NCBI RefSeq assembly: GCF_002043005.1 | Contig: NZ_CP020330.1 | Span: 4,296,001 to 4,360,000 of the forward strand | Origin: Martelella mediterranea DSM 17316 | GTDB taxonomy: Bacteria; Pseudomonadota; Alphaproteobacteria; Rhizobiales; Rhizobiaceae | Direction: 5' to 3' | Length of the DNA stretch: 64,000 bases | Shown here: positions 1-64,000 of the stretch, one piece after another | Position numbering within the stretch: the first letter of the stretch is position 1 | How the letters are laid out: each line of letters starts with the position of its first letter | Made by a program: the position numbers and the translations under genes | Notes under the pieces: model-generated | What the model saw: only the letters and a program-made list of their open reading frames with translations | Told to the model about the DNA's origin: nothing | Databases searched by the model: none

Positions 1-468
1 GCATGAAAGAGCTTGCAGAACGCCTTTGACTTCACTGCGGCCCGGCGCGAGCTGCTGGCCGATGACCATGCGCTGGTCGGCGGCCCAGATGTTGACCAGA
101 TGCAGGGGCGAGGCCTTGTCGCCGCGTTTGTAGGCCCCGCGCACGGCCTTGCCGTCGATGGCGATGACGCCGCTGATGGATTTTGCGAAAGCCTGCGCGA
201 AGCGTGCAAAGACCGTTTCGAAAGCCTCAGGGTCGATATGTCTGAAAACATTCGAGAAAACGTCGTGACTGGGAGTGCCGTAAGGCAGAGGCACGATCTC
301 CTTCAAAAGCTTGTGCTTGGAGACGCCAAAGTCGGCCATGTCCTGACAGGTTTCGGCCCCGCACAGCACCGCGGCCAAGGCAATGAACAAAACGCTGTTC
401 AGCGAATAGCGGACATTGGCCGCCCGAGGGTCCGGAACCGACCCGAAAAGAGACGCAAATCCGTCCAT
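1..468 (-). CDS. ISAs1-family transposase, N-terminal part, cut by the window edge
   Basis: Reading the minus strand from an ATG at 468 gives an open frame that runs off the window start, about 156 residues. It begins MDGFASLFGSVPDPR and continues with YSLNSVLFIALAAVLCG, then a DFG segment and a GVIAIDGKAVRGA segment. This order is typical of the N-terminus of ISAs1-type DDE transposases, in which IAIDGK carries the first catalytic Asp. A GGAGGG Shine-Dalgarno lies about 4 nt upstream of the ATG. A GTG at 480 is an alternative start in the same frame. The rest of the gene and the left end of the element are outside the window, so intactness cannot be judged. The two short ORFs drawn over this segment in other frames are shadows. 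Confidence 0.85.
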   Translation of the reverse strand, partial: MDGFASLFGSVPDPRAANVRYSLNSVLFIALAAVLCGAETCQDMADFGVSKHKLLKEIVPLPYGTPSHDVFSNVFRHIDPEAFETVFARFAQAFAKSISGVIAIDGKAVRGAYKRGDKASPLHLVNIWAADQRMVIGQQLAPGRSEVKGVLQALSC

Positions 469-540
469 CCAACCCTCCACAACAGAAAGGCTGAAGATGA
501 ATCGATTTGCGTCAAATATTCAATAGCTTAAAAGCCATAC
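1..540 (-). mobile_element. ISAs1-type insertion sequence, partial
   Basis: The segment holds the 5' part of an ISAs1-like transposase plus its short upstream region. The right-hand element end should lie between the start codon (468) and the intergenic palindrome that begins near 545. I could not identify the terminal inverted repeat because the other end is outside the window. The end coordinate is therefore only a bound. Confidence 0.55.
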
Positions 541-544
541 GCGA

Positions 545-681
545 TTCCCCTGCCCCTTGAGGGGGAGATGTCGCGAAAGCGACAGAGAGGGGTAAAGGGC
601 GTAAGCCCTAAAAGCCGAGTTCGCAGAAAGGGTTCACCCCTCTCTGCCCCTGTCGGGGCATCTCTCCCTCAAGGGGAGAGA
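545..681. repeat. Rhizobiales-type intergenic mosaic palindrome
   Basis: The outer arms 553-568 and 661-676 are near-complementary (CCCCTTGAGGGGGAGA against TCTCTCCCTCAAGGGG). Inside lie smaller hairpins: GTCGC-GAAA-GCGAC at about 571-584, AGGGC-GTAA-GCCCT at about 596-609, and a GCCCC/GGGGC hairpin near 646-660. From general knowledge, palindromes with the CCCCTTGAGGGGGAGATGTCGC theme are dispersed in rhizobial and related genomes. The unit sits between the transposase fragment and the CBS-domain gene and carries no ORF. Confidence 0.7.
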
Positions 682-718
682 TTATTGGCTGAAAGGCCAG
701 AGAAAGAAGGCGTTCCCC

Positions 719-1153
719 TCACCCGGCGATATAGGACTTGATGTGCTCGGCTTCCTGTTCGACCTCGCGGATGCGGGATTTGACGACGTCGCCGATCGAG
801 ATGATCCCGGCGAGACGGCCGTCGACTTCAACGGGAACGTGACGGAAATGGCGCTTGGTCATCACCTCCATCAATTCGTTGACGCTCACACCCTCGTCGC
901 AGCGATAGACGTTTTCGGTCATCTCCGTCGAAACCGGATGGGAAAGACATCCCGCCCCGTGCTTGCTGATCGCGCCGACCAGGTCGCGCTCGGTGAAAAT
1001 GCCGACAATGCTGTCATTCCTGCCGACGATCACCACGGCGCCGATCCGGTTTTGATGCAGGATCGTCGCGATTTCCGAAATCGACGTATCGCCCTTCGCG
1101 GTCACGACCGCGCGGCCCTTCTCGGCAAGTATCATTCTCACGGTAATGGACAT
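719..1153 (-). CDS. Two-CBS-domain protein
   Basis: This encodes a 144-residue soluble protein made almost entirely of a CBS pair. The first CBS covers about residues 8-65 (IGAVVIVGRNDSIVGIFTERDLV) and the second about 75-130 (FRHVPVEVDGRLAGIISIGDVV). CBS pairs bind adenylates such as AMP or ATP and often act as energy sensors. The ligand of this stand-alone protein is not known. The ATG at 1153 is chosen because GAGGAGG lies just upstream. The longer frame starting at 1375 would add a low-complexity stretch with no homology. It follows the rhomboid gene on the same strand with a gap of about 100 nt. Confidence 0.85.
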   Translation of the reverse strand: MSITVRMILAEKGRAVVTAKGDTSISEIATILHQNRIGAVVIVGRNDSIVGIFTERDLVGAISKHGAGCLSHPVSTEMTENVYRCDEGVSVNELMEVMTKRHFRHVPVEVDGRLAGIISIGDVVKSRIREVEQEAEHIKSYIAG

Positions 1154-1259
1154 CGAAACCTCCTCGTTTCCGGCGCCGACGCGTGTCCGCCTCCGGCCGG
1201 CCACGCAAAGTCGAATGGTGCATGAGGTTTCGGGCGATTGCAAGGAAACCGTGACCGGT

Positions 1260-1991
1260 TCAGAAAACCAGGGTGCGCGGCCGCTTGACGTCGAACAGCG
1301 GGAAGGTGAGGAAACCGAACAGAAAACCTCCGATATGGGCCTGCCAGGCGATTTCGCCGGCACTGACGCCGGCAAAGCTGACGCCCACCGCGATCAGCAG
1401 ATTGCCGGCCAGCCAGACCAGCACGAAGGCGCGGGCGGTGCGATCGCGGAACACATCGGCAATGGCAAGCCGCGGCCCGAGATGCGCCTGCGGCAGGAAC
1501 CGTCCGCCGGCGAACACGAAGCGGCAGGCCGCCCCCATATAGGCAGAGACCACACCGGACGCGCCGATCAGCACCGTGACCGCGCCCCAATCCGTGGCGG
1601 CGAAGAAGAACGCCGAGGCAGCAGCACTCGTCACCCACAGGATCAGGAAACGCACCGCCCCGATGCGCCGGGCGACGGGCGCGCCGAAGATCGCCAGCCA
1701 GATGGCGTTGAACACGATATGCGTCCAGCCGCCATGCAGCAGCGAATAGGTAAGCGGCGACCACAGCCATGCCCATCCCTGTTGCGAAAGGCTGTGGGCA
1801 TAGCGCACCGGCAGGAACCCGAAGTCCTGCCAGATCATCACATTCGTGCGATAGGAGAGCAGGAATTCCTGCACAAGGAAGATCGCGAACAGCAAGGCCA
1901 GCGCGCCGATCACCACCGGCGGCAGGTTGATGGCGGGCTCGCGACGCCGTTCATGATCCATCCGGCCGCCGCCCATACGCGGTGTCTGCAT
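1260..1991 (-). CDS. Rhomboid-family intramembrane serine protease
   Basis: This encodes a 243-residue polytopic membrane protein that would cleave substrates inside the bilayer. Rhomboid signatures are present: HGGWTHIVFN (about 86-95, with the conserved H and N), the nucleophile motif GASG with Ser at about 145, and the dyad His in WQAHIGGF at about 219. About six hydrophobic segments are visible. The start at 1991 (MQTPRMGGG) has AGGAG about 8 nt upstream; a start at 2084 would add 31 unconserved residues. The short Arg-rich N-terminus is cytoplasmic by inference. Substrates cannot be inferred. Confidence 0.88.
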   Translation of the reverse strand: MQTPRMGGGRMDHERRREPAINLPPVVIGALALLFAIFLVQEFLLSYRTNVMIWQDFGFLPVRYAHSLSQQGWAWLWSPLTYSLLHGGWTHIVFNAIWLAIFGAPVARRIGAVRFLILWVTSAAASAFFFAATDWGAVTVLIGASGVVSAYMGAACRFVFAGGRFLPQAHLGPRLAIADVFRDRTARAFVLVWLAGNLLIAVGVSFAGVSAGEIAWQAHIGGFLFGFLTFPLFDVKRPRTLVF

Positions 1992-2226
1992 GATCGCACT
2001 CCTGTTTGCGGGTGTGATATCCGATCGGCCGGGATTTTGAAAGCAGGCGTTGTATATGCGTAGATTCTTAAATAAACCACGCAAATCGCCCGCGGACTTA
2101 ATGGGATATTAACCCCGATTTGCGCACACTCGCCGACAGCCTAGCAATGTGCTTTCCGGCCCGGTATCATCCGGTCACGGAACCGCCAGCAAACATCAAC
2201 CGCCAGAATTCGCAAGAGTTTTTCGT

Positions 2227-3690
2227 ATGCAGAGACAGGCAACAAGCCGATTCCCCAAGAGCCGGTTTTCAGCGGCCGCGATCCTTCTCGCGGCTTTCAC
2301 GATTCTGCTGACCGGGTTTGCCCCAGCGCGCGCCGACAGCAATGACGCCGCCATCGTCATCGACGTCAACACCGGCAAGGTGCTTTACGGCGAAAACCCC
2401 GACGCGCCGCGCTATCCGGCCTCGCTGACCAAGATGATGACGCTCTACCTCACCTTCGAGGCGCTGGACGACGGCCGCATCACGCTCGATACCCGGGTCC
2501 CTTTCTCCAAGAACGCATCTGCCGAGCCGCCGACCAAGCTCGGCATCGGCGCTGGCAACTCGATCAGCGTCGAGACGGCGATCTATTCGCTGGTGACCCG
2601 CTCCGCCAATGACGCGGCGACCGCGCTTGGCGAACTCCTCGGCGGTTCGGAAACCAATTTCGCCAAGATGATGACCAACAAGGCGCACTCGCTGGGCATG
2701 ACGAAGACGACCTACCGCAATGCACATGGCCTGCCGAACAGCGCGCAGAAGACCACGGCGCGCGACCAGGCCCGCCTCGGCATCGCGCTGCGCCAGCATT
2801 TTCCGCAGTACTACAAATATTTCGGCACCCGCAGCTTCAAGTTCGGCAAGACCACGATCGGCAACCACAACCGTCTTCTCGGCAATGTTCAGGGCGTCGA
2901 CGGCATCAAGACCGGCTACACCAACGCCTCCGGCTTCAACATCGCGACCTCGGCAATTTCCGGCAACCGCTCGATCGTTGCCGTGGTCATGGGCGGCGCG
3001 ACATCCGCCAGCCGCGACAAGTGGGCGACCCGGCTGATCACCACCTACCTGCCCAAGGCCTCCAATGGCCGCAAGCAGTTCGTGATCGCCCGCACCAGAA
3101 GCACCGGCGGCCCGATCGTCGCAGCCGCCATGGTATTCCCGAAGACCGGCCCGATCCCCTATGCACGGCCCACGAGCCAGACCGGCGGTGTCGCGCTCGC
3201 CTATGCCAACGACAACACGGCCGCCGCCGCCCCGGCAGTCCTCTCCGGACCGCAGGCCGAGCTGATCGCAAACGTTCCGGTGCCGAGCGCGCGCAGAGCG
3301 CCCGACAATGATGACGGTCTGAGCGTCGAGGACATTCTCGAAACCGCCGATGGCGTTGCCGATGCGGTGGGAAGCGCGATCGTGCCGGCCGCGGAGGCTT
3401 CGCAGCCCGACACTTCGATCAAGACCGGTTCGGTTCGCGCGTCGCGCGGCTGGGTGGTTCAGGTCGGCACCGCCGCAACGCCCGAGGCCGCCAAGGCGCT
3501 TCTCGCCAGCACCAAGGGCAAGGCCGGCGGCGCGCTCGACAGTTCCGAGCCCTTCGCGCTCGCCTACAATACCGGCGGCCAGTCGGTCTACCGCGCCCGC
3601 TTCGGCGGCTTCTCCGATCAGGAGGAGGCCGTGCGCGCCTGCCGCGCGCTGAAGCAGAACGGCGTGAGCTGCTGGGCAAGCCTCCAGTAG
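2227..3690 (+). CDS. D-alanyl-D-alanine carboxypeptidase (S11) with C-terminal SPOR domain
   Basis: This encodes a 487-residue periplasmic penicillin-binding protein of the DacA/DacC class, which trims the terminal D-Ala of peptidoglycan pentapeptides. An export signal covers about residues 12-36, ending near APARA. The three active-site motifs are SLTK (Ser66, Lys69), SAN (126-128) and KTG (228-230). A linker rich in Ala and Pro leads to a SPOR domain in the last 80 residues (GWVVQVGT through FGGFSDQEEA). SPOR domains bind denuded glycan at the septum. The ATG at 2227 places the signal peptide at the N-terminus; a start at 2149 would add 26 residues ahead of it. A strong terminator follows. 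Confidence 0.92.
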   Translation: MQRQATSRFPKSRFSAAAILLAAFTILLTGFAPARADSNDAAIVIDVNTGKVLYGENPDAPRYPASLTKMMTLYLTFEALDDGRITLDTRVPFSKNASAEPPTKLGIGAGNSISVETAIYSLVTRSANDAATALGELLGGSETNFAKMMTNKAHSLGMTKTTYRNAHGLPNSAQKTTARDQARLGIALRQHFPQYYKYFGTRSFKFGKTTIGNHNRLLGNVQGVDGIKTGYTNASGFNIATSAISGNRSIVAVVMGGATSASRDKWATRLITTYLPKASNGRKQFVIARTRSTGGPIVAAAMVFPKTGPIPYARPTSQTGGVALAYANDNTAAAAPAVLSGPQAELIANVPVPSARRAPDNDDGLSVEDILETADGVADAVGSAIVPAAEASQPDTSIKTGSVRASRGWVVQVGTAATPEAAKALLASTKGKAGGALDSSEPFALAYNTGGQSVYRARFGGFSDQEEAVRACRALKQNGVSCWASLQ

Positions 3691-3731
3691 ACGCCATGAA
3701 TTAACGGCACCTTTCTGCTGTTTACGACAAT

Positions 3732-3765
3732 AAAACGCCGGCCCCGATAACGGGCCGGCGTTTTT
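3732..3765 (+). terminator. Rho-independent terminator of the carboxypeptidase gene
   Basis: A perfect 13-bp stem (3732-3744 with 3752-3764) encloses a 7-nt loop and ends in a T-run. It lies about 40 nt after the stop codon. The arms are symmetrical (AAAA...TTTT), so it could also work on the other strand. Confidence 0.9.
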
Positions 3766-3900
3766 CGTAAAGCCTTTTGAAAGGTTTCCGCCTTATTCTC
3801 GAGAGTAAGGTTTTGGAAAGCAAGAACAGCGAAAGTTCGAATAGCCGCACCTCGCCCCAACGCGCTCCAAACCCCCGGTAAATCCTTGAGTGTCTTGCGT

Positions 3901-4179
3901 ATGAGGATAGACGTGACCAGGAAACAGCGTTTCGGAATGATGTCAGGCCAATCTCTCCCCCTCGATCGCCGTGGCGGCCTAAACCCGCTGCAGGAAGCCG
4001 CCCAGAAGCTCGCCGATTACGCGCGCTTCCAGGGGCGCTACAAGGCCCGCGAACTGGTGGGCCTGTTGTCCAGCCAGAGCGAACGCGCCGCCCGCTCGAT
4101 CGCCCCCGCCGTGAAGATCCATATCTATATCGCCGGCGAGCCCGAAGGCAGAATGCCCGTCAATCTCAGGCTGCGGTAA
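3901..4179 (+). CDS. Small conserved-looking hypothetical protein
   Basis: This encodes a basic protein of about 92 residues with no family I recognise. The middle reads as amphipathic helix (QEAAQKLADYARFQGRYKAR) and the C-terminus as beta strand (VKIHIYIAGEP). The start is uncertain. GTG at 3913 has GAGGA five bases upstream and is the best-placed start. ATG at 3901 and an upstream start at 3886 share the frame. It stands alone between two terminator hairpins, so it is probably monocistronic. Codon use (G/C third positions) matches neighbouring real genes, which supports coding. No function is proposed. Confidence 0.6.
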   Translation: MRIDVTRKQRFGMMSGQSLPLDRRGGLNPLQEAAQKLADYARFQGRYKARELVGLLSSQSERAARSIAPAVKIHIYIAGEPEGRMPVNLRLR

Positions 4180-4183
4180 AATA

Positions 4184-4216
4184 CAAAAAAAGGCCGCGCC
4201 GGGCGCGACCTCTTTT
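4184..4216 (+). terminator. Terminator-like hairpin after the small hypothetical gene
   Basis: An A-run, then GGCCGCGCC against GGGCGCGACC with one mismatch, then TCTTTT, immediately after the stop codon at 4179. Confidence 0.7.
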
Positions 4217-4234
4217 CATGAGTGCAAAGCCAGG

Positions 4235-4258
4235 AAGGCGGCCCGAAGGCCGCCTTTT
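4235..4258 (+). terminator. Convergent terminator hairpin before the first OmpA lipoprotein's 3' end
   Basis: A perfect 9-bp stem AAGGCGGCC / GGCCGCCTT with a CGAA tetraloop and a TTTT tail on the plus strand. It sits between two convergent genes. The minus-strand side has only a weak T-run, so it mainly terminates plus-strand transcription. Confidence 0.75.
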
Positions 4259-4262
4259 GCCA

Positions 4263-4913
4263 TTACATCTTGACGGCGGAGATCTGAACCTCGACGCGGC
4301 GGTTCTGGGCGCGGCCTTCCGGCGTCGCATTGGAGGCGACGGGGTTGGACGGGCCGAAGCCGACGGCGGAAATGCGATTGCCGCCCACGCCGGACTGGAT
4401 CAGGTAGTTCGCCACGCTGTTGGCGCGCTCCTGCGAGAGCCGCTGGTTATATTCGAGCGAGCCGGTCGAATCGGTGTAGCCGTTGACGTTGACCGCGGTG
4501 CGGTCATACTTGCGCAGAACGGTCGAAACAGCGTTCAGCGTCGAGTAGAAATTCGGCAGGATCGTGTACTGATCCGTCGGGAAGGTCACATTGCCCGGCA
4601 TGATCAGCGTCAGCATGTCGCCATTGCGGACCACGGAAACGCCGGTGCCGGCAAGCGCCTGGCGGAATTCACGCTCCTGATTGTCCATATAGGCGCCGAT
4701 GCCGCCGCCGGCGATTGCGCCGAGCGCGCCGCCGATCGCGGCCCCCTTGGCGTCGCCGCCCACGGCAAGACCCGCCAGCGCGCCAAGCGCGCCGCCGGCG
4801 AGCGCGCCGGTTCCGGTGTTGTTGTTGACGGTCTGGCCCGAATACGGGTCGGTCGTCGTGCAGCCGGCAAGAAAGGCAAGGCCTACGGCTGCAATGGTGA
4901 TCTTCTTCAGCAT
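4263..4913 (-). CDS. OmpA-family outer-membrane lipoprotein (first of a tandem pair)
   Basis: This encodes a 216-residue lipoprotein. The lipobox LAFLAGC puts the acylated Cys at residue 18. A glycine-zipper stretch (about 35-75, repeated GALAG/GGALGA) follows, then a C-terminal OmpA/MotB-like peptidoglycan-binding domain. That domain shows NGYTDSTG, LSQERANSVANYL and AQNRRVEVQI. The protein probably tethers the outer membrane to peptidoglycan, like YiaD. The ATG at 4913 has GAGGGA just upstream; the longer frame to 5021 would bury the signal peptide. The next gene upstream encodes a paralogue. Confidence 0.9.
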   Translation of the reverse strand: MLKKITIAAVGLAFLAGCTTTDPYSGQTVNNNTGTGALAGGALGALAGLAVGGDAKGAAIGGALGAIAGGGIGAYMDNQEREFRQALAGTGVSVVRNGDMLTLIMPGNVTFPTDQYTILPNFYSTLNAVSTVLRKYDRTAVNVNGYTDSTGSLEYNQRLSQERANSVANYLIQSGVGGNRISAVGFGPSNPVASNATPEGRAQNRRVEVQISAVKM

Positions 4914-5046
4914 GGTGTCCCTCAGAGTTGAAAGCTTCGCCAATGTTGAAGCCGTTCCTTTGCGGCAATCATATGGCGTGAATGTGCGGCTTCTCGGGGG
5001 CAATCCCACAATCAGCCGCACCTGTTGTCAAGATAGCGCAGCCGCC

Positions 5047-5649
5047 TCAATTGGCCATGGGCGCCGCGGTCACGGGCGCGGCAGCCGTGGCGGCGGCGGC
5101 CGGCGGCGCGATCCGGATTTCGACACGGCGGTTCTGGGCGCGGCCGTCTGCGGTATCGTTGCTCGCTACCGGATCGGCCTTGCCATAACCAACCGGCAGG
5201 ATGCGCTGCGGGCTGACGCCGCGCTGAATAATGGCGCCGGCGACCGCATTGGCGCGCTGCTGCGACAGTTTCAGGTTATAGGCGTCCGAGCCGGTGGAAT
5301 CGGTATAGCCGTTCACGTCGATATCGGTGGCACTGTACTTGCGCAGCAGCGCGGCGATGGTATCGAGCGCCGGCGTGAATTCGGGAACGATGTCGTATTT
5401 GTCGGTCTCGAAGGTGATCGAGGACGGGAAGACCAGCGCGATGTATTTCGGCGTCCGGATGATCGTCACGCCGGTGTCCTTGAGCTGATCACGGAACGCC
5501 TGCTCCTGACTGTCCATGTAAGCCCCCGGATCGGAAACGGAAATATTCGTAACCGACACTTCCTGCGGCGCGACGTCTTCGCCCCCGGTCGAAGAGCATC
5601 CGGCAAGCAGCAGCAAGCCTGAAAGAGCAATAGCGATGGTCCTGATCAT
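5047..5649 (-). CDS. OmpA-family outer-membrane lipoprotein (second of a tandem pair)
   Basis: This encodes a 200-residue lipoprotein with lipobox LLLLAGC (Cys18). It shares with its downstream neighbour the segment AYMDSQEQAFRDQL, the NGYTDSTG motif and the AQNRRVEIRI signature. It lacks the glycine-zipper and instead ends in an Ala/Pro-rich tail. The OmpA-like domain should bind diaminopimelate in peptidoglycan. The start at 5649 has AGAGGGG upstream. The pair is about 130 nt apart on the same strand and looks like a local duplication followed by divergence of the N-terminal spacer. Confidence 0.9.
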   Translation of the reverse strand: MIRTIAIALSGLLLLAGCSSTGGEDVAPQEVSVTNISVSDPGAYMDSQEQAFRDQLKDTGVTIIRTPKYIALVFPSSITFETDKYDIVPEFTPALDTIAALLRKYSATDIDVNGYTDSTGSDAYNLKLSQQRANAVAGAIIQRGVSPQRILPVGYGKADPVASNDTADGRAQNRRVEIRIAPPAAAATAAAPVTAAPMAN

Positions 5650-5786
5650 GGTGTTCCCCTCTGTTCTCGAAATGCCGGTGCTTCCGGCCGGTTTCCATAA
5701 CAACAGCATGGCGGATGATTCCGCAAGCAGCGCCTGACGATTTCCGCTCATGACCGGGCCAAACGACACCGCAGGATGGCCCAACG

Positions 5787-8700
5787 TTAATGGTGCCCGA
5801 GCAATGTCGCGTCGTGCATTTCGGCGTTCAGGCGACGTTCCTCATCGACCTTCGGCTTGGAGAAGCGGGCGAGGATCAGATAGGCGACCGGGGTGATGTA
5901 AAGCGTCACGATGGTGGCGAAGCCGAGCCCGCCGACGATCACCCAGCCGAGCGCGATGCGCGCCTCCGCGCCCGCACCCGAGGCCAGCACCAGCGGGATG
6001 CCGCCGAGAACGGTGGAGATCATCGTCATCATCACTGGCCGGAGCCGCAGAAGCGTCGCATGCTCGATCGCGTCGCGCACCCCCTCGCCCCGGTCGCGAA
6101 GCTGGTTGGCGAATTCGACGATCAGAATGCCGTTCTTGGCCATCACCCCGATCAGCAGCACAAGGCCGATCTGGGAATAGATGTTGAGGCTGGTGCCCGT
6201 CAGCAGCATCGCGATCACCGCGCAGCCGATGCCGAACGGCACGGTCGCCAGAATGATCAGCGCGCTCCAGACGCTTTCGAACTGGGCGGACAGCACCAGG
6301 AACACGATGACGATCGCGAAGCCGAACACCATCGTCATTCCCGAGGCGTTCTCATCGAGCGCGGCGGCCTCCGCCTGCGCCTCGACATGGGCGCCGGGGG
6401 GCAGAAGCGGTTCCGCGATCTCGACGAGCCGCTGATAGGCCTCGCCCAGCGCAACGCCTTCCCCAAGGCTGGACGAAAGCGAAACCGAAGGCTGCTGGTT
6501 CTCGCGCTCCAGCGTCGGCGCGATCGATTTTTCCTCCAGCGTGGCGATGGTGGACAGCGGCACGATGCGGCCATCGCCTGCCTTCAGGAATATATTCCTG
6601 AGATCGGTCGGGTCATCGACCTTGCGGGTATCCGAGCGAAGCTGCACGTCATAGGATTGGCCGTCGATGAACACCTCGCCCACCGAGCGTCCATCGAGCA
6701 GGGCCCTCAAAGCCTCTGACAGACCGCCGATATCGATGCCGAGATCGGCCGCTCTGCGGCGGTCGAGCGTCAGGGCAAGCTGCGCCTGCGAGGCGTCATT
6801 GCTGAGACGCGGAGCGGAAAACATCGGATCGGCCTCCATCGCGGCCACGATCTCGGACGCCGCGACCGCGAGCTTCTCGTGCGTGGACCCCACCAGGGCG
6901 ACGCTGAGCCCGTTGCCGCCGCCCCTGATATTGAGCGAATTGGGCTGGAAGGCGAAGGCGCGCACGGCCGGAATCTGGCCGGCGGCCATGTTGACATCGC
7001 CGGCGATCGCGCTCTGCACCCGTTCCCGCTCGCCCCAGGGGGCGAGCGTCATCACCATAAAGCCGCTATTGGTATTGCTGCCGAAGCCGGAGATCGAGAA
7101 CACGCTTTCGATCTCGCCGCTGTCGAGCAGCGGCTGCAGGCGCTCTTCCACCTGCTGGATACGGTCGCGCGTATAATCGAGGCTGACGCCCTCCGGCGCC
7201 GAGACCCGCATCATCAGCATCGAGCGATCCTCGCTCGGCAGGAGTTCATTGGTGATGTTGGCATAGGCGAGATAGGCGCCGAACATCAGCAACGCACCGA
7301 AGGAAAGCACGACCAGCGGCGCGGCAAGCGCAAGGCGCAGCGAATGCGCATAGAAGCGGTTGAAACCATTGCCGAGCCGGGTGGCAAGCCCGGGCCGGGT
7401 CTCGGAATGCTGGACCAGGATGCGTGAAGCCAGCATCGGGCACAGCGTCAGCGCCACGAAGGACGACAGCATCACCGCGAAGGCGAGCACGAAGCCGAAT
7501 TCGCGGAACAGGCCGCCAGCTTGGCCGGGCAGGAACGACAACGGCACGAACACGGCGGCAAGGGTCGCCGTGGTGGTGATCACCGCGAAGAAAACCTGGC
7601 GGGTGCCGAGAACGGCTGCCGCGCGCGGGCCCAAGCCGAGCGCGCGCAGGCGCACGATGTTTTCCAGCACCACGATCGCGTCATCGACCACCATGCCGGT
7701 GGCAAGCACGATCGCGAGCAGGGTCAGGATATTGATGGAGAAGCCGGCGACATAGATCGCGGCGACCGTGCCGATCAGGGCCACCGGCAGCGTGATCGCC
7801 GGAATGATGGTCGCCCGCCAGTCGCGCAGGAACAGGAAGATGATCGCCACCACGATCAGCGCGGCAAGGGTCAGCGAGCGGACCACCTCCTCGATCGAGC
7901 CCGAAATGAACACCGCATCGTCGCTCGAAACCCGTATCGTGGTGCCTTCCGGCAGGTTTGGCCGGAGCTCCTCGATGACCCTGTGCACGCCCTCCGATAT
8001 CTCCAGCGTATTGGACTTGGCCTGACGCACGATGCCGAGACCGATGCCCGGCTGGCCATTATAGCGCAGCGCCGTCGCAGCCGTATCCGGGCCGAAGACG
8101 ACAGTCGCCACATCGCCGAGGCGGACATTGTCGGCGACCTTCAGATCGGCGAATTCTTCCGGTGTGGTAAGGTCGGCGGTGGCGCGCACGCCGAGCGCCT
8201 GGGTGGTGCTGGTGAGCGACCCCGCCGGCACGTCCCACGACATGTCGGAAAGCGCATTGGCGAGATCGGCGACCGTCAGGCCGCGGCTGGCAAGCGCCGC
8301 CTGATTGATATCGATGCGGAAGATCTTGTCCCGGTCGCCATAGACCGCGACATCGGCGACGCCGGAAACGGCGGCAAGCCTGTCCTCGATATTGTCCGAT
8401 ACATATTTGGTCAGGTCGTCGATATCGAGCGTGGAGGAGGTGACCGCCAGCCGCAGGATCGGCTGCGCATCGGAATCCGCCTTGACGATGCGCGGCTCGT
8501 CGGCGTCGTCCGGCAGTTGCCCCTCGACCCGGCCGACGGCGTCGCGGACGTCCATCGAGGCGACATTGATATCGGTATCCTTGCTGAACTCCAGCGTCAC
8601 CCGGCTGGAGCCGGTCTGCGATTGCGACGACATCGACTGCAGGCCGGAGACGCGCGCCACCGCGCCTTCGATGACATCGGTGACCTCGCGGTCGACGGTT

Positions 8701-8942
8701 TCGGGCGAAGCGCCGGAAAAGGTGGTGCGCACGGTGATCACCGGCTGGTCGACATCCGGCAGTTCGCGCACCTCGACGCCGAAATAGGCGGCAAGGCCGG
8801 CGACCACGATCAGCGCGTTGAACACCAGCGCCATGATCGGCCGGCGCACGAAGAGCGCGGTGAAGCCATGCTCGGTTGCGTGATCGACAGCGATTTCCTC
8901 GATCTCGTCGCGCTTGTCGCCGGTCGGGGTATCCTCGCTCAT
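5787..8942 (-). CDS. RND efflux pump inner-membrane transporter (HAE1/AcrB type)
   Basis: This encodes a 1051-residue proton-driven exporter, close to the family's usual size. It has the two-fold repeat of RND proteins: an N-terminal TM helix (LFVRRPIMALVFNALIVV), a large periplasmic loop, a TM bundle containing GMVVDDAIVVLEN with the Asp pair of TM4 (around residue 400), then a second loop and TM bundle (GVMAKNGILIVEFANQLRD). It would form a trimer and extrude drugs or lipids together with the adaptor encoded just upstream. The ATG at 8942 overlaps the adaptor's stop as ATGA. No outer-membrane channel gene is adjacent, so a distant TolC-like partner is likely. The substrate is unknown. Confidence 0.93.
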   Translation of the reverse strand: MSEDTPTGDKRDEIEEIAVDHATEHGFTALFVRRPIMALVFNALIVVAGLAAYFGVEVRELPDVDQPVITVRTTFSGASPETVDREVTDVIEGAVARVSGLQSMSSQSQTGSSRVTLEFSKDTDINVASMDVRDAVGRVEGQLPDDADEPRIVKADSDAQPILRLAVTSSTLDIDDLTKYVSDNIEDRLAAVSGVADVAVYGDRDKIFRIDINQAALASRGLTVADLANALSDMSWDVPAGSLTSTTQALGVRATADLTTPEEFADLKVADNVRLGDVATVVFGPDTAATALRYNGQPGIGLGIVRQAKSNTLEISEGVHRVIEELRPNLPEGTTIRVSSDDAVFISGSIEEVVRSLTLAALIVVAIIFLFLRDWRATIIPAITLPVALIGTVAAIYVAGFSINILTLLAIVLATGMVVDDAIVVLENIVRLRALGLGPRAAAVLGTRQVFFAVITTTATLAAVFVPLSFLPGQAGGLFREFGFVLAFAVMLSSFVALTLCPMLASRILVQHSETRPGLATRLGNGFNRFYAHSLRLALAAPLVVLSFGALLMFGAYLAYANITNELLPSEDRSMLMMRVSAPEGVSLDYTRDRIQQVEERLQPLLDSGEIESVFSISGFGSNTNSGFMVMTLAPWGERERVQSAIAGDVNMAAGQIPAVRAFAFQPNSLNIRGGGNGLSVALVGSTHEKLAVAASEIVAAMEADPMFSAPRLSNDASQAQLALTLDRRRAADLGIDIGGLSEALRALLDGRSVGEVFIDGQSYDVQLRSDTRKVDDPTDLRNIFLKAGDGRIVPLSTIATLEEKSIAPTLERENQQPSVSLSSSLGEGVALGEAYQRLVEIAEPLLPPGAHVEAQAEAAALDENASGMTMVFGFAIVIVFLVLSAQFESVWSALIILATVPFGIGCAVIAMLLTGTSLNIYSQIGLVLLIGVMAKNGILIVEFANQLRDRGEGVRDAIEHATLLRLRPVMMTMISTVLGGIPLVLASGAGAEARIALGWVIVGGLGFATIVTLYITPVAYLILARFSKPKVDEERRLNAEMHDATLLGHH

Positions 8943-10051
8943 GACGAAGCCCCCGCATTCGCCTGACGCACCGCGCCGCCCTCGCGCAGGCGCTGGATGC
9001 CCTCGATGATCACGGGGTCGCCCGCCTCCAGCGCGGCATCGACCAGCACCACATCCGGGTCGCGCTGGATCACGCGGACCCGGACCTTCTCGGACGCGCC
9101 GTCGGCCATACGCCACACGAAGGCGCCTTCCGAATCCCACTGGATCGCCAGCGGATCGACGCCCGGATATTCATCGCCGGGAAACCGCATGGTCACGTCG
9201 AAGGACATGCCAGCTCTCAGCGCGTCGCTTTCGTTGTCGATACGCGCGCGCACGGTGAACGTGCGGCTTGCCGGGTCAATCCGGTTGTCGACCGCCTCGA
9301 CCACGCCGTCAAAGCGCTTCTGGGGCGCTGCGACCAGGCTTGCCTCCACCGGCGTTCCCGGGGTGACGGCGGTTGCGAAGCGCTCCGGAACGTCGAAATC
9401 GACGAGGATCGCAGAGCGATCATCGATTGTGACGATCTCCGACGAGGTGGTGACATAGTCGCCGACATTGACGCCGACGATCCCGGCGACGCCCGAAATC
9501 GGCGCGACGATCTGCCGGCGGGCGAGATTGAGTTCCGCCGTCTCGAGATCGAGTTGAGCGGATTTCTCGGCGATCTCGGCGTTGTAGACTTCGAGATTGG
9601 AAATCGAGGAACTGATCTTGCGATTGATCTCCGCCTGCCGGGCGGCGCTTTCAAGCGCGACCTCCGCCAGGTTGCGCGCCAGAACCTGCTCGCGGTCGTC
9701 GAGCCGGACGATGACGTCGCCCTTCTCCACCTTGTCGCCGGAGGATATGCTGATCTCCGTGATCGTGCCGGCCTGCTCGGGCAGCAGCGTCACCGACTGG
9801 ATCGCAGCCCCGCTGCCGATCGCCGTCAACTGGTCGTTGACCGTGCCGATCGCGACCGGCGCGGTGACGACCTGAACCGCGCCGCCGAAACCGCCGCCGC
9901 GGCCGCCTGCCGGGGGCCTGGCCGTGTCGTTATTACCGGCAATGCCCATCGAGGCCATGAGCTCGCGGCCATCGGGAGCAAACCAGAGCCAGGCCGCGGC
10001 CCCGACTGCCAGAACGCCGAGACTGACGGCAAGCTGTTGATAAAGACGCAT
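8939..10051 (-). CDS. RND pump periplasmic adaptor (membrane fusion protein, HlyD/AcrA type)
   Basis: This encodes a 370-residue adaptor linking the RND pump to an outer-membrane channel. An N-terminal TM or signal anchor (residues 5-26) is followed by a Gly-rich stretch (GGRGGGFGG). A lipoyl half-motif follows (SGDKVEKGDVIVRLDDRE), then a helical hairpin, the second lipoyl half (IVAPISGVAGIVGVNVGDYV) and beta-barrel and membrane-proximal domains. It is the first gene of the two-gene efflux operon, which probably starts from the 220-nt gap shared with the divergent helicase gene. There is no regulator next to it. Confidence 0.92.
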   Translation of the reverse strand: MRLYQQLAVSLGVLAVGAAAWLWFAPDGRELMASMGIAGNNDTARPPAGGRGGGFGGAVQVVTAPVAIGTVNDQLTAIGSGAAIQSVTLLPEQAGTITEISISSGDKVEKGDVIVRLDDREQVLARNLAEVALESAARQAEINRKISSSISNLEVYNAEIAEKSAQLDLETAELNLARRQIVAPISGVAGIVGVNVGDYVTTSSEIVTIDDRSAILVDFDVPERFATAVTPGTPVEASLVAAPQKRFDGVVEAVDNRIDPASRTFTVRARIDNESDALRAGMSFDVTMRFPGDEYPGVDPLAIQWDSEGAFVWRMADGASEKVRVRVIQRDPDVVLVDAALEAGDPVIIEGIQRLREGGAVRQANAGASS

Positions 10052-10270
10052 TCATGACCTCGGACTGGCAACTGGGGCGGGATTCCTGTCACCGAAGTAT
10101 CGTTATCGTTCCCGCCTCCGCAAGTCGCCAGATCAAACCTCACCAAATTGTAATGTTACCTCCGCCTGGCGGTACATAAACGGTGGCCGGCATTGGCTGG
10201 GATGTGCTTTTTTTGTTCTCATTTCCCGCGCCGCCTTCACCTTTGGCATGCAAGCCATTAGATTGGCCTC

Positions 10271-12706
10271 ATGAATCAAGGTGACGACAATATTCCGTTT
10301 TTCGACGAAGACGATGCGCCGCAGCCCGCAGCGCCCGCCCGCTCCGGCCTTGCCGCACGAGCGATGGCCGCGCGCCGCGCGCCGGATGCGCCCGATTATC
10401 TCTCCGGCCTCAACCCCGAGCAGCGCGACGCCGTGGAAACCACCGAGGGGCCGCTTCTGGTGCTTGCGGGTGCGGGCACCGGCAAGACCCGGGTTCTGAC
10501 CACCCGCATCGCCCATATTCTTGCTTCCGGAAGGGCCTATCCCAGCCAGATTCTTGCCGTGACTTTCACCAACAAGGCCGCGCGCGAGATGAAGGAACGG
10601 ATCGGCGCGCTGGTGGGCGGCGCGGTCGAGGGCATGCCCTGGCTCGGCACGTTTCACTCGATCGGCGTCAAGCTTCTGCGCCGCCATGCCGAGCTTGCCG
10701 GTCTGCGCTCCGACTTCACCATTCTCGATACCGACGACGTGCTCAGGCTGCTCAAGCAGTTGATCCAGGCCGAGGGTCTCGACGACAAGCGCTGGCCGGC
10801 GCGGCAGTTCGCCGGCATGATCGACAACTGGAAGAACAAGGGCCTGACGCCGAAGACGATTGCCGAGGGCGACGCCCGTGCCTTTGCCAATGGCCGCGGC
10901 CGCGAACTCTATCAGGCCTATCAGGACCGGCTGAAGACGCTCAACGCCTGCGATTTCGGCGATCTTCTGCTGCACCCGATCGAACTGTTCCGTCAGCATC
11001 CGGATATCCTGAAGGAATACCACAAGCGCTTCCGCTACATTCTGGTGGACGAGTATCAGGACACCAACACCGCGCAATATATGTGGCTGCGGCTCCTGGC
11101 CCAGCGGCCCGCCGGCGACGAAGGTCCGATCAACATCTGCTGCGTGGGCGATGACGACCAGTCGATCTATGGCTGGCGCGGCGCGGAGGTCGACAATATT
11201 CTCCGCTTCGAGAAGGATTTCCGGGGCGCCAAGGTGATCCGGCTGGAGCGCAATTACCGCTCGACCGCGCATATTCTGGGGGCCGCCGGCAATCTGATCG
11301 CCCATAATGAGGGCCGTCTCGGCAAAACGCTGTTCACCGAACGCACCGATCCCGACGACAGCAAGGTGCAGGTTCACGCCGCCTGGGATTCCGAGGAGGA
11401 AGCCCGCGCGATCGGCGAGGAGATCGAGCAGTACCAGAAGCAGGGCGAGGCGCTGAACGACATGGCGATCCTGGTGCGCGCCTCGTTCCAGATGCGCGAA
11501 TTCGAGGATCGCTTCGTCACGCTCGGGCTCAACTACCGCGTCATCGGCGGCCCGCGCTTTTACGAGCGCCTCGAAATTCGCGACGCCATGGCGTTTTTCC
11601 GCCTCACCTGCCAGCCGGCCGACGATCTGGCGCTGGAGCGGATCATCAACACGCCGAAGCGCGGCCTTGGCGATGCCAGCGTGCGCAAGGTCCACGACTA
11701 TGCCCGCGAGCGCAACATTCCGATGCTGGCGGCCGCCCGCGAGCTGATCGACACTGATGAGCTGAAGCCGAAGCCACGCAAGGCGCTGTTCGACGTCGTC
11801 ACCCAGTTCGACCGCTGGCAGGACCTGTTGGAAACCACGCCGCATACCGAGCTTGCCGAGCAGATCCTCGACGAGAGCGGCTATACCGAGATGTGGCAGA
11901 ACGACCGGTCGGCGGAAGCGCCGGGCCGGCTCGAAAACCTGAAGGAGTTGATCCGCTCCATGGAAGGTTTCGAGAGCATGCGCGGCTTTCTCGAACATGT
12001 CTCGCTGGTGATGGACACCGAAAACAACGAAGACCTCGATGCCGTCTCGATCATGACACTGCATTCGGCCAAGGGGCTGGAGTTCAAGACCGTGTTCCTG
12101 CCCGGTTGGGAGGAAGGCCTGTTTCCGCACCAGCGCGCGCTCGACGAGAGCGGCCGCGCGGGGCTGGAGGAAGAGCGCCGGCTTGCCTATGTCGGCATCA
12201 CCCGCGCCAAGCGCCACTGCCATATCTGGTTCGTCTCCAACCGCCGAATCCACGGGCTCTGGCAATCGACCATGCCGTCGCGCTTTCTTGATGAACTGCC
12301 GGAAGACCATGTCGAGGTCGGCGAGACCGAGGTGTCCTATGGCGGCTACGGCCAGTCGCGCTTCGACCGGGCCGAGCCGTTTTCCAACACCTATGCCACG
12401 CCGGGCTGGAAGCGTGCGCAGGGCAACCGCTCCGACGCCACCCGCGACAATTGGGGCACGCGCTCCGGCCACGCGGTGGAGCGGATCGGCTACGGCGAAA
12501 GCGGCCCGCGCGGACGCACCATCGAGGGCGAACTGGTGGCGCGCTCCACCGGCGAGGAGGCTTCCGCCTACGCCATCGGCGACCGCGTCTTCCACATGAA
12601 GTTCGGCAATGGCAACATCACCTCGATCGAAGGCAACAAGCTGACCATCGATTTCGACAAGGCGGGCCGCAAGCGCGTGCTTGATGGCTTTGTGAAGCCG
12701 GTCTGA
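10271..12706 (+). CDS. uvrD: ATP-dependent 3'-5' DNA helicase, UvrD/PcrA type
   Basis: This encodes an 811-residue superfamily 1A helicase acting in nucleotide-excision and mismatch repair. Motifs in order: Q-motif region LNPEQRDAV (about 47-55), Walker A AGAGTGKT (66-73), VTFTNKAAREM (Ia), VDEYQDTN (II), DDDQSIYGWRGA (III), LERNYRS (IV), ITLHSAKG-like MTLHSAKGLEFK (V) and YVGITRAK (VI). The C-terminal tail (about 740-811) has the GDRVFHMKFGNG segment of PcrA/UvrD, a polymerase-contacting fold. The N-terminus has about 40 extra acidic and Ala-rich residues. A long antisense ORF over this gene is a codon-bias shadow. Symbol by family; pcrA would be an equally fair name. Confidence 0.92.
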   Translation: MNQGDDNIPFFDEDDAPQPAAPARSGLAARAMAARRAPDAPDYLSGLNPEQRDAVETTEGPLLVLAGAGTGKTRVLTTRIAHILASGRAYPSQILAVTFTNKAAREMKERIGALVGGAVEGMPWLGTFHSIGVKLLRRHAELAGLRSDFTILDTDDVLRLLKQLIQAEGLDDKRWPARQFAGMIDNWKNKGLTPKTIAEGDARAFANGRGRELYQAYQDRLKTLNACDFGDLLLHPIELFRQHPDILKEYHKRFRYILVDEYQDTNTAQYMWLRLLAQRPAGDEGPINICCVGDDDQSIYGWRGAEVDNILRFEKDFRGAKVIRLERNYRSTAHILGAAGNLIAHNEGRLGKTLFTERTDPDDSKVQVHAAWDSEEEARAIGEEIEQYQKQGEALNDMAILVRASFQMREFEDRFVTLGLNYRVIGGPRFYERLEIRDAMAFFRLTCQPADDLALERIINTPKRGLGDASVRKVHDYARERNIPMLAAARELIDTDELKPKPRKALFDVVTQFDRWQDLLETTPHTELAEQILDESGYTEMWQNDRSAEAPGRLENLKELIRSMEGFESMRGFLEHVSLVMDTENNEDLDAVSIMTLHSAKGLEFKTVFLPGWEEGLFPHQRALDESGRAGLEEERRLAYVGITRAKRHCHIWFVSNRRIHGLWQSTMPSRFLDELPEDHVEVGETEVSYGGYGQSRFDRAEPFSNTYATPGWKRAQGNRSDATRDNWGTRSGHAVERIGYGESGPRGRTIEGELVARSTGEEASAYAIGDRVFHMKFGNGNITSIEGNKLTIDFDKAGRKRVLDGFVKPV

Positions 12707-13039
12707 ACGCCGGAAGACGGTAATCGGACTGCCGAAGGGTCCTCCGTCATGCTGCTCTCCGGCTTAACCACTGGCATCCACGTTTCCTTGGGATTTTGGT
12801 TCCTTGATGGTCGCTCAGCCACCCACCTGCGTCATCCTCGGGCTTGACCCGAGGATCTAATCACATCAGACGCGAGAAGCGTTGGCGGATTTTTGATGTT
12901 ATATTTCAATGACTTCATGACGCCGCAGACGCCTGTCGCAGGGTGAGGTGCTTGGATCCTCGGGTCAAGCCTAAAGATGACGCCCGTAAAACAGAGAGAC
13001 TTGTCAACAAATAGTGCTGTTATCTTCTCCGGCGTACGC
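12707..13039. other. Intergenic gap holding a composite repeat
   Basis: No coding frame of credible composition is visible. The gap is mostly occupied by the composite palindromic repeat at 12831-13008. It separates the convergent helicase and csaA genes. Confidence 0.6.
12831..13008. repeat. Composite intergenic repeat, copy A (intact; carries a vacant IS110 target)
   Basis: The head is a palindrome (12831-12858) of the form GTCATCCTCGGGC...CCGAGGATCT. About 90 nt of unrelated sequence follows. The tail (about 12954-13008) carries the inverted copy CCTCGGGTCAAGCC and then a conserved trailer, GATGACGCCCGTAAAA and TTGTCAA. The same head and tail occur around the IS110 element (15133-15275 and 16416-16450). 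The first 13 bases (12831-12843) equal the target sequence recognised by the IS110 guides. Confidence 0.75.
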
Positions 13040-13381
13040 TCAGTGCAGCCGGGAACCGTTCGCGACGGGTTTGTCGACACCTGCAAGCACAACCGCGCCG
13101 GCGTCATCGGCAAAGCCTAAAGTCAGCACTTCAGAGCGCACCGGGCCGATCTGGCGCGGCGGGAAATTGACGACGGCCATGATCTGGCGGCCCACCAGCG
13201 TTTCCGGCGTATAATGCACTGTGATCTGGGCGGAGGATTTCTTGACGCCAATCTCCGGGCCGAAATCGATCTTGAGCCTGTAGGCGGGCTTGCGCGCCTC
13301 GGGAAAGTCTTCGGCCTCGACAATGGTGCCGACGCGGATGTCGACCTTCAGGAAATCATCAAAACTAATCTCGTCGCTCAA
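13040..13381 (-). CDS. csaA: CsaA-type tRNA-binding-domain protein
   Basis: This encodes a 113-residue protein consisting of one EMAP/tRNA-binding OB-fold: [21 protein letters not shown] at the start, [18 protein letters not shown] in the middle, and [19 protein letters not shown] at the end. CsaA of Bacillus is a dimeric chaperone-like protein linked to secretion; its homologues also bind tRNA. The length matches the family. It is the last gene of a ybjN-proC-csaA cluster, 15 nt after proC, so co-transcription is likely. Confidence 0.88.
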
Positions 13382-13396
13382 TTCTCCGCCCTCCGA

Positions 13397-14218
13397 TCAG
13401 CCGGCAAGCTCCTGCGAACGCTCGCGGGCGGCTTCCAGCGCGCGGTCGAAAACCGGCTGCAGCCCATCCTCGGCCATGAGCTGCTCCAGCGCGGCCGCCG
13501 TGGTGCCGCCGGGCGAGGTGACATTCTTGCGCAGAGTGCCCGCATCGTCGTCGGACGCATCAAGCAGCGCGCCCGCGCCGGTCACCGTGCCGCGGGCAAG
13601 CCGCATGGCAAGATCGGGATCGAGGCCAAGCTTGCGCCCGGCTTCGGCCATGCATTCGACCAGATAGAAGGCATAGGCCGGACCACTACCGGACACCGCG
13701 GTGACGGCATCGATATCGGCTTCCTTCTCCACCCACTCGACTTTACCAACGGCGGCAAGCAGCGTGTCGGCGACTGCCTTGCCCGCCGCGCCGACCTTGT
13801 CGTTGCCGAAAGCGCCGATCATGCCGCGGCCGATCATCGCCGGGGTGTTGGGAATGGTGCGCACGATCGGCAGCGCGCCAAGCCGCTCCTCGAAATAGCC
13901 GAGCGTCTTGCCGGCGGCGACCGAAATCACCAGCGTGTCGTCATCGATCATTGGCTTGACCGTGTCGAGCACCGCATACATCACCTGCGGCTTGACGGCG
14001 AGCACGAGGATCTTCGCCTTGATCGCATCGGAAGCCGCGACCGCGTGGCGGATGCCGCTTTTGTCGAGCAGGCTCTTGATGTTGTTGGATGGGTTGGGAT
14101 CAATGACCGTGATCGCCTCGCGCCTCAGCCCGCCAGCGACCCAGCCGGACAGCATCGCGCCGCCCATATTACCCGCCCCGACCAGCACCACGCCATCGAT
14201 GTCTGCCAGTTCCGTCAT
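13397..14218 (-). CDS. proC: Pyrroline-5-carboxylate reductase
   Basis: This encodes a 273-residue NAD(P)H enzyme for the last step of proline synthesis, converting 1-pyrroline-5-carboxylate to proline. The N-terminal Rossmann motif reads VVLVGAGNMGGAMLSGW. SVAAGKTLGYFEERLG and RTIPNTPAMIGRGM follow. The C-terminal dimer domain has the P5CR signature AVSGSGPAYAFYLVE and LARGTVTGAGALL. The start ATG at 14218 is one base after the upstream stop, so translational coupling with the YbjN-domain gene is likely. Confidence 0.95.
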   Translation of the reverse strand: MTELADIDGVVLVGAGNMGGAMLSGWVAGGLRREAITVIDPNPSNNIKSLLDKSGIRHAVAASDAIKAKILVLAVKPQVMYAVLDTVKPMIDDDTLVISVAAGKTLGYFEERLGALPIVRTIPNTPAMIGRGMIGAFGNDKVGAAGKAVADTLLAAVGKVEWVEKEADIDAVTAVSGSGPAYAFYLVECMAEAGRKLGLDPDLAMRLARGTVTGAGALLDASDDDAGTLRKNVTSPGGTTAAALEQLMAEDGLQPVFDRALEAARERSQELAG

Positions 14219-14219
14219 C

Positions 14220-14720
14220 TCAGGCCTCTCCGACCGTCTCGAACAGCACCGCCTTCATGGCGTCGTCGGCGGACATGCCGGACCAGACGACGAACTGGAA
14301 GGCCTGGAAATAATTCTCACAGGCATCGAGCCCGCTGGACAGCGTGACTTCGACCTGCTGGTTGGTGGGCTCGGCGCCACCGGCCAGAAGCAGGGACTGG
14401 CGATAGACCACGACATTTTCATGTGCCCAGAAATCGAAATGCCCCATCAGCACCTGGGAATTCACCCGCGACAACAGCTTGACGACCTCGTTGACCCGAT
14501 GCTCGGGCACCCGCAGATCGAAGGCGCAGGCCAGATGCAGCGCCTCGTAGTGGCTCATCCACGAGAACGAGACGTGATAGTCCGCCCAGCGGCCGCCGAC
14601 CGTCATGGCGATCTCATCCTCGCCGGAACGCTCGAACGTCCACTCATTCGTGGCGGCCACGAATTCGATCATATCGACCGGATTGTTCAGTCGTTCGATT
14701 TCCAGCAAACCCAGGCTCAT
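14220..14720 (-). CDS. YbjN-domain protein
   Basis: This encodes a 166-residue acidic cytoplasmic protein of the YbjN family (type III chaperone-like fold). Visible family features are the N-terminal helix and strand (NNPVDMIEFVAATNEWTFER), WADYHVSFSWM, and LLSRVNSQVLMGHFDFW. In alphaproteobacteria this family commonly sits immediately upstream of proC, as here. Its molecular role is not established. The ATG at 14720 has AAGGTGG upstream; an earlier start at 14753 would add 11 residues. Confidence 0.85.
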   Translation of the reverse strand: MSLGLLEIERLNNPVDMIEFVAATNEWTFERSGEDEIAMTVGGRWADYHVSFSWMSHYEALHLACAFDLRVPEHRVNEVVKLLSRVNSQVLMGHFDFWAHENVVVYRQSLLLAGGAEPTNQQVEVTLSSGLDACENYFQAFQFVVWSGMSADDAMKAVLFETVGEA

Positions 14721-15071
14721 AAACCACCTTCTCAGCGCGGGGCCGCCGGTCATCCGTCAATGCGGACCGACACAGGACCTCCTGCCTCAATTTCGAATCA
14801 TCTATTAAAATCAGTGTATAATGCGATTTCATCTACACCAGCCCCCAACGGCGGCCTTTCACGATCCGAGTCTTTTCGCGGCTCTGAAAATGATTCAGGG
14901 CTGACACCTAACCGACTCTGCGACCTGCATTTTTTTGCCATGTCCACAGGCCTGATTTTTTTTGGTGAAATCCGTCTTTGGGCCCGTTTGGAGGTCGGTT
15001 TTGGCGCGCGGAAACGAAGAAACCGGGCCGCATGTGCTGACCCGCTTTCAAAATTCGGATTTTCGGAGGGT

Positions 15072-15096
15072 GGGGGGGGCGGGTTATTTGCCCCCC
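15072..15096. repeat. G8 homopolymer inside a G/C hairpin
   Basis: Eight consecutive G (15072-15079) then C. GGGGGGC (15074-15080) pairs with GCCCCCC (15090-15096) around a 9-nt loop. It is not within a gene. Confidence 0.7.
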
Positions 15097-15132
15097 TTCA
15101 GTTTGCTGACAAAGCCTGCCCTATTCTCCGCC

Positions 15133-15275
15133 GTCATCCTCGGCCTTGTGCCGAGGATCTAAGCACGGATCAACGCGAGGAGCGTCTCGGGAAAAAAGTG
15201 ACCTCAAACACACTCCCTTCCGGCGCGCCAACGCCGCTCGCGCGGAACGGACGTCATCCTCGGGTCAAGCCCGAG
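15133..15275. repeat. Composite intergenic repeat, copy B, left part (interrupted by IS110)
   Basis: The head palindrome (15133-15160, GTCATCCTCGGCC...CCGAGGATCT) and tail palindrome (from 15253, GTCATCCTCGGG-TCAAG-CCCGAG) match copy A at 12831-13008. The tail palindrome stops at 15275 in mid-arm. Its missing GATGAC and trailer reappear at 16416, on the far side of the IS110 element. Confidence 0.8.
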
Positions 15276-15293
15276 CAACTGTGTGCTTTTCTG

Positions 15294-16235
15294 TCAAGTT
15301 GTTTGTGCATTGAGGATTGGTCTTTGCTCCCGAATGGCTGTGTTGAGGGCGACGAGGAGCTTTCTGGCGATGGCGACGATCGCGGCTTTGGGTGCCTTGC
15401 CGCGGCTTCGCAGATGGTCGTAGTCCTGTTTCCACCGGCCGGTTCTGATCGCGGCAAGGGCGGCCATGTAGAGGGCATCGCGCACCCGCTTTCGCCCACC
15501 CTGGACATGGCGTTTGCCGCGCATGAGGCCGGATTCACGCGCGATTGGCGCCACGCCGGCCAGGGCGGCGATGGCGCGCCGGTCAACCAGGCCCAGTTCG
15601 GGCAGGCTGGCAAGGATTATGGCGGTGCAAACCGGCCCGACGCCTGCGGCCGAACGCAGCAGCGCCGCATCGCGGGCAAGATCGCAGGTCTCTTTGATGG
15701 CATTGGCGATCTGCCGCTCAAGCGCGCGGATCTGGACGTCGAGCAAGGCGATCACCGCCTCCAGGCTTTCCGTCACCACCGGATCGGCGACGCCCTTCAG
15801 GCGGATACGTTCGGCCTTGCGCATCGCGACCAACTGGTCGCGGCGGCTGTTGAGGCCCTGAAGCTTCAGCCGTTCGGGCGAAACCGGGGCGGTGGCCGGC
15901 AGGTCGAGATTGGCGCCGTAAAACGCCAGCATGCGCGCATCCACCGCATCGGTCTTGGCCAGCATGCCGATGGAGCGGGCAAAGTCCCGGGCGCGGCGGG
16001 GATTGGCGCGATGGAAGGAAAGCTCCGCCTTCTCAAGCGCCCGCACCAATGGCTGGTCCCACGGGGCGGTGGCTTCCAGCACCACGAAAGCCCGGTGTTC
16101 GAGCGCAAGGCCGATCAGGGCGGCGATGCCCGCCGGATCGTTGGAAAAGCTGCACGACCTGGCAGCCGGGTGAAGATAAACATCGAGACGCTGACCGGAG
16201 ACATCGCAACCGATCGTGTTTTGTGGCAAGGTCAT
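15294..16235 (-). CDS. IS110-family transposase (DEDD/serine bridge recombinase)
   Basis: This encodes a 313-residue recombinase. The N-terminal RuvC-like domain has the four acidic residues of the family: Asp11 (GCDVSG), Glu54 (VVLEAT), and Asp96 and Asp99 (KTDAVDAR). A coiled middle (about 120-190) leads to the transposase_20 domain, with AAGVGPVCTAIILA, LAGVAPIARESG and GKRHVQGGRKRVR. The Ser in RESG (235) is the expected nucleophile. The frame is intact from ATG to TGA, so the protein is probably active. Its ATG lies 178 nt inside the element, leaving room for the guide RNA upstream. IS621-type relatives use such an RNA to choose donor and target. Confidence 0.95.
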   Translation of the reverse strand: MTLPQNTIGCDVSGQRLDVYLHPAARSCSFSNDPAGIAALIGLALEHRAFVVLEATAPWDQPLVRALEKAELSFHRANPRRARDFARSIGMLAKTDAVDARMLAFYGANLDLPATAPVSPERLKLQGLNSRRDQLVAMRKAERIRLKGVADPVVTESLEAVIALLDVQIRALERQIANAIKETCDLARDAALLRSAAGVGPVCTAIILASLPELGLVDRRAIAALAGVAPIARESGLMRGKRHVQGGRKRVRDALYMAALAAIRTGRWKQDYDHLRSRGKAPKAAIVAIARKLLVALNTAIREQRPILNAQTT

Positions 16236-16239
16236 GATC

Positions 16240-16413
16240 CCATCCTTGTCCTACGGGCTCGGCGCGCCAACGCCGGCCCCGGCAACTGTTCGGGGTGGTT
16301 GACGAAAGGCGGGCGGCGTTTCCAGCTCGGGCACGGTCGCATAACGACCAAGGATGACACGAAACACCGTCCGCCAATCAGACTGCCGCGTTCACGGCAG
16401 ACGTCAACAGACA
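16240..16413 (-). ncRNA. Candidate IS110 bridge RNA (target- and donor-binding loops)
   Basis: The region is read on the minus strand from the left end of the element toward the recombinase start. (1) A 5' hairpin: CTGCCG (16395-16400) pairs with CGGCAG (16383-16388). (2) A target-binding loop: a 15-bp stem with one mismatch (16361-16375 with 16309-16323), left guide GTCATCCT (16351-16358), apical hairpin GGTCG/CGACC (16335-16349), right guide GCCCGAG (16326-16332). (3) A donor-binding loop: left guide ACAGTTGC (16282-16289), GC-rich apical hairpin (16254-16281), right guide GACAAG (16245-16250). Target guides match the flanking genomic DNA and donor guides match the element's own ends. Exact transcript ends are unknown. 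Folding was done by eye. Confidence 0.85.
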
Positions 16414-16415
16414 AG

Positions 16416-16450
16416 GATGACGTCCGTAAAAAGGATAGGTCTGTCAATAT
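16416..16450. repeat. Composite intergenic repeat, copy B, right part
   Basis: GATGACGTCCGTAAAA followed by a CTGTCAA trailer matches the tail of copy A at 12976-13007. It is the displaced right half of the palindrome split by the IS110 element. Confidence 0.8.
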
Positions 16451-16462
16451 TTTAGACGCAGA

Positions 16463-16726
16463 TCAGCCGCCCGCCTTTTCACTGAGCTTCGCCTCGAGCG
16501 CGTCGATGCGGGCGCGCAGCGCGTCGTTCTCGTCGCGGGCCTTGATCGCCATGTCGCGCACGGCGTCAAACTCCTCGCGTTTGACGACGTCCATGCTGTT
16601 CAGCCAGCGCTCGACCTGGGCCTTGACCCCGGTTTCGAAATCCTTGCCGGCGCTTTGCACCGAGCCCGCCGCATCGGTCATCAGCTTTGCCAGATCGTCG
16701 AGAATGCGGGTGGTGCCGGAACTCAT
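16463..16726 (-). CDS. ubiK: Ubiquinone biosynthesis accessory factor UbiK (BMFP-domain protein)
   Basis: This encodes an 87-residue protein with the YqiC/BMFP layout: an amphipathic N-terminal helix (TRILDDLAKLMTDAAGSVQS) and a C-terminal coiled coil (VKREEFDAVRDMAIKARDENDALRARIDALEAKL). It probably forms a trimer at the membrane and, in E. coli, supports aerobic ubiquinone synthesis. An excellent AAGGAGA precedes the ATG at 16726; the frame open to 16801 adds an unconserved stretch. It is transcribed away from lgt. The IS110 insertion lies only about 47 nt beyond its stop codon and does not disrupt it. Confidence 0.85.
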   Translation of the reverse strand: MSSGTTRILDDLAKLMTDAAGSVQSAGKDFETGVKAQVERWLNSMDVVKREEFDAVRDMAIKARDENDALRARIDALEAKLSEKAGG

Positions 16727-16917
16727 GTCGCTGTCTCCTTGGTCGGCCGGGCGCTGTGCCGGCTGCTCTTTGCCTTGAATTAGTGCCGGTTCGGGAAGCA
16801 CGCAAGGCCGCCGACCGATAATCTGCGATAACAGGCAGCGCCTGCCGCAATTCGGCCGGCTTGACCGGGCCCCGTTATGCCGCCATCTTCGCGCCCGATC
16901 ATAGAGGAAACCCCGCC

Positions 16918-17769
16918 TTGCTGCCAGATCATATCAAACTTGCTGCCATCCCCTACCCCGCCATCGACCCGATCGCGCTCAGGCTCGGCCCGCTGCAGAT
17001 CCACTGGTACGGACTTGCCTATGTGGCCGGCATCCTGCTCGGCTGGCTCTATGCCCGCTGGCTGCTGAAGAAGGACAGGCTGTGGCCGGCAAACCAACCG
17101 CCAATGGCGGTTGCGCGGCTGGATGACTTCGTCACCTGGTCGGTGATCGGCATCGTGGTCGGCGGACGGCTCGGCTACATGCTGTTTTACGCGCCGGGCG
17201 CTTTCCTCGCCAACCCACTGACGATATTCAAGATTTGGGACGGCGGTATGTCGTTTCACGGCGGGCTGATCGGCATGATCGTGGTGATGATCATCTTCTC
17301 GAGGCGGCACGGCATTCGCGTCTGGTCGCTGCTGGATCTGATCGCGACGGTCGCGCCGATCGGGCTGTTTTTCGGCCGAATCGCCAATTTCATCAATGCC
17401 GAATTGTGGGGCCGCCCCTCCGATGTGCCCTGGGCTATGGTGTTTCCGGGCGCGGGCGACCTGCCGCGCCATCCGAGCCAGCTTTACGAGGCCGGGCTGG
17501 AGGGGATCGTCATCCTTATCGTGCTGTTCGTCATCACCCGGTTCTTCGGCGCGCTGAAGCGGCCGGGGCTGACCGGCAGCATCTTCATCTGCCTTTATGC
17601 GCTGTCACGTATCTTCGTGGAATTCTTCCGCGAGCCCGACCCGCAACTCGGCTATCTCTTCGGCGGCTGGCTGACCATGGGCATGGTGCTGTCGCTGCCG
17701 ATGCTCGCCGTCGGACTCTGGGGCATATGGTATTCCGGCCGCATGGCAAGACGGAGCCCGGCACCGTGA
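16918..17769 (+). CDS. lgt: Prolipoprotein diacylglyceryl transferase
   Basis: This encodes a 283-residue inner-membrane enzyme that transfers diacylglyceryl from phosphatidylglycerol to the lipobox Cys of prolipoproteins. About seven TM segments are visible. Family motifs are IHWYGLAYV (about residue 30), GGMSFHGGLIGM with the essential His, the Lgt signature GRIANFINAELWGRPS, HPSQLYEAGLEG and FVEFFREPD. The TTG start at 16918 (LLPDHIK) has GAGGA nine bases upstream and fits homologue N-termini. An in-frame TTG at 16861 would add 19 residues. It overlaps the next gene by GTGA. Its substrates include the three lipoproteins in this window. Confidence 0.93.
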   Translation: MLPDHIKLAAIPYPAIDPIALRLGPLQIHWYGLAYVAGILLGWLYARWLLKKDRLWPANQPPMAVARLDDFVTWSVIGIVVGGRLGYMLFYAPGAFLANPLTIFKIWDGGMSFHGGLIGMIVVMIIFSRRHGIRVWSLLDLIATVAPIGLFFGRIANFINAELWGRPSDVPWAMVFPGAGDLPRHPSQLYEAGLEGIVILIVLFVITRFFGALKRPGLTGSIFICLYALSRIFVEFFREPDPQLGYLFGGWLTMGMVLSLPMLAVGLWGIWYSGRMARRSPAP

Positions 17770-18866
17770 CGACGCCGCTGCTGCCGAAAATCCGGGCGAT
17801 GATCGAAGCCGACGGGCCAATGCCGGTTTCGACCTATTTCTCGCTCTGCCTTGCCGATCCCGAGCACGGCTATTACCGGACCCGCGATCCGCTTGGCGCC
17901 AAGGGCGATTTCACCACCGCCCCGGAAATTTCGCAGCTCTTCGGCGAGTTGGTCGGCGTCTTCCTGATTTCCGCATGGCAGGCCCATGGCAGCCCGGTGG
18001 AAACGAGGCTGATCGAGGGCGGCCCCGGTCGCGGCACGATGATGGCCGATATCCTGAAGACCATCGCCGCCCTCGCGCCCTCGATGTATAGCGGCCTTTC
18101 GGTGACGCTGATGGAAACCAGCCCGGCGCTGCGCGCCCGGCAGAAGGAAACGCTTGCGCCCCATGCCGACCGGCTTTCCTGGGTGGACCAGTTGGCCGAC
18201 GCGCCCGAAGGCTTCACACTCTTCGTCGCCAACGAACTGTTCGACGCGCTGCCGACCCGGCAATTCGTCAAATCCGGCGCGCATTTCTTCGAACGGGTCG
18301 TGACGCTGGACGAGGATGGCGCGCTTACCTTCTCCCTGTCCCCGGCCCGGCTTGAACCGGCAAGTCTTCCGGAGGGCTGGCAAGGCGCGAAGGAAGGCGC
18401 GATCTTCGAATACGCGCCCGCCCGCGAGGCGCTGATGGCGGAGATCGCGGCCCGGCTGATCCGCCATGGCGGCAGCGCGCTGATCATCGATTACGGCCAT
18501 CTCGAAAGCGGTTTCGGGGACACGCTTCAAGCGCTGCGCGATCATCGCTTCGATCCGCCGCTCACCCATCCCGGCGAGGCGGATCTGACCAGCCATGTGG
18601 ACTTCGCGGCCCTTGCCGCATCCGCCCGCGCGGAAGGCGCGCATGTCCATCCGCCAATGACGCAGGGCGATTTTCTGGCAGCCCTCGGGCTCGGTCCCCG
18701 CGCCTCCGCGCTCGGCCGCGGCAAGGACCAGGAAACCCAGGGCAAAATCGTCGCAGCCGTCCGCAGACTTGCCGGCGATGGCCCAGAGGAGATGGGCGAT
18801 CTGTTCAAGGTTCTGGCGGTCTCGTCCGGGCCGGTCCAGCTCGCCCCCTTCGATGGCGCGGATTGA
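17766..18866 (+). CDS. MidA/NDUFAF7-type SAM-dependent methyltransferase
   Basis: This encodes a 366-residue class I methyltransferase of the DUF185 family. Visible are the N-terminal GYYRTRDPLGAKGDFTTAPEIS, motif I RLIEGGPGRGTMMADIL (a Gly-rich loop around residue 90), FVANELFDALPTRQF, and SALIIDYGHLESGFGDTLQA. Mitochondrial relatives dimethylate an arginine of a complex I subunit. The bacterial substrate is not established. The GTG at 17766 overlaps the lgt stop codon, indicating translational coupling. The frame is open far upstream inside lgt, but that part is a shadow. Confidence 0.9.
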   Translation: MTTPLLPKIRAMIEADGPMPVSTYFSLCLADPEHGYYRTRDPLGAKGDFTTAPEISQLFGELVGVFLISAWQAHGSPVETRLIEGGPGRGTMMADILKTIAALAPSMYSGLSVTLMETSPALRARQKETLAPHADRLSWVDQLADAPEGFTLFVANELFDALPTRQFVKSGAHFFERVVTLDEDGALTFSLSPARLEPASLPEGWQGAKEGAIFEYAPAREALMAEIAARLIRHGGSALIIDYGHLESGFGDTLQALRDHRFDPPLTHPGEADLTSHVDFAALAASARAEGAHVHPPMTQGDFLAALGLGPRASALGRGKDQETQGKIVAAVRRLAGDGPEEMGDLFKVLAVSSGPVQLAPFDGAD

Positions 18867-18919
18867 CAAACCCGCCTCGACCGCCTCAACATTTAACAAC
18901 GAAACACCGGAAACACGCC

Positions 18920-19720
18920 ATGCTGGACACCGCCATTCGCGATGCGCTCTCGCCGCTGCAAAGCCCGCTCTTCGAGGAACGGCTTGCCGGCACGGATATC
19001 CGCTACGGCTTCTTCACCCGCCGAGGCGGCGTCTCCACGGGGCTCTACGACAGCCTCAATTGCGGCATCGGCTCCGATGACCGCCCTGAGGCGGTTGCCG
19101 AAAACCGCGCCCGGGTCGCGGGATGGTTCGACGCGGATGCCGACCGGTTGATGACGCTCTACCAGTGCCATTCCGCCGATGCGATCGCGGTTTCCGGCCC
19201 GCATGAAGGCGAACGCCCGCAGGCAGACGGCATGGCGAGCGCGACGCCGGGCCTCGTGCTCGGCGTGTTGACCGCCGATTGCGGGCCGCTGCTGTTCGCC
19301 GATCCCGAAAACGAAATCATCGCCGCCGCCCATGCCGGCTGGCGCGGGGCGTTCAGCGGTATCATCGAGGCGACGATCGAGAAAATGGTGGCGCTCGGCG
19401 CGCGCCGTCGCTCGATCATCGCAGCACTCGGGCCCACGATCGGGCCCGAGAATTACGAGGTAGGGCCGGAATTCGTGGAGCGTTTCACCGCCGCCGATCC
19501 GGCCTTCAGGGCCCTGTTCCGGCCCTCGCCATCCGATGGCCACGCATTTTTCGACCTGCCCGGCTTTATCGGCCTCAGGCTTGACCGGGCGGATATCGAG
19601 CACGACATCATCCGTCATTGCACCTATCAGGACGAGGAAGGTTTTTATTCCTATCGTCGCGGCACCCATCGGGGTGAAAAGGATTATGGCCGCCAGATCT
19701 CGGCCATTTCCATTCTTTGA
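18920..19720 (+). CDS. pgeF: Polyphenol oxidase/laccase-domain protein (PgeF/YfiH family)
   Basis: This encodes a 266-residue protein of the CNF1/YfiH fold. The family's metal and catalytic residues are visible in YQCHSADAI, LTADCGPLLFAD and AAHAGWRGAFSG. Members were called laccases, but several act as purine nucleoside phosphorylase or deaminase, or as peptidoglycan editing factor. The exact role is therefore open. The ATG at 18920 was chosen by homologue length. A TTG at 18863 would overlap the upstream stop, and no strong Shine-Dalgarno decides between them. It is probably in one transcript with lgt and the methyltransferase gene. Confidence 0.85.
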   Translation: MLDTAIRDALSPLQSPLFEERLAGTDIRYGFFTRRGGVSTGLYDSLNCGIGSDDRPEAVAENRARVAGWFDADADRLMTLYQCHSADAIAVSGPHEGERPQADGMASATPGLVLGVLTADCGPLLFADPENEIIAAAHAGWRGAFSGIIEATIEKMVALGARRRSIIAALGPTIGPENYEVGPEFVERFTAADPAFRALFRPSPSDGHAFFDLPGFIGLRLDRADIEHDIIRHCTYQDEEGFYSYRRGTHRGEKDYGRQISAISIL

Positions 19721-19765
19721 GCATTTCACATATCAATGCGTGCCTGCACGCTTGGGGAGACTGAC

Positions 19766-20917
19766 ATGGCGCTTGCTTTTGAACCTGAAGAATATGCCGA
19801 GCGATTGTCGCGGCTGAAAGCCGCGATGGCCGAGAAGAAACTGGACGCGGTGCTGCTGTTCGCGCAGGAAAGCATGTACTGGCTGACCGGCTATGACACA
19901 TTCGGCTTCGTGTTTTTCCAGTGCCTCGTGGTGACCGCGGATGGCCGCACGGCGCTGCTGACGCGCTCGGCCGATGTGCGCCAGGCCCGCCAGACCTCCA
20001 ATATTTCCGAGATCCGCATCTGGGTCGATCGCGGCCAGACCGATCCGAGCCGCGACCTGAAGGAGATGCTTTCCGACATGGATCTGCTCGGCTGCCGGAT
20101 CGGCGTCGAATACGACACCCATGGCATGACCGGGCGCTCGGCCCATTTCCTTGACGGACAGCTCAGTTCCTTCGGCCAGCTTCAGGACGCCTCCTATCTC
20201 GTCAGCAATCTCCGGCTCATCAAGTCGGAAGCGGAGATCGCCTGCATCGAAAAGGCCGCCACGCTCTGCGACGATGCCTTCGACGCCGCCCTGCCGCTGA
20301 TCCGGCCGGGCGTGGACGAGGCCGAGATTCTTGCCGCCATGCAGGGCACGGTGCTGTCCGGCGGCGGCGATTACCCCGCCAACAACTTCATCGTCGGCTC
20401 CGGCGAAAGCGCGCTTCTGTGCCGCGCCAAATCCGGTCGCCGCAAGCTTGACGCCAACGACCAGTTGACGCTCGAATGGGCCGGCGTCTGGTCGCATTAC
20501 CACGTCGCCGCCATGCGCACCGTGGTCATCGGCGAACCGACGGAGCGCCACCAGTCGCTGTTCCGCGCAGCGACGGCGACCCTGTCGGCGATCGAGGAAA
20601 TCCTGAGGCCCGGCCATACCTTCGGCGATATCTTCGACAAGCATGCCGAGATCATGGATGCGCGCGGGTTGTCGCGCCACCGCCTGAATGCCTGCGGCTA
20701 TTCGCTCGGCGCGCGATTCGCGCCGTCATGGATGGAGCACCAGATGTTCCACACCGGCAACCCGCACCCGATCCTGCCGTCGATGTCGCTGTTCGTGCAC
20801 GTGATCATCATGGATTCCGACAGCGGCACGGCGATGACGCTGGGGCGCACCTACCTGACCGGCGAGGACGAACCCCGGCCGCTGTCGCGCCTCGGCCTGG
20901 ACCTTTACACAAAATAA
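19766..20917 (+). CDS. M24 (pita-bread fold) family protein, Xaa-Pro peptidase-like
   Basis: This encodes a 383-residue protein with an N-terminal creatinase/prolidase domain (ESMYWLTGYDTFGFVFFQ) and a C-terminal M24 domain (LIKSEAEIACIEKAA onward). Canonical M24 peptidases bind two metals through D, D, H, E and E. Here the first ligand region reads LEWAGVWSHYHVAAMRT rather than the usual D...D...RT, and the His/Glu motifs near the C-terminus are also changed (GYSLGARFAPSWMEHQM, SLFVHVIIMD). A metal-independent hydrolase related to creatinase or to the ectoine hydrolase DoeA/EutD is plausible. GGGGAG precedes the ATG at 19766. Confidence 0.8.
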   Translation: MALAFEPEEYAERLSRLKAAMAEKKLDAVLLFAQESMYWLTGYDTFGFVFFQCLVVTADGRTALLTRSADVRQARQTSNISEIRIWVDRGQTDPSRDLKEMLSDMDLLGCRIGVEYDTHGMTGRSAHFLDGQLSSFGQLQDASYLVSNLRLIKSEAEIACIEKAATLCDDAFDAALPLIRPGVDEAEILAAMQGTVLSGGGDYPANNFIVGSGESALLCRAKSGRRKLDANDQLTLEWAGVWSHYHVAAMRTVVIGEPTERHQSLFRAATATLSAIEEILRPGHTFGDIFDKHAEIMDARGLSRHRLNACGYSLGARFAPSWMEHQMFHTGNPHPILPSMSLFVHVIIMDSDSGTAMTLGRTYLTGEDEPRPLSRLGLDLYTK

Positions 20918-21024
20918 AGGATGATCGCCGCACGCGTTTGACATTGCCCCCTTCGCTTCGGAAAATTGCGGCCGTATTTCCGCTTCATCCGTGACCCGGA
21001 AATGCGCAATCTTCTGATTTTTCT

Positions 21025-21052
21025 GGCGTCCGGGCCGGTTTTTCCGGACGCC
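21025..21052. terminator. GC-rich hairpin between the M24 gene and the lipoprotein gene
   Basis: GGCGTCCGG (21025-21033) pairs perfectly with CCGGACGCC (21044-21052). The loop contains TTTTT and a GCGTTTT follows. It is probably the terminator of the upstream gene. It lies only 30 nt before the lipoprotein start, so it may instead be in that mRNA's leader. Confidence 0.5.
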
Positions 21053-21081
21053 TCCGGCGTTTTCCGGGAAGGGCAAGGCAT

Positions 21082-21939
21082 ATGGCGCGTGCGGCGAGCC
21101 TTCTACTCATCACCGGCCTGCTTGCGGCCTGCTCGACGGCCGACGTTCTGACGGTGGATGCGACGCCGCCCGAGACCGTTGGCAGCGCCCCCGCCCAGTA
21201 TAATCCGCCTGCTGTTGCCGCCGCGCCGGCGGAGAACGTCGCCCGCCAGAGCCTCGCGCCGCCATCGGGCGCTCCGCAGCAGACCTATAGCACTTCGCCG
21301 CAAACGAGCTATCCGGCAACCGCTTCCAGCGCACCGCGCTATGACGCGACGCCGGGCGTGGGGCGCCCGCCAAGCACTTTCGGCGCGCAGCTGGCAAACC
21401 TCGCCCCGGCCGAACCTGCCTATACCCCGCCGCCGCAACAGACCGTGGCCGCGCCCGCGCCGCAGACGACCGCGACTGCGGCAGCCCAGCCCGCCCCGGC
21501 TGCCCAACCTCCGGCGGCAAGCGCGCCCGCCGCCACAGCAGCCGCGCCGAGCGCTTCGATCGCCGCTGCCGACACGCTCCGCTTCCTGCCGATCATCGGC
21601 GCGCCGTCCGACAAGCTGCAGCCGCTCTCCGCTCGGCTCGGCGAAAGCGCGCGGGCGGCAGGCCTTTCGATTGTCGCCATGGACGACGACAAGGCCGATC
21701 TCAGCCTCAAGGGCTATTTCTCCGCCGTCGACCAGGAGGGCGTGGTCTCCGTGATCTATGTCTGGGACGTGATCGGCGCCAATGGCGTGCGTCTGCACCG
21801 CATCCAGGACCGGCAAGCCTCCGAGACCGGCGGCTTTACCGGCTCCGACCCCTGGGCCGGCGTCAGCGCCGATATGATGGCGGCGATCGGCCAGAAGTCG
21901 ATCGGCTCGCTTCTTGCCTGGCTCGATACGCAGGGTTGA
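21082..21939 (+). CDS. Pro/Ala-rich putative lipoprotein of unknown function
   Basis: This encodes a 285-residue protein with lipobox LLAAC (Cys17) after a short signal peptide. Residues about 30-165 are low-complexity Ala/Pro/Thr/Gln sequence. The last 110 residues form a folded domain (LRFLPIIGAPSDKLQPLSARL to GSLLAWLDTQG), with LSLKGYFSAVDQEGVVSVIYVWDV and HRIQDRQ. Proteins with this layout are common in Rhizobiales but I know no function. It would be processed by the Lgt encoded upstream. The extended linker suggests a reach across the periplasm. Confidence 0.8.
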   Translation: MARAASLLLITGLLAACSTADVLTVDATPPETVGSAPAQYNPPAVAAAPAENVARQSLAPPSGAPQQTYSTSPQTSYPATASSAPRYDATPGVGRPPSTFGAQLANLAPAEPAYTPPPQQTVAAPAPQTTATAAAQPAPAAQPPAASAPAATAAAPSASIAAADTLRFLPIIGAPSDKLQPLSARLGESARAAGLSIVAMDDDKADLSLKGYFSAVDQEGVVSVIYVWDVIGANGVRLHRIQDRQASETGGFTGSDPWAGVSADMMAAIGQKSIGSLLAWLDTQG

Positions 21940-22074
21940 CCCGCCCGCGCACAGGGCCCGCGCATGTTCCTGTCATAAAAAATTCGGAAAAGCCCAGGGA
22001 CAGCTTGACTGCGGCCTTGCTTTCGCGTTGATCCGCGTTAAAAAGCGACAGTCAGATTGAACGGGCGAGATGAT

Positions 22075-23007
22075 ATGAAAGTTTTCGCGGGCAATTCCAA
22101 CCGACAACTTGCCGAAGCGATTTGCAATTATCTCAATGTGCCCCTTGGCAAAGCCAGCGTCAGACGCTTCGCCGACCAGGAAATCTTCGTTGAAATTCAG
22201 GAAAATGTGCGCGGCGAGGACGTTTTCGTCGTCCAGTCGACCTCGTTTCCCACGAACGACCACCTGATGGAACTGCTGATCATGATCGATGCGTTCCGCC
22301 GGTCCTCCGCGCGCCGCATCACCGCGGTCCTTCCCTATTTCGGTTATGCCCGTCAGGACCGCAAGCCCGGTCCGCGCACCCCGATCTCGGCCAAGCTGGT
22401 CGCCAATCTGATCACCCAGGCCGGCGCCAACCGGGTGCTGACCCTCGATCTTCATGCCGGACAGATCCAGGGCTTTTTCGATATTCCGACCGATAATCTC
22501 TACGCGTTGCCGATCCTCGCGCGCGACATCAAGGCGCGGCGCAATCTCGACAATGTCATGGTGGTCTCGCCGGATGTCGGCGGCGTGGTGCGCGCCCGCG
22601 CGCTTGCCAAGCGGCTCGACTGTCTGCTCGCCATCGTCGACAAGCGTCGCGAGCGGCCCGGCGAATCGGAGGTGATGAACATCATCGGCGAGGTCGAGGG
22701 CAAGGAGTGCATCCTGATCGACGACATCATCGATTCGGGCGGCACGCTGGTCAATGCCGCAAGCGCGCTGCTTGCCAATGGCGCCCTGTCGGTCACCGCC
22801 TATATCACCCACGGCGTGCTGTCCGGCACCGCCGTCGACCGGATCACCGCCTCGAGCCTCGAGGAACTGGTGATCACCGATTCGATCCAGCCGCGCGGCG
22901 ACATGGTCGCCTCCTCCAAGGTCCGCGTGATTTCGACGGCCGCCCTGATCGGCGAGGCGATCAACCGCACCAGCCACGAATCATCGGTTTCGAGCCTGTT
23001 CGACTAG
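22075..23007 (+). CDS. prs: Ribose-phosphate pyrophosphokinase
   Basis: This encodes a 310-residue cytoplasmic enzyme making PRPP from ribose 5-phosphate and ATP for nucleotide, His and Trp synthesis. Signatures are [10 protein letters not shown], the ATP-binding [16 protein letters not shown], the catalytic flexible loop around [27 protein letters not shown] and the PRPP-binding [18 protein letters not shown]. Class I length. The ATG at 22075 aligns with the family start (MKVFAGNSN); an in-frame start at 22057 would add six residues. It stands alone with about 135 nt upstream. Confidence 0.95.
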
Positions 23008-23255
23008 AACAGCTCCGTTTTCACGGCAGCGCATACCCTTAATCAGGGACATTCGGTCCTCTTCATCGGACGTTCAGGCTCCAGTTCCGCGGCCTGGAAC
23101 ATTCCGCATGGAAGCACTGGACCGTATTCAAACGCATATTCCGCAATCCCGCCATTTATCAATTTTAAATTAGTTTCGCCTCATACTGCGGTTCCGTTCA
23201 GGTTGTTCTCACCAAACCAATTTCAATATATCGGTTCGTTGCGAAGGAGGCTGTC

Positions 23256-25487
23256 ATATATTCCGCATGCAGACAACGGACGTGCGTTCGCGGCTTCGCT
23301 CAGCTGGCATTGCTCGCTATTGTGTTATTTGCCTCCCCTCTCCATGCCAGACCCCGCCCCTTCGCGTTCCCGCCCGCCATCGATGAGAGCCCGATGGCCA
23401 TGTTCGTCGTCGACCCTTCGACCGGCTCGTTTCTCGCCTCCAACCGGGCGGCGCAGGCGCTTTACGGCTGGTCGCGGGAAGAGTTCCAGGCGCTTTCCGT
23501 TTCCGACCTGAACCAGATGCAGCAGTCGAAGGTTGCCGACGACCTCGACCAGGCCGTGCAGTTGCAGAGAAATTATTTCGAGTTCAGCCAGCGCCTGAAG
23601 GATGGCGAACTGCGCGAAATCAGCATGTTCAGCTGGCCGATTACCGAGCAAGGCGAAACGGTGCTGATGTCCGTGGTGCTTGAAAGCCGGGATGCCGGCC
23701 GGACCTATGCCATCATCGACTTCAATCGGATGAACCTCGCCTTCATCTTTGTTCTCGGCATACTGGTGGCGACGGTTCTGCTGCTGATCTTCATCACATT
23801 TCGGCGGCGCAGATTGGTGCGGGAGCTTGGCCGACAGCACCTGCTTTTGCGCGTGATGATGGACGCGATACCGGATCAGATCTATTTCAGGCGTCCCGAC
23901 CGCCAGATCGTGGCCTGCAACCAGGCGGCGGCCGAATTTCTCGGCATGCCGGTGGAAATGATCGTCGGCAAGAGCGACCGGGAGTTGTTCGGGCAGAGCG
24001 AGGACAGCCTGTTGCGGCAGCAGGTCTTCGGCGCGATCGATGAGCGCGACCACCAAGTCGTCCAGGGCGAAGTCACAAGTCCGACGGGCAAGAAACACAC
24101 GCTTGAAATGTTCCGCGCGCCCGTGATCGACCCCAGCGGCAAGCCCTTCGGCACCGTCAGCATCTGGCGCGACATCACGGACCGTCGGCGCAACGAAGAG
24201 CGGATCGAGGCGCTCGCATTCTATGACCCGTTGACCAAGCTTGCCAATCGCGCCAGGGCGCAGGAAGTCTTGCTGGACCTGCTCGCCGCGCATCGACATG
24301 CCAAGCAGCATATGGCGCTCGCGATCTTCGACCTCGACAATTTCGCCGCGGTGAACTCGATCTTCGGCCACAATATCGGCGATGCGCTGCTGCGGGCGAC
24401 CGGGCGGCGGTTGAGCAACACGATCGAGGCCGGCAGCTTCGCCGCGCGGCTTTCGAGCGACGAGTTTCTGGTGCTGCTGACGGAACTGGGCGACGACCGG
24501 ACGACGGCGCTGCAGACCGCGCAGGAACGGATCGACAGGCTGCACGAGAAACTATCCCAGAAGGCCTTCGTCAACAGCCATCACATCACGCCCAGCACCT
24601 GCGTCGGCGCCGTGCTTGTGGGCCCGGACGCCGAAAGCGCCAACGACGAGTTGCGCCGCGCGGATCTTGCCATGCACAACGCCAAGGCGAAGGGACGCGG
24701 CAGCGTAAGCTGGTTCCATGACGACATGGTCGACCAGCTGGTATCGCGTTTCGACCTGGAAACCGCGCTGGAACGGGCGCTGCAGACCAACGGCTTCAGC
24801 ATCTACCTACAGCCGATCATCAACCGCAATGCCTCGGGTCGTCACTTCGAGGCGCTGTTGCGGCTCGACCATCCCGAGCGCGGCGTCATCAGTCCGGGCG
24901 ATTTCATCGATGTCGCCGAGAGCACCGGCCTTATCGTGCCGATCGGCGCCTGGGTTCTGGAGGAAGCCTGCAAGATGTTGAGCGAATATCCAGACCTGCA
25001 TCTTTCGGTCAACGTCTCGGTGCAGCAGTTCCTGCAGGAGGATTTCGTCGATCAGTTGACCGCGCTGCTGGAACGCTACGACTTCGCCCCCAACCATCTC
25101 ACGCTGGAGATGACCGAAAGCCTGATGATCGCCAATTTCGAGATCACCCTGTCCCAGTTGATGGCGATCCGCGACCTGAAGATCCGCCTCTCGATCGACG
25201 ATTTCGGAACCGGCTACTCCGCCTTGCTTTACCTCAAGCAACTGCCACTCGACGAATTGAAGATCGACCAATCCTTCATCTCCGGCGTACCGCATGACAG
25301 CAACGACACATCGCTGGTCGAGCTGATCATCACCACGGCGCACCATCTCGGCCTCGTGATCGTGGCGGAAGGCGTGGAAACCCCCGAACAGGAGGAATGG
25401 CTGCGCAGACATGGCTGCGAGAGCCTGCAGGGCTTTCTGTTCAGCCGGCCGCAGCCAATCAAGCATTATCTGCCATCTTTCCATTGA
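23256..25487 (+). CDS. Membrane PAS-GGDEF-EAL protein, probable c-di-GMP phosphodiesterase; start codon unclear
   Basis: This encodes a protein of about 740 residues. Its order is a signal-like hydrophobic N-terminus, a PAS-like domain ([19 protein letters not shown]), a TM helix ([17 protein letters not shown]), a second PAS ([20 protein letters not shown]), a GGDEF domain and an EAL domain. The GGDEF signature is degenerate (SSDEF), so cyclase activity is doubtful. The EAL domain keeps [31 protein letters not shown] and AEGVET and should hydrolyse c-di-GMP. No ATG fits the N-terminus. AAGGAGG (23244-23250) is followed in frame by ATA at 23256, the first usual in-frame start is TTG at 23310, and the ATG at 23267 is out of frame. 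Confidence 0.85.
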
Positions 25488-25584
25488 GTGCCATTCCATG
25501 GCAGGCTGGCGGAAATGTTCTTTTGGTCCGTGCGCCCGGACGGAAAGCCGGCGTCCACTGGACGCTCTTTGAATGAGGTGAGAG

Positions 25585-26211
25585 ATGAAAGCGCTGCTGC
25601 TGGTCGATATCCAGAATGGCTTCTGCCCGGGCGGCAATCTTGCCGTCGCCGATGGCGATGCCGTGGTGCCGGTTGCCAACCGGCTGATCGAAAACGGCGG
25701 CTACGGCCTGATCGTCGCCTCGCAGGACTGGCATCCGCCCGGCCACGGATCGTTCGCCTCGTCCCACCCCGGCAAGCAGCCCTTCGAGATGGGCGAGCTT
25801 TCGGGCAAGCCGCAGGTCATGTGGCCCGATCACTGCGTCCAGAATACGCCCGACGCCGATTTCCACCCCGAGCTGAACGTTGCCGCAATCGATCATGTCC
25901 AGCGCAAGGGTGAAAATCCCGACGTCGATTCCTATTCGGCCTTCCGCGACAATGATCGCAACGCCGTGACCGGGCTCGATGCCTATCTGCGGCACAAATC
26001 GGTCGGAACGCTCGATATTCTCGGCCTGGCGACGGATTACTGCGTCCGATTCTCGGCGCTCGACGCCGTTGCCATGCTGCCAGGCGTCAGGGTTCGCCTG
26101 ATCGAGGACGGGTGCCGCGGGATCGATGCCGAGGGCGTCAGCGACGCGATTCGCGAGATGCGCGACGCCGGCGTCGAGATCATCGACAGCGATGCCGCCA
26201 TCGCCGGCTGA
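25585..26211 (+). CDS. pncA: Nicotinamidase
   Basis: This encodes a 208-residue amidohydrolase that converts nicotinamide to nicotinate in NAD salvage. The isochorismatase-like fold shows the catalytic triad Asp8 (LLLVDIQNGF), Lys (QRKGENPDVDSYS) and Cys (GLATDYCVRFSA). Metal-binding residues lie in SQDWHPPGHGSF. AGGTGAG directly precedes the ATG. It lies about 100 nt after the GGDEF/EAL gene in the same direction and may have its own promoter. Confidence 0.94.
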   Translation: MKALLLVDIQNGFCPGGNLAVADGDAVVPVANRLIENGGYGLIVASQDWHPPGHGSFASSHPGKQPFEMGELSGKPQVMWPDHCVQNTPDADFHPELNVAAIDHVQRKGENPDVDSYSAFRDNDRNAVTGLDAYLRHKSVGTLDILGLATDYCVRFSALDAVAMLPGVRVRLIEDGCRGIDAEGVSDAIREMRDAGVEIIDSDAAIAG

Positions 26212-26361
26212 GAATTCCTTAATCCACCCATCAACCGAACTGATTTGTGTTGCCGGCCTCAACCGGCTAAGCCCTGAGAATGTCCCTCGATTTCCTTATC
26301 CGGGCTTGCCGCCTGATGACCTCATCTTGTTTTCCGCTCCGGCCCACGGAAGGTCTCCGTC

Positions 26362-27066
26362 ATGGTTGACGCCCCCGATTTTCTGACCGGCATGCGCTCC
26401 GGCGTGGTGCCGGCGCTTTCGGCGGCGCCGTTCGGCGTCCTGTTCGGCGCCGTCGCCGTGGCGCAGGGGCAGAGCGTGGCCGAGACCGCGCTGATGAGCC
26501 TGACGATATTCGCCGGCGCAAGCCAGCTGGTGGGCGTGGAACTGTTTGGCCAGCATGTCGCGGCCTGGATCATCGTCGCCTCGATCCTCGCAGTCAACTT
26601 CCGGCACGTGCTCTATTCGGCGGCGGTCACACCGATCCTCTCGCGTTTTTCATCGGCCGAGCGCCTTGCCTCCTTCTTCTTCCTGACCGATCCGCAATTC
26701 GCCGAAACGCTGAAGCGCGAGGATGCGGGCACGCCGGTGACCTTTACCTGGTATATCGGCATGGCGATCTGCTTCTATGCCATCTGGAACGTGATGACGC
26801 TGATCGGGGCGACCCTCGGCGGGTTCATCGAAAACCCGGAAGCCCTCGGGCTGGACGTGCTGCTGCCCATCTATTTCCTGAACATCGTCATCGGCTTTCG
26901 GCGGCGGGCGAACTATCTGCCCGTGGTGGTGGTCAGCGCCATCGGTTCGGTGGTCGCCTTCATAACCATCGGTTCGCCCTGGCATGTCAGCGTAGGGGCC
27001 TTTGCCGGGATCCTGCTTGCCGCGGCACTGCCACCCCGGCCTGCCGGCAAGGCGGACAAGCCATGA
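26362..27066 (+). CDS. azlC: AzlC-family branched-chain amino acid exporter subunit
   Basis: This encodes a 234-residue membrane protein with about six hydrophobic segments. Its opening AzlC signature is GVVPALSAAPFGVLFGAVAVAQGQ, followed by FAGASQLVGVELFG and VNFRHVLYSAA. With the AzlD protein encoded next it should form a two-component exporter; Bacillus AzlCD exports 4-azaleucine and branched-chain amino acids, and BrnFE exports Ile and Met. The actual substrate here is inferred only. The stop codon overlaps the azlD start as ATGA. Confidence 0.9.
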   Translation: MVDAPDFLTGMRSGVVPALSAAPFGVLFGAVAVAQGQSVAETALMSLTIFAGASQLVGVELFGQHVAAWIIVASILAVNFRHVLYSAAVTPILSRFSSAERLASFFFLTDPQFAETLKREDAGTPVTFTWYIGMAICFYAIWNVMTLIGATLGGFIENPEALGLDVLLPIYFLNIVIGFRRRANYLPVVVVSAIGSVVAFITIGSPWHVSVGAFAGILLAAALPPRPAGKADKP

Positions 27067-27380
27067 GCAATTTCACCGATGATCACATCGTGCTGGTCAT
27101 TCTGGCCGCAGCGCTCGCAACCTACATGACGCGGATTGCGGGCTATCTCCTGCTCTCGGCGGTCTCGCACATCCCGCCGCGGGTCGAAGCGGCGCTCAAC
27201 GCGATTCCGGCCGCGGTGCTGACGACGCTGGTCGCGCCTGCCTTCTATGCCGGGGGATGGGATACGAAACTCGCCCTGGCGGCCGCTCTCCTGCTCGGGC
27301 TCCGCTACGCCTCGCCTCTGCCGATGATCGCGGTCGGCTGGGCGGTGGTGATGATCGCGCGCTATTTCGTCATTGGCTGA
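27063..27380 (+). CDS. azlD: AzlD-domain protein, small subunit of the AzlCD exporter
   Basis: This encodes a 105-residue protein with about four TM segments. The family motifs are YMTRIAGYLLLS near residue 21 and ALNAIPAAVLTTLVAPA. It is translationally coupled to azlC by a 4-bp overlap. Its 3' end overlaps the convergent aminopeptidase P gene by 11 bp. Confidence 0.9.
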   Translation: MSNFTDDHIVLVILAAALATYMTRIAGYLLLSAVSHIPPRVEAALNAIPAAVLTTLVAPAFYAGGWDTKLALAAALLLGLRYASPLPMIAVGWAVVMIARYFVIG

Positions 27381-29205
27381 GAGGCCTTGTGGCCGCCTCC
27401 AGCCAGCGCCGCTCGGCCTCGCTTGCAGCCAGAGGCGCAAGTTTTTCGCGCACCTCGCCGTGATAGGCGTCGAGCCATGCCTTCTCCTCCGGGCTCAACA
27501 ACGCTGGCACGATCAGCCTCAGATCGATCGGGCACCATGTCAGCGTCTCGAAGCCGAGCATCGGGATTTCGCCGCCCTCGATCGGCTCGGCCTCTTTCAC
27601 CAGAACCAGGTTTTCGATGCGGATGCCAAACGCGCCGGGGCGATAGTAGCCCGGCTCGTTGGACAAGATCATGCCGGGCTTCAGTTCGGCCGATCCCAGC
27701 CGCGATATCCGTTGCGGTCCCTCATGCACCGAGAGATAGGAGCCGACACCGTGGCCGGTTCCGTGGGCATAGTCGACGCCGGCCTGCCACAGCGCGGCGC
27801 GGGCGAACGGGTCGAGATCCATGCCGCGCGTGCCTGCCGGAAAGCGCGCCCGGGAAATTGCGATCATGCCCTTCAGCACCAGCGTAAAGAACTTCTTCTG
27901 CGCGTCATCGACTTCGCCGATCGCGATCGTACGGGTGATGTCGGTGGTGCCGTTCTGGTACTGCGCCCCGGAATCGACGAGATACATCTCGCCGGGCTGG
28001 AGCATGCGGCTGGTCTCGCTGGTGACGCGGTAGTGGATGATCGCGGCATTCGGTCCCGCGCCCGAGATCGTGTCGAATGAGATGTCGCGCAGCGGGTTCT
28101 GCATCCGCATCCCGGTCTCGGCGCGCGCCGCCTCCAGCGCGCTTGCCGCATCGATCTCGCTGACCGTGCCGGGCGTCTGACCATCGAGCCATGAGAGAAA
28201 CGACACCATGGCCGCGCCGTCCTGCAGATGGGCGGCGCGCGTGCCCGCCTGTTCCGCCGCGTTCTTGACCGCGCGGGCGGGCGCAACCGGGTCGGGCGCG
28301 TTCTGCCACGTGCCGCCGGCCGCCTCCACGATCTGCACCACGGCAAAGGGCACCGCCGCGCGATCGATCAGCAGCGTTTCGCCCGCCGCCGCGATCGCCG
28401 CAAGCGCATCGGAAATTGCTTCGGGCGGCAGCAAGCCGGCAAGCGGTGCGAGATGGCCAGCGGCCTCGCCGGCCACTTTTTCCGGCATCACGAACAGCAT
28501 CGCCGAGCCGTCCGCCTTTACGATCGCGCGCGACAAGGGGGCTGGCGTATGGGCAACGTCATTGCCGCGGATGTTGAACAGCCAGCCGACCGAGGTCGAA
28601 TCGGCGATCAGCACCGCCTCGGCCTTCTTCTTTTGCAGCATCGCGGCAATGGCCGCGATCTTGTCCCCGGCCGGTTGTCCCGCCAGATCGCTTTTCTGAA
28701 CCGTGACGGGCGCGGAGGGCACGGCCGGACGATCGGCCCATATGCCGTCAATCGGGTTTTCGGAAAGCAGCACCAGTTCGCCGCCGATGTCGGCCAGCGC
28801 GGATTGCAGCTTCTCGACCTCCGCTGGCGTATGCAGCCAAGGATCGATGCCGAGCTTCAACCCTTTCGGCTTGTGCTCGCCAAGCCATGCGGAAGGCGGG
28901 CAGCCGACAAGATCGCCGGCGGTGATGAGTGCGGCATCGGTCTGGGCGGCAAGCTGGGTGGTGTAGCGACCATCGACGAACACCACGGCCTGTTCTTCCA
29001 TCACCAGCGCGATACCCGCCGAGCCGGTGAAACCAGTCAGCCAGGCCAGCCGCTCGGCCGATGGCGGCACATATTCGCCTTGATACTCATCGGTGCGCGG
29101 CACCAGAAAGGCGTTGATGCCGAGGGCTGGAAACAGCGCGCGCAGGCCGGCGATGCGGGGTGCTGCCTGTTCGGGGCGTGAGGAAACGTCGAAGGACTGA
29201 AACAT
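27370..29205 (-). CDS. Aminopeptidase P family protein (M24B)
   Basis: This encodes a 611-residue metallopeptidase that removes an N-terminal residue preceding proline. It has the three-domain layout of the long eukaryote-like APP1 type: two creatinase-like N-terminal domains (LGINAFLVPRTDEYQGEYVP; SVGWLFNIRGNDVAHTP), an M24 catalytic domain and a C-terminal APP_C extension. The metal ligands are intact: VDSGAQYQNGTTDITRT (two Asp), GTGHGVGSYLSVHEGP (His), SNEPGYY and FGIRIEN (two Glu). The start at 29205 (MFQSFDV) matches homologues. No strong Shine-Dalgarno is visible and the frame is open to 29478. Confidence 0.92.
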   Translation of the reverse strand: MFQSFDVSSRPEQAAPRIAGLRALFPALGINAFLVPRTDEYQGEYVPPSAERLAWLTGFTGSAGIALVMEEQAVVFVDGRYTTQLAAQTDAALITAGDLVGCPPSAWLGEHKPKGLKLGIDPWLHTPAEVEKLQSALADIGGELVLLSENPIDGIWADRPAVPSAPVTVQKSDLAGQPAGDKIAAIAAMLQKKKAEAVLIADSTSVGWLFNIRGNDVAHTPAPLSRAIVKADGSAMLFVMPEKVAGEAAGHLAPLAGLLPPEAISDALAAIAAAGETLLIDRAAVPFAVVQIVEAAGGTWQNAPDPVAPARAVKNAAEQAGTRAAHLQDGAAMVSFLSWLDGQTPGTVSEIDAASALEAARAETGMRMQNPLRDISFDTISGAGPNAAIIHYRVTSETSRMLQPGEMYLVDSGAQYQNGTTDITRTIAIGEVDDAQKKFFTLVLKGMIAISRARFPAGTRGMDLDPFARAALWQAGVDYAHGTGHGVGSYLSVHEGPQRISRLGSAELKPGMILSNEPGYYRPGAFGIRIENLVLVKEAEPIEGGEIPMLGFETLTWCPIDLRLIVPALLSPEEKAWLDAYHGEVREKLAPLAASEAERRWLEAATRPLSQ

Positions 29206-29495
29206 GAATGGATACCACTGGCTATTTGACGGCGCGACGATAGCTGATCGAACGCCGGATCGGAATCGTTTTCCGCCGCGTTTTTGCGTGCGCGGGTAAT
29301 CGCGCCAAGCATGCAAGAGGTGCATGGCTCCCATGACCCAGCCCACCTGCCTCAACGCCGGGCATGCATCTATATTGGGCACAGTTGATCGATGAAGGCC
29401 TCGCGCCGAACCGGAGGTCCGGTTTGAAAGCGGCAGGGCCGATTGGATCGGCGGCCGACACCGCATTCCGATCATCAAGACAGGGAGTTACCGAA

Positions 29496-29663
29496 ATGGG
29501 CTTTTTCCGCACCGCCTACAAGAATCTTACCGAGGCTCGCCAGCGTCAGGCAGACCGTTTCGTCGCCGGCGCCCTGCTGCGCCTTGACGACGTGTCTCTC
29601 AATGAGATCGGCAAATCCCGCGCCGAACTCACCGACAAACGGTCTGGTCGCACGCGTCTCTGA
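29496..29663 (+). CDS. DUF1127-like small protein
   Basis: This encodes a 55-residue protein. The sequence ADRFVAGALLRLDDVSLNEIGKS resembles the DUF1127/YjiS core (LsdreLaDIGlsR), though diverged from the arginine-rich classic. Alphaproteobacterial DUF1127 proteins include small regulators of phosphate and carbon metabolism that can bind RNA. The role here is unknown. GGGAG lies eight bases upstream of the ATG at 29496. Two consecutive terminator hairpins follow, which supports a short, strongly expressed monocistronic mRNA. Confidence 0.75.
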   Translation: MGFFRTAYKNLTEARQRQADRFVAGALLRLDDVSLNEIGKSRAELTDKRSGRTRL

Positions 29664-29689
29664 TCTGCCGGAACGTTTAAGCGTTGAAT

Positions 29690-29732
29690 ATTGCGCCTGC
29701 TTGAGCTTGCTCGCAGGCGCAATGTTTTTTTT
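29690..29732 (+). terminator. Strong terminator of the DUF1127-like gene
   Basis: ATTGCGCCTGC (29690-29700) pairs perfectly with GCAGGCGCAAT (29713-29723) and is followed by G and eight T. A second hairpin, AAAGGCC/GGCCTTT (about 29735-29760) ending in TTTT, backs it up. Confidence 0.93.
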
Positions 29733-29784
29733 CAAAGGCCGCCCACTCGGGGTGGCCTTTTCTGTTTGCAGTTCGCGTCAGAGA

Positions 29785-31431
29785 TCAGTCAACTTCGGGA
29801 AACAGCAATTCAACGATGTAGCTCGGGTCGAAGCGGGTATCGAGCATGCCATAGGTGGAGCGCCAGCCGGCGGCGAGGCGGGTCTCCAGGAAGGCATCGG
29901 CAATCCGCCCCGCCCCAAGCCGGTAAAGTTCCGCAGCGCCCGCGGCGAGCGCCAGTTGCTCGACGAATATTCGGGCGGCGCTTTCATCGCTCTTGCAGAG
30001 CGCCATCGCCGCGCGCAGCAGCTCCACGATCTTGCCCCCCGAAGCGCCGAGATCGCGCGCGATGACCTGGAACACGGCCTCGAACAGTTCGCCGCCATGC
30101 TCCACGACCCGGCGCAGGTCGAGCGCCATCAGGTTGCCGCCGCCGTCATGCATCGCGAGACCGGGCGCATCGCGATAGTGGCGGGCGATCGGCCGGTCCT
30201 CGACAAAGCCGTTGCCGCCCATTGCCTCCATCGCCTCGGCCACCACGGCGGGCGCGATCTTCGTGGTCCAGTATTTGGTAACCGGGGTCATGACCCGCGC
30301 ATAGGCCGCCTCCTCGGCGCTGTCGCGGGCACGGTCGAAGCTTTCGGCAAGCCGGAACGACAGCGCGCCGGCGGCGGCGACATCGAGCGCGAGATCGGCG
30401 AGCACGCGCATCATCAGCGGCTGGACCACCAGCGTGCGGCCGGCCACTTTGCGCCCCCGCGCGGCATGCGTCGCTTCGGCCACCGCCGCGCGCATCAGGC
30501 CCGAGGCGATCACGGCGCTGTCGAGCCGCATCAGAGTCAGCATGTCGAGGATCGTCCTCAACCCGCCATCCGGCGGCCCGAGCAGGAAGCCGAAGGCATC
30601 GGAGAATTCCACCTCGGCGGCCGCATTGGAGCGAAGCCCCAGCTTGTCCTTGAGGCGCTGGTAGCGCAGCGCATTGCCCCTGCCCTCGTCCAGAAGCCGC
30701 GGCACCAGGAAGCATCCGGGTTTGCCATCGACATCAGCGAGCATGATGAAGGCGTCGCTCATCGGCGCGGAGACGAACCATTTGTGGCCGGAAAGCCGAT
30801 AGACCCCCTCGCTGACCCGATGCGCCTTGGTGGCAAGCGCGCGCATATCGCTGCCCGCCTGCTTTTCGGCGATGGCGAGCCCAACCGTGGCGGATGCCTT
30901 CTGGTTCTGGGCGCGGTTGGTCGAATCATATTTGCGCGACAGGATTTTCGGCGCCCATTCGTCGCGCAGTTGCGGGGCCGCGGCGAGAACGGCAAGCGAG
31001 GCGGAGGTGGATGACAGCGGCTCCAGATGTCCGCATTCGAGCTGGGCGGTCAAGAACACCCGGACGGCGCGCAGCTTGTGGGCCTTGGATTTCGAATCGG
31101 CATCGCGCGGCGGCTCCCACAGCAGCGAATGCAGGCCGGATGCCATGGACCGGCGCATCAGCGCATGCCAGGCCGGATGGAAAGAGACGACGTCGAGCCG
31201 CTCGCCCGCCGGTCCGTGGGTCTTGAGCTGCGGCAGGCTGGTATTGGCCATCTGCGCAAGTTCCTGCGCATCGGGCGAGGTAACGTAACGTCCGATCGCA
31301 TCGAACTCCTCGCGCAGCGGTTTACCGAGGGAACGCGTCAGGTCGCCAAGCAGCGGGTCCGACTGGAACGCGTTCAGATTGCTCCACGGCCTTGGCTGGT
31401 TCAGAGTCTTGTAAATGTCGGTGTCGGCCAT
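29785..31431 (-). CDS. Acyl-CoA dehydrogenase family protein, AidB-like
   Basis: This encodes a 548-residue flavoprotein with the length and layout of E. coli AidB (the adaptive response to alkylation protein). Visible are [11 protein letters not shown] at the N-terminus, the flavin-binding [21 protein letters not shown] with [42 protein letters not shown], and [23 protein letters not shown] near the FAD site. AidB has weak isovaleryl-CoA dehydrogenase activity and binds DNA. Whether this protein protects DNA is not known. The start at 31431 or 31443 (four residues longer) cannot be decided because neither has a clear Shine-Dalgarno. Confidence 0.88.
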
Positions 31432-31578
31432 CGGCGTACACATCGTCCCGTTTTCAGCTTATCCGCAGTTGGCATGCTTCGATATCATCTGTCAAAGCTT
31501 GCGGCGAGGCCGGCGAGCCATTATAGACGCCAGAACTTCTTCCGACGGACCGCCCGACCTCATATGGAGGAAAGCTTC

Positions 31579-32520
31579 ATGGTCTTCTTTCCCCACCGAC
31601 ACTTGATCGGCATCAAGGGGCTTTCTCCCATCGATATCAACACCCTTCTCGACAAGGCCGAAGAGGCGATCGCCTTCAACCGGTCGCGCGAGAAGAAGAA
31701 CGCCGTGCTGCGCGGCCTCACCCAGATCAACCTGTTCTTCGAGGCCTCGACCCGGACCCAGGCCTCGTTCGAACTGGCCGGCAAGCGGCTCGGCGCGGAT
31801 GTGATGAACATGTCGGTCGGCAATTCCTCGGTCAAGAAGGGCGAGACGCTGATCGATACGGCGATGACGCTGAACGCCATGCACCCCGATGTGCTGGTGA
31901 TCCGGCACTCCTCGGCTGGCGCTGCCGAACTGCTCTCCCAGAAGGTCGCCTGCGCGGTGATCAATGCCGGCGACGGCGCGCATGAACATCCGACCCAGGC
32001 GCTGCTCGACGCGATGACGATCCGCCAGGCCAAGGGCCGGCTCGACAATATCGTGGTGGCGATCTGCGGCGATATCCTGCATTCACGCGTCGCCCGCTCC
32101 AACATCATCCTGCTCAACACGATGGGCGCGCGCGTGCGCGTCGTGGGCCCCGCGACGCTGCTACCCTCCGGTATCCGCGACATGAGCGTCGAGGTCTGCG
32201 ACACGATGGAGGAAGGGCTGAAGGGCGCCGACGTGGTGATGATGCTCCGCCTGCAGCGCGAGCGCATGTCCGGCGCCTTCGTACCCTCGGTGCGCGAATA
32301 TTTCCACTTCTGGGGCTTGGACCGCGAGAAGCTGAAGGCGGCCAAGGAGGATGCGCTGGTGATGCACCCCGGACCGATGAACCGCGGCGTGGAAATCGCC
32401 TCCGACGTCGCCGACGGGCCGCAAAGCGTGATCGAACGGCAGGTGGAAATGGGGGTCGCGGTGCGCATGGCGGTGATGGAGACGCTGATGCTTTCGGAAA
32501 ACGGAGGGTCGCGCGCATGA
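31579..32520 (+). CDS. pyrB: Aspartate carbamoyltransferase catalytic subunit
   Basis: This encodes a 313-residue enzyme that joins carbamoyl phosphate and aspartate in pyrimidine synthesis. The carbamoyl-phosphate site [13 protein letters not shown] is intact. [37 protein letters not shown] and [11 protein letters not shown] are also present. No regulatory PyrI is adjacent; in this group the catalytic subunit often pairs with a PyrC homologue. GGAGG lies eight bases before the ATG at 31579. It overlaps pyrC by ATGA and heads the pyrB-pyrC-plsY-dprA run. Confidence 0.96.
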
Positions 32521-33806
32521 AGCCGCTCGTTCTGAAAAACGCCCGCATCATCGACCCCTCTCGCGACCTTGATGAAACCGGCACGATCATCGTCGAGGAC
32601 GGCCGGATCGTTGCCGCCGGGGCCGAAGCCATGAACCAGGGCGCGCCGGAGGGCGCCGAGATCGTCGACTGCAACGGTCTTGTCGCAACGCCTGGCCTTG
32701 TCGACGCCCATGTCTTCGTCGGCGAGCCTGGCGCGGAGCATACCGAAACCATCCGCTCGGCAAGCCAGGCGGCGGCGGCCGGCGGCATCACCTCCTTCGT
32801 GATGATGCCGGACACCCAGCCGCCGATCGACGATATCGCGCTGCTCGAATTCGTGCTGAAGACAGCGCGCGACAACGCCGTCGTCAACGTCTATCCCGCC
32901 GCCGCCCTGACGAAGGGCCTCAAGGGCGACGAGATGACCGAGATCGGCATGCTCAGGGCCGGAGGCGCAGTCGCCTTTGCCAATGGCCGCTACTCGCTTT
33001 CTGACAACCGGGTGCTCCGGCGCGCGATGACCTACGCCCGCTCGTTTGATGCCGTGGTGGCGCTGGAGCCGCGCGACCGCTATCTCTCCGAAACCGGCGT
33101 CATGAACGAGGGACTTTTCGCAAGCTGGCTCGGCCTTTCCGGCACGCCGCGCGAGGCCGAGGTTATCCCGCTTGAACGCGATCTGCGCCTTGCGACACTC
33201 ACGAGAGCCCGCTACCACGCCGCGCTGATCTCGGTCCCCGAATCGGTCGAGGCCGTGGGGGTGGCGCGCGATCGTGGCGCTTCGGTTTCCAGCGGCATCT
33301 CGATCAACCATCTGACGCTCAACGAAAACGACATCGGCGAGTACCGCACTTTCTTCAAGCTCTCGCCGCCGCTCAGGCAGGAAGAAGACCGTCAGAAGAT
33401 GGTCGAGGCGCTGAAGGACGGGCTGATCGACATCATCGTCTCCTCGCATGACCCGCAGGACGTCGACACCAAGCGCCTGCCGTTCTCCGATGCCGAGGAT
33501 GGGGCGATCGGGCTTGAGACCATGCTCGCCGCCGCCCTTCGCCTCCACCACAGCGGCGACGTGCCGCTGATGCGGCTGATCGATGCGATGTCGACGCGAC
33601 CGGCGAAACTGTTCGATCTCGACGCCGGCTCGCTTCGTCCGGGCGCGAAGGCCGATATCACACTGATAGATCTCGATGAGCCCTGGGTGGTGACGCCCGA
33701 CCGGCTGGTATCGCGTTCAAAAAACACGACATTCGAAAATGCCCGCTTTTCCGGACGGGCCGTCAGGACATATGTTGGCGGCATTGAGGTCTACAAGGCG
33801 GACTGA
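32517..33806 (+). CDS. pyrC: Dihydroorotase
   Basis: This encodes a 429-residue type I dihydroorotase-like amidohydrolase. The metal motif after [19 protein letters not shown] reads DAHVF rather than the usual DxHxH. Later signatures are [14 protein letters not shown] and [30 protein letters not shown]. The altered first metal motif suggests either a pseudo-dihydroorotase that scaffolds PyrB or an enzyme with fewer metals. Aspartate transcarbamoylases of several bacteria use such inactive PyrC partners. The four-base overlap with pyrB fits a complex. Confidence 0.9.
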
Positions 33807-33821
33807 CCGGGAGGGGACGAC

Positions 33822-34439
33822 GTGCCGGCACTATTCTCATTCGATCTGACAGCGACGCAGGCCGCGATCGCGCTGGCCGGCGGTTACCTTCTGGGCTCGA
33901 TCCCGTTCGGCTATCTGATCACGAAGGCCGCTGGCCTCGGCGATATTCGCGGCATCGGCTCCGGCAATATCGGCGCCACCAATGTGCTGCGCACTGGCAA
34001 GCGGCATCTGGCCGCCCTCACGCTTGTGCTCGATGCACTGAAGGCAACATTTGCTGTAATCCTGGCGACGACGCTTTACGGCAGCGATGCCGGGCTTCTG
34101 GCGGGCGCGGCCGCCTTTATCGGTCACCTGTTTCCGGTCTGGCTCGGCTTCAAGGGCGGCAAGGGGGTTGCGACCTATATCGGCGTGCTGCTCGGCGTCG
34201 CGCCGGCGGCGGTGCTTATCTTCGCCTTCGTCTGGCTGCTGATTGCGCGTCTTTCGCGCTATTCCTCGCTTTCCGCGCTGATTGCAACGCTTGCCATACC
34301 GGTTGCTCTGTGGATAATGGGCCTACCGCAGGTTTCAATCGTAATGGCCGTTCTCACGGTGATCTCATGGTGGCGGCACAAGACCAATATCGAGCGCCTG
34401 ATATCGGGCACCGAAAGCAGGATCGGAGACAAGGGGTGA
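33822..34439 (+). CDS. plsY: Acyl-phosphate:glycerol-3-phosphate acyltransferase
   Basis: This encodes a 205-residue inner-membrane enzyme that transfers an acyl group from acyl phosphate to glycerol 3-phosphate, the first step of phospholipid synthesis. PlsY motifs are visible: [29 protein letters not shown], and [21 protein letters not shown]. About five TM helices. The GTG start at 33822 has GGGAGGGG upstream. It follows pyrC by 15 nt. Confidence 0.95.
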
Positions 34440-34497
34440 CAGCGAGGGGGATTTTCCGCATCCGGGCCGAACGGTCTCCATCAACGGAAATGCCCCT

Positions 34498-35622
34498 TTG
34501 ACAAGCCGCTCCGGCATCGCCCTGTCGGAAAGCCAGCGCATCGCCTGGCTTCGTCTGATCCGCAGCGACAATGTCGGCCCGGTCACTTTTCGCGAACTCA
34601 TCAATCACTATGGCAGCGCCGAGGAAGCACTTGAGCGTCTGCCGGAACTTGCCGTGCGCGGCGGCGCGCGGAAGCGGTTTCGGGTGGCAAGCGTCACTGA
34701 AGCCGAAAGCGAGCTGGAAACCGCCGCCCGCCACAAAGGCCGGTTCGTCGCGATTGGCGAGCCGGACTACCCGCCAGCGCTGCGCGCGATCGACGGTGCG
34801 CCGCCGCTTCTTGCCATGTCCGGCAGCGGCGATGTCGCGACCCGGCCCGCGCTCGGCCTTGTCGGCGCGCGCAATGCCTCGGTCGCCGGCGCGAAATTCA
34901 CCGCCATGATCGCCGGTGCTGCGGCCGGCGCCGGCTATACCGTGGTCTCGGGCCTTGCCCGCGGGATCGACGCCGCCGCCCACCGCGCGAGCCTTGCCCA
35001 TGGCACGCTGGCCGCGCTTGCCGGCGGCCTCGACCGCCCCTACCCGCCCGAAAACATCGAACTCTATCGCGCAATCTGCGAGGATGGCGGCGTCGCCATC
35101 AGCGAGATGCCCTATGGCTGGGAGCCGCGCGCCCGCGACTTTCCCCGCCGCAACCGGCTGATCGCCGGCTGCTCGCTTGCGGTCGTGGTGATCGAGGCGG
35201 CAAACCGCTCCGGCTCGCTGATCACCGCGCGCCTTGCCAATGAGTGCGGGCGACTGGTGCTAGCCGTGCCGGGCTCGCCGCTCGATCCGCGCGCGCAAGG
35301 CACCAACGGGCTGATCAAGCAGGGCGCTATGATCGTATGCAGCCCGGAGGACGTGCTGGAGGCGCTGGCGCCGCTGTCCCAGATGGAACTGCCGATCCGG
35401 GGCGGGGCCGACGAGGAGGATACCGAAGACCTGCCGCCAGCCGCCCCCGATGACGACGACCGCGCCCGCGTTGCCGAGGCGCTTGGCCCCAGCCCGTGCG
35501 AAATCGATGACCTGATACGCTTCACCGGCGTGAACCCCGCCGCCGTGCAACTGATCCTGCTCGAGCTGGATCTCGCCGGCCGGCTTGCGCGGCACCCGGG
35601 TGGTCGGGTCTCGCTGATCTGA
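34498..35622 (+). CDS. dprA: DNA-processing protein DprA
   Basis: This encodes a 374-residue protein that loads RecA on incoming single-stranded DNA during transformation. An N-terminal helical domain (RIAWLRLIRSDNVGPVTFREL) is followed by the Rossmann-like DprA core, with LGLVGARNASVAGAKF, VVSGLARGIDAAAHRASL, GGLDRPYPPENIELY, FPRRNRLIAGCS and RSGSLITARLANE. A C-terminal winged helix (LGPSPCEIDDLIRFTGV) completes it. The start is TTG at 34498. DprA is found in many bacteria not known to be competent, so it does not prove transformation. Confidence 0.93.
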   Translation: MTSRSGIALSESQRIAWLRLIRSDNVGPVTFRELINHYGSAEEALERLPELAVRGGARKRFRVASVTEAESELETAARHKGRFVAIGEPDYPPALRAIDGAPPLLAMSGSGDVATRPALGLVGARNASVAGAKFTAMIAGAAAGAGYTVVSGLARGIDAAAHRASLAHGTLAALAGGLDRPYPPENIELYRAICEDGGVAISEMPYGWEPRARDFPRRNRLIAGCSLAVVVIEAANRSGSLITARLANECGRLVLAVPGSPLDPRAQGTNGLIKQGAMIVCSPEDVLEALAPLSQMELPIRGGADEEDTEDLPPAAPDDDDRARVAEALGPSPCEIDDLIRFTGVNPAAVQLILLELDLAGRLARHPGGRVSLI

Positions 35623-35692
35623 GACACGCGACCTTCATAGGGCAATGATAGCGCTAACAGACCCTGCGGGTCGTTGCCGATCAAAACCGAAT

Positions 35693-35896
35693 TCAGCCCT
35701 TGCCCACCGACGTGGCGAGCACCTGCGTCTGCAAATCCCCAGCCTCTATATAGGCCATGTCGATCAGGTAGCAGAGCATTTCCGCCCCGTCCTTGTTTGA
35801 AAGCCGGCGCAACTGGCCCAATATCTGACGGATATAAATTATTTCCTCCTCGGTCAATTTTTGAGAACCTTCGCGTTCGGCTGGAAAGGACGACAT
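35693..35896 (-). CDS. Small conserved-looking hypothetical protein
   Basis: This encodes a 67-residue acidic, helical protein with core KLTEEEIIYIRQILGQLRRLSN and GAEMLCYLIDMAYIEAGD. I believe similar short proteins occur in rhizobia, but I know no function. The helix-turn pattern could support dimerisation. GAAAGG-type purine-rich sequence precedes the ATG only weakly. It is transcribed toward dprA from the long gap shared with topA. Confidence 0.65.
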   Translation of the reverse strand: MSSFPAEREGSQKLTEEEIIYIRQILGQLRRLSNKDGAEMLCYLIDMAYIEAGDLQTQVLATSVGKG

Positions 35897-36359
35897 ACAT
35901 ACACCTATTTTTCGGCCACGGATCGAATCCGAACCGTACTCTACTCATCCGGCTAAACAATACCGGCAAAGGTCAGGATTGCAATTACAATTAGTATTCT
36001 CTTCAGGTTGTATTAGCGTGTAGTCATGCAAAAATAGCTTCAAGGGCTTGACCCGGCCGCTGTCTCTGTCCATCTCGTGAGCGACCGGCCGGAACAGTAA
36101 ATGCAGCTTTAAACAGCCCAAAAATGTCTATTCTGCTTGATCTCCCGGCGAAATTGGTAGAAGCGGAAGCGACGGTTGCCATCAGGGGGACGCCTCTGTA
36201 GCGTTCTCCCATAAGCGCGAGGCCCGTCATATCCGCCATCTGCCTGGATGCGCCTCGCGGCCGCCAAGCCGGCGGGCACGGCCGAGCGCGCGACCGACAA
36301 TTTGCCGCGAAGATGCGGGCGTCGAACGAAGTCCGACGCAGACCCAGGATACGGATTAC
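35897..36359. other. Long intergenic gap upstream of topA
   Basis: No credible coding frame. The first 130 nt are AT-richer than the surroundings and probably hold the promoter of the small divergent gene. A GCGTCG/CGACGC hairpin (36319-36339) lies 20 nt before the topA start codon and could be in its leader. I see no tRNA, although one GGATCGAATCC stretch at about 35920 resembles a T-arm by chance. Confidence 0.5.
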
Positions 36360-39002
36360 ATGGAAGTTGTTGTTGTAGAGTCGCCCGCGAAGGCCAAGAC
36401 GATCAACAAATATCTCGGCAAGGACTACAAGGTCCTCGCCTCCTTTGGCCATGTCCGCGACCTGCCCGCCAAGGATGGATCGGTCCTGCCCGATGATGAT
36501 TTCGCGATGTCGTGGAAGGTCGATACCGCATCGACCAAGCGGGTCAAGGATATCGCCGACGCGGTCAAGAACGCCGACGGCCTGATTCTCGCAACCGACC
36601 CGGACAGGGAAGGCGAAGCCATTTCCTGGCACGTTCTCGACCTTTTGAACAAGAAGAAGCTGCTGAAGGACAAGCCGGTCAAGCGCGTCGTCTTCAACGC
36701 CATCACCAAAAAGGCCGTGCTCGACGCCATGGCCAATCCCCGCGACATCGACGAAGCGCTGGTGAACGCCTATCTCGCCCGCCGCGCGCTCGACTATCTG
36801 GTCGGCTTCAACCTGTCGCCGGTTCTGTGGCGCAAGCTGCCGGGCGCGCGGTCTGCCGGCCGCGTCCAGTCCGTGGCGCTGCGTCTCGTCTGCGACCGTG
36901 AAAACGAAATCGAACGTTTCGTTCCCGAAGAATACTGGAACATCGTCGCCGATCTGAAAACCGTGCGCGGCGATGCCTTTGAAGCCCGGCTGGTGCAAGC
37001 CGACGGCAAGCGCATCCAGAAGAATTCGGTGAAGAACCAGGAACAGGCTTTCCGCATCCGCGACCTGCTCGAAGGTGCGACCTATTCGGTGGCGAGCGTC
37101 GAGGCGAAGCCCGTTCGCCGCAATCCCGGCCCGCCGTTTACCACCTCGACCCTGCAGCAGGCTGCCTCGTCTCGCCTCGGCTTTTCCGCCTCGCGCACCA
37201 TGCAGGTGGCGCAGCGGCTCTACGAAGGCATCGCGGTCGGCGGCGAGACGGCGGGTCTCATCACCTATATGCGTACCGACGGCGTCTCCATGGCCCCGGA
37301 AGCCGTGACGGCGGCGCGCGACGCGATTGGCGATCAGTTCGGCGCGCGCTATCTGCCGGAAAGCGCCCGGCATTATTCGGTGAAGGCAAAGAACGCCCAG
37401 GAGGCCCATGAAGCGATCCGTCCGACCGACTTCACCCGCACGCCGCAATCGGTGAAAAAGTACCTCGATTCCGACCAGTTCCGGCTCTACGACCTCGTCT
37501 GGAAGCGCGGCATCGCGAGCCAGATGGCGTCGGCCGAGATGGAGCGCACCACCGCAGAGATCACTGCAGCCAAGGGCGGCGAGAGCGCCGGCCTGCGCGC
37601 CGTCGGCACCGTCGTGAAGTTCGACGGCTTCCTCGCCGCCTATGCAGACAATCGCGAGGAAAAGACGCCATCCGACGAGGATGACGACGACGGCCGTCTG
37701 CCCGAAATCAACAAGGGCGAAAATGTCGACAAGGAAAAGATCCGCGCCACCCAGCATTTCACCGAGCCGCCGCCGCGCTATTCGGAAGCCTCGCTGATCA
37801 AGCGGCTGGAAGAGCTCGGCATCGGCCGCCCCTCGACCTATGCCTCGACGCTCGCCACGCTACGCGACCGTGAATATGTCACGATCGAGGGCCGCAAGCT
37901 GACGCCGGAGCCCAAGGGCCGGCTGGTGACAGCCTTCCTGGAGAACTTCTTCAATCGTTATGTCGAGTATGACTTCACGGCCGAGCTTGAGGAAAAGCTC
38001 GACAAGATTTCCGACGGCTCGCTCGAGTGGAAGCAGGTGCTGCGCGATTTCTGGAAGGATTTCTATGCCCAGGTCGAGGGCACCAAGGAACTGCGCGTCA
38101 CCAATGTTCTGGACGCGCTGAACGAGGCGCTGGCGCCGCTGGTGTTCCCCAAGCGTGAGGATGGCGGCGATCCGCGCCAGTGCCAGGCCTGCGGCACGGG
38201 GCAGCTTTCGCTGAAGCTCGGCAAATACGGCGCTTTCGTGGGCTGCTCGAACTATCCGGAATGTAACTTCACCCGCCAGCTTTCCGGCGACGCGGAGGCC
38301 GCAAACGGCGGCATCAATCCGAACGAACCCAACGAGCTTGGCGCCGACCCTGAAACGGGCGAGATCGTCACGCTGCGCTCCGGTCGATTCGGCCCCTATG
38401 TCCAGCGTGGCGACGGCAAGGAGGCCAAGCGTTCCTCGCTACCCAAGGGCTGGAAGCCCGAGGATATTGACCTTGAAAAGGCGCTCCGGCTGCTGGCGCT
38501 GCCGCGCGATGTCGGACCGCATCCCGAAGACGGCAAGATGATTACGGCCGGCCTCGGCCGCTACGGACCGTTCGTGCTCCACGACGGCACCTATGCCAAT
38601 CTCGAAAGCATCGACGAGGTCTTCGAGGTCGGCGTCAACCGCGCTGTTGCCGCCATTGCCGACAAGAAGGCCAATGGCGGACGCCGGGGCGCAACGGCAA
38701 AGGCACTGAAATCACTTGGCGACCACCCCGATGGCGGCGGCGAAGTGACCGTCAACGAGGGCCGTTACGGGCCTTATGTCAAATGGGGCAAAATCAACGC
38801 CACCATCCCCAAGGGCAAGGACCCGCAATCGATCACCATGGAAGAGGCGGTCCCGCTTCTGGCAGCGCGCGCCGAAAAGGCAGGTATAAAGAAGCCCGCC
38901 AAGAAGGCGGCTGCCAAAAAAACGGCCGCGAAATCCAAGACGGCGACAAAGAAAACGGCCAGTTCTAAGAAGACGGCCGAGGCTGAAAAGAGCGACAGTT
39001 GA
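36360..39002 (+). CDS. topA: DNA topoisomerase I
   Basis: This encodes an 880-residue type IA topoisomerase that relaxes negative supercoils. The TOPRIM domain is at the N-terminus (MEVVVVESPAKAKTINKYLG; ATDPDREGEAISWHV). The catalytic Tyr303 lies in TYMRTDGVS. One four-Cys zinc ribbon is present (CQACG...GCSNYPEC, about residues 608-640). Three or four Topo_C repeats with GRFGPYVQ/GRYGPFVL/GRYGPYVK follow. The tail is a Lys/Ala-rich run resembling histone H1 (last 45 residues), common in alphaproteobacterial TopA. Its stop overlaps the next start. Confidence 0.96.
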   Translation: MEVVVVESPAKAKTINKYLGKDYKVLASFGHVRDLPAKDGSVLPDDDFAMSWKVDTASTKRVKDIADAVKNADGLILATDPDREGEAISWHVLDLLNKKKLLKDKPVKRVVFNAITKKAVLDAMANPRDIDEALVNAYLARRALDYLVGFNLSPVLWRKLPGARSAGRVQSVALRLVCDRENEIERFVPEEYWNIVADLKTVRGDAFEARLVQADGKRIQKNSVKNQEQAFRIRDLLEGATYSVASVEAKPVRRNPGPPFTTSTLQQAASSRLGFSASRTMQVAQRLYEGIAVGGETAGLITYMRTDGVSMAPEAVTAARDAIGDQFGARYLPESARHYSVKAKNAQEAHEAIRPTDFTRTPQSVKKYLDSDQFRLYDLVWKRGIASQMASAEMERTTAEITAAKGGESAGLRAVGTVVKFDGFLAAYADNREEKTPSDEDDDDGRLPEINKGENVDKEKIRATQHFTEPPPRYSEASLIKRLEELGIGRPSTYASTLATLRDREYVTIEGRKLTPEPKGRLVTAFLENFFNRYVEYDFTAELEEKLDKISDGSLEWKQVLRDFWKDFYAQVEGTKELRVTNVLDALNEALAPLVFPKREDGGDPRQCQACGTGQLSLKLGKYGAFVGCSNYPECNFTRQLSGDAEAANGGINPNEPNELGADPETGEIVTLRSGRFGPYVQRGDGKEAKRSSLPKGWKPEDIDLEKALRLLALPRDVGPHPEDGKMITAGLGRYGPFVLHDGTYANLESIDEVFEVGVNRAVAAIADKKANGGRRGATAKALKSLGDHPDGGGEVTVNEGRYGPYVKWGKINATIPKGKDPQSITMEEAVPLLAARAEKAGIKKPAKKAAAKKTAAKSKTATKKTASSKKTAEAEKSDS

Positions 39003-41287
39003 GCGCAAAACCGACCGCCTCCCGGTCTCGCAAACCGGATGAGATCATTCACGGCGAAGTGCCGCCGCGCGATGTTCTGTTGAAGTTCATCGCCGACAAT
39101 CCCGACCGCGCCTCCAAGCGCGAGATCGCCAAGGCGTTCGGGATCAAGGGCGACGACCGCGTGGTGCTGAAGGCGATGCTGCGCGAGCTCGAGGACGAGG
39201 GCCTGCTGCAGAAGAAGCGCAAGAGCCTGATGCGGCCTGGCGCCCTGCCCCCGGTCACCGTGCTCGACATCACCACCCGCGACAAGGACGGCGAGCTGAT
39301 CGGCCGTCCGGCCGAATGGCCAATTGAGGAAGGCGCGGCCCCCGCCGTGCTGATCCGCCAGCAGGGCGGCGGCAAGAACGGCAAGCGCAAACCGGCGAGC
39401 GCCGGCATCGGCGACCGGGTGCTCGCCAAGATCTTCCCGTCGAAATCCGAAACCGGACCGGCCTATACCGCCCGCGTCATCAAGGTCATCGACAAGCGCC
39501 GCACGGCGGCGCTCGGCGTGGTCCGCATGCTCGATGACGGCTCGGCCCGGCTGATGCCGATCGACCGGCGAAACGACGAGGTCGAGATTGCCGACCTTGC
39601 CGGCGCGAAGGATGGCGACCTCGTGGAGGTCGATGTCCAGCGTTCCGGCCGTTTTGGTCTTGCGCGCGGCTCCGTGCTTTCCGTCGTCGGCTCGCTCGCC
39701 TCGGAAAAGGCGGTCTCGATGATCGCGATCCACGCCCACGGCATTCCGCATATCTTTCCGAAGGAAGTGCTCGACGCGGCGGATGCGGCGAAGCCCGCCA
39801 CCATGTCGCACCGCGAGGACTGGCGCGACCTGCCGCTCGTCACCATCGACCCGGCCGACGCCAAGGACCATGATGACGCGGTCTTCGCCGAGCCGGACAC
39901 AAGGCCGGAAAACGAGGGCGGCGTGATCGTCACCGTCGCGATCGCCGACGTCTCTTACTATGTCCGCCCGAAATCCGCGCTCGACCGCGAGGCGCTGAAG
40001 CGCGGCAATTCAGTCTATTTCCCGGACCGCGTCGTGCCGATGCTGCCCGAGCGGATTTCCAACGATCTCTGCTCGTTGCGCGAGGGCGAGGACCGGCCGG
40101 CGCTTGCCGTCAGGATGGTGTTCTCGAAGGAAGGCCGCAAGGCATCCCACACCTTCCACCGCATCATGATGAAGAGCGCGGCGAAACTGTCCTACCAGCA
40201 GGCCCAGGCCGCCATCGACGGCACCACCGACGACAAGACTGGCCCGCTTCTGGAGCACGTGCTGAAGCCGCTCTGGGCCGCCTACAAAACGATGACGATC
40301 GGCCGTGACCGCCGTCAGCCTCTCGAACTCGACATGCCGGAGCGCCGCATCCTGCTGAAGGATGACGGCACGGTCGACAGGGTGGTCGTTCCGCCCCGCC
40401 TCGATGCCCACAGGCTGATCGAGGAGATGATGATCCAGGCCAATGTCGCCGCCGCCGAAACGCTGGAGCAGAAGCGCCAGGCGCTGATCTACCGCACCCA
40501 TGACGCGCCGTCGCTCGCCAAGCAGGAGACGCTGCGCGAGTTTCTGGCGACGCTTTCCATTCCGCTGGCAAAGGGCGGCAATCTGCGCGCCAATTCTTTC
40601 AACGGCATCCTGTCCAAGGCCGAGGACAGCCCGCACAAGGACATCGTCAACCAGATGGTGCTGCGTTCGCAGAGCCAGGCGGTCTATTCGCCGGAAAACA
40701 TCGGTCATTTCGGGCTGAACCTGATGAAATACGCCCACTTCACCTCGCCGATCCGCCGCTATGCCGACCTGATCGTCCATCGCGCGCTGGTCGCCTCGCT
40801 GCATCTCGGCGAAGGCGGGCTGACGGCGGAGGAGGAAGCGCAGCTCGACGACATCGCCGCCGAGATCTCGACCTTCGAGCGCCGCGCCATGGCCGCCGAG
40901 CGCGAGACCGTGGACCGGCTGATCGCGCATCATCTGGCGGGCCGCATCGGCGAGAGCTTCGATGGCCGCGTGGCCGGCGTCACCCGCTCCGGCCTGTTCA
41001 TCGCACTGCCGGAATATGGCGCCGACGGCTTCGTTCCGGTCTCCACGCTCGGCGCCGACTATTTCGTCCATGACGAGGTCCGCCAGGCTCTGGTCGGCGA
41101 GAAGACCGGGCTTGGCTACCAGCTCGGCGATGATGTCGAGGTGCAGCTCGTAGAAGCCATTCCGCTGGCCGGCGCGCTCAGATTCGAAATGCTCAGTTCA
41201 GGCAAGAAGCTGCCGGCGGCGACCCGTTCCTTCCACAAATCGAAGCGCGGCCGCCCGATGCGCGGCGGAAGGCCGGGGCGGCGGTAA
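38999..41287 (+). CDS. rnr: Ribonuclease R
   Basis: This encodes a 762-residue processive 3'-5' exoribonuclease that degrades structured RNA. Domains in order: an N-terminal winged helix (SKREIAKAFGIKGDDRVVLK), cold-shock-type OB domains, the RNB catalytic domain with TIDPADAKDHDDAVFAE supplying the metal-binding Asp residues and HFTSPIRRYADLIVHR, then an S1 domain (RVAGVTRSGLFIALPEYGADGFVPV) and a basic tail. The TTG start overlaps the topA TGA (TTGA), indicating coupling. A topA-rnr pair is typical of Rhizobiales. Confidence 0.95.
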   Translation: MSAKPTASRSRKPDEIIHGEVPPRDVLLKFIADNPDRASKREIAKAFGIKGDDRVVLKAMLRELEDEGLLQKKRKSLMRPGALPPVTVLDITTRDKDGELIGRPAEWPIEEGAAPAVLIRQQGGGKNGKRKPASAGIGDRVLAKIFPSKSETGPAYTARVIKVIDKRRTAALGVVRMLDDGSARLMPIDRRNDEVEIADLAGAKDGDLVEVDVQRSGRFGLARGSVLSVVGSLASEKAVSMIAIHAHGIPHIFPKEVLDAADAAKPATMSHREDWRDLPLVTIDPADAKDHDDAVFAEPDTRPENEGGVIVTVAIADVSYYVRPKSALDREALKRGNSVYFPDRVVPMLPERISNDLCSLREGEDRPALAVRMVFSKEGRKASHTFHRIMMKSAAKLSYQQAQAAIDGTTDDKTGPLLEHVLKPLWAAYKTMTIGRDRRQPLELDMPERRILLKDDGTVDRVVVPPRLDAHRLIEEMMIQANVAAAETLEQKRQALIYRTHDAPSLAKQETLREFLATLSIPLAKGGNLRANSFNGILSKAEDSPHKDIVNQMVLRSQSQAVYSPENIGHFGLNLMKYAHFTSPIRRYADLIVHRALVASLHLGEGGLTAEEEAQLDDIAAEISTFERRAMAAERETVDRLIAHHLAGRIGESFDGRVAGVTRSGLFIALPEYGADGFVPVSTLGADYFVHDEVRQALVGEKTGLGYQLGDDVEVQLVEAIPLAGALRFEMLSSGKKLPAATRSFHKSKRGRPMRGGRPGRR

Positions 41288-41318
41288 ATCCGGCCCGGCG
41301 ATCAAACCGGCACGGCGC

Positions 41319-41347
41319 TTGCCTTTTGCAACCGTGTCGGATATAGG
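41319..41347 (+). promoter_or_regulatory. Candidate sigma-70 promoter of rplY
   Basis: TTGCCT (41319-41324) and TATAGG (41342-41347) are separated by 17 nt. They lie about 120 nt before the rplY start codon. It is a by-eye match only. Confidence 0.4.
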
Positions 41348-41408
41348 CACTGCGTTCGCGCAGACACCCTTGGAGGCAGCGCGAATGAGGGCCGGCAACG
41401 GCGCTCCG

Positions 41409-41435
41409 CTTTGCGGCTTTCAGATATCGCCGCAA
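41409..41435 (+). promoter_or_regulatory. Leader hairpin in the rplY 5' region
   Basis: TTTGCGGC (41409-41416) pairs perfectly with GCCGCAAA (41428-41435). The hairpin is flanked on both sides by the direct repeat CGCTCCGC and ends about 30 nt before the start codon. Autogenous control by L25 is possible but unsupported. Confidence 0.4.
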
Positions 41436-41466
41436 AACGCTCCGCACACAACCGAAAGGAATTGCT

Positions 41467-42123
41467 ATGAGCAACACCAACTCTGTGCTCACGGCCGAAG
41501 CGCGCGAACGGGTCGGTAAGGGGTCCGCCCGGGAACTGCGTCGCAATGGCATGGTACCGGCCGTCATCTACGGCGACAAACAGCCCCCGGTTTCAATTTC
41601 GATCTCGCGCAACGAGATCACGAAGCTTATCTTCGGCGGTGGTTTCATGACGACCACGTTCAACGTCGAAGTCGGCAAGGACAAGTACATGGTCCTGCCG
41701 AAGGACTATCAGCTCGATCCCGTCCGCGATTTCGTCATGCATGTCGATTTCCTGCGCATTTCGGAAAAGAGCATCGTGACCGTGGCGGTTCCGGTTCACT
41801 TCATCAACGATGACACCTGCCCCGGCATCAAGAAGGGCGGCGTTCTCAACATCGTCCGTCACGAGGTCGAATTCCACTGCCCGGCGAACGCGATCCCCGA
41901 CAGCATCACGGTCGATCTCGGTTCGGCCCAGCTCGGCGACAGCATCCACATTTCGTCGGTTGACCTGCCGAAGAACGTGACGCCGGTCATCACCGACCGC
42001 GACTTCACCATTGCCACCATCGCAGCGCCGGCCGGCCTCAAGTCCGACGACGAAGAAGCGCCCGAGGCCGATGAGGTTGAAGCAACCGCACAGTCTGACG
42101 ACGACAATTCCGACGAGAATTGA
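41467..42123 (+). CDS. rplY: 50S ribosomal protein L25, Ctc form
   Basis: This encodes a 218-residue protein that binds 5S rRNA. The N-terminal L25 domain ([26 protein letters not shown]) is joined to the C-terminal beta domain of the long TL5/Ctc form ([38 protein letters not shown]). It ends in an acidic tail. GAAAGGA precedes the ATG at 41467. It is monocistronic between a leader hairpin and a terminator. In many Rhizobiales pth follows directly; here a c-di-GMP gene lies between. Confidence 0.95.
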
Positions 42124-42147
42124 TCCCGTCCAGGACAGGCAATCAGG

Positions 42148-42175
42148 GACCGCGGGCGAAAGCTCGCGGTCTTTT
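42148..42175 (+). terminator. Rho-independent terminator of rplY
   Basis: GACCGCGGGC (42148-42157) pairs with GCTCGCGGTC (42162-42171) over ten positions, one of them G-U, around a GAAA tetraloop. TTTT follows. Confidence 0.92.
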
Positions 42176-42327
42176 ATTGTAAGCGCCGACTAAAATACAC
42201 TTGCCAACCCTGTTGCCAAAGCGTTTAATATCAGTGTTTTAAGTCTGTCGGCTGCGCCTTGCCCCGCCGGGAAAGCGTGTTTCAAGCCTTTGGATATCGG
42301 CACATCTCCCCTTGGGATCAGCAACCA

Positions 42328-44619
42328 ATGCGTCAGGCAGGAGCGCGCTCTGTGTTACGCCGTCAGTTGAGCAGAACGAATATGATAGCGCTTTCATGCG
42401 GGATAGCGCTTGCCTCCACGATGATGCTGACCGCGCTTCTTGGACTTTGGGTCGCGGAGAAGCGGCGGGTTGAAGCGAGGGACTACATTGCCGACCTGGC
42501 AAGCTCGGTAGCGCCGGCGATCAGGGCCGCCGACAGCCGCTCCATTCACGAGATCGCCACAGCGCTTGTGAATACATCCGTCATCAGAAAGCTTGAAATC
42601 ACCAGCCGAACCGGCCTGCTTGAGCTGATCGTGAGAGATGAAAACCTGACGCGTCGTCAGGAGCGGAACCTGCTCGCCTACGCCCAGCCGGTCGACTTTA
42701 CGCGCCAGGCAGGCGGAACAGGGCAATTGTCGTTCTATTTTGCCGACCCCACATTCTGGAGCACCTGGATCCTGCGCGGCATCTGCCTGTTCGCGGCGGT
42801 GGCGCTGGCCCTGCTCGTCTGGCGGGCGCCGCCGGCCCTGGCGGACAGCGCCTTCAAACGCGAATTGCTTGAAGGCCGCATGCGGCGGCGGCGGCGCCGG
42901 GCGAAACTGAACAGGTTCTCGCGCAGTTTTGCCTTGTCGGAACGCAAGTCGCTGCCGGCCACCACCGCTTTCGGCGAATTGTTCGAAAGTGAAAGCGAAA
43001 TGGTCGTTCTGATTTCGGTCACCGGCCAGATCGTAGACGCCAGCCATGGCTGGCTGACCGCGGGCGGATACCGGCGCGAGAAGGTCTTGAACGTTCACAT
43101 GACCGAGTTCATCGCCGACCCCGACCGCCGCATGGTGGCCGACCGGCTGGAGCGGATGCGATCTTCGGGACTGTCGCAGGCGGGCACGCTGAAATATCTG
43201 CGCGCCGATGGCAGCTGCATCGATATCTGGTTTTCCGCCGTTCCCGTCTCCACACCCGATGGCAACAATTTCATACTCGCCGTCATCCGGGAGCTCCCTG
43301 AGATATCGGGCAGCGCGGATGCGCACACGCCGCTTCTCACCGATCCCCTGACCGGGCTTTTGAACAGGATGGGGTTCGAGCGGGCTCTGGATCGCCTGTT
43401 GGCCAATCCCGGGCGGGACGTGATCTGTGTTCTGGTCGATTTCGACCGTTTCAAGACCATTGTCGACCACCACGGTTTCCGCACCGGAGAGGAGGTCTTG
43501 CGCGGTTTCGTCAAGCGGCTCACCCCGGCACTGGATGAAATGACCGCCGCCGCGCGCCTTGGGGGCGATGAATTCGCCTTCGTGCTCACCGGTCCCGATG
43601 CCAAGGCGCGGGCCGAGGCGCTCGCCAGCGCCATCCAGGATGCGATCTATCTGCCCTTCATTGTGAAGACGGCCTCGATCACGACCAATGTCAGCACCGG
43701 CATCGCCTGCGCGCCGGACCACGCCACCGATGGCACGGATCTGCTGCGGCTTGCCACAATCGCGGTTTCGGTTCAGAAGAACGCCGGCCGCCACGGAACG
43801 CTGTGGTTCGAGCCGGAAATGTTCGCCAACGCCAGACGGCGCGCGGAAACCGAGGCGCATCTGCAAAGGGGCATCGAGGAGAACCTGTTCGAGCCGCACT
43901 TCCAGCCCATCATCAGCTTCGCCGGCGGCGCAACGATCGGCTTCGAGGCGCTGATCAGGATAAACCACCCCGAAAAGGGCGTGATCATGCCCGGCGAATT
44001 CATCGCGATCGCCGAGGAGACCGAGCAGATCGTTCCGGCCGGACGCCAGTTCTTTGCAAAAACGCTTGCGGGTTTCCGGCAGATCAGCAGGGCGTTGCAC
44101 AATGATGCGCTCTATCTCGCGGTGAACCTCTCGCCGGTGCAGCTCACCCCCGACATGATCGATTTCATGGCCGAGAAACTCGATGCTTTCGGCATCGATC
44201 CGGCGCGGCTGACCGTCGAGATCACCGAGGCGGTGTTTCTGGAAGACAGCGACCGGATCCGCGCGAGCCTGCAGAAGCTGCGGCTGATGGGCTGCCGGCT
44301 GGCGCTTGATGATTTCGGCACCGGCTATTCGTCGCTCTCCTATCTCTCGCGCCTGCAGGTGGACGTGATCAAGATCGACCAGTCGTTCACCCGCAACCTC
44401 ACCGATCACGACGCCGCCGTCGCCAGCCGGTCACGCCGCCTGATCGAGGGAATCGCCGCCATTTCGCTCAATATGGGCTGCCAGATGGTGGCGGAAGGCG
44501 TCGAGAACGCGGAACAGGCGCGACAAGTTCACGCCATCGGCGCTCAATATGGCCAGGGCTATCTCTATTCCCGACCGCTCTCTCTTGCCGCTACCATCGC
44601 AAAGCTTTCCAGCGGTTGA
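42328..44619 (+). CDS. Membrane PAS-GGDEF-EAL protein with both domains apparently intact
   Basis: This encodes a 763-residue bifunctional c-di-GMP protein. A TM helix (SCGIALASTMMLTALLGLWV) opens it, followed by a periplasmic loop of about 95 residues and a second TM helix (WILRGICLFAAVALALLVW). An Arg-rich juxtamembrane stretch, a PAS domain (MVVLISVTGQIVDASHGWL), a GGDEF domain with intact LGGDEFAFVL and an EAL domain complete it. The EAL domain has [43 protein letters not shown] and AEGVEN. The start is uncertain: ATG at 42328 is chosen, and TTG at 42259 and ATG at 42379 share the frame. It splits the usual rplY-pth neighbourhood. Confidence 0.88.
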   Translation: MRQAGARSVLRRQLSRTNMIALSCGIALASTMMLTALLGLWVAEKRRVEARDYIADLASSVAPAIRAADSRSIHEIATALVNTSVIRKLEITSRTGLLELIVRDENLTRRQERNLLAYAQPVDFTRQAGGTGQLSFYFADPTFWSTWILRGICLFAAVALALLVWRAPPALADSAFKRELLEGRMRRRRRRAKLNRFSRSFALSERKSLPATTAFGELFESESEMVVLISVTGQIVDASHGWLTAGGYRREKVLNVHMTEFIADPDRRMVADRLERMRSSGLSQAGTLKYLRADGSCIDIWFSAVPVSTPDGNNFILAVIRELPEISGSADAHTPLLTDPLTGLLNRMGFERALDRLLANPGRDVICVLVDFDRFKTIVDHHGFRTGEEVLRGFVKRLTPALDEMTAAARLGGDEFAFVLTGPDAKARAEALASAIQDAIYLPFIVKTASITTNVSTGIACAPDHATDGTDLLRLATIAVSVQKNAGRHGTLWFEPEMFANARRRAETEAHLQRGIEENLFEPHFQPIISFAGGATIGFEALIRINHPEKGVIMPGEFIAIAEETEQIVPAGRQFFAKTLAGFRQISRALHNDALYLAVNLSPVQLTPDMIDFMAEKLDAFGIDPARLTVEITEAVFLEDSDRIRASLQKLRLMGCRLALDDFGTGYSSLSYLSRLQVDVIKIDQSFTRNLTDHDAAVASRSRRLIEGIAAISLNMGCQMVAEGVENAEQARQVHAIGAQYGQGYLYSRPLSLAATIAKLSSG

Positions 44620-44673
44620 CACCGGCGACGAAAACCGGTTGTTGAGAACCGGTTTTCACGACAGGACAGTCCC

Positions 44674-45390
44674 ATGCTCATCATCGCGGGCCTCGGCAAT
44701 CCGGGCAGCCAATATGAAGGCAATCGCCACAATATCGGCTTCATGGCCGCCGATGCGATCGCCGAAAAGAACGGCTTCTCGCTCTGGTCGAAGAAGTTCA
44801 AGGGACTGATCGCCGAGGGCAGCCTTGCCGGCGAGAAGGTGCTGATCATCAAGCCCCAAACCTTCATGAACCTCTCCGGCGAAAGCGTGGGCGAGGCAAT
44901 GCGCTTCTACAAGCTGACGCCGGCCGATCTGATCGTGATCTATGACGAGCTGGACCTGATGCCGGGCAAGGCCCGGATCAAGACCGGCGGCGGCTCCGGC
45001 GGCCATAACGGCATCAAGTCGATCGACGCGCATTGCGGCAAGGACTACCGACGGCTGAGGCTGGGCATCGGCCACCCCGGCAGCAAGGAGCGCGTCCACG
45101 GCCATGTGCTGGGCGATTTCGCCAAGGCGGATTCCGAATGGCTGGAGCCGCTGCTCTCGGCACTCGCGGAAAATGCCGATCTTCTGGTGCGCGGCGAGGA
45201 TTCAAAGCTGATGAACAAGCTTGCGCTTTCGGGAGGGGCCGTGCCGGCAAAACCGGAACCGAAACCCGCACCCGCCCGCAAGGGCCAGTCTCACATCCAC
45301 AAGGCCCGGCAACGCGGCCAGCAGTCTGTGCCGGAACGCGGCCCGATGGCCGATATGCTGAAGAAGCTGCTCGGCCCGAAGAAGGACTGA
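44674..45390 (+). CDS. pth: Peptidyl-tRNA hydrolase
   Basis: This encodes a 238-residue enzyme that frees tRNA from dropped-off peptidyl-tRNA. The active site is visible: Asn9 and His19 in [30 protein letters not shown] with the conserved Asn, and [17 protein letters not shown] with the Asp. [12 protein letters not shown] follows. The last 45 residues form a basic Lys/Pro/Ala tail beyond the typical 190-residue core, as usual in rhizobia. Confidence 0.95.
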
Positions 45391-45396
45391 ACCGGC

Positions 45397-45708
45397 CTAC
45401 TCTTCAGGCTCGGTCCTGAACATCAGCGGAAAGCCGATTTCCTTGGCAAGATCAACCGCTTCCTTCGCCTTGGTCTCGGCAATGTCGCGGGTGTAGACGG
45501 CGACGACGCAACTGCCTTTCTGGTGGGCGGTGATCATGACCTTGTAGCCCTGATCCTCGCTCATGCGGAAAACCGCCTTCAGCACCACCAGCACGAATTC
45601 GCGCGGCGTATAGTCGTCATTGACGAGAATGACCTTGTAGAGCCGCGGCTTTTCAACCTTCGGGACGGTTTTGGTCTTGCGTTTGGTATCGGCGCCCGTA
45701 TCGCTCAC
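45397..45708 (-). CDS. clpS: ATP-dependent Clp protease adaptor ClpS (ClpS2 type)
   Basis: This encodes a 103-residue N-recognin that delivers N-degron substrates to ClpAP. The substrate pocket motif is VILVNDDYTPREFV, followed by the helix MITAHQKGSCVVAVYTRDIAETKA. The RPRLYKVI lead-in and the TEPEE ending resemble the second ClpS paralogue of Rhizobiales. The GTG at 45708 (SDTGADTK) gives family length and has a GAGAGC purine stretch upstream. An ATG at 45810 would add 34 low-complexity residues. It is convergent with pth, 6 nt away. clpA is not adjacent. Confidence 0.85.
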   Translation of the reverse strand: MSDTGADTKRKTKTVPKVEKPRLYKVILVNDDYTPREFVLVVLKAVFRMSEDQGYKVMITAHQKGSCVVAVYTRDIAETKAKEAVDLAKEIGFPLMFRTEPEE

Positions 45709-45925
45709 GCGCTTGCTCTCTGATTTGGTCTCTGATGAGGATTGTGTGGTCGGCGGCGGCCATTCATCGCGGCGCCCGACGATGGACCTATTTTGCGCTT
45801 TCAGCGGCATTTTCGCAAGGGCCGGGGCGAGAAAAGCCCGGTTTCGTCGATCGAGCCTTGACCTTGGCGGCCTAGATCGCCCATAGCCACAGGCCAGAAG
45901 CGAATTAACGAAACAGGATATTTCC

Positions 45926-47029
45926 ATGGGTTTCAAATGCGGAATTGTCGGCCTGCCCAATGTCGGCAAATCGACCCTTTTCAACGCGCTGACGAAGACC
46001 GCCGCGGCGCAGGCCGCCAATTATCCGTTCTGCACGATCGAGCCCAACACCGGCGAAGTCGCCGTGCCCGACGAGCGCATGGCAGCCCTTGCGAAAATCG
46101 CCGGCTCCAAGGAAATCATCCCGACCCGCATCTCCTTCGTCGACATTGCCGGCCTGGTGCGCGGCGCCTCCAAGGGCGAAGGGCTCGGCAACCAGTTCCT
46201 CGCCAATATCCGCGAGGTCGACGCCGTGGTCCACGTGCTGCGCTGTTTCGAGGATGACGACATCACCCATGTCGAGGGCAGGATCGACCCGGTGGCCGAT
46301 GCCGAAACCATCGAGACCGAGCTGATGCTCGCCGACCTCGAAAGCCTGGAACGGCGCGCCGACCAGACCCGCAAGCGCGCGACCGGCAAGGACAAGGAGG
46401 CGCTGGCCGTGCTGCCGGTGATGGAAGCCTCGCTGAAGCTTTTGCAGGACGGCAAGCCGGTGCGCAGCCTTCTCGCGACCCTTGACCCCGAGGACCTGAA
46501 GATCCTGAAGGCGCTCAACCTTCTGACCTCCAAGCCGGTGCTTTACGTCTGCAATGTCGCCGAAGCCGATGCCGCCAATGGCAACGAACACACAAAAGCG
46601 GTTGAAGAGATGGCGGCCAGACAGGCCGCGGAAACCGTGATCATCTCGGCGGCGATCGAGGCCGAAGTGGCCCAGCTCGATGCCGAGGAAGCCGAAATGT
46701 TTCTCTCCGAAATGGGTCTCGAGGAGCCTGGCCTCGACCGGCTGATCCGCGCCGGCTACAAGCTGCTCGACCTGATCACCTATTTCACCGTCGGGCCGAA
46801 GGAAACCCGCGCCTGGACCATCCGCCGCGGCACCAAGGCCCCGGCGGCCGCCGGCGTGATCCACACCGATTTCGAACGCGGCTTCATCCGCGCCCACACC
46901 ATCGCCTACGACGACTACATCGCCTTCAACGGCGAAACCGGCGCCAAGGAAGCGGGCAAGGCCCGCGACGAAGGCAAGGAATATGTCGTCGCCGACGGCG
47001 ACGTGATCCACTTCCGGTTTAATACGTAA
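45926..47029 (+). CDS. ychF: Redox-regulated ATPase YchF (Obg family)
   Basis: This encodes a 367-residue P-loop NTPase. G1 is GLPNVGKSTLFNALT (about residues 9-23), the G3 region is VDIAGLVRGASKGEGLGNQF, and the family's altered G4 region is VLYVCNVAEAD, which makes YchF favour ATP over GTP. A coiled insertion and a C-terminal TGS domain (DLITYFTVGPKETRAWTIRRG; GDVIHFRFNT) follow. YchF (human OLA1) binds ribosomes and affects stress responses. The ATG at 45926 matches the family start MGFKCGIVG. Confidence 0.96.
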   Translation: MGFKCGIVGLPNVGKSTLFNALTKTAAAQAANYPFCTIEPNTGEVAVPDERMAALAKIAGSKEIIPTRISFVDIAGLVRGASKGEGLGNQFLANIREVDAVVHVLRCFEDDDITHVEGRIDPVADAETIETELMLADLESLERRADQTRKRATGKDKEALAVLPVMEASLKLLQDGKPVRSLLATLDPEDLKILKALNLLTSKPVLYVCNVAEADAANGNEHTKAVEEMAARQAAETVIISAAIEAEVAQLDAEEAEMFLSEMGLEEPGLDRLIRAGYKLLDLITYFTVGPKETRAWTIRRGTKAPAAAGVIHTDFERGFIRAHTIAYDDYIAFNGETGAKEAGKARDEGKEYVVADGDVIHFRFNT

Positions 47030-47116
47030 ACGCTCTTGCCTGCATTGCGGCCTGCTTGAAGTCGCCTCTCCCCTGCGCCACATTGCTGTCATCCAGTGAG
47101 CATCCGGGGACCGAGC

Positions 47117-47605
47117 ATGAGCGTTTATGATTTTACCGCGAAGAGCATAGCCGGCGAGGACGTGAGCCTTGCCGATTTCAGGGGCCATGTGCTGCTGATC
47201 GTCAACACCGCCAGCAAATGCGGGTTCACGCCGCAATATGAAGGGCTGGAGATGTTGCACAGGAAATACAAGGATCAGGCCTTCGCGGTGTTCGGTTTTC
47301 CGTGCAACCAGTTCGGCGGTCAGGAGCCGGGTGCGGAAGATGAGATCGCCGAATTCTGCAAGACCCAGTTCGACATCGACTTCCCGATGTTCGCCAAGGT
47401 CGATGTCAATGGCGACGATGCCCATCCGCTGTTCAAATATCTGAAGAAGGAACGCCCCGGCCTTCTCGGCTCCGGCATGATCAAATGGAATTTCACCAAA
47501 TTCCTGATCGGCCGCGACGGCGAGCCGATCAAGCGTTACGCCCCGACCGAAAAGCCGGAGGATATCCAGGACGATATCAACGACGCGCTGGCGAAAGCGG
47601 CCTGA
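47117..47605 (+). CDS. Glutathione peroxidase family protein (thiol peroxidase)
   Basis: This encodes a 162-residue Cys-type peroxidase that reduces hydroperoxides. The peroxidatic Cys35 lies in VNTASKCGFTPQY, a second Cys in FGFPCNQFGGQEPG beside the conserved Gln, and the catalytic Trp in KWNFTKFLI. There is no signal peptide, so it is cytoplasmic. The reductant may be thioredoxin rather than glutathione, as in many Cys-type members. The ATG at 47117 was chosen over 47096 by homologue length. Confidence 0.93.
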   Translation: MSVYDFTAKSIAGEDVSLADFRGHVLLIVNTASKCGFTPQYEGLEMLHRKYKDQAFAVFGFPCNQFGGQEPGAEDEIAEFCKTQFDIDFPMFAKVDVNGDDAHPLFKYLKKERPGLLGSGMIKWNFTKFLIGRDGEPIKRYAPTEKPEDIQDDINDALAKAA

Positions 47606-47686
47606 AGTCGCTTCACGCTGCCAATTTTTCGTGGGTGACGCCCGTCGTGAACGGGCGGGTCACGAAGACAACCGGCCTAAACCGCC

Positions 47687-48226
47687 TCAATGCCCCTCGT
47701 ACTCCACCAGCGAGCGTACCTCGACATCCATTGCCTCAAGCTTCTTGCGGCCCGGAAGGTCCTTCAGGTCGATGATGAAGCAGGCCGAGACGATCTCGGC
47801 GCCCATCTGGCGCAGCAACTTGACAGCGCCTTCCGCGGTGCCGCCGGTGGCGATCAGGTCGTCGCACAGGATTACCTTCTCGCCGGGCCGGATGGCGTCG
47901 ACATGCATCTCCATCGTGTCCTCGCCATATTCGAGCTGATAGGCCATGGAGACGGTCTTGTCGGGCAGCTTGCCCTTCTTGCGGATCGGCACGAAACCGG
48001 CGGATAGCTGGTGCGCCAGCGCGCCGCCGAGAATGAAACCGCGCGCCTCGATGCCGGCGATCTTGTCGATCTTCATCCCGACATAAGGCTGCACCAGCTC
48101 ATCCACGGCCCGGCGAAAGGCGCGGGCATCGCCCAGCAGGGTCGTGATATCGCGAAAGATGATGCCGGGCTTGGGATAGTCCGGGATCGAACGGATCGCG
48201 GCGGCCAGTTCGGGGTTCGATTTCAT
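47687..48226 (-). CDS. apt: Adenine phosphoribosyltransferase
   Basis: This encodes a 179-residue purine salvage enzyme that makes AMP from adenine and PRPP. Visible are [20 protein letters not shown] at the N-terminus, [14 protein letters not shown], and the PRPP-binding motif [23 protein letters not shown] lies eight bases before the ATG at 48226; a TTG at 48232 is also in frame. It follows the petABC operon on the same strand, but a terminator separates them. Confidence 0.96.
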
Positions 48227-48265
48227 TGTCAAAGGTCCTTTCGTCGTGCCAGACCGAACACATTA

Positions 48266-48289
48266 AAAAGGCGGCTGCCGCCGCCTTTT
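48266..48289 (-). terminator. Terminator of the petABC operon
   Basis: AAAAGGCGGC (48266-48275) pairs perfectly with GCCGCCTTTT (48280-48289) around TGCC. On the minus strand the stem ends in a T-run. It separates petC from apt. Confidence 0.88.
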
Positions 48290-48314
48290 CCTGCTTATGC
48301 AAAACGTCGAGAAA

Positions 48315-49175
48315 TCAATGCGGCTTGCGCGCGTAGATCGATTTCTTCGTCAGGTAGACCAGAACCGTCAGGATCACAAGAAAGACCATAACCGTAAGAC
48401 CGGTCTGCTTGCGCGCCTCGAGCTTGGGCTCCGCCGTCCACATCAGAAATGCCGATATATCCTTGGCATACTGATCGAGCGTTTCGGGCGAACCGTCCTC
48501 ATAGGTGACGATCCCATCGGAAAGCGGCGGGGCCATCGCCAGAGCCGCGGCATTGGCGAAATACGGGTTGTAATGGCCGCCCGCCGGAACCTCGACGCCT
48601 TCCGGCGGCTCTTCATAGCCGGTCAGCAGCGAATAGATATAGTCCGGTCCGCCTTCCTGATACTGCGTGAACATGTCGAACACGAAGGTGGGAAAGCCAC
48701 GGGTGATGCCGCGCGCCTTCGCCATCAGCGACAGATCGGGCGGGGCAGCACCATTGTTGGAGGCGGCGGCCTGTTCGGCATTTTCAAACGGCGCCGGGAA
48801 ATAGTCCGACGGGATGCCCGGCCGCATATACATGTTGCCGTCATTGTCCGGACCGGCCTCGATTTCGTAATCGGCGGCGAAGGTCTTCACCTGATCTTCC
48901 GAATAGCCGAGATCGGTCAGCGTGCGGAAGGCCACGAGGTCCATCGAGTGACAGGCCGAGCACACTTCCTTGTAGACCTTCAGCCCGCGCTGAAGCTGGG
49001 CGCGGTCATAGGTGCCGAGCGGGCCGGAGAAGCTCCATTCCATGTTGTGCGGATGCTTCAGCGGATAATGCGGCGTGCCGCCTTCGTGTCCCTCCTCCTC
49101 GGCCGCCATGGCACCCGTCAGACAGACGGGCGTCATCAGCGCTGCGAACAGGATGCGGGTAACAAGTTTCTTCAT
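48315..49175 (-). CDS. petC: Cytochrome c1 of the bc1 complex
   Basis: This encodes a 286-residue haem c subunit that passes electrons from the Rieske centre to cytochrome c. A signal peptide ends near TGAMA (about residue 24). Haem attachment is CSACH in KEVCSACHSMDLVAF, the axial Met lies in ALAMAPPLSDG, and the C-terminal TM anchor is LTVMVFLVILTVLVYL. GGGGGAAA precedes the ATG at 49175. It is the third gene of petABC. The gene is encoded separately from cytochrome b, not as the fbcH fusion seen in Bradyrhizobium. Confidence 0.94.
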   Translation of the reverse strand: MKKLVTRILFAALMTPVCLTGAMAAEEEGHEGGTPHYPLKHPHNMEWSFSGPLGTYDRAQLQRGLKVYKEVCSACHSMDLVAFRTLTDLGYSEDQVKTFAADYEIEAGPDNDGNMYMRPGIPSDYFPAPFENAEQAAASNNGAAPPDLSLMAKARGITRGFPTFVFDMFTQYQEGGPDYIYSLLTGYEEPPEGVEVPAGGHYNPYFANAAALAMAPPLSDGIVTYEDGSPETLDQYAKDISAFLMWTAEPKLEARKQTGLTVMVFLVILTVLVYLTKKSIYARKPH

Positions 49176-49192
49176 GATATTTCCCCCGCCCT

Positions 49193-50470
49193 TCACACGC
49201 CGGAACCGGCTGGCTTTTTCCGGGCGGCTTCCTTTTCAAGCACCGCCTCGGTGATGGAATTCGGTATCCTGGTCGGCTTCTCGATAAGCCCCAGAACCGG
49301 CATGATGACGAGGAAGAACCCGAAATAATAGAGCGTGCCAAGCTGCGACAGCACCACGAATATGCCTTCGGCGGCCTGCGAGCCGAGCCAGCCGAGCATG
49401 ATCGCGTTGGCGACGAACAGCCAAAAGAACAGCTTGTACCACGGACGGTAGGCAGCAGAACGCACCTTGGACGTATCCAGCCAGGGCAGGAAGAACAGGA
49501 TCAGGATCGAACCGAACATCACCAGCACGCCGCCGAGCTTGGAGTCGATCGGGCCGACATTGAAGGTGATGGCGCGCAGCATGGCGTAGAACGGCAGGTA
49601 GTACCATTCCGGAACGATATGCGACGGAGTCTTCATCGAGTCGGCCGGAATGTAGTTGTCCGGATGCCCGAGGAAGTTCGGCATGTAGAAGATGAACCAG
49701 GCATAGACGATCAGGAACACGGTCACGCCAAGCGCATCCTTGACGGTCGCATAGGGCGTGAAGGCGACGGTGTCGCTCTTCTGCTTGACCTCGATCCCGG
49801 TCGGGTTGGTCTGCCCGGTCACGTGCAGCGCCCAGATATGCAGGATCACGACGCCGGCGATCATGAACGGCAACAGGTAGTGCAGCGCGAAGAAACGCTG
49901 CAGCGTTGGCTCGCCAACGGCAAAACCGCCGAGGAGGAGTTGCTGCACCCAGTCGCCGATCAGCGGGAAGGCGGTGAAGAAGCCGGTGATGACGGTGGCG
50001 CCCCAGAACGACATCTGCCCCCAGGGCAGAACATAGCCCATGAAGCCGGTGGCCATCATCAACAGGTAGATCACCACGCCGAGCATCCAGAGGATTTCGC
50101 GCGGTGCCTTGTAGGAGCCGTAATAAAGCCCCCGCGCGATGTGCAGGTAGACGGCGATGAAGAAGAACGACGCGCCATTGGCATGCATGTAGCGCAGCAG
50201 CCAGCCGTAGTTGACGTCGCGCATGATCTTCTCGACGGAGAGGAAGGCGGCGCCGGTGGAGGCGGTATAGTGCATGGCCAGCACCACGCCGGTGGCGATC
50301 TGCACGATCAGCATCACCGACAGCATGGCGCCGAACGTGTAGGCGTAGTTCAGATTACGCGGCACCGGGTAGGTGACGAAGCTGTCGTAAAGCATGCGGG
50401 GCAGCGGCAGACGCGAATCCACCCATTTCGACACGCCGTTCGACGGCACATAGCTTGAGTGTCCACTCAT
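49193..50470 (-). CDS. petB: Cytochrome b of the bc1 complex
   Basis: This encodes a 425-residue integral membrane subunit with eight TM helices. Haem bL and bH ligands lie in [24 protein letters not shown] and [25 protein letters not shown]. The quinol site motif is [15 protein letters not shown] (PEWY). GGGGGAGAG precedes the ATG at 50470. The full-length b subunit, rather than a split b6/subunit IV, is the proteobacterial form. Confidence 0.96.
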
Positions 50471-50487
50471 GAAACAGTCTCTCCCCC

Positions 50488-51066
50488 TCAACCGATCGTG
50501 ATCACGGTATCGGCCGTAAATTCGTATAGCGGAATGGCGAGGTTCTGCGGCGCAGGCCCCTTACGGATACGGCCGGCCGTATCGTAATGCGAGCCATGAC
50601 AGGGACAGAACCATCCGCCGAAGTCACCGGCCTGGCCGAGCGGTATGCAACCGAGATGGGTGCAGGAACCGATCATCACGATCCAGTTTTCCTTGGATTC
50701 TCCGGCCGAGCGATCGAGGTCGGTCGCGGGCGAGCCTGAGGGCAGGTTCTCGTTGCGCGCTTCCGGATCCTTCAGGTCGGAAAGCGGGACGGCCTTGGCC
50801 TCCTCGATTTCCTGTTCCGTGCGATTACGGATGAAAACCGGCTTGCCGCGCCACTTCACCGTCAGCGACATGCCGGGTTCGAGGCTCGATACATCCACTT
50901 CCACTGTCGATAGCGCAAGGGTCGACGCGTCGGGTCGCATCTGGTCGATAAACGGCCAGGCGACCGCCGCGGCCCCGACGGCTGCGGCCATTCCGGTAGT
51001 CAGATAAAGAAAATCGCGCCGGGTCGGTTCGCCGGAATGATCCGTCGAAACAATCTCGTCTTGCAC
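50488..51066 (-). CDS. petA: Rieske iron-sulfur subunit of the bc1 complex
   Basis: This encodes a 192-residue subunit with an uncleaved Tat-type N-terminus ([20 protein letters not shown]) that serves as the TM anchor. The 2Fe-2S cluster motifs are [11 protein letters not shown] and CPCHGSHYD. The GTG start at 51066 has GGAGGGA upstream. It opens the petABC operon; the promoter should lie in the 220-nt gap before the ABC transporter's 3' end. Confidence 0.95.
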
Positions 51067-51288
51067 CGCTGTCCCTCCATAGCTGATGCCGCTGCCACCG
51101 AGGACCGTCCTTCCTCCGCATGTCTACCCGCGAAGGCGCGTGGCAGCGTCCATTTGATCCGCCAAGTTTTATGCATGTTCATCAACGATGTCCAGTGTTT
51201 GACAGATTTCAATCACAAGCAAAAGCCCAAGCCTTCGCGCGCCCCCAAAATGCGAGCGGCAAAGACGCGACCGACGCGCGCCGAAGCA

Positions 51289-53157
51289 TCACTCCTCCGT
51301 ATCGAACGACGGCAGAAAGCCGCCGGACTGCCGCTCCCACAGCGAGGCGTAAAGCCCTTTCTTCTCGATCAGTTCGGCATGGGTTCCCTGTTCGACGATG
51401 CGGCCCTTGTCCATCACGATCAGCCGGTCGAGGGCTGCGATCGTCGACAGCCGGTGGGCGATCGCCAGCACGGTCTTGCCCTCCATCAGCTTCATCAGAT
51501 TGGACTGGATCGCCGCCTCCACCTCCGAATCAAGCGCCGATGTCGCCTCGTCGAGCACCAGGATCGGCGCATTCTTCAGCATCACGCGGGAAATCGCGAT
51601 GCGCTGGCGCTGGCCGCCCGAAAGCTTCACACCGCGTTCGCCGACATGGGCATCGAGCCCCTTGCGGCCGCGCAGGTCGGAAAGATCGGCGATGAAGCTG
51701 TCCGCCTCGGCCCGTTCCGCCGCCTCCCACAGCCTGTCGTCATCGGCGTCCTGAGAGCCGAAGCGGATATTGTCGCGGATGGCGCGGTGCAAAAGCCCGG
51801 TATCCTGGGTCACCATGCCGATATGGGCGCGCAGGCTTTCCTGCGTGACATCGGCGATGTTCTGGCCGTCGATCAGGATCCGGCCGCCATCGACGTCGTA
51901 AAACCTAAGCAACAGGTTCACCAGCGTCGACTTGCCGGCGCCGGAGCGTCCGACAATGCCGACCTTCTCACCGGCCCCGATCGTGAGCGACAGATTGCGG
52001 ATCACCGGGCCCGCGCCGTCATAGCCGAAGGCCACATTCTCGAAGCGGATTTCGGGATGACTGACCGTCAGTTCCGCCGCGTCCGGCTTGTCGACAAGTC
52101 CGATCGGCTGGGCAATCATCTCGGCCGAATTCTGGATCGTGCCGATCGCGCGCATGATGCCGTTGAGCTGCATCATCAGCCGCCCGAGCAGCATCGAGAG
52201 CCTCAGCGCGAGACCGAGCGTGAAGGCGACCGCGCCGGAGGAAATATCACTGGTGAACCAGAGTTGGACGGACAATGCCGCGATCGCGGTGATCATCACC
52301 CCGGAGAGCAGGTTGAGCGCTGCCCGCACCCCGGTGATCAGCCGGGTGAACGTCTGGATCTGGGCGATCAGCCGGAGGAAGCCCTGGCGGATATAGGTGT
52401 CATTGCCCTCGTCGCTGCCGAACAGTTTCAGCGTCAGGATATTGGAAAACGAATCAACCAGCCGACCGGACATCATCGAGTTGACCTCGGCCAGTTCCTT
52501 GGCGTTGTGACGGATGCGCGGCACGAAATACCGCGCCAGGATAGCAAAGATCGCGATCCACAGCGCGATCAGCGCCGCAAGCCGCCAGTCCAGCGCCGCC
52601 ACCAGCGCCATGGTCGAGATCGTGTAGATCGCCATGAACCAGACGACCTGCAGGAGCGAGGACATCAGGTCGCCGATCGACTGGCCGGCGGCAGAGACCT
52701 TGGTGACGATCCGGCCGGCGAAATCGTTCTGGAAGAAGGTGAGCGACTGGCGCGCCACATAGCGGTAGGACTGCCAGCGCACAAGGTTCTGGAAGCCGGG
52801 CGTGATCGTCTGCTCCTCGACCAGCATCGACGCCGACAGCAAGGTCACGCGCACCACGATCATGGCGAAGGCCATGCCGATAAGCGCCCAGCCATGGGCC
52901 GCCATCAGGCCCGACCAGCCCGCCTCGCGCGAGGTTTCATCGAGAATGTTGATCAGCACGCCCATGAACCAGAACGACGCCGTCTCCATCAGCGCAGCGC
53001 CGCCGCCGAGCACCAGCATGGTGAAAAACGGCCATTTCGCCTGCCGCAGATAGAACCAGGTGAATCCGAGCAGCGTGTCCGGCGGCTGCTCCACCGGCCG
53101 GTCGGCGAGCGGATCGATCCAGTTTTCGAAGATGCGGGCAATGCGACGGAAAATCAT
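51289..53157 (-). CDS. ABC exporter half-transporter, second of a pair
   Basis: This encodes a 622-residue type I exporter with six TM segments fused to a nucleotide-binding domain. The domain shows Walker A VGRSGAGKST, signature LSGGQRQRIA, Walker B ILVLDEATSALD and the H-loop AHRLSTIAAL. It is closely similar to the next gene upstream (TGLLHRAIRDNI, LDAHVGERGVKLSGG), so the two probably form a heterodimer. Substrates such as drugs, lipids or peptides cannot be assigned. The 83-nt gap between the two genes contains a GC-rich hairpin. Confidence 0.9.
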   Translation of the reverse strand: MIFRRIARIFENWIDPLADRPVEQPPDTLLGFTWFYLRQAKWPFFTMLVLGGGAALMETASFWFMGVLINILDETSREAGWSGLMAAHGWALIGMAFAMIVVRVTLLSASMLVEEQTITPGFQNLVRWQSYRYVARQSLTFFQNDFAGRIVTKVSAAGQSIGDLMSSLLQVVWFMAIYTISTMALVAALDWRLAALIALWIAIFAILARYFVPRIRHNAKELAEVNSMMSGRLVDSFSNILTLKLFGSDEGNDTYIRQGFLRLIAQIQTFTRLITGVRAALNLLSGVMITAIAALSVQLWFTSDISSGAVAFTLGLALRLSMLLGRLMMQLNGIMRAIGTIQNSAEMIAQPIGLVDKPDAAELTVSHPEIRFENVAFGYDGAGPVIRNLSLTIGAGEKVGIVGRSGAGKSTLVNLLLRFYDVDGGRILIDGQNIADVTQESLRAHIGMVTQDTGLLHRAIRDNIRFGSQDADDDRLWEAAERAEADSFIADLSDLRGRKGLDAHVGERGVKLSGGQRQRIAISRVMLKNAPILVLDEATSALDSEVEAAIQSNLMKLMEGKTVLAIAHRLSTIAALDRLIVMDKGRIVEQGTHAELIEKKGLYASLWERQSGGFLPSFDTEE

Positions 53158-53208
53158 AATCGAGCCTTACAGGGATTCGCCGTTCGCGAAAATGCCATTC
53201 AACGCGAA

Positions 53209-53234
53209 CCGGGCCCGCCTTTCAGCGGGCCCGG
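53209..53234 (-). terminator. GC-rich intercistronic hairpin between the two ABC exporter genes
   Basis: CCGGGCCCGC (53209-53218) pairs perfectly with GCGGGCCCGG (53225-53234) around a six-base loop. No clear T-run follows on the minus strand. It may stabilise or attenuate the mRNA rather than end it. Confidence 0.5.
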
Positions 53235-53240
53235 CTCATC

Positions 53241-55100
53241 TTATTCAGCGGCGGTGTCGGCAATGAGGTCCTCGTCACCGCCGAGGAAACCGCCGGACTG
53301 GCGGCGCCACAGGTCGGCATAGATGCCGTGACCGTTGGCGAGTTCCTCGTGGGTGCCCACCTCGACGATCTCGCCCTTGTCGAGCACGACCAGACGGTCC
53401 ATCTCGGTCAGTGTCGACAGCCGGTGGGCGATCGCGATCACGGTCTTGCCTTCCATCAGCCCGAACAGGCTTTCCTGGATGGCGGCCTCGACTTCCGAAT
53501 CGAGCGCCGAGGTCGCCTCGTCCAGCACCAGGATCGGCGCGTCCTTCAGGAACACGCGCGCGATCGCGATACGCTGACGCTGGCCGCCGGACAGCTTGAC
53601 GCCGCGTTCGCCGACATGCGCCTCGAGCCCGGTCCGGCCGTGCATGTCGCTCAATCCCTGGATGAACTCCCAGGCATTGGCGCGCTTGGCCGCCGCGATC
53701 ACCTGCTCGTCGCTCGCGCCGGGGCGGCTATAGGCGATGTTGTCGCGGATCGAGCGGTGCAGCAGCGAGGTATCCTGCGTCACGACGCCGATATTCTCCC
53801 TGAGGCTGTCCTGCGCCACCTTCGACACATCCTGGCCATCGATGGTGATCCGCCCGCTCTCCAGATCGAAGAAGCGTAACAGCAGGTTCATCATCGTGGT
53901 CTTGCCCGCGCCGGAGCGGCCGACGAGACCGACCTTTTCGCCCGGCTTGATGGTCAGCGACAGACCTTCGATCACGCCGCCCTTCTTGCCGTAATGGAAG
54001 GAGATATCGTCATAGACGATCTCGCCTTTCTTGACGGTCAGGGCCGGAGCATTCTCGACATCGGTGAGTTCGTGCTTCTTGGTCATCATCGCCATGCCGT
54101 CATAGACGGTGCCGATGTTTTCAAAAAGCCCGGTCACTTCCCACATGATCCACTGCGACATGCCGCCGATGCGCATCACCAGACCGAGCGTCAGGGCGAT
54201 GGCGCCGACGGTGATCGTGTCCTGCATCCAGAAATGGATGGCCAGCGCGGCGACCGAGAACAGGGCGATCGCGTTGTTGATATAGACGAGGATCTGGAAC
54301 TGGGTCACTCGGCGCATCTGCCGGTAGACGGTATCCAGGAACCCGTCCATGCCTTCCTTCGAGAACTGCTCCTCGCGACCCGCATGGGAAAACAGCTTCA
54401 CCGTTGCGATATTGGTGTAGCTGTCGACCACGCGGCCGGTCATCAGCGAACGCGCATCGGCCTGCTCCGCCGAGATCCTTCTGAGCCTGGGAATGAAGTA
54501 CCACAGCAATATGCCGTAGATCACCAGCCACACCAGAAGCGGAATCACCAGACGCCCATCGGCCGCCGCGACGACGAAGATCATCGACCCGAAATAGCTC
54601 ACCACATAGACGAACATGTCGAGCGTCTTCATCACCGTTTCGCGAACGGCAAGCGAGGTCTGCATCACCTTCTGCGATACCCGCCCGGCGAACTCGTTGG
54701 CATAGAAGTTCATCGAATGGCGCAGGACATAGCGGTGCATCTGCCAGCGGCCGATCATCGGCAGGTTGGGCATCAGCGCCTGATGGATCAGCAGCGACGA
54801 GAAGGCGGTCAGCAGCGGCAGCCCGACGAGCACCAGCGCGCCCATGAAGAACAGATGCCAGCCTTCATCCGCGAGGAAGGTCTCGCGGTCGGCCGTCGAC
54901 AGCCAGTTGACGATGTCGCCGAGGAACTGGAACAGATAGACTTCCGCAAAGGCGACCGCGGCCGCAACAACCGACATCAGAATAAGCCAGGGCGCTGCCG
55001 GCTTGGAATAATGCCACAGGAAGGGGAACAACCCCTTGGGCGGCGTGTCGGGCACTTCCGTGGGATACGGATTCAGGCGGGTTTCAAACCAGCGAAACAT
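53241..55100 (-). CDS. ABC exporter half-transporter, first of a pair
   Basis: This encodes a 619-residue six-TM permease fused to an ATP-binding domain. The domain shows VGRSGAGKTTMMNLLL (Walker A), KLSGGQRQRIAIARV (signature), ILVLDEATSALDSE (Walker B) and AHRLSTL. Catalytic residues look intact, so both halves of the presumed heterodimer could hydrolyse ATP. GGAG lies seven bases before the ATG at 55100. An 18-codon leader ORF with its own Shine-Dalgarno lies 152 nt upstream on the same strand. Confidence 0.9.
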   Translation of the reverse strand: MFRWFETRLNPYPTEVPDTPPKGLFPFLWHYSKPAAPWLILMSVVAAAVAFAEVYLFQFLGDIVNWLSTADRETFLADEGWHLFFMGALVLVGLPLLTAFSSLLIHQALMPNLPMIGRWQMHRYVLRHSMNFYANEFAGRVSQKVMQTSLAVRETVMKTLDMFVYVVSYFGSMIFVVAAADGRLVIPLLVWLVIYGILLWYFIPRLRRISAEQADARSLMTGRVVDSYTNIATVKLFSHAGREEQFSKEGMDGFLDTVYRQMRRVTQFQILVYINNAIALFSVAALAIHFWMQDTITVGAIALTLGLVMRIGGMSQWIMWEVTGLFENIGTVYDGMAMMTKKHELTDVENAPALTVKKGEIVYDDISFHYGKKGGVIEGLSLTIKPGEKVGLVGRSGAGKTTMMNLLLRFFDLESGRITIDGQDVSKVAQDSLRENIGVVTQDTSLLHRSIRDNIAYSRPGASDEQVIAAAKRANAWEFIQGLSDMHGRTGLEAHVGERGVKLSGGQRQRIAIARVFLKDAPILVLDEATSALDSEVEAAIQESLFGLMEGKTVIAIAHRLSTLTEMDRLVVLDKGEIVEVGTHEELANGHGIYADLWRRQSGGFLGGDEDLIADTAAE

Positions 55101-55251
55101 GATCGGACTCCAATAGGTCTCCTCAAACCCAAAACGGCGGCACAAAGGCGCACAGACACGGGACGAGACGGAGACTGGAACAGCGGCCAAACGATAAGGG
55201 CCGCGACAGTTGGGATTGATTATCTAGGAATTATAAGAGGCGTGTGAAAGG

Positions 55252-55308
55252 TCACGCGAGCCGGCGTGGCGGGACGCGGAGCAACACGGTGCTGCTGACA
55301 ATCATCAT
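55252..55308 (-). CDS. Candidate 18-residue leader peptide upstream of the ABC exporter pair
   Basis: The minus-strand ORF reads MMIVSSTVLLRVPPRRLA. It begins with two ATG codons, and AGAGGAG lies seven bases before the first, a better ribosome site than many genes here have. It ends 152 nt before the exporter start. An imperfect GC hairpin (55184-55205) lies between. The Pro-Pro-Arg-Arg sequence near the end could stall ribosomes. A role in attenuation of the exporter genes is inference only. Confidence 0.4.
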   Translation of the reverse strand: MMIVSSTVLLRVPPRRLA

Positions 55309-55366
55309 GCGGTCGCTCCTCTGCCGGCGTTGAAAACGGAGCCGCTTATACGCCCGCCGCCGAATT

Positions 55367-55380
55367 TTGACCAGCGTCAA
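55367..55380. promoter_or_regulatory. FNR/FixK-like box
   Basis: TTGACCAGCGTCAA fits the CRP/FNR-family pattern TTGA-N6-TCAA with perfect dyad symmetry (TTGAC-N4-GTCAA). It lies 230 nt before the FUSC start and 60 nt ahead of the minus-strand leader ORF. Some TetR or LysR operators would look similar. Confidence 0.4.
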
Positions 55381-55596
55381 TCGACAATTACGTGGAGATT
55401 GCAAGACAGTGTTGCCGGTGGGCAACGGGGGTGATCAGTGCCATCAACGCTGGTTGTGTGTGGCGCGCGCCGCTTGAAAGTTGCGGCCAAATGTCCGAAA
55501 CCGCGACATGAGAGCAGTTCCGCGGACGTCAGGCGTTTCCACCTGACTGCGAAACGCTCCAGGCCCCGCGCCGCGAGTTGGACAGGAAGACTGCCT

Positions 55597-57480
55597 ATGC
55601 AAGGTTTCAAAGCCGGTTGGTATCGCAAGCTCGCGCTTATGACGCCCTACAAGCCATGGCACCATTGCCTGCGGATTTCGCTCGGCACCGGCCTGCCGCT
55701 GCTCGCTGGCGTTCTTTCCGGCGACATCGCGCCGTTTCTCTATGCCGCGCTCGGCGCGTTCCTGACCGAGGTCACGACCCGGCTCGGCCCCTATCGCGAG
55801 CGGTTCCGGATGATCGCGATTTCGACCGCGATCGGCGCCATCGGATGCCTGATCGGACCGGTGATTGCCGGTCACGGCCCGACGACCTTTCTCGTCCTGA
55901 TGCTTGTCGGCCTCGCCTCCGGCATCATCAGCAGCTATGGCGCCGCGTTTTCGACTGGCGCACTGTACATGCTGGTGCTTGCCATCGTTCATGCCAGCAC
56001 CGCGGGCAGCATGCCGGCATGGGCGGTCGGCGCCTGTTTCGTCGCGGGCGCCGCCCTGGTCACGGCCATGCTTGCCATTGACGCCCTTGCCGACCACGAC
56101 AGGCCCGAACGCATATTGCGCGCAAACCTCATCCGCGCGCTGGCCCAATTGGCCCGCGCCAGGGACCGCGCCGCCGCCGAGACCGCCCGCCGCGCCGTGA
56201 CCGACCAGACCAAGGCCGCCTATGACATGCTGATCGAGAAGCGCAGCCACGACGCCGGCCGCACGCGGGACATGGCACGCAGCGCCAACATGCTGTCGCT
56301 CGCCCATCAGCTGACCATGGCGATCATCGGCGCGCACCGCGACCCCAAGGCCCGGCAGGCGGCGGCCGACATGCTGGACGCCGTGGCAAACGCGCACGAG
56401 GCCAATGGTCGCCAGCCCTCTCTGGAAGGCGATGGCGAACTCGCCCGGCTGTGCCGCCAACTCTCCGATACGCTCTGGCGAACGAATACTGTCGAACGCG
56501 GCTCAGCCGATGCGACCCGCCGCCACGCGCCGCATCTCTCGCGCGCGGCGTTTCAGACCTGCCTCCGCAAGCTGATCGTCGGGCGCGAGGTCATCGACGC
56601 CGCGCTGCGGCTTGCGCTTTGCATCGGCATTGCGGAAATCGCCGGACGCTTCGTCTCCGGCGATCATGCCTATTGGGTGCCGATCACCGTCGCCATCATC
56701 ATGAAACCCGATTTCGGATCGGTGTTCGTGCGCGCCGTCCACCGCAGCATCGGCACCGTCATCGGCGTGCTGATCGGGATGGCGCTGATCAAGCTGATCC
56801 CCGACCGGCTCGGGCTGGTCGCCGCCATCGCCGTGCTTGCCGCTCTCCAGCCATTGGCGGCACTGCGCAGCTATGCCGCGAAGGTGGTGTTGCTCACCCC
56901 CGTGGTCCTGCTCATGATCGAGATCGCGGTTCCCGCAGCCCCGTTTCACTATGGTCTCCAGCGGCTTGACGACACCCTGGTCGGCGCGGCGATCGTGCTC
57001 GTTTTCGGCTACCTGATCTGGCCTCGCTCCCAGGGCATCAGGATCGCGAGCGCCTTTGCGGCATCAAACCAGGCCGTCGCGGATTTTCTCGCCGCAGCCT
57101 CCGGCAGCGGCGCGGAAAGCGTTGGCAAAAACCTCGGAGAAAAGGAGTTTGCCGCCTATCGCAAGCTTTCCGACCTGCGCACCCAGCTTCAGAAACTGAG
57201 CGCCGAACCGCCGCCGGCAGGCCGCGAGGCCGCTTCGTGGTTTCCCGCCGTCGTTGGCGCGGAACGCCTCTGCGATGCGATTTCCGCCTATGCCGACGGA
57301 TGCAAATGCGGCGAGCCGCCGCCGGATCCGGAACGGATCACCCCCGCCGAACAGGCGATGGCCGATCTGAGGGCTCATATGCCGCGACCAACGCGCACCG
57401 AGAAAACCGACCGGTTCACCGCCGTGGAAGCCGAAATCGACTGGCTTGCCGACTATCTGCGCAACCTGCCATCCGGGTGA
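55597..57480 (+). CDS. FUSC-family membrane protein (aromatic-acid-exporter type)
   Basis: This encodes a 627-residue protein with two hydrophobic blocks of about five or six TM helices each. They cover about residues 20-165 (LPLLAGVLSGDIAPFLYAAL) and 345-475 (GDHAYWVPITVAIIMKPDFG). Each is followed by a cytoplasmic helical region. FGSVFVRAVHRSIGTVIGVLIG is the FUSC hallmark shared with AaeB and YccS. Such proteins are implicated in export of aromatic acids, usually with an HlyD-like partner, which is absent here. AGGAAG precedes the ATG at 55597. Confidence 0.87.
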   Translation: MQGFKAGWYRKLALMTPYKPWHHCLRISLGTGLPLLAGVLSGDIAPFLYAALGAFLTEVTTRLGPYRERFRMIAISTAIGAIGCLIGPVIAGHGPTTFLVLMLVGLASGIISSYGAAFSTGALYMLVLAIVHASTAGSMPAWAVGACFVAGAALVTAMLAIDALADHDRPERILRANLIRALAQLARARDRAAAETARRAVTDQTKAAYDMLIEKRSHDAGRTRDMARSANMLSLAHQLTMAIIGAHRDPKARQAAADMLDAVANAHEANGRQPSLEGDGELARLCRQLSDTLWRTNTVERGSADATRRHAPHLSRAAFQTCLRKLIVGREVIDAALRLALCIGIAEIAGRFVSGDHAYWVPITVAIIMKPDFGSVFVRAVHRSIGTVIGVLIGMALIKLIPDRLGLVAAIAVLAALQPLAALRSYAAKVVLLTPVVLLMIEIAVPAAPFHYGLQRLDDTLVGAAIVLVFGYLIWPRSQGIRIASAFAASNQAVADFLAAASGSGAESVGKNLGEKEFAAYRKLSDLRTQLQKLSAEPPPAGREAASWFPAVVGAERLCDAISAYADGCKCGEPPPDPERITPAEQAMADLRAHMPRPTRTEKTDRFTAVEAEIDWLADYLRNLPSG

Positions 57481-57499
57481 CCGCGACCCTTTCCGTCTC

Positions 57500-58321
57500 T
57501 CAGAGAGAGCCGTCCTTCATGTAGGATTGCGGCGGCACCCCGAAATGGCGGCGGAAGGCGGCAACGAAGGCGCTCACGCTTTGATAGCCGAGCCGCCCGG
57601 CGATCTCCGTGCTGCTTCTTCCGTGGCCGAGATCGTTGACCGCCTCCATCAGCCTGAGCCGGCTGCGCCATTCGGAAAAGCTGAACCCGGTCTCGCGGCG
57701 GAACAGACGCTCGAGCGTACGCACGCCCGCGCCCGAAGAGCGCGCCAGTTCCTCCAGATTGGCATGATCGTCCGGGCTTTCAAGCAGGCGGCCGGTGACG
57801 CGCTTGAGGCGCGGATCGCTGCCGGCGGGCAGGCTGAGGGGCGCGGACGGCAGTGTCGCCAGTTCATCGATGATGACCTCTGACAGCCGCGAAAGCCGCT
57901 CGTCCTTGTCGGCCGCCTCCTCCAGCGCCAGCGCGCGAAACTTGAGGATCAGATGCCGCATCAGCGCGGTCATGTGCAGAACCTCGCAGGCGCTCTTGCC
58001 GACGCGGGTCACGGAGGGGTCGATATAGATGAAACAGGCCGCGACATCGGTTTCCATCGCCACCGCATGCACGACCCCGCCCGGTATCCAGACGCAGTGG
58101 CTGGAGGGCGCGAGCCAGTGCGTGCCGCCGGAGCGCACCCGCAATATCCCCTCCTCCGCCCACAAAAGCTGGCCGCGCGGATGAGAATGCGATTCGCGGC
58201 CGACCTCGCCCGCCTTCCAGCGCCGCACCCGCGCCATGACGGGACGCTCGGGGTCGAGGACCGAACCCGGCGCCTCGTCCTCGAAGAAGATTGTCGGAAA
58301 CGCGATATCGTTTGGCATCAT
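57500..58321 (-). CDS. AraC-family transcriptional regulator with cupin domain
   Basis: This encodes a 273-residue regulator. The N-terminal cupin (HSHPRGQLLWAEEGILRVRSGGTHW, IPGGVVHAV) probably senses a small molecule. The C-terminal double helix-turn-helix covers about residues 175-268 (LEELARSSGAGVRTLERLF; STEIAGRLGYQSVSAFVAAFRRHFGVPP). It is divergent from the SLC13 transporter gene, with only 65 nt between them. That gap carries a perfect inverted repeat, so it most likely controls the transporter and itself. Confidence 0.9.
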   Translation of the reverse strand: MMPNDIAFPTIFFEDEAPGSVLDPERPVMARVRRWKAGEVGRESHSHPRGQLLWAEEGILRVRSGGTHWLAPSSHCVWIPGGVVHAVAMETDVAACFIYIDPSVTRVGKSACEVLHMTALMRHLILKFRALALEEAADKDERLSRLSEVIIDELATLPSAPLSLPAGSDPRLKRVTGRLLESPDDHANLEELARSSGAGVRTLERLFRRETGFSFSEWRSRLRLMEAVNDLGHGRSSTEIAGRLGYQSVSAFVAAFRRHFGVPPQSYMKDGSL

Positions 58322-58335
58322 GTAGCAGTTCCGCA

Positions 58336-58369
58336 GTTCTTTCCGATCTCATACACTGACCGAAAGAAC
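58336..58369. promoter_or_regulatory. Inverted repeat, probable operator of the AraC-type regulator
   Basis: GTTCTTTC (58336-58343) and GAAAGAAC (58362-58369) are perfect inverted repeats with an 18-nt spacer. They occupy the centre of the 65-nt divergent gap. The spacing places both arms on about the same face of the helix two and a half turns apart. Confidence 0.6.
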
Positions 58370-58386
58370 AATCCAAAGGCTTATCG

Positions 58387-59769
58387 ATGCCGACCTACAA
58401 GAAACTTATCGTCGCGGGCATCGCCATACTGGCGATCATATTCGCATTTTTTCCCGTCTCCTTCATGACCCCGGATCAGGCCCGCACCCTGGGCCTAGTG
58501 CTGGTGACGCTCAGCCTCTGGGCAACCGGCCTGGTGCCGCCCTATCTGGCCAGCCTGCTGTTCTTCGTCATCGCCCTGCTGTTGAAACTCGCGCCGCCGG
58601 AGGTGGTGTTTTCCGGGTTCCATTCCGCCGCGATGTGGCTGATATTCTCCGGGCTCCTGGTTGCCGCGGCCATTAAAAGCTCCGGCCTAAGCGAAAAGAT
58701 CGGTTCCGCTCTGCTCGGACGCTTTTCCGGAAGCTATGTCTTTCTGATATCCGGCATATTCGCGATCTCGATCGTGCTGTCCTTCGTGATGCCCTCGTCG
58801 CTCGGGCGATTCTTCCTGCTCTGGCCGATTGCCGCAGCCCTTGCCGATGGCCTTGGCTTCGAGAAGGGAACGACCGGGCGAACCGCGATTGCCATCGCAG
58901 TCACCTTCGGCTGCCATATTCCCGGTTTCGCTCTGCTGCCTTCCAACGTACCCAATCTCGTTCTCGCCGGCGCTGCCCAGACGATCTATGGCATCGACCT
59001 TACCTATGCCTCCTACATGGCGCTGCACTTCCCGATCCTGGGGCTTTTGAAAAGCATCATCATGGTCGTGCTGATCGTCCGAATCTTTCCCGATACGCCG
59101 AGACCGAAGAGCGACGGCGGTAAGGCGGAGGTCGCCTCGCGTCCGCTTGGCTGGCGGCAATGGTATGTCGTCGTTATTCTCGTCACGACGCTCGCCTTCT
59201 GGATGACCGATACGTTACACGGCATCAATCCGGCCTGGGTCGGTATTGCCGCCTCGATCGCGCTGCTATGGCCTGGCGTGGGGCCGGTCGGGCCGGCCGA
59301 ATTCGACAAGCATGTGAATTTCAGCGTATTGCTGTTCATGGGCGGTTTTCTGGCGCTTGGCGCCGTCGTCAATTTCACCGGTCTCGGGATCGTGATCGCC
59401 CATGGCATGGAACGCTTCCTGCCGCTCGAACCCGGCCAGGATTTTCTGAACTTCATGTCTTTGTCGCTGATCGCCTTCGTGGTCGGCATCATATCGATCC
59501 TGCCGGGCGTGCCCGCCGTCTTGACCCCGATGGCGGGCGAACTGGCGGAACTGACCGGCTTCAGCGTGATGGCGGTATTGATGACGCAGGTCATCGGCTT
59601 CTCGACCATCCTGTTTCCCTACCAGTCCGCCCCGTTGATGGTCGGCATGCAGGTCACCGAGCAGCCGGTGGCCAAGCTGATGAAGATCCTCCTGCCGCTG
59701 GCGGCGATCACCGCGCTGATCCTGGTTCCCCTCGACTTCCTGTGGTGGAGACTTCTTGGGGTCATCTGA
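58387..59769 (+). CDS. SLC13/DASS-family anion transporter
   Basis: This encodes a 460-residue permease with about eleven TM segments and the family's two-fold repeat. The first half has PSSLGRFFLLWPIAAALADGLG and GCHIPGFALLPSNVPNLV; the second has VGIISILPGVPAVLTPMAGEL and IGFSTILFPYQSAPLMVG. The SNT sodium and carboxylate motifs are altered (PSNVPN, LPGVPA), so the substrate may not be a typical dicarboxylate. Expression probably depends on the divergent AraC-type regulator. Confidence 0.87.
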   Translation: MPTYKKLIVAGIAILAIIFAFFPVSFMTPDQARTLGLVLVTLSLWATGLVPPYLASLLFFVIALLLKLAPPEVVFSGFHSAAMWLIFSGLLVAAAIKSSGLSEKIGSALLGRFSGSYVFLISGIFAISIVLSFVMPSSLGRFFLLWPIAAALADGLGFEKGTTGRTAIAIAVTFGCHIPGFALLPSNVPNLVLAGAAQTIYGIDLTYASYMALHFPILGLLKSIIMVVLIVRIFPDTPRPKSDGGKAEVASRPLGWRQWYVVVILVTTLAFWMTDTLHGINPAWVGIAASIALLWPGVGPVGPAEFDKHVNFSVLLFMGGFLALGAVVNFTGLGIVIAHGMERFLPLEPGQDFLNFMSLSLIAFVVGIISILPGVPAVLTPMAGELAELTGFSVMAVLMTQVIGFSTILFPYQSAPLMVGMQVTEQPVAKLMKILLPLAAITALILVPLDFLWWRLLGVI

Positions 59770-59801
59770 GGCTTGAGGCACCCGGCATTCCGACATAGAC
59801 A

Positions 59802-60278
59802 ATGCCCATGACCCTGCGCATTGCCCTTTACCAGCCGGATATCGCCGGCAATACCGGCACGATCCTCAGGCTCGCCGCCTGCCTCGGCCTTGCCGTCGAT
59901 ATCATCGAGCCGGCGGGGTTCGCGCTGTCCGACCGGAACCTCAAGCGGGCGGGACTGGATTATATCGCGAGCGCCGTCCTGACCCGGCATGTCGACTGGG
60001 AGGCCTTCGAGGCCTTCCGGCGCGATAGCGGCCGGCGCCTTGTACTGGCCTCCACGAAGGCAAGTGTCGGCCATACCGAGTTCGCCTATCGGCCAGATGA
60101 CATCCTGCTGTTCGGCGGCGAGAGCGCCGGCGTGCCCGATCATGTCCATAAGGCCGCCGACCATCGGGTGCGGATCCTGATGGCTGAGGGGCAGCGTTCG
60201 ATCAATCTCGCGGTATCCGCGGGCATCGTCGCGGCCGAGGCGATGCGCCAGACGGGTGGTTTCGAGGGGCTTTCCTGA
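59802..60278 (+). CDS. trmL: tRNA (cytidine/uridine-34 2'-O)-methyltransferase
   Basis: This encodes a 158-residue SPOUT enzyme that methylates the wobble ribose of certain tRNA-Leu species. The knot region is visible in motif 2 (DDILLFGGESAGVPDHVH) and motif 3 (RILMAEGQRSINLAVSAGIVAAEA). The N-terminus, IALYQPDIAGNTGTILRLAA, carries the substrate Asn motif. The length matches YibK/TrmL. Start ATG at 59802 or 59808 (two residues shorter). Confidence 0.93.
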   Translation: MPMTLRIALYQPDIAGNTGTILRLAACLGLAVDIIEPAGFALSDRNLKRAGLDYIASAVLTRHVDWEAFEAFRRDSGRRLVLASTKASVGHTEFAYRPDDILLFGGESAGVPDHVHKAADHRVRILMAEGQRSINLAVSAGIVAAEAMRQTGGFEGLS

Positions 60279-60284
60279 CCGCGA

Positions 60285-60536
60285 TCAGTCGGCGGAGGAG
60301 AGCCGCCGCATGGTGAATTCGATCCGGTCGTCGCCGGTCACGCGCCAGCTTTCAACTTCGGTCCAATAGGCCGCCTTGGGATAGCTCTGGAACCACTCGC
60401 GCGCCTTGGCGCGGGCATCCTCGCGGGCGAGGCAATAACGCTCGCGCACGAACCCGTCGCTCTTTTCCCGCGCCCGGTGTTCCCGGATGCGTTTTTTCAG
60501 CCCCGCCATTGAAGGCGGCTTTGGAACATTGGCCAT
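60285..60536 (-). CDS. Small basic hypothetical protein
   Basis: This encodes an 83-residue protein. The helical, Arg/Lys-rich N-terminal half includes MAGLKKRIREHRAREKSD. The second half resembles a small alpha-beta fold (AYWTEVESWRVTGDDRIEFTMRRL). No family recognised. AAGGA precedes the ATG at 60536. It is convergent with trmL, 7 nt apart, and divergent from hemF. Confidence 0.7.
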   Translation of the reverse strand: MANVPKPPSMAGLKKRIREHRAREKSDGFVRERYCLAREDARAKAREWFQSYPKAAYWTEVESWRVTGDDRIEFTMRRLSSAD

Positions 60537-60643
60537 CACGCTATCCTTCATTCTTCAAAGAAGATAAGGTTTTCATCTGATCTTTGCGAGTCAAATCAAA
60601 AGCCCGGGTCAACGGGCGTTTCAGTCTTGAGTGGAGTGCATCT

Positions 60644-61555
60644 ATGGAACGGCCGCAATTGCCCGTGGGTCTGCCGGACGATATCGAAGACAAAAAAGCC
60701 GCCTCAAAGGCCTGGTTCGAAAGCCTCCGGGACACGATCTGCGCCGGCTTCGAGGCCCTGGAACGCGAGCTGACGGGCCCGATGAGCGATCTCGAACCCG
60801 GCCGTTTCGAGGTCAAGGACTGGACCCGCGAAAACGGCGAAGGCGGCGGCCGGATGTCGACCATGCATGGCCGCGTGTTCGAGAAGGCGGCGGTCCACAC
60901 CTCCACCGTCGAGGGCGTTTTTTCGCCGGAGATGGCCGCCAACATGCCGGGCGTCGACGAGGAGACGCGCTATTGGGCGAGCGGCATCTCGCTGATCGCC
61001 CATCCCGTCAACCCGCATGTGCCGGCCGTGCACATGAACACCCGCATGATCGTCACCAAGAGCTGGTGGTTCGGCGGCGGCGCGGACCTGACGCCCGTGC
61101 TTTCCCGCCGGCGCAAGCAGGAAGACCCCGACAGCATGCTGTTTCACCGCGCCATGGAGATCGCCTGCAACCGCCATCAGGCCGTCATCGACTACAAGAA
61201 GCTGAAGACATGGTGCGACGAGTATTTCTACCTGCCGCACCGCAAGGAAGCGCGCGGCATTGGCGGGGTGTTCTTCGACTGGCAGCATTCGGCGGATGAC
61301 AAGGGCGGGCTCGATGCCGATTTCGCTTTCGTTCAGGATATCGGCCGGGCGTTCAATCTGGTCTATCCGCGGATCGTGCGCTCCAACTTCAATCACGAAT
61401 GGACGTCGGAGGATCGCGACGAGCAGCTGATCCGCCGCGGGCGCTATGTCGAGTTCAACCTGCTCTACGATCGCGGAACCGTTTTCGGCCTGAAAACCGG
61501 GGGCAATATCGAGGCAATCCTGTCCTCGCTGCCGCCTGTCACAAGATGGCCTTAA
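60644..61555 (+). CDS. hemF: Oxygen-dependent coproporphyrinogen III oxidase
   Basis: This encodes a 303-residue enzyme that converts coproporphyrinogen III to protoporphyrinogen IX with O2. Family signatures are [63 protein letters not shown] and [19 protein letters not shown] (the C-terminal signature). GGAG lies eight bases before the ATG at 60644. The gene is monocistronic and would be needed only in aerobic growth. Confidence 0.96.
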
Positions 61556-61676
61556 TTCTAAATCGTTACAGTTAATTTTTTATCAAACTATCGCCTTGTT
61601 CACCTTGCATTCATAGGGTCGTTGCACCACGTCAGTATAAGACTTGATTGTAAACTTGTTCGGGAGGAGCTGAACA

Positions 61677-61847
61677 ATGACGAAGAAAGTCGAAATCAAG
61701 GAATACAAGCATAAACAGGACGACCAGAAGCCGAAACCGCGCAAGGTTGCGGCCTCTGAGGAGAATGCGCGTACGGGCCATATCGCCCACCTGCATCGTC
61801 GGCCCTGCGAGGGTTCGGCCGTGTTTGAAACCTGGGCCCGGCACTAA
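61677..61847 (+). CDS. Small basic protein of unknown function
   Basis: This encodes a 56-residue protein beginning MTKKVEIKEYKHKQDDQKPK and ending with ETWARH. It is highly charged and Lys/Arg-rich, with no hydrophobic segment and one Cys, so it is probably cytoplasmic and partly disordered. A very strong GGGAGGAG lies about ten bases before the ATG at 61677. Together with G/C-rich third codon positions this supports a real gene despite its shortness. It precedes a DUF1059 gene by 109 nt in the same direction. Confidence 0.6.
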   Translation: MTKKVEIKEYKHKQDDQKPKPRKVAASEENARTGHIAHLHRRPCEGSAVFETWARH

Positions 61848-61854
61848 GACAGGG

Positions 61855-61876
61855 AGCCGTGAATGACGGCTCCGAT
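61855..61876 (+). other. Intergenic hairpin between the two small genes
   Basis: GGAGCCGT pairs with ACGGCTCC around a short GAATG loop, a few bases after the first small gene's stop. No T-run follows, so it is more likely an mRNA-processing or stability element than a terminator. Confidence 0.45.
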
Positions 61877-61956
61877 CGGGCCCGCCGCGACCCGCGGCGC
61901 TCAGCAAAGACCTCCCGGTCCTTGCCGGCTGGGAGGCCAACCACAAGGAGGAAGCC

Positions 61957-62139
61957 ATGAAACGCTTTGATTGCGGTTCACTCGTACCCGGTTGCACCTT
62001 TCATGCCAGTGCGGACGAGGAGGCGGAAGTCGTCCGTCGCGCCGTCGAGCATATGAGGACAACCCATGGCGAGACCATTATTCGCGAGAATATGGTCGAC
62101 AACATCAAGGCGCGCATCAAGGACGAGGAAAAGGTTTAG
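61957..62139 (+). CDS. DUF1059 domain protein
   Basis: This encodes a 60-residue protein comprising a single DUF1059 domain: KRFDCGSLVPGCTFHASADEE, with the two conserved Cys, then VVRRAVEHMRTTHG with the His near the end. The Cys/His pattern may bind a metal. The function of the family is unknown. AAGGAGGAA lies directly before the ATG at 61957. It is convergent with cca and overlaps its 3' end by four bases. Confidence 0.82.
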   Translation: MKRFDCGSLVPGCTFHASADEEAEVVRRAVEHMRTTHGETIIRENMVDNIKARIKDEEKV

Positions 62140-63401
62140 GCCTTATCCTTGCGAAGCGCGTCGAGCCGGGCGGCGAGCGCTGCCCGGTCAGCTTTGAAAT
62201 CGCCTTCGATCCACCAGTCTTCCAGCTTTTTCAGATAGTCGCCGACCGCCGGCCCCGCCGGCACGCCGGCAGCGACGATATCGCCGCCCGAAAACGGCAT
62301 TTGCGGCTTTTCCCATCTCTCCGCGAAATCGACCAGTTGCCCGAGCTTGCCGGCCTCGCCTGCCGCGTCGAGATCGCCTGCGGCGGCCTTGCCGCGCGCG
62401 CTCGCCAGCGCCAGTTTCAGCCTGATGAGAATGCCGTCCCTGCCATTGCGATAGAGCAGCTTGCGCAATGCCAGCGCCGTGGTTGCGCCGCTGATGGCGG
62501 GCGCCGTCGCGAAGGCGAGGAAGAGCGCACGCTCGGCATTGGAGAATTTCAGCCGGTCGGCGAGTTCAGTGACACGGACGTCATAGGGCGGAATGATCGC
62601 GGCAAGCCGCAGATAAGGGTCCGGCTGCCAGCCGAGCGCGGCTTCGCAATCGATCAGCGCGGGGATGGCATCGATCCCCCATTTCTCGCTTTCCGGCACG
62701 ATGGCGGTCAAAATCCCGGTCTGACGCATCCATAGCAGCGCGCGCGAGGGATCGCGGGCGGTCAGCAGCTTCTTCGTCTCCGCCCACACCCGCTCGGCCG
62801 AAAGCGATGCGAGACCGTCGCGCGCGCGAGCCGAGGCGCGAAGGCCGTCCGCATCCGGCCTGCCGCCGCCATACCAGGCGAAGAACCGGAAAAACCGCAG
62901 AATCCGGAGATAATCCTCCCGGATCCGCGTTTCCGCCTCGCCGATGAACCGCACCGTCTTCGTCTCGATATCGGCAAGCCCGCCGACCGGGTCATGGATC
63001 TTGCCATCGGCATCGGCATAGAGCGCGTTGATGGTGAAGTCGCGTCGCGCGGCGTCCTCGGCCCAGTCGGTGCCGAAGCGCACCGTCGCGTGGCGGCCGA
63101 AGGTTTCGACATCGGCGCGCAGCGTGGTCGTCTCGAAGGGCTTGCCCTCGCAGACCACCGTGACAGTGCCATGATCGATCCCGGTCGGGATCGCCTTCAT
63201 GCCGGCATCCTTCGCCCGGGCCATGACGGCGTCGGGCACAAGCGTCGTCGCAAGGTCGATATCACCGACAGGCTGATCCATCAGCGCATTGCGCACCGCG
63301 CCGCCGACAATGCGGGTTTCGCCGCCCTCGCCGTTCAGAATTCCAAGAACCGTCTTCAGCCGGTCGTCTTTGAACCAGTCCTGATTGCAGAGCTTGGTCA
63401 A
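62136..63401 (-). CDS. cca: CCA tRNA nucleotidyltransferase / poly(A) polymerase family
   Basis: This encodes a 421-residue class II nucleotidyltransferase that adds CCA to tRNA 3' ends. The catalytic motif is RIVGGAVRNALMDQPVGDIDLATTLVPD (DxD). The flexible-loop and base-recognition region follows, with RRDFTINALYADADGKIHDPVGGLADI, RIREDYLRILRFFRFFAWYGG and a helical C-terminal body. ATG at 63401. Its start overlaps the upstream NUDIX gene's stop by four bases, a common pairing in Rhizobiales. Confidence 0.93.
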   Translation of the reverse strand: MTKLCNQDWFKDDRLKTVLGILNGEGGETRIVGGAVRNALMDQPVGDIDLATTLVPDAVMARAKDAGMKAIPTGIDHGTVTVVCEGKPFETTTLRADVETFGRHATVRFGTDWAEDAARRDFTINALYADADGKIHDPVGGLADIETKTVRFIGEAETRIREDYLRILRFFRFFAWYGGGRPDADGLRASARARDGLASLSAERVWAETKKLLTARDPSRALLWMRQTGILTAIVPESEKWGIDAIPALIDCEAALGWQPDPYLRLAAIIPPYDVRVTELADRLKFSNAERALFLAFATAPAISGATTALALRKLLYRNGRDGILIRLKLALASARGKAAAGDLDAAGEAGKLGQLVDFAERWEKPQMPFSGGDIVAAGVPAGPAVGDYLKKLEDWWIEGDFKADRAALAARLDALRKDKA

Positions 63402-64000
63402 GCGTAAAGCCTTTCGTAAATAGTCCTGACGATGCCGGCGGTTATGCCCCAGATTCGGTGATCGCCGAACTTGATTTCGTAGTACTGCCGCATCTGACCG
63501 CCCAACATCGCGGTGCCGCGGGCGTGGTTGGCGGGATCCATGATGAAGCCGAGCGGCACTTCGAACACCGCGTCGACCTCGTCCGGATTGATCTTCAGCG
63601 AAAAGCCGGGCCGCACCACCGACAGGATCGGCGTGATCCGGAAACCGCTGCCCGCAAGATAGTCCGGCAGCCGCGCCACCGGCTGGACGAAATTGCGAGC
63701 AATCCCGATTTCCTCCTCGGTTTCGCGCAGCGCCGCGTCCTCCGGGGACCGGTCCTCGGGATCGATCGAGCCGCCCGGAAAGGCGATCTGGCCGGAATGC
63801 TTGCGCAGCTTCGTGGTCCGCTGGGTGAAGATGACGCGCGCCTCGTCTCCATAGTCAACCACCGGCACCAGAACGGCGGCGGCCCGCATGTCGAGATCTT
63901 CGTAATAGGCGAAGAGGTCGGGATTGAGCTTGTGATCGCCATGATCGCGCCAGGCATGTTCCGGCGGCCGTCCGCGCTGGCTGAGCGCCCGTTCGCGAAA
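63398..64000 (-). CDS. CoA pyrophosphatase (NUDIX hydrolase), N-terminus beyond the window
   Basis: The frame is open from the window edge to the stop at 63398, at least 200 residues. Upstream of the internal Met at 63889 it continues in frame as FRERALSQRGRPPEHAWRD and HKLNPDLFAYYEDLD. The true start is therefore outside the window. The NudL-type CoA signature RTTKLRKHSGQIAFPGG and the NUDIX box ALRETEEEIGI are present. It should cleave CoA or acyl-CoA to phosphopantetheine and 3',5'-ADP. It overlaps cca by four bases. Confidence 0.9.
   Translation of the reverse strand, partial: FRERALSQRGRPPEHAWRDHGDHKLNPDLFAYYEDLDMRAAAVLVPVVDYGDEARVIFTQRTTKLRKHSGQIAFPGGSIDPEDRSPEDAALRETEEEIGIARNFVQPVARLPDYLAGSGFRITPILSVVRPGFSLKINPDEVDAVFEVPLGFIMDPANHARGTAMLGGQMRQYYEIKFGDHRIWGITAGIVRTIYERLYA

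Follow-up and report, generated by a model that had tools for sequence, protein, structure and literature searches.

An IS110-group insertion sequence of Martelella mediterranea with a well-supported bridge RNA in its left end

The element, its recombinase and its genomic copies

We identified an insertion sequence of the IS110 group on the minus strand of the window, by which we mean the whole stretch of 64,000 nucleotides analysed, from contig NZ_CP020330.1 of Martelella mediterranea DSM 17316. Its boundaries were placed from the palindrome that it splits and from five copies in the host genome, and its parts are as follows.

15276..16415, minus strand: whole IS110-group element, 1140 bp including one CT core
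15294..16235, minus strand: DEDD recombinase of 313 aa (DEDD_Tnp_IS110 and Transposase_20), from domain search
16236..16413, minus strand: left non-coding end, 178 nt, which contains the bridge RNA
16414..16415, minus strand: CT core, left junction
15274..15275, minus strand: CT core, right junction
15276..15293, minus strand: short right non-coding end, with terminal letters CACAGTTG

The ATG of the recombinase lies at 16235, and the left end starts exactly at 16413, directly after the CT core at 16414-16415. Both junctions of the window copy carry CT, the core common to target and donor, and the two non-coding ends are of unequal length, with 178 nt in the RNA-bearing left end versus 18 nt before the core on the right. 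The 313-aa recombinase contains PF01548 and PF02371 above the cut-off, and its relatives among PDB sequences are the ISCro4 and IS621 transposases. All the catalytic residues that the initial annotation had called intact are indeed present (D11, E54, D96, D99 and S235), and these, with G236 following the serine, are aligned opposite D11, E60, D102, D105 and S241-G242 of IS621, as numbered in PMC11208158.

Within the 5.7-Mb host genome, we identified five copies of the element, all on contig C1 and all with a recombinase frame that is open and without stops, the proteins of the other copies being 95-98% identical to that of the window. The left end is the same in four copies and has a single changed base in the fifth (1/178 variable sites), a low variation that is not clean evidence of constraint, because the variation in the recombinase gene (51/942 sites) is concentrated in one patch at about bases 440-700. 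The copies resolve into two groups, of L001 and L002, and of L003, L004 and L005, which differ mainly in one patch of the gene, and this difference looks like recombination between variants. All five copies are found on the minus strand, within 1.1 Mb (G000:C1:3224874-4312427). We have left this orientation bias (5/5 on the minus strand of C1) as chance, given a two-sided value of about 0.06 and empty target sites in both directions (26 forward, 21 reverse). Elsewhere in the same genome, locus L120 (G000:C1:760608-762889) holds two IS110 types head to head, with bridge RNA matches 111 bases apart.

Structure of the left end and its conservation in relatives

The initial annotation had read a 5' hairpin, a target-binding loop and a donor-binding loop in the 178-nt non-coding end, and had given coordinates and a length for that end which are correct. 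The same domains were recovered by folding 16240-16413 on the minus strand; the 15-bp stem of the target loop, described as having one mismatch, is borne out with an A/C mismatch in the predicted fold, and the GC-rich hairpin at the apex of the donor loop is present. The structural features of the RNA are listed below.

16383..16400, minus strand: 5' hairpin CTGCCG/CGGCAG, from the fold, its pairing kept with other letters in Aurantimonas L016
16308..16375, minus strand: target-binding loop, with stem arms at 16361-16375 and 16308-16322, from the fold and relatives
16335..16349, minus strand: apical hairpin of the target loop, from the fold and relatives
16239..16294, minus strand: donor-binding loop with basal stem CCCG/UGGG, from relatives and the fold of the domain
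16255..16280, minus strand: GC-rich apical hairpin of the donor loop, from the fold and relatives

The fold of 16240-16413 has a minimum free energy of -79.1 and a z of -2.71, with 0/200 shuffles equally stable. A fold started at 16405 gave the same domains (z -2.20, 5/200 shuffles equally stable), and a fold that included flanking bases (16236-16420) gave a z of -4.25 (0/200), the 5' end pairing instead with the right donor guide. The basal stem CCCG/UGGG of the donor loop is weak in the whole fold, and reaches pair probabilities of 0.77-0.89 when the domain is folded alone. We additionally noted that, in the predicted fold, GTTGACG at the 5' end and CGTCAAC after the target loop pair with one another (16402-16408 and 16298-16304), closing the hairpin and the target loop into one junction. 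The fold is by itself unpersuasive, and it is the comparisons with relatives that carry the evidence.

Relatives were collected by protein search from named genomes (13 loci), from genomes of the family (34/297 matched at 1e-40, the window's own counted), of the order (45/397, own counted) and of the class (2/385 at 1e-60, one of the two being that of the window), and additional copies were taken for several of the relatives. Closer relatives were found neither in viral contigs nor in plasmids, the latter searched by tblastn at 1e-60. Twenty-five left ends, including that of the window, were hand-picked for readable ends and a donor-guide motif, and aligned.

From these 25 elements, and with no structure supplied, RNAalifold recovered both loops in 29 pairs, 18 of them with changes on both sides. 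Over the 24 pairs that we counted, standard pairs fill 94.7% of 587 cells versus 82.3% in shuffles, and the compensatory stem changes that the initial annotation had named as its own test were found in 18/24 pairs, versus 7.9 in shuffles. None of 500 shuffles reached the observed co-variation on any of five measures, although such counts overstate significance, since the relatives are not independent. Sliding the partners by 1 to 3 columns lowered the pairing to 35-45%, a control that is biased in favour because the counted structure was derived from the same alignment. For the 5' hairpin, inspection by eye of the 25 rows found it common only to the window and Aurantimonas L016, with different arm letters and the pairing kept; L108 has a different hairpin at this place, and the remaining rows have no clear one.

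Rfam at gathering scores gave no match in the whole window, and we therefore built a covariance model, using the 25 aligned left ends. Searched against the host genome at E up to 0.001, the model gave 13 matches, comprising the five copies, six elements of another IS110 type and two further places; the match lies directly upstream of an IS110 recombinase in 12 cases, and the remaining match is at C1:2372645. The model was also run against 44 sources, consisting of 43 loci of relatives (among them L039, a near-copy of a training row) and the window, whose left end was also used in training. These yielded 38 matches at E up to 0.1, 36 of them upstream of a recombinase, with none in eight sources; the two off-place matches are in L083 and, in antisense, in L061.

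Guides, insertion site and core

The two loops each hold two stretches that match DNA at the junctions of the element, and the element itself splits a REP-like palindrome.

16351..16358, minus strand: left target guide GUCAUCCU, including the core, which matches the left flank GTCATCCT of all five genomic copies
16326..16332, minus strand: right target guide GCCCGAG, complement of CTCGGGC (core and right flank)
16282..16290, minus strand: left donor guide AACAGUUGC, of which ACAGUUGC matches the right end CACAGTTGC
16245..16250, minus strand: right donor guide GACAAG, complement of CTTGTC (core and left end)
16416..16427, minus strand: left part of the split REP-like palindrome (with core: ACGGACGTCATCCT)
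15247..15273, minus strand: right part of the split palindrome (CGGGCTTGACCCGAGGATGACGTCCGT)

When joined, the flanks of the window copy read ACGGACGTCATCCTCGGG-CTTGA-CCCGAGGATGACGTCCGT, a palindrome with 18 perfect pairs. The five genomic copies all have the same left flank and the right flank CGGGCTTGACCC, the remainder of the right palindrome arm not being kept in copy L003. The host genome contains 47 exact unoccupied GTCATCCTCGGGC sites (26 forward, 21 reverse) versus 0 for the reversed pattern, and these counts, together with the shared half-sites, indicate that insertion is into a REP-like repeat and in a single orientation. The two arms of the palindrome are not equivalent targets, because the loop of the repeat is asymmetric, as seen in the flanks of the copies. 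The pattern GATCCTCGGGCTTGACC, searched in the host genome, gave no match. A second REP-like palindrome (CATCCTCGGCCTTGTGCCGAGGAT) is found at 15135-15158, about 115 bp past the right end of the element. We also observed, at L119:1482-3057 (G367:C4), an IS110 copy that interrupts the bridge RNA gene of a sibling element within the left target guide, the DNA of which reproduces the left target sequence; this sibling has an internally deleted recombinase.

For the left target guide, we set the eight bases adjoining the core on its left against the target-loop positions aligned with them in 25 elements, and found 149/200 matching letters against 92.7 expected, with 0/5000 target shuffles reaching 149. 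On the right, the five bases beyond the core match the 3' side of the loop at 86/110 positions against 52.0 expected, again with 0/5000 shuffles (22 elements). The window element matches at 6/8 left letters, the two mismatches being the outermost, and thus GUCAUCCU and GCCCGAG, core included, match their half-sites unbroken. Mismatches elsewhere were seen in L021 and L044 (4/8 on the left) and in L068 (2/5 on the right).

For the donor guides, 110 loci had enough sequence; the motif was recognisable in 94 (64 distinct) and absent in 16, which include four records of one host-genome copy with a letter change. In 44/64 distinct loci, the left-donor-guide hexamer recurs in the 45 nt that follow the stop codon of the same locus, and hexamers of other types were found there in 91/3170 tests. 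The types found in both places include CAGTTG, CAGTCG, CGGATA and CAGATG, and 20/64 loci miss, some of them since the motif rule took coding sequence or the element is truncated. The right donor guide tracks the left end, in the pairs GACA/TGTC, CACA/TGTG, GATA/TATC (L108) and CATA/TATG (L094), read partly by eye.

Finally, for the core, 22 elements had both junctions readable, and we identified CC in 17 of these and CT in four (the window, L016, L108 and L077), L114 being ambiguous. Thirteen of the 17 CC elements (L019, L020, L024, L041, L042, L044, L067, L072, L075, L094, L099, L102 and L105) have GG in both the right target guide and the right donor guide, the donor letters having been read by pattern in ten and by eye in three, and the target-guide GG of L044 being found only with a one-base shift. 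The CC elements L093, L038, L115 and L068 do not fit: their target guide reads AG and their donor guide either AG or TG, and in the last three the core is embedded in consecutive C residues. Both guides read AG in each of the four CT elements (by eye for the L077 donor). The protein tree places 13/16 CC rows (L093 dropped), these being the 13 with GG in the guides, and two unlabelled rows in one clade (99/88), which adjoins the CT pair of the window. The core T is described as almost invariant in IS621 and related orthologues (PMC11208158), and our literature search on the IS110 core dinucleotide found nothing beyond the two Nature papers. From these elements, the core dinucleotide seems to have changed in nature in step with the guide letters that read it.

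Transcription, competing readings and relation to known systems

Taken as a whole, the anatomy of the element, the structure of its left end, the matches of guides to target and to donor with their co-variation, and the repeated insertion at the predicted site are best explained by an insertion sequence of the IS110 group whose DEDD/serine recombinase is intact and whose left end encodes a bridge RNA, a reading that we hold with little doubt. The bridge RNA proposed in the initial annotation is supported both by the compensatory changes and by the guide matches to each element's own target and donor DNA. We infer transcription of the RNA and its start point, its binding by the protein, catalysis and activity of the element. 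The excised element would be a circle that joins the right end, CT and the left end, and a promoter split across the circle junction would make the bridge RNA. In the donor loop, ACAGUUGC and GACAAG would base-pair with the joined ends of the element itself, and the recombinase would exchange strands at the shared CT, a mechanism taken from IS621.

A junction promoter is reported for IS621 (PMC11208160, PMC11208158). We scored the best sigma-70-like pair straddling the junction in the joined ends of 22 elements, and the candidate of the window includes the following box.

15292..15297, minus strand: candidate -35 TTGACA, which in the circle would be paired across the junction with a TG-C-TTGTCT -10

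Leaving aside the window and Aurantimonas, 15/20 elements have a TTGCC box ending the right end and a -10 within the left end, at a spacing of 17 in 12 of the 15, although taken singly many of these pairs are equalled by shuffles (up to 22/200 among the 15). The best pair in the window and in Aurantimonas lies 19 bases further upstream, with TTGACA or TTGACG over the recombinase stop codon and TG-C-TTGTCT at the junction. The window candidate TTGACA-17-TTGTCT, with an extended TG, is equalled or bettered by 3/200 shuffles (19/200 for L016), and its -10 is poor, with 2/6 letters, helped only by the extended TG. An RNA made from the candidate promoters of the window and Aurantimonas would start near the 5' hairpin, past the donor.

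We offer tentatively, and as a possibility that we ourselves doubt, a self-lock in which the bridge RNA would be licensed only by excision. An RNA read through from the flank would contain both the right donor guide and the left end that this guide complements, and would fold shut; an RNA started at the circle junction would stay open, because its start lies past the donor. When folded with 12 flank bases, 23/25 elements show at least six expected pairs that join the 5'-terminal 20 bases to the 3'-terminal 34, versus 10/25 in a control with the 5' bases shuffled (mean of 10 each); this pairing is not evidence of selection, because it is partly automatic from the guide complementarity. It is absent in L093 and L114.

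Three other readings of the left end were weighed against that of a working bridge RNA. The fold might be a by-product of GC-rich, palindrome-rich DNA, without RNA function, and taken alone it outperforms shuffles by a modest margin only (z -2.2 to -2.7); this reading is contradicted by the compensatory changes and by the guide co-variation, and we find it scarcely credible. It is very improbable, too, that the left end serves only to regulate translation of the recombinase, as a structured leader or a small RNA of the type reported for ISPpu9, and has no part in guiding recombination. The RNA does lie directly upstream of the ATG, and small RNAs that regulate the ISPpu9 transposase have been published, but regulation alone leaves unexplained why the loop letters track the target and the ends of each element. 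A bridge RNA may also have a regulatory side role.

The RNA might otherwise be a true bridge RNA by descent in a copy that is no longer mobile, either because the RNA is not made or because the protein is inactive. The weak promoter match of the window would agree with such a loss, and relics do occur, as in Aurantimonas; however, all five host copies are open-framed, with left ends that are identical in four and one base off in the fifth, and the proteins of the other copies remain 95-98% identical to that of the window, in which the catalytic residues are present. We therefore judge an immobile copy unlikely, and retain the reading of an intact element with its bridge RNA.

Compared with known systems, the element resembles IS621 of E. 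coli in layout, as described in PMC11208160 and PMC11208158: the RNA lies in the left end, in the order 5' stem-loop (a predicted one in the window element), target loop, donor loop, with two guides per loop, a CT core, a REP target, and DEDD and serine residues. It differs from IS621 in its distant protein (PDB-sequence match to 8wt6, E 2e-27), in having another target, and in its candidate -35, which would overlap the recombinase stop codon. The element of Aurantimonas manganoxydans (L016 and its copies) has a recombinase 63% identical to that of the window, the same target and donor guide letters, the same kind of REP-like target, and a 5' hairpin at the same place, but different letters in the stems and hairpin. 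Two of the six Aurantimonas copies fetched, unlike the window element, have a broken recombinase frame. These two, L025 and L026, keep the bridge RNA, and their frame is broken near residue 156; thus, they could move only with help in trans.

ISRm19 of Sinorhizobium meliloti is likewise a rhizobial IS110-family element in REP, with 4/4 copies reported within REP sequences (PMC1525189). The IS1111 group and its seekRNA (ISPa11 and others) share with the window element an RNA-guided DEDD recombinase, and ISPa11 targets REP; in that group, however, the long non-coding end and the RNA are downstream of the gene, whereas the window RNA is upstream, and there are subterminal inverted repeats of 7-17 bp (PMC11187229). 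Between the 50 nt of the left end and the 45 nt of the right end we found no exact inverted repeat of at least 7 bp, the longest being 6 bp and displaced. We rejected membership of the IS1111 group on the lack of subterminal repeats of 7-17 bp and the position of the RNA in the left end.

According to PMC11208160, 85.7% of IS110-group elements have a predicted bridge RNA, and insertion into REP has been documented for the IS110-family elements IS621, ISPa11, ISPpu9, ISPpu10 and ISRm19, so an element such as that of the window is expected in kind. The fresher results are the CC-core relatives, most with fitted guides, and the predicted self-occupied donor guide in read-through RNA. The joint change of core and guides that these relatives suggest bears on the freedom to reprogram the core. 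The element itself provides a well-supported alphaproteobacterial bridge RNA whose target is defined and present in many natural copies, useful as a new orthologue for RNA-guided recombination.
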